Source of the DNA: Holosporales bacterium
Lineage (GTDB): Bacteria > Pseudomonadota > Alphaproteobacteria > RUG11792
NCBI GenBank assembly: GCA_031260085.1
Contig: JAIRKP010000030.1
Coordinates: forward strand, 1 to 12,591
Reading direction: 5' to 3'
Length of the DNA: 12,591 nt
Shown piece by piece: positions 1 through 12,591 of this stretch. The position numbers and the translations under genes are program-made. Each line of letters starts with the position of its first letter. Positions within the stretch are counted from its first letter, which is position 1. The notes beneath the pieces were generated by a model. It saw nothing but the letters and a program-made list of their open reading frames with translations. It had not been told where the DNA came from and searched no databases.

Positions 1-93
1 GACTAAACGCTAATCTGACTAAGTCCGAAGTTATCGGCAAAACACGGAGGATAGAAGCCGATTATAAAGGGTTAGGGCAGAAATCAATATTAT

Positions 94-119
94 GTCCGAA
101 AAGCTATCGCTTTTTGGAC
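94..119. repeat. Dispersed hairpin element, copy 1
   Basis: GTCCGAAAAGC (94-104) pairs with GCTTTTTGGAC (109-119): an 11-bp stem with one G-U pair and a 4-nt loop. It is one of four related copies in the window sharing the core CGAAAAG...CTTTTCG. The downstream flank (TTATTGCTGCAGGTT) resembles the flank of copy 4 (CTTTCATGCAGGTT), which suggests an element somewhat longer than the hairpin. There is no U-run after the stem on either strand. Confidence 0.6.
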
Positions 120-165
120 CACTGGGATTACTCTTATTGCTGCAGGTTTCGATCTGCAATCAATA

Positions 166-200
166 GCGGGGTTAGAAAATAGAAGATTTTCTAACCCCGC
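166..200. repeat. Perfect 15-bp stem-loop
   Basis: GCGGGGTTAGAAAAT (166-180) is exactly complementary to 186-200, with the 5-nt loop AGAAG. Neither strand has a T-run after the stem, so it is not a classical intrinsic terminator. It lies about 60 bp after the copy 1 hairpin, much as a 15-bp perfect stem follows copy 2 near 2252. Confidence 0.6.
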
Positions 201-250
201 AACCAAAATTAGCAGTATTTCGATTACTATATAGGTAATAAAATATCAAT

Positions 251-266
251 TGTTCCACGTGGAACA
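251..266. promoter_or_regulatory. parS: parS chromosome-partition site
   Basis: TGTTCCACGTGGAACA is a perfect 16-bp palindrome and matches the conserved bacterial parS pattern (TGTTnCACGTGnAACA), in the C/G variant common in alphaproteobacteria. ParB binds such sites and spreads, loading SMC and linking the origin region to ParA. No parA or parB gene is visible here. parS sites usually lie within tens of kb of oriC, so the site suggests, but does not prove, an origin-proximal location. Confidence 0.75.
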
Positions 267-529
267 TTTTTATGTTGAATATTGTACATATGGTGTCAGG
301 ATTCAATGGGCCAAGCAATGCGAAACCCTTGGGTGAGCAATTAATTGAGGAAAGATATTTAGTTTCGAAAGAACTTTAAGGATAATCCGATCATTTTTGA
401 AGTTCTGAAAACTTCAGAATTCGCTAATTGTACACAGGCTTTTGCTCTGTTTACGCTCTTTGCATATACTTTCCAATTCTGTTCACGATCCTAAATGGCT
501 TTAGTCGTTGCTGTCAGAAATCAACTAAT
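267..529. other. Gap without recognisable genes
   Basis: No coding frame of any length holds up on either strand. The only structure I see is a 7-bp hairpin near 399-420 (TTCTGAA-AAC-TTCAGAA). Its T-run lies on the wrong side for a terminator on either strand. No obvious terminator for the leftward tRNA operon is visible. Confidence 0.4.
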
Positions 530-605
530 TGGCATCTCCTACGGGATTTGAACCCGTGTTGCCGCCGTGAAAGGGCGGTGTCCTAGACCCCTAGACGAAG
601 GAGAC
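530..605 (-). tRNA. tRNA-Glu (anticodon TTC)
   Basis: This is a 76-nt cloverleaf on the minus strand. The acceptor stem GTCTCCT/AGGAGAT pairs fully, with a G-U first pair. The anticodon stem is CCGCC/GGCGG with loop CTTTCAC, giving anticodon TTC. The T arm carries GGTTCAAATCC, the discriminator base is G, and CCA is genomically encoded. It lies one base downstream of tRNA-Lys in the same orientation, so the two are almost certainly co-transcribed and separated by processing. Confidence 0.97.
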
Positions 606-606
606 A

Positions 607-682
607 TGGTGGGCTCAACAGGGTTCGAACCTGTGGCCCTCTGATTAAAAGTCAGATGCTCTACCAGCTGAGCTATGAGCCC
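607..682 (-). tRNA. tRNA-Lys (anticodon TTT)
   Basis: This is a 76-nt cloverleaf on the minus strand. The acceptor stem is GGGCTCA/TGAGCCC, the D arm contains AGCTCAGCTGGTAGAGC, the anticodon arm CTGA-CTTTTAA-TCAG gives anticodon TTT, and the T arm contains GGTTCGAACC. A genomically encoded ACCA end follows. It is the first gene of a two-tRNA unit with tRNA-Glu and has its own promoter immediately upstream. Confidence 0.97.
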
Positions 683-927
683 CAATATCGCTTATTCTAT
701 CGTGTTGCGCGATTCTGCGTCAAGAGTCTTTATGGATTAAGATCCGATTTAGTAAAAAACGACAAATAAAGCTTTAAGTAATACAAATGACAAATCGTAT
801 ATTTTATGTATTTTCTCTAATGTAGGAAAGTGTTTGTTTAAAAGTGACAATTATTAATCAATTTAGACATAATAATTCTCTAATCCTGAAGTTTCTCAAT
901 GTGTCGGAGACGAAACTGAGGTTTATT
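683..927. other. Gap without recognisable genes
   Basis: Apart from the tRNA promoter I see nothing supportable. A 62-codon plus-strand frame (844-1032, GTG start) is low-complexity, has no ribosome binding site, and overlaps a better minus-strand candidate. Confidence 0.4.
694..723 (-). promoter_or_regulatory. sigma70-type promoter of the tRNA-Lys/tRNA-Glu unit
   Basis: On the minus strand TTGACG (718-723) is followed after 18 bp by TAGAAT (694-699), both close to the sigma70 consensus. Transcription would begin near 687, about five bases before the mature 5' end of tRNA-Lys, a very short leader. The GC-rich bases around the start could be a stringent-type discriminator, but that is only an inference. 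Confidence 0.7.
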
Positions 928-1272
928 TTAATGAATAATCTTCTTTCGAAACTGACAAAGACAAGTGCACTGCTGATTCATCTTCAAGAATGCATTATTT
1001 ACATTATGTCCCTTTTTGTAAAGCTCCTTTAAATCTCCTCTGTGTATTTTTTCAATCTCCATAGTACCGATACACTCATTCTGTGAATGGTATACTCTTA
1101 GTGCTCAATACTCTGGAGCTTTCCCTGCAGATCTTTTTCCCTTCTTATCACGAACTCCACCGGCAACAAAGTCAGACCTTCTCATTATTTTCTCATCTAC
1201 ATATCATACTCCTCTCGAGAACTTAGTCATAAGCATTATCACTAAAATAAAAGCACACGAAGCACAAGGCAT
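928..1272 (-). pseudogene. Unidentified ORF with two in-frame TGA codons
   Basis: Read on the minus strand from ATG at 1272, a single frame runs 114 codons to TAA (928-930) with only two stops, both TGA (1204-1206, codon 23; 1105-1107, codon 56). Random AT-rich DNA of this length should hold several stops of all three kinds. The translation has protein-like composition: a hydrophobic start (CAFILVIMLM), then a basic, charged stretch such as DEKIMRRSDFVAGGVRDKKG, then HRGDLKELYKKGHNVNNAFL. Trp would read naturally at both TGAs (RGV-W-YVDEK, PEY-W-ALRVY). Most likely this is a decayed gene in which TGG became TGA under AT pressure. I do not recognise the family. Confidence 0.45.
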
Positions 1273-1493
1273 GTATCCAGCATTAAACTTTGAATTTGTT
1301 GAGAAATATCATATCAGGATTGTATTACAAAACATTCCTTATTTTTTAAATTGTTTAAAATATGCTCATTAAAAGGAGAAGAACTTTTTGTTAAGAAATA
1401 AGCTGAATTTACCTATGCTCTTAATCACGTATGGAATTTTGATTTATTAACTCAGCATGTTATCATTTTCTATTCGTAATAATGGATTTAACT

Positions 1494-2130
1494 ATGCTAG
1501 ACGACAAATTACCCAATCCAAATGCAATATCAAATTCCTAAAATAGATTATGTAATTTATGTTAACCCAACTATAAAAAAACAAAAATATAATATTCGAG
1601 GAATATACTTATTTTAGTGATACTGATTTCGAAAAACATGTAACTCACCATTATGAATTCTATAATGACAAACTTATTATCGACAAGTTTTGCCAGATAG
1701 CAAAAGGTGTTGAATTTATCATGAATGGCGCTAATCACCAAATGTCCGATGTTTCAACATTTCAGTTTTACATTTTTGAGGTTGGGATGAAAAGATTTCG
1801 CCTCTTGATAAAATGCCCATGAAGGGTGATACAATCATCGGCAATGATGTTTGGATAGGGCAAAATGCGACAATATTACCCGGAGTTCACATAGGAGATG
1901 TAGCAATTATTGATCTGCATAGCCTGGTCGGAAGTGATGTTGAGCCATATACTCTTGTTGCAGGAAATCCGGCAAAACCTATAAGGAAAAGGTTTGATGA
2001 TGAATTGATAGAACTCTTGCTGAAACTAAAATGGTGGGAGAAATCGATTGAGGAAATACAACTCCTTATTCTAATCTTACATGAAAATAACTTGCAGAAC
2101 GTAAAGCAGATGTTGATGAAAATGACATAA
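1494..2130 (+). pseudogene. Xenobiotic acetyltransferase (Vat/CatB-type) pseudogene
   Basis: The intact 3' part (from about 1780) reads GWDEKISPLDKMPMKGD and then IIGNDVWIGQNATILPG, the left-handed beta-helix signature of the hexapeptide xenobiotic acetyltransferases, which use acetyl-CoA to inactivate streptogramins or chloramphenicol. The family's N-terminal part can be followed upstream only by changing frame three times. MLDDKLPNPNA starts at ATG 1494; a shift near 1525 gives YQIPKIDYVIYVNPTIKKQK; a shift near 1615 gives SDTDFEKHVTHHYEFY through KLIIDKFCQIAKGVEFIMNGANHQM; a shift near 1780 enters the C-terminal frame. The reconstructed length (about 210 residues) fits the family. The C-terminal piece alone lacks the catalytic-His segment (NGANH), so it should be inactive. 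It is convergent with xerC. Confidence 0.87.
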
Positions 2131-2219
2131 ATATATTTGCTCGCAAACCCTAAATTATTTCCAAAAATCCCTGAGAACAGAAGAGGATTATGGAGATTGA
2201 TGAAAGCTATTAGTTTTTG

Positions 2220-2243
2220 CCTGAAAAGCTTCTGCTTTTCAGG
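2220..2243. repeat. Dispersed hairpin element, copy 2
   Basis: CCTGAAAAGC (2220-2229) pairs perfectly with GCTTTTCAGG (2234-2243), a 10-bp stem with a 4-nt loop. It belongs to the same family as the hairpins at 94, 8182 and 11233. It lies in the gap between the convergent acetyltransferase pseudogene and xerC, as the first of three consecutive hairpins. Confidence 0.6.
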
Positions 2244-2251
2244 TCCCCGGA

Positions 2252-2288
2252 GCGCGAGTATGGTATCATAATTATACCATACTCGCGC
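2252..2288. repeat. Perfect 15-bp stem-loop (second of array)
   Basis: GCGCGAGTATGGTAT (2252-2266) is exactly complementary to ATACCATACTCGCGC (2274-2288), with a 7-nt loop. There is no U-tract on either strand. It begins nine bases after the copy 2 hairpin. Confidence 0.65.
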
Positions 2289-2292
2289 CATC

Positions 2293-2332
2293 AGTCTGTC
2301 AAGGATCACTGCGTTCTCCTCCTTGACAGACT
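2293..2332. repeat. Perfect 13-bp stem-loop (third of array)
   Basis: AGTCTGTCAAGGA (2293-2305) pairs exactly with TCCTTGACAGACT (2320-2332) around a 14-nt loop. On the minus strand the loop and stem contain AAGGAGGAG followed by a GTG, which explains a long but implausible antisense frame here. It lies 30 bp beyond the xerC stop codon and may protect or end the xerC transcript, although no U-run follows. Confidence 0.6.
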
Positions 2333-2361
2333 ATACGGCTCATCTATTTTTAGGCATAAGA

Positions 2362-3291
2362 TTATTTCTGATTCTTTTTAGACATTGGGTGGCATTGGTC
2401 ATAAATATTCGAAAGGTGAGTTTTTGCTATGTCTGTATATACCTGCGTAGAGGAAATTGAAGAATGGCCGAGGAGTTCTTGAACGCTCCTAAGATCTCCC
2501 CCATTTTCGATAATGTGAGTTGCGCAACTGTGTCTTAGAGCATGCGGGGTAACCGCATCTGGTAGATTCAGCATTTTACGCGATGCTTGTATAAGTTTTT
2601 GAACCGCAGAAGCTGTCAGCCGCAATCCAAATCGGTTGACAAACAATGCATCTGAAATATCACTTAAATTTATCAAATCCAAACTTTTAATATAATCAAA
2701 AATAATTTCTCTCACTTTCTTAACTAACGGCACTGCCCTAACTTTATCACCTTTTCCTAAGATATTTAGAAAATCAGCATTATTTTCAATATCCTGTCTA
2801 TTTAGCTGTAATGCTTCGTTTATTCTCAAGCCCACAGAATATATTAAAACTAAAAGAGCTTTATCTCTCTTTATTATCCAATTTGTTTGTTTTAAGCTAT
2901 GGATAGACGATAATATATCGTTTATTTTTTCTATTGATATTGGCCTGGGCAGGCCTTTTTTTATTTTAGGAGACTTCATTGCAATTATATTGCATTCTTC
3001 AATAATATTTGTTTTTATGCAAAATCGTAAAAAATTTTTAATAGCAGATATACCTCTCGATATACTTCTATCCGAAACTGCTTTATTTTTTCGATACAAT
3101 GCCCAAGCTCTGAGATCTTGTTTTGTGAGAGAGATTAGGTCTTTTTTAGTTATATTCTCTGATTTAAATTCTAACAAAAACTTCATAAATGACTCGAAGT
3201 CTAGCATATAAGATATTATTGTATTTTTAGATAAAAACTCAGAATTATTTAAATATGATTGCCACATATCAATAAGTTTTTTCAAAATCAT
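2362..3291 (-). CDS. xerC: Tyrosine recombinase XerC
   Basis: The 309-residue protein is a site-specific tyrosine recombinase of the Xer type, which with XerD resolves chromosome dimers at dif. Residues 1-95 form the N-terminal SAM-like core-binding domain (KNTIISYMLDFESFMKFL). The catalytic domain follows with all active-site residues visible: R156 (GLRINEAL), K180 (LGKGDKVR), H250 and R253 (HALRHSCATH), H276 (LLGHSS) and nucleophile Y285 (TQVYTD). The TQVYTD ending and the C-terminal YDQCHP favour XerC over XerD, whose motif is usually TQIYTH. The length is typical. The ATG at 3291 has only a weak GGA upstream, and Met9 is a possible alternative start. It is transcribed alone, facing the acetyltransferase pseudogene. 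Confidence 0.94.
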   Translation of the reverse strand: MILKKLIDMWQSYLNNSEFLSKNTIISYMLDFESFMKFLLEFKSENITKKDLISLTKQDLRAWALYRKNKAVSDRSISRGISAIKNFLRFCIKTNIIEECNIIAMKSPKIKKGLPRPISIEKINDILSSIHSLKQTNWIIKRDKALLVLIYSVGLRINEALQLNRQDIENNADFLNILGKGDKVRAVPLVKKVREIIFDYIKSLDLINLSDISDALFVNRFGLRLTASAVQKLIQASRKMLNLPDAVTPHALRHSCATHIIENGGDLRSVQELLGHSSISSTQVYTDIAKTHLSNIYDQCHPMSKKNQK

Positions 3292-3734
3292 ATTCCAAAT
3301 ATAAACTCAAAGTAAGAACAATATACCATATTTATGAGAACCAATTATTCGATAAAAAATCCAAATAAATACAATTTTCTTTCAAAAATATCAACATTTT
3401 TTTTGGAAATTTTAAAAACTGTTAAGGTAATATTAATTTCTAGTTTTTTAAATAAATTTTTCTCAGGAAGCTTTGATTTTCAAATATTTCATGATGTGCT
3501 CAATTTTTAAGCAATAAGGTAACAAGTCCTATTTTCTGTCGGGTATACCATATTAAAAAAAGTTTTTCACAGAGTTATTAACAACTTTGGTGGAAAAACA
3601 AAAAGCCTTGAAAACCCACAGTATTTTACTTCGCTCATTAATCATAATTATAAAATTTTATGCATTATTAATCAAATTTTAACATTTTTAATAAACAATT
3701 AAATTAAAAAGATCTAGGTGCGTTTAGACAATTT
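3292..3734. other. AT-rich divergent spacer with DnaA-box-like words
   Basis: No gene is visible in 443 bp between the divergent starts of xerC and the PARG-like gene. The spacer holds long A/T tracts (3400-3470, 3640-3715). A small cluster resembles DnaA boxes (TTATnCACA): TTTTTCACA at 3563-3571, TTATTAACA at 3575-3583 and TTTTCCACC on the minus strand at 3589-3597, each with one or two mismatches. TATACCATATT occurs twice (3322-3332, 3544-3554). It must contain promoters for both flanking genes, but I cannot assign them reliably. Confidence 0.4.
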
Positions 3735-5138
3735 ATGAAAAAATTGTTGATATTATTAATAGCTCTGATAGCTGTGCAATTTGATATAAGTGCGGCAACG
3801 CGAGTTAGGCTCGGAACTGAAACAACTGCTCTTCCAAAGAAAAAACCATATTTCAGAAAACAAGATCCGGTGGTTCGAGGGGTATTTTTAGAGCTAGCAG
3901 CAAAAAAGATGATAAATTTAATGAAAGATTATCCATACCCCGATGTTGCGCTTGATTTATTGTATTTAATATTGCAAAATGTATTGTTCCCAGAGATAGA
4001 TTTCATGTGGACTGTGATTAGTCAACATTCTCCCGAAATGTTTGCTGATTCATACAAAAACCGCATACTTTTATATTATGCATTTCGAGACATAATAGTT
4101 AATCATCTCTCTAAAGATCAGGCGTTAAAAAAAAGTGAAAATGATTTAAAAATTGGCAAATATCCATATACATTTGAGGCCAAGCCAATAATGCATGATG
4201 TAACTTTATATACAAGTGCCATAGATATGGAAAGAATATTAGCTAGCTTATCAGATATACAAAACGAATTTAGATTATTTTGCCAATCGATTCCAGACTA
4301 TACTCAAGCGCTTCCAAACCCAGACAAAAGACTGAATCAAAAGGTGTTATACGGAGTTCATTCGACTAGACAAAATTATGCATGCGGGGTCTACATTGCT
4401 CCAAATGGGAAAGGTTTTCCTATCCAACGGGTATCCCCGGCCCTAAGCCCTTGGGGAATATTTGGTGTTCCACCAGGAGATAATGAAGCTTTAGAGAAAA
4501 AAGTGCACGAAGATGTTTCCAAAATAGAGCGTCGATACCCGGAAACGGCTATAGAAATATTCAATGGTACATGTCAAGATGCGGTTATAAAACTTGGAGC
4601 TAAAAATAGCGTTGCGTTGCTCAGCTTTGCACATGCGACAAAAGTTGGAGGCGGGACTTATGAAGTAAAATTAGGCCAGGAGGAGCTTAATATACACACC
4701 ATTGCTGGATTATTTGAGAGCTTGGCAGCTCTTGCTGCGCCGCCTGAAAAATTAACATATAAAGATTCATTACATTCTCCAGAAAGCGTTTTATATACCA
4801 CTGGAGCAACATTAATAAAAAGATTTCAAAAAGGAGTGGTTCTTGCGGCTGATCAACCTATAGTGCTAGACGTTATAAGCTGTGCCGGCATTCCAATAGG
4901 TGTGCTCAATCCAAAGTATCCAGATCTTTATAAAGAAATAGACAGAAGAATAGGGTTGGTGTTTGCTATGGCTATCGTGAATGGCTGTGAGATACTTATA
5001 CTCGGGAAGTATAATCTCGGAAAACTTAACGGAGATCCCAATAAAATCACTGCTATAATTAAGAAATATATAAATAAATATCAGGGATATTTTGAATCTA
5101 TAGTCTTAGCGGCCGGAGATTATGAGCCTTATGCATAA
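3735..5138 (+). CDS. Predicted exported PARG-like (DUF2263/TIGR02452-type) protein
   Basis: The 467-residue product begins with a typical Sec signal peptide (MKKLLILLIALIAV...ISA, likely cut near residue 20). The C-terminal half matches microbial-type poly(ADP-ribose) glycohydrolases: IEIFNGTCQDAV (273-284), then SFAHATKVGGG-TYEVKLG-QEE (297-317). The last is the PARG signature GGG-X6-8-QEE, with both catalytic Glu present (E316, E317). Next come the HSPESVLY segment (347-354), ISCAGIP and the closing ILILGKYNLGKLNGDP (420-435). Known members hydrolyse ADP-ribose glycosidic bonds. Two changes deserve note: the Asn of the PARG FAN motif is His300, and the usual GCGxFGN before the C-terminus is NLGKLNG, so activity is uncertain. 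Residues 40-270 include a region I do not recognise. An exported PARG in a likely intracellular bacterium suggests a host-directed effector; that is inference. AGGTG lies unusually far (14 nt) before the ATG. Confidence 0.82.
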   Translation: MKKLLILLIALIAVQFDISAATRVRLGTETTALPKKKPYFRKQDPVVRGVFLELAAKKMINLMKDYPYPDVALDLLYLILQNVLFPEIDFMWTVISQHSPEMFADSYKNRILLYYAFRDIIVNHLSKDQALKKSENDLKIGKYPYTFEAKPIMHDVTLYTSAIDMERILASLSDIQNEFRLFCQSIPDYTQALPNPDKRLNQKVLYGVHSTRQNYACGVYIAPNGKGFPIQRVSPALSPWGIFGVPPGDNEALEKKVHEDVSKIERRYPETAIEIFNGTCQDAVIKLGAKNSVALLSFAHATKVGGGTYEVKLGQEELNIHTIAGLFESLAALAAPPEKLTYKDSLHSPESVLYTTGATLIKRFQKGVVLAADQPIVLDVISCAGIPIGVLNPKYPDLYKEIDRRIGLVFAMAIVNGCEILILGKYNLGKLNGDPNKITAIIKKYINKYQGYFESIVLAAGDYEPYA

Positions 5139-5370
5139 TCTTCGCTCAAATGCATTTTTCGAATCTCTTCCTTTATGCTATTTGAGAGGAATCCCATTTC
5201 AAAGTTTGTCATAAAAGCCGTGGGTTTTATATCTCCAGAAATTTGACAATAAGTTTAAAAAAGGTTTGTTAAGTATTGCGCAGGGACTTGAGAGGTGTTA
5301 TTATAAAAATGTTATTAACAATTTTTTTCGCAAAGCTTGTGTATAAGTTTTGCATAAATTTAAGGTGATT
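5139..5370. promoter_or_regulatory. rpsA upstream region with promoter and DnaA-box match
   Basis: TTGCGC (5276-5281), a 17-bp spacer and TATTAT (5299-5304) form a plausible sigma70-type promoter, giving a leader of about 60 nt. A separate TTGACA lies at 5243-5248 but lacks a good -10. Within the leader, TGTGTATAA (5338-5346) is, on the minus strand, a perfect TTATACACA DnaA box, and TTATTAACA (5312-5320) repeats a word seen at 3575. No convincing terminator for the upstream gene is visible. Confidence 0.5.
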
Positions 5371-7065
5371 ATGAGCGTAAAACAAGCAGAAAACGACTTT
5401 GCAGCTATGTTAGAGGATTCGTTACAAGGAAGTGAAACTTTAGAGGGGAAAGTTGTATTGGGTATCGTTGTGGGCATAAAAAGCGATAAGGCTGTGATAG
5501 ATGTTGGATTAAAGTCAGAAGGCAAACTGTTTTTAGAAGATATTAAAACATTGCAAAATTGTAACGAAGTGAAAATAGGTGACAAAATTGAAGTTTTTAT
5601 TGAGAAATTCGAAGACAGAAATGGCGAACCTATATTGAGCATTGAAAAGGCCGTGAAAGAAGCAATGTGGAAAGATCTTGAAAATCATCTGAACAATGAA
5701 ACAGCCGTTGAAGGAGCCATTACAGGGCGAACTAAGGGTGGCTTTTCGGTTGATTTAAATGGAACAATAGCTTTCCTTCCAGGAAGTCAAGTCGACTTAC
5801 GCATTGTGAAAGACATAGCGCCTTTGCTGAATCTTAAGCAGCCATTTAAAATCCTGAAGATGGATAAGAGTCGAAATAATATTGTGGTTTCTAGGAGAGC
5901 TGTCTTGGAGGCTTCTCGATCTGAGGCTAAAGCCGAGATTTTGGCGACTCTTGAAGAAGGATTGATTACCTCTGGAGTCGTTAAGAATATAACTGAATAT
6001 GGAGCGTTTGTTGATATTGGAGGCGTTGATGGTTTGCTTCATGTCACGGATATGTCTTGGAAAAGAGTTGCGGCGCCATCAGATGTTGTGAAAGTTGGAG
6101 ATACTGTTCAGGTTCAAGTTATTAAGTTTAATAAAGAAACCGGCCGAATTTCGCTTGGAATGAAGCAATTGCAAAAAACTCCTTGGGAAGGGATTGAAAA
6201 CAAATTTATCGTAGGAGAAAAATATAAAGGTAAAGTCGTTAACGTAACAGATTATGGCATTTTTGTTGAGCTTGCTGATTGCATAGAAGGCATGATTTAT
6301 ATGACAGAGCTCGGCTGGACTAAGAAGAACGTGACTCCAAACAAGCTGGTTAGCGTTGGCGATGAAATTGAAGTTATGATCTTGGATATAAATACATCTA
6401 AAAGAAAGATTAGTCTGGGCCTCAAGCAATGTAAGGAAAACCCATGGAAGCGGTTTGGCGAAGAACACGCAGTCGGCTCAAAAATAGAAGGCGTAATTAG
6501 AAATATAACTGAGTTTGGAATTTTCGTAGGAGTTAATGAAGAACTTGATGGGATGGTTCATATGTCGGATGTTTCTTGGGATGCAGATGGACATGAAGCA
6601 TACCTGAAAAGTATACAAAAAGGACAAAAAATAGAAGTAGTTGTTCTCGATGTGAATCCCGAAAAAGAAAGAATCAATTTAGGAATAAAACAACTTCAAC
6701 CCGATCCTTATGAAGAATCTATAAAAAATATTAAAAGGGGCGATATTGTTGTCGTTGAAATAACCGGAATTCATAGCGCAGGAATTGATGTCAAACTTAA
6801 AAATGGTCTTTCTGGGTTTATAAAAAAGAACGATCTTTCAAGCGATAGAGCATACCAGAGAACCGAAGGGCTTGTTCTTGGAGAAAAAATTGAAGCTACT
6901 GTGTTTAATATCGACAGAACAACCAGGAAAGTAAACTTATCTGTAAGATCCCTTGAAATTCAAAGAGAAAAAGCGGCGCTGCAACAGTTTGGCTCTCCCG
7001 ACAGCGGAGCAAGCTTAGGAGATATTTTAGGCGAAGCTCTTAAGAAGAAAGAAGAAAAAATATAA
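5371..7065 (+). CDS. rpsA: 30S ribosomal protein S1
   Basis: The 564-residue protein carries six S1 (OB-fold) repeats, at about residues 25-92, 111-176, 197-266, 284-353, 369-442 and 456-527. The central ones show the clear pattern ITEYGAFVDIGGVDGLLHVTDMSW...GRISLGMKQL. S1 binds mRNA on the 30S subunit and unfolds it for initiation. The first two degenerate repeats normally anchor it to the ribosome. The tail SGASLGDILGEALKKK is typical of alphaproteobacterial S1. I chose ATG 5371 because AAGGTG sits six bases upstream; an in-frame TTG at 5350 lacks such a site. The common neighbours cmk (upstream) and ihfB (downstream) are both absent. The stop overlaps the next reading frame. Confidence 0.98.
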   Translation: MSVKQAENDFAAMLEDSLQGSETLEGKVVLGIVVGIKSDKAVIDVGLKSEGKLFLEDIKTLQNCNEVKIGDKIEVFIEKFEDRNGEPILSIEKAVKEAMWKDLENHLNNETAVEGAITGRTKGGFSVDLNGTIAFLPGSQVDLRIVKDIAPLLNLKQPFKILKMDKSRNNIVVSRRAVLEASRSEAKAEILATLEEGLITSGVVKNITEYGAFVDIGGVDGLLHVTDMSWKRVAAPSDVVKVGDTVQVQVIKFNKETGRISLGMKQLQKTPWEGIENKFIVGEKYKGKVVNVTDYGIFVELADCIEGMIYMTELGWTKKNVTPNKLVSVGDEIEVMILDINTSKRKISLGLKQCKENPWKRFGEEHAVGSKIEGVIRNITEFGIFVGVNEELDGMVHMSDVSWDADGHEAYLKSIQKGQKIEVVVLDVNPEKERINLGIKQLQPDPYEESIKNIKRGDIVVVEITGIHSAGIDVKLKNGLSGFIKKNDLSSDRAYQRTEGLVLGEKIEATVFNIDRTTRKVNLSVRSLEIQREKAALQQFGSPDSGASLGDILGEALKKKEEKI

Positions 7066-7970
7066 TCGAAAATTTATTCGGAGCCATAGCACTAATAACT
7101 TCGTTTATTGGATTATTGCCTCAGGTATATAAATCCTATAAGACGAGATCTACGAACGATGTTTCGATGGTTATGTTGGTGAATTACGCAATTTGCTCAG
7201 CCTCTTGGATTGTTTATGGCGCCAAAACTGGTTCCGGATTTGTTATTTGGAGCAATATAATAGGATTATCGGCAAGTGGTGTTTCAATTATTCAGAAATA
7301 TAAATATGATAAAAGAAGTAGTGTACAAAGTTTAGATAAAAACTTATTTACAAAACAATACAAATCTATTTTATGTTTGGATGGCGCGCTGCCTCCTTCT
7401 TCGTTTTTTAAAGATATTAAATTGCCTATAATTGCAGCTGACGGGGCGGCTAATTCTCTAATAAATACTGGAATCGAGCCAGAACTTATAATCGGGGATT
7501 TAGATAGCATTAATGAGAAATTGATAAAAAAAAGAACTATATTAAAGATACCAGATCAAAATACAACTGACTTTGAAAAAGCCATAGATTACATAGCTCA
7601 AAATAACCTTTCGCCTCCTATCATCCTGGGGATCAACGGCGGCTATATAGATCATATTTTGAATAATATAAACTTATTTTCGAGTATTAATGCTATGTGT
7701 TACAGCGAAGATATTATAGGTTTCACAGTTCAAGATAAAATCGAATTAGACTTATTAGTTGGGACTAAGCTTTCGATATTTGGTTTTCCAAACTGCTGTC
7801 TTTCGACAAATGGTTTGAAATGGGAATTAGAAAATTCAACGTTAACATTTCCAGGTGTGACTTCTTGTTTTAACCGATCTGTTTCTAATAAAGTCGAAAT
7901 TACAGTTCATTCTGGCAAAGCGCTGGTATTTATTTATAAAACACCGATAAACGACGCCGGAATCCACTAG
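7062..7970 (+). CDS. thiN: SemiSWEET (PQ-loop) domain fused to thiamine pyrophosphokinase
   Basis: One continuous frame encodes two domains. Residues 4-77 (numbered from 7062) form a three-helix SemiSWEET/PQ-loop unit: NLFGAIALITSFIGLLPQVY, the motif LPQVYKSYKTRSTNDVSM, and helices near 34-53 and 58-77. Residues 101-294 are thiamine pyrophosphokinase (thiamine + ATP to thiamine diphosphate + AMP): AADGAANSL, IIGDLDS (145-149), DQNTTDFEKA (165-174), NGGYIDH (canonical GGRxDH, with Tyr for Arg), GLKWELEN and a VSN near the C-terminus. The start is uncertain. The first standard start is TTG 7116, but it would delete helix 1. Upstream only ATA (7062) or ATC (7065) are available before a stop at 7041, overlapping the rpsA stop, so the start may be non-canonical or reached by slippage at AAAAAA (7055-7060). 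The fusion suggests thiamine uptake coupled to phosphorylation. The last residues (NDAGIH) look repeat-derived. Confidence 0.88.
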   Translation: MIENLFGAIALITSFIGLLPQVYKSYKTRSTNDVSMVMLVNYAICSASWIVYGAKTGSGFVIWSNIIGLSASGVSIIQKYKYDKRSSVQSLDKNLFTKQYKSILCLDGALPPSSFFKDIKLPIIAADGAANSLINTGIEPELIIGDLDSINEKLIKKRTILKIPDQNTTDFEKAIDYIAQNNLSPPIILGINGGYIDHILNNINLFSSINAMCYSEDIIGFTVQDKIELDLLVGTKLSIFGFPNCCLSTNGLKWELENSTLTFPGVTSCFNRSVSNKVEITVHSGKALVFIYKTPINDAGIH

Positions 7971-8378
7971 CCATTTCGCAAAATCTTTAAAACAATTTGG
8001 CTCTGCCATTCTTGATATGGCAAGCAAAGAACCCGCATTGTATAATTGTATGTCTGCCCATAAAACCATGATGATTGTTATTAATTGTTTATTGAACCTC
8101 CTTCAAAAACTCCTTCAATACTTAAATTCGGACGCTCTTAAATCGTGCTGCATGGGCTCATTATGGGCACAATTATGGGATCCGAAAAGTTGTTGCTTTT
8201 CGGGCAAAACAATGATATCTGTCATACCCCTCAATTTCTAAAGGTTTCGAGGAAAGTCTACTGTTCTATAATCAAAAAGGTATGCGAACATGAGGAGCAG
8301 GAAAGAGAGCACCGGTATTTTGGTTATTGAAAAGAAGTTTAACACTATATTTTTAACAGTAGCCTTAATTACACAATA
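7971..8378. other. Convergent spacer without a supportable gene
   Basis: The 408 bp separate the thiamine kinase and transglycosylase genes, which face each other. They hold the copy 3 hairpin and a degenerate palindromic patch at 7945-8000 (ACGACGCCGGAATCCA) that runs into the end of the kinase gene. On the minus strand, short frames with protein-like composition exist: 36 codons from ATG 8226 after GAGGGG, and MVLWADIQLYNAG from 8069 running antisense into the kinase gene. They have no recognisable motif and may be remnants of a dead gene. Confidence 0.35.
8182..8203. repeat. Dispersed hairpin element, copy 3
   Basis: CCGAAAAGT (8182-8190) pairs with GCTTTTCGG (8195-8203): nine pairs including one U-G, with a 4-nt loop. 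It belongs to the family at 94, 2220 and 11233 and again lies between convergent genes. Its minus-strand flank carries CCCATGCAG, resembling the ATGCAGG flank of copy 4, so this copy may be inverted relative to copies 1 and 4. Confidence 0.6.
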
Positions 8379-10280
8379 TCATTCCAAGTCTACTATTTTA
8401 GAGCAATTGTAGCAATTTTCGGCTTTAAAAAGTTTTTGGTATATGAAATAGCCGCGCAAGACGTATTTGGTATAGATTCTGGATTCTTTGTATGGTATTA
8501 GTTCTATTTTATCTAAGTAAGATAAATTTTTTAATTTAGATATTTTTTTCTTATATTTAGCCATATTCCCTTCGCCACAATTATACGCCGGTATGGCTAA
8601 GCTTAAATCGGCTTTATATTTTTTTAATAGTCTATTGATAATACTAGATCCAATAATAAGATTTTTTCTTCGATTGAAAAGAGAAACGTTTCCTAAATAA
8701 AACTTTATGTTTTTAGCTTCATACTCAGCTGTCGCTGGCATTATCTGCATAAGTCCAACTGCGCCAACATAGCTTCTGGCATCTTGTTTGAAATTACTTT
8801 CTCGATGAATAATTGCATGGACCAAAGCTATAAAACAAGGATCTGGATTTATTTGCAAGATTATTTCTCGTTCACTTGGATCCAACATTTTATACACTTT
8901 TTTATTATTAAAATACAATTGTTTATCAGACGCAGCGGATATTATATGTCTTACCTCATCATCAGACGAAGCAAGATTTAAGATAAGGACTTCCTCTCGA
9001 GGGTCTTCTATTTCATCTATTAGCTGATTATAGAAATGTAAAAGAAGGGTTTTGTCTATGTCTTTATTTGATTTCGCTAATGCAATTAAAACTCTAACTA
9101 ATTCTCTATTATTAAATGTGACTTCAAATTCCATTGGGACATATTCTTTCTCTCCTTCGTAAAAATTATCAACAAGAGAAAATCGGCCTTTAGCTAAATC
9201 CAGCAATCTATAATGAGCTAAATATCCATAAAATGTATTGAAATGCTGTTCTGCTTTTCTATACCATTCTAAAGCGAATAAAACATCTTTTGCCGATCTG
9301 CAAACTTCGGCCATCCAAAACGCACTTTTGCTTCGTCTTATTGGGTTTTTGCAATGCTCATAACCATTTTCAAAATGTTTTTTCGCTTTAGGATAATCTT
9401 TTAAAAATCTATATGAAATAAATCCCATCAACCATTCTGCTTTTGCGTATTCTTCTTTTTGTTTATTTCTGTTGAGTTTATTCATTTTCAAAACGTCATA
9501 AGCTAATTTAGGATTTCCAGCTCGTAAGATATTACAACCAACATGTCTTCTCTGTGTAAAAAAATTATACGCATCTGACTCTTCTTCTTCATTTGTTTGA
9601 GCTAAAATGTTAGCTGCATTTTTCATATCGTTTTTCTCTATATAATTTTGAATAAGATGATATCTGCTTGCAGGATCGTGTATGTCTTTTTTCCCTAAGC
9701 GAGCATTCAGTGATTTTAGATATTTTGCAATATATTCGGAAACTTCAGCTGCGGCATAATTTTGCATATCTTTTAGTTGAGGAAGTCTTTTGGCACTAAT
9801 TAAGTGTTTAGCTCTTTTCGCGTCTTCAATCTCCGTTAAATATTCTTTAAATTCGTTTCTATATTCTTTAGCAAATTTATTTGGTAAATTCTGAAATATC
9901 CAGGTTTGTTCTATATATTCACGAGCCTCTTTGGGAGATGTTTTTAAAAGTATTTTGGAATAAATTTTTATTCCCTCAGGAGTTTTAGGAGGATATTTTT
10001 TAAACCATTTCAGAACTATTTTATTTGGAATATTAGGATCGACGTTTTTTTCGGCAGTTTTGATGCTTTCTTTAAATAACGGCCAGTGTGGGTTATTGTA
10101 AAAAAATAGAAAAACTTTTTTATAATCTTTTGGATTTTTTATTGCCTCTTGCCATTTTTCAAATTTTTCTATTTCTGTTAGTGTGGCTTGCGAAACATTT
10201 GAGCTGAATATGATGATTAAGAAAAAGCTACGAAAAAATATTGGAAAGATTGATTTCTTAAAAATTTTTACGTATAACAT
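8379..10280 (-). CDS. slt: Soluble lytic murein transglycosylase (Slt70-type)
   Basis: The 633-residue protein has a signal peptide (basic FKKS, then a hydrophobic stretch to SQA, about residue 32), so it should act in the periplasm. Residues 40-470 are an alpha-helical superhelix rich in TPR-like pairs (AEWLMGFISYRFLKDYPKAKKHFENGY), the ring-forming U domain of Slt70. The C-terminal SLT domain (about 480-615) shows catalytic E494 in HRESNF, then GAVGLMQIMPATA (507-517), LSLAIPAYNCGEGNM (559-573; the usual motif is AYNAGxGxV) and ESRIYTKYVLRGYFIY. It cleaves the MurNAc-GlcNAc bond to give 1,6-anhydroMurNAc in wall turnover. The length fits the family. The gene ends with TGA, which argues for the standard genetic code. 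Its start codon lies 19 bp from divergent dapA, and no ribosome binding site is obvious. Confidence 0.93.
   Translation of the reverse strand: MLYVKIFKKSIFPIFFRSFFLIIIFSSNVSQATLTEIEKFEKWQEAIKNPKDYKKVFLFFYNNPHWPLFKESIKTAEKNVDPNIPNKIVLKWFKKYPPKTPEGIKIYSKILLKTSPKEAREYIEQTWIFQNLPNKFAKEYRNEFKEYLTEIEDAKRAKHLISAKRLPQLKDMQNYAAAEVSEYIAKYLKSLNARLGKKDIHDPASRYHLIQNYIEKNDMKNAANILAQTNEEEESDAYNFFTQRRHVGCNILRAGNPKLAYDVLKMNKLNRNKQKEEYAKAEWLMGFISYRFLKDYPKAKKHFENGYEHCKNPIRRSKSAFWMAEVCRSAKDVLFALEWYRKAEQHFNTFYGYLAHYRLLDLAKGRFSLVDNFYEGEKEYVPMEFEVTFNNRELVRVLIALAKSNKDIDKTLLLHFYNQLIDEIEDPREEVLILNLASSDDEVRHIISAASDKQLYFNNKKVYKMLDPSEREIILQINPDPCFIALVHAIIHRESNFKQDARSYVGAVGLMQIMPATAEYEAKNIKFYLGNVSLFNRRKNLIIGSSIINRLLKKYKADLSLAIPAYNCGEGNMAKYKKKISKLKNLSYLDKIELIPYKESRIYTKYVLRGYFIYQKLFKAENCYNCSKIVDLE
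10250..10278 (+). promoter_or_regulatory. Predicted dapA promoter inside the slt 5' end
   Basis: TTGATT (10250-10255), a 17-bp spacer and TATAAC (10273-10278) read toward dapA. Transcription would start near 10285, 15 bases before the dapA ATG. The whole promoter lies inside the first codons of the divergent slt gene. Confidence 0.55.
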
Positions 10281-10299
10281 AAACAGTTAAACAGAAAGT

Positions 10300-11181
10300 A
10301 TGAAAACATTGTTTGCAGGTTCTATAGTTGCACTAGTTACTCCTTTGCGCAATAATATTGTTGATCTGAAGGCGTTGGAAAAACTAATAAATTGGCAAAT
10401 AGAGTCAGGCACTGATGGGATTGTGGTTTGTGGCTCAACGGGAGAAGGGCTGCTTCTAACTGAAGTAGAACGCCAAGAAATTATTTCAGCAGCTGTTTCA
10501 ATAGCTAATAAAAGAACAAAAATAATAGCAGGCTGCAGCGCTTGTTCGCCAACTCACGCGCTAAAGCTTGTAAACCAAGCTGAAGCATTGCATGCAGATG
10601 GTGTTTTAGTCGTTGCTCCTTATTATGTCAAGCCAACTCCGGCGGGAATCAAAGATTATTTTAACTATATAGCCGCCAATTCAAATATTCCGATTATTAT
10701 TTATAACAATCCAAGCAGGTGTGCGGTTAATATGAGCGTTGAAACTATTGTCGAATTGTTTCAAAATGAACGCATTTGCGCATTAAAAGATTCCGATACC
10801 AATCTTGCAAAAGCGACATTAATCCGAAGCATAGTTAGCAAAAACATTAATTTACTTTCGGGAGATGACTCAACATTAGCTGGATATTTAGCTCATGGTG
10901 GCGATGGTGCGATCTCGGTTGTTGCAAACATCGTTCCCCAGCTTGTAAAAAAGATGATGCTGTCTTGGACAAATGGGGATATAAAAACAGTGCAAGATAT
11001 CAATGAAAAAATAGTTCTATTCGCTAATCTTCTTTTTGAAGAACCAAATCCGATTATTGTAAAATACGCGTTATTTAAAAAAGGATTCATTGCAAATGAA
11101 TTGCGCCCCCCACTCACTCCAGCTACAAAAGAATCTGCCACTAAGATTGAGGCAATGTTAAATGATTTAATAAAGCCATAG
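10300..11181 (+). CDS. dapA: 4-hydroxy-tetrahydrodipicolinate synthase
   Basis: The 293-residue (beta/alpha)8 enzyme condenses pyruvate with aspartate semialdehyde, the first committed step toward meso-diaminopimelate and lysine in the cytoplasm. Active-site residues are all visible: Schiff-base K163 (CALKDSD), Y135 (IIIYNNPSR), R140, T46-T47 region in GSTGEG (45-50), and Y109 in PYY of the adjacent-subunit motif. GDDSTLAGYLAHGGDGAISV (188-207) is the usual C-terminal barrel signature. The length is the family's normal one. It is a single gene, divergent from slt and convergent with the phosphoesterase gene, so DAP supply and murein turnover genes sit back to back. The ribosome binding site is weak (AGAAAG). 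Confidence 0.97.
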   Translation: MKTLFAGSIVALVTPLRNNIVDLKALEKLINWQIESGTDGIVVCGSTGEGLLLTEVERQEIISAAVSIANKRTKIIAGCSACSPTHALKLVNQAEALHADGVLVVAPYYVKPTPAGIKDYFNYIAANSNIPIIIYNNPSRCAVNMSVETIVELFQNERICALKDSDTNLAKATLIRSIVSKNINLLSGDDSTLAGYLAHGGDGAISVVANIVPQLVKKMMLSWTNGDIKTVQDINEKIVLFANLLFEEPNPIIVKYALFKKGFIANELRPPLTPATKESATKIEAMLNDLIKP

Positions 11182-11232
11182 CTTTTTCAACCAGCCAGCT
11201 TTAGTTTAAAGCAATAATTGATTGCGGGTACA

Positions 11233-11252
11233 CGAAAAGCTTTTTCTTTTCG
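11233..11252. repeat. Dispersed hairpin element, copy 4
   Basis: CGAAAAG (11233-11239) pairs with CTTTTCG (11246-11252), a 7-bp stem with a 6-nt loop. It is followed by GGGACAACC and CATGCAGGTT, similar to the flank of copy 1. It lies between convergent dapA and the phosphoesterase gene. Some Ts lie inside the loop, but none follow the stem. Confidence 0.55.
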
Positions 11253-11354
11253 GGGACAACCTTATTCTTTCATGCAGGTTATTTATTAGAGTTGTTCTTA
11301 ATATACATACACTTATGTAGCTTCTGAATCGGCGGAAATTATCGGGTGAATTGG

Positions 11355-11379
11355 TCAGGCAGGCGTAGCGCCTACCTGA
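11355..11379. repeat. Stem-loop overlapping the 3' end of the phosphoesterase gene
   Basis: TCAGGCAGGCG (11355-11365) pairs with CGCCTACCTGA (11369-11379) except for one C-A mismatch, around a 3-nt loop. The stop codon and last Arg codon of the minus-strand phosphoesterase gene lie in its right arm, and the adjacent AGTGACAT resembles the edge of common dispersed palindromes. The stem is GC-rich, but no T-run follows on the minus strand. Confidence 0.5.
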
Positions 11380-12591
11380 GAGTGACATGGCTAAGGCGCG
11401 CTTCTGGTGGCGGAGTTATGCTATTATGTTCTCGATAAAGTCCTCCGTATGCCAGAGATTGATAAACTCCTGCTAGTTCCGGGTATTGCCTTTGAAGCTC
11501 GTCATTTGGCTGTTGGAAATTGAAGTGGTCATGACCAAGGTAGAGGTAAATGCTTCTGTGGGGTAGATGAGGATGTTGTTGTCTAAGTCTGGCTAAAATT
11601 TGCCCTGTTTCGGCTGCTCCTGCATGAGAAGCAAATATTACTCTCCGACTTGTCCCTATGCTCTGTGCCAATAAATTGATTACTGGATCGCTACCCTGTG
11701 GGGGCAGTGTGAATAGGGTTTGGTGATAGTGATTTCTTGTGCAATAACCAACTATTGGAATGCCGTGCACTGTGATTGAGGTTGAAAATTGGACATGGTC
11801 GTCAGGATGGTGTGATAGTCTTTGGTTGGCATCAGTGATAATATGTAGTCGCCCACTTTGTATATACTCCCCCAGCATACGGGGGCGGGGGGTTTCGAGT
11901 ACCGGTAGGCCCTCTTCGTCGCTGAGCATGTGTAAAAGGTCACCGAACTCGTCTGTGTAAAACTCGTGATTACCTAAGTTAAACACAACGTGAGCGTTCG
12001 GGTATCGATTGAGTACTCCTCTGACGAATGTAGAGACTGCCTGGGTTATCAGTCGGGTAAGTGCTGAGGACGTTAAACTGGCAGCAGCAATTTGCGTGCC
12101 GTCAGCCGTCATATACGTTGCGCCTGGGCATAGTTGTGGATAGCGCCCGTCGTGCCTGTTCGGCGGAAACATATCTCCATTCAATAGCACGATAACTCTG
12201 GAATTTGTATTAGGAATCTCTGATGTCACTTGTTGTAGTAAAGGAAGAACTTGTGATGGCTGGCCGTGCCAATCATTGAGTTCGAGAATATGTACTGGGT
12301 CTGCTGCTGGTGGCGCTGTCGCTATTGGGGGCGGCGCTGGAGAAGCCTGAGGACGAGGAGGTTGCGCTTGGCTTAGAAGAAACTCAGGGAGATGCGAATG
12401 AATTAGATAGCACGTAGCATCATCCGCTCTCGCTTGACTAAATCTAGTTTGTGCTCTTTCCTGTGCGATATGAGTGTTACATGCCTGTGTAAGTATGGTG
12501 AGCGCTTGCGCATGAGGCTGAGTTGCTAGTCTTCTTGCTTCTGGGATTAAATGTGTTAGAGACTTATATATGAGCCACAAATTTTGTCCGG
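11372..12591 (-). CDS. Calcineurin-like metallophosphoesterase (5'-nucleotidase-like), 5' end cut by window edge
   Basis: At least 402 residues are visible. The frame stays open through a TTG at 12580 to the window edge, so the true start is unknown. All metal-binding motifs are present (numbered from 12580): D103 and H105 (ELNDWHGQ), D136 (LLNGDMF), N204 and H205 (LGNHEF), H319 (ASHAG), and H350 and H352 (YLGHDH). This is the arrangement of the UshA/5'-nucleotidase branch; the substrate cannot be told. An N-terminal Ala/Gln-rich helical segment (1-70) and a Pro-rich linker (74-94, PPRPQASPAPPP) precede the domain. The UshA C-terminal substrate domain is absent. GC content is plainly higher than that of neighbouring genes, which suggests acquisition or a different selective history. 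An extracytoplasmic or effector role is possible, but no export signal is visible because the N-terminus is missing. Confidence 0.87.
   Translation of the reverse strand, partial: GQNLWLIYKSLTHLIPEARRLATQPHAQALTILTQACNTHIAQERAQTRFSQARADDATCYLIHSHLPEFLLSQAQPPRPQASPAPPPIATAPPAADPVHILELNDWHGQPSQVLPLLQQVTSEIPNTNSRVIVLLNGDMFPPNRHDGRYPQLCPGATYMTADGTQIAAASLTSSALTRLITQAVSTFVRGVLNRYPNAHVVFNLGNHEFYTDEFGDLLHMLSDEEGLPVLETPRPRMLGEYIQSGRLHIITDANQRLSHHPDDHVQFSTSITVHGIPIVGYCTRNHYHQTLFTLPPQGSDPVINLLAQSIGTSRRVIFASHAGAAETGQILARLRQQHPHLPHRSIYLYLGHDHFNFQQPNDELQRQYPELAGVYQSLAYGGLYREHNSITPPPEARLSHVTLR

Follow-up and report, generated by a model that had tools for sequence, protein, structure and literature searches.

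A SemiSWEET gene that overlaps a thiamine pyrophosphokinase gene in small-genome Alphaproteobacteria suggests a carrier for vitamin B1, and in one draft genome the two genes share a single frame

PnuT belongs to the PnuC family, and the tnr3 gene that accompanies pnuT in a Bacteroides operon is taken here to be the thiamine pyrophosphokinase (TPK) gene of that operon. In an account of the Bacteroides pnuT-tnr3 operon, PnuT carried thiamine when placed in a heterologous host (PMC5613172). The SemiSWEETs, which are currently named sugar carriers, are represented by EcSemiSWEET, described as carrying sucrose, with Trp50 and Asn66 in its pocket, the loop after the first helix cytoplasmic and the loop between TM2 and TM3 outside (PMC4309421); for the related AtSWEET13, Ser54 is described as a sugar-selectivity residue (PMC11196581). 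The association of a SemiSWEET with TPK is not new, since one sentence of Jia et al. 2018 reports it for Legionella cherrii, and the authors suggest that such SemiSWEETs may carry other metabolites; the UniProt ID given there for the L. cherrii protein is identical to that given for Rickettsia felis, which makes the record ambiguous (PMC5972207). A limited literature search found no report of the gene overlap, the co-occurrence, the signature residues or the SemiSWEET-TPK fusion described here.

The DNA analysed, called the window throughout, is a stretch of 12,591 nucleotides from a Holosporales bacterium. A single forward-strand frame from 7062 to 7970, with 302 codons and a stop, encodes a SemiSWEET-type unit (MtN3_slv) with a complete TPK after it, and the frame is free of stop codons from 7045 until the stop at 7968-7970. 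When the 302-aa reading was compared with Pfam, MtN3_slv scored 39.0 bits (cut-off 23.7) and PQ-loop 36.2 bits (cut-off 22), both within residues 4-84; TPK_catalytic scored 72.7 bits (cut-off 30.7) at residues 123-207 and TPK_B1_binding 28.1 bits (cut-off 22) at residues 234-285. With four domains above their gathering scores in one stop-free frame, the original prediction of a single frame joining a SemiSWEET unit to a complete TPK was confirmed. In NCBIfam the protein reached 124.2 bits for thi_PPkinase TIGR01378, whose curated cut-off is 76.4, and it retained 40 of the 41 near-invariant columns of the TPK family, from which 25 relatives showed 0 to 6 departures. For none of the three SemiSWEET subfamilies in NCBIfam did it reach the cut-off, the best score being 48.6 bits for SemiSWEET_2 (cut-off 80), and the SemiSWEETs of all four relatives that were tested likewise fell short; the carrier half is thus homologous to SemiSWEETs but falls in none of the named subfamilies. 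A match to PF04973 (PnuC/PnuT) was not obtained at E ≤ 0.1. At the same limit there were 17 matches to PDB sequences: the first half matched SemiSWEETs, and the second chiefly thiamine pyrophosphokinases. Because the two halves matched these structures as well as proteins in 26 of 35 genomes of the order (its own included), the domains of the fused frame are not due to chance. AlphaFold2, run on the fused protein as a single sequence only, gave a mean pLDDT of 35.4 and a pTM of 0.28.

Table 1. Positions of the fused frame, its parts and the gene upstream of it within the window
Feature	Position	Strand	Basis or remark
rpsA, ribosomal protein S1	5371..7065	+	ORF opens at TTG 5350, ATG at 5371; directly upstream of the carrier frame
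ATA, probable non-canonical start codon for the SemiSWEET/fused frame	7062..7064	+	Overlaps rpsA TAA
SemiSWEET unit, three-helix PQ-loop, residues 1-85	7062..7316	+	Pfam MtN3_slv and PQ-loop; pocket W49, N65
Vestigial start of a separate TPK	7306..7335	+	+1-frame ATG (7306-7308) within the codons for Tyr82 and Asp83; stopped by TAG 7333-7335 after nine codons
Linker, residues 86-99	7317..7358	+	Junction comparison; matches the N-terminal tail of the relatives' TPK
TPK domain, residues 100-302, and stop	7359..7970	+	TIGR01378 above cut-off; 40/41 columns

Elsewhere in the window, the genes for tRNA-Lys(TTT) and tRNA-Glu(TTC) adjoin each other at 530-682 on the reverse strand, and a Vat/CatB-like hexapeptide acetyltransferase remnant occupies 1380-2130 on the forward strand, with an open C-terminal part (1813-2130) and an upstream part broken over several frames, which could reflect either decay or sequence error. 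A 467-aa protein encoded at 3735-5138 on the forward strand gave a weak match to the microbial-type PARG catalytic domain (28.5 bits, cut-off 23.5) and has an apparent signal peptide as judged by eye; from these features it is possibly a secreted, ADP-ribose-handling protein. At 11372-12589 on the reverse strand a metallophosphoesterase-like ORF, Pro/Ala-rich near its N-terminus by eye, runs past the end of the window.

The first ATG, GTG or TTG codon in the fused frame is TTG at 7116, which specifies residue 19, at the PQ motif that ends the first helix. The codon at 7062, where the original prediction had begun the frame, is ATA and overlaps the rpsA stop TAA at 7063-7065; it aligns with the ATG of a relative, L006 (MIEEFFG in the relative, IIENLFG here). 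By this comparison the near-cognate ATA is the likely start of the fused frame. Six A residues at the end of rpsA (7055-7060) precede a frame that would match after a −1 ribosomal slip, and such a slip, by feeding ribosomes into the frame, would also account for the missing start codon; nevertheless, the relatives of the order with an adjacent pair carry an in-frame ATG ahead of the SemiSWEET match, and we regard slippage as very improbable.

In all 18 relatives with an adjacent pair, the SemiSWEET and TPK genes were in different frames and overlapped, an overlap being called when the first available TPK start codon lay ahead of the SemiSWEET stop. The TPK ATG lay exactly inside the Tyr82 codon plus the next codon (tATGxx) in 12 of the 18. 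None of them had a fusion, nor was one seen in any other genome examined. Since the relatives' genes overlap in different frames, and the old TPK ATG of the window now meets a TAG, the fusion amounts to a net shift of the frame by one base within the overlap. The junction comparison places this shift, whether a true change or an error of assembly, between 7309 and 7332, where it turned the overlapping state into the fused frame. The fusion is a matter of one genome and one base, not a conserved architecture, and the suggestion that a covalent SemiSWEET-TPK is an evolved design was not borne out, the fusion being absent from all close relatives, an outcome that the original prediction had itself named as counting against it.

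The source of the window is a draft genome of 613,461 bases in 118 contigs, 64% complete, and an assembly or sequencing error is a serious alternative, which we place somewhat short of an even chance: the organism would have two overlapping genes like its relatives, and the fused frame would be a one-base artefact. Consistent with such an error are the lack of fusion in the 18 relatives, the still intact vestigial TPK start, and the missing canonical start, which puts two oddities on one gene. Against it stands a frame-break test in which 850 ORFs (at least 100 aa) from the stretches of two relatives were compared with the window and 40 of the 118 contigs of its genome, 216,206 bases in all. 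At E ≤ 1e-12, 106 ORFs matched, covering 64,981 distinct bases, and there were 0 breaks, as there were in a smaller run; the count applies to genes shared with the two references, away from gene ends, and does not extend to the acetyltransferase remnant. When the detector was checked by running the fused protein on the 18 relatives with an adjacent pair, it flagged the true frame changes in 16. Furthermore, each of the neighbouring rpsA, slt, dapA, xerC and PARG-like genes in the window has a long open frame and matches a family. The absence of breaks over 64,981 bases indicates that the assembly is not rich in frame errors, and this favours a real fusion but does not settle it; we hold, with moderate confidence, that the fused allele is real. 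Early decay of the gene pair, with loss of both the carrier start and the gene boundary, would make the fused frame a transiently open pseudogene. Such decay would agree with the non-canonical start codon and with the broken acetyltransferase remnant in the same window, which indicates that genes may decay here. However, 302 codons without a stop, the near-complete set of TPK columns (within the range of departures found among the 25 relatives) and the presence of the clade residue at seven of eight flagged SemiSWEET positions (all but position 29, where R replaces K) make decay unlikely.

The collection contains 35 genomes of the order, all from one family, and TPK was found in 26. The SemiSWEET lay directly before TPK in 13 of these and on another contig in 10, to which the window's own genome is added; in G030 it was seen merely as a 41-residue piece at a contig start, and G027 (79% complete) had TPK without a SemiSWEET. 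With the G030 piece counted, 25 of the 26 genomes with TPK had the SemiSWEET, and none of the 9 without TPK did (Fisher p=1.4e-7, ignoring shared ancestry and with three of the nine TPK-less genomes 64-89% complete). Two genomes had doubled SemiSWEETs, one with tandem copies before TPK (G015, L006) and the other with a second copy elsewhere, behind rpsA (G006, L071); heterodimers are possible in both. A draw of 385 genomes from the class contained the pair, side by side, in five further genomes of 0.8-1.0 Mb each (L036-L040), from four families, and these five were all of the genomes in the draw outside the order that had strong matches to both proteins. The overlapping pair therefore recurs in five families in all. 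In a draw of 398 genomes from the phylum, no further adjacent pair was found; of four other genomes with both matches, G566, G584 and G587 had them on separate contigs, and in G624 some 1.26 Mb lay between them. A related-loci search of genome contigs returned five loci, every one matching the TPK part only, and a plasmid search gave two weak matches, also to the TPK part.

Within the order, a match to rpsA lay upstream of the SemiSWEET in 11 of the 13 relatives with an adjacent pair and in 8 of the 10 genomes in which TPK lies elsewhere. In G016 (L064 1895-3927) the place that TPK has in relatives, overlapping the SemiSWEET that follows rpsA, is taken by dxs, which encodes a TPP-dependent enzyme. 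In the four families outside the order rpsA was not directly upstream of the pair, showing that the pair travels independently of rpsA.

The genes that might supply thiamine by other routes were sought in the same order, together with 14 control genomes. Biosynthesis genes thiC and thiE were each found in 0 of 33 genomes (in 13 and 11 of the controls, respectively), as were PF04973 (PnuC/PnuT; 5 controls) and the TPP riboswitch (10 controls; none in the window), and a ThiB-type sfuA was found in 0 of 34 (6 controls). All of these are draft genomes, of which 20 of 33 are at least 90% complete and the window's own 64%, and the biosynthesis and transporter searches covered thiC, thiE, PnuC/PnuT and ThiB. 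Within those limits thiC and thiE were not found, as expected from a loss of thi biosynthesis genes, and no other dedicated thiamine transporter of the PnuC/PnuT or ThiB type came to light. Of 24 genomes with TPK that were examined for TPP enzymes (PF02779), 23 had them, all except G017 (63% complete), versus 3 of 9 TPK-less genomes; loss of TPP demand goes with absence of the pair. The three exceptions (G004, G014, G018) had TPP enzymes, but neither TPK nor this SemiSWEET was found in them, so they probably have another source of TPP. The proposed link between the SemiSWEET and thiamine salvage was strengthened by the absence of these biosynthesis and transporter genes, by the co-occurrence with TPK and by the recurrence of the overlapping pair in five families; the tethered form in which it had been cast was not. 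Counting against the link are the lack of a TPP riboswitch, the three genomes with TPP enzymes but neither gene, the TPK of G027 without a SemiSWEET, and the 10 genomes with the two genes on different contigs.

We aligned 31 SemiSWEETs from TPK-bearing genomes, 20 of them from adjacent loci (including the G015 tandem copy) and 11 from other loci (including the second G006 copy), with 10 unlinked SemiSWEETs that had returned, matched loci; further unlinked copies were left out. The PQ motif (P20, Q21), W49 and N65 were present in all 41 proteins, including all 31 associated with TPK. By spacing, W49 and N65 would be equivalent to Trp50 and Asn66 of EcSemiSWEET, and position 45, four residues before the Trp, to Ser54 of AtSWEET13. 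As W49 and N65 also occur in the unlinked copies, the pocket alone is no pointer to thiamine. Five other positions distinguished the TPK-associated proteins, namely N41 (29 of 31), C45 (27 of 31), Q78 (30 of 31), G17 (31 of 31) and Y82 (31 of 31), with each residue in 0 of 10 unlinked proteins, one of which is gapped at 82. Conservation of Y82 may owe something to the TPK start that lies in its codon, yet the residue was also present in 11 of 11 copies where TPK is not adjacent. The 31 proteins formed one clade (node support 0.55), and the signature residues may reflect shared ancestry alone. These data bear on the reading that the SemiSWEET is a sugar carrier whose place beside TPK is incidental, within an operon shared with rpsA. 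The invariant W49 and N65 of the sugar pocket agree with it, as do the sucrose carried by EcSemiSWEET (PMC4309421) and the separated copies found behind rpsA in 8 of 10 cases; but the four other families have the pair without rpsA upstream, the SemiSWEET co-occurs with TPK across the genomes of the order, and the set of N41, C45 and Q78 is absent from the unlinked SemiSWEETs. We consider an incidental sugar carrier unlikely.

We favor, with moderate confidence and good support from genomic context, a SemiSWEET-type thiamine carrier and a kinase that would form an uptake-and-trap gene pair like PnuT-TPK, fused once; the recurrence of the overlapping neighbor genes in small-genome bacteria suggests that the carrier imports vitamin B1. 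A homodimer, the form that we infer for the SemiSWEET, would let its presumed substrate, thiamine, diffuse and equilibrate across the inner membrane. In the cytosol TPK would pyrophosphorylate thiamine to TPP, trapping it and keeping an inward gradient; if, as we infer, TPP is not a substrate of the carrier, this conversion would mean that uptake is driven by ATP use. Because in the relatives the TPK start codon falls within the final codons of the carrier gene, translation of the two is probably coupled, and the overlapping starts would balance the amounts of the two products. Given the topology of EcSemiSWEET, the C-terminus of the carrier and any tethered TPK would be cytosolic. In the genome of the window, the frame change would make TPK a C-terminal cytosolic extension of a putative fused protein, joined through a linker that was formerly the TPK N-terminal tail. 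A bolder version, in which a SemiSWEET clade shifted from sugars to vitamin B1 and a dimer with two tethered TPKs, started at AUA and fixed by one net base change, phosphorylates thiamine as it leaves the pore, appears to us doubtful.

If the clade does carry thiamine, the SWEET fold would serve vitamin B1 uptake in a second way beside PnuT, a substrate would be known for a group of SemiSWEETs, and the TPP supply of thiamine-auxotrophic bacteria with small genomes would be explained. N41, C45 and Q78 are named residues open to testing, and the fused frame, if real, would show that a one-base change in an overlapping pair yields a carrier-enzyme fusion. Compared with known systems, the protein of the window is like TIGR01378 thiamine diphosphokinases in scoring above the cut-off and having both Pfam TPK domains, and unlike them in having a membrane domain at its N-terminus. 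Its carrier half shares with SemiSWEETs (PF03083, PF04193) the three-helix unit, the PQ motif and the pocket Trp and Asn, whereas it belongs to its own clade, with N41, C45 and Q78, and occurs with TPK. The gene association is the same as that in Legionella cherrii, for which the cited passage mentions one species and neither overlap, co-occurrence nor fusion (PMC5972207). The pair differs from Bacteroides pnuT-tnr3 in the family of its carrier, PF04973 having been found in none of the 33 genomes, and in that TPP riboswitches are described there (PMC5613172), whereas none was found in the 33 genomes or the window; it resembles that operon in what would be the same arrangement, an inner-membrane thiamine carrier encoded beside a thiamine-processing enzyme.
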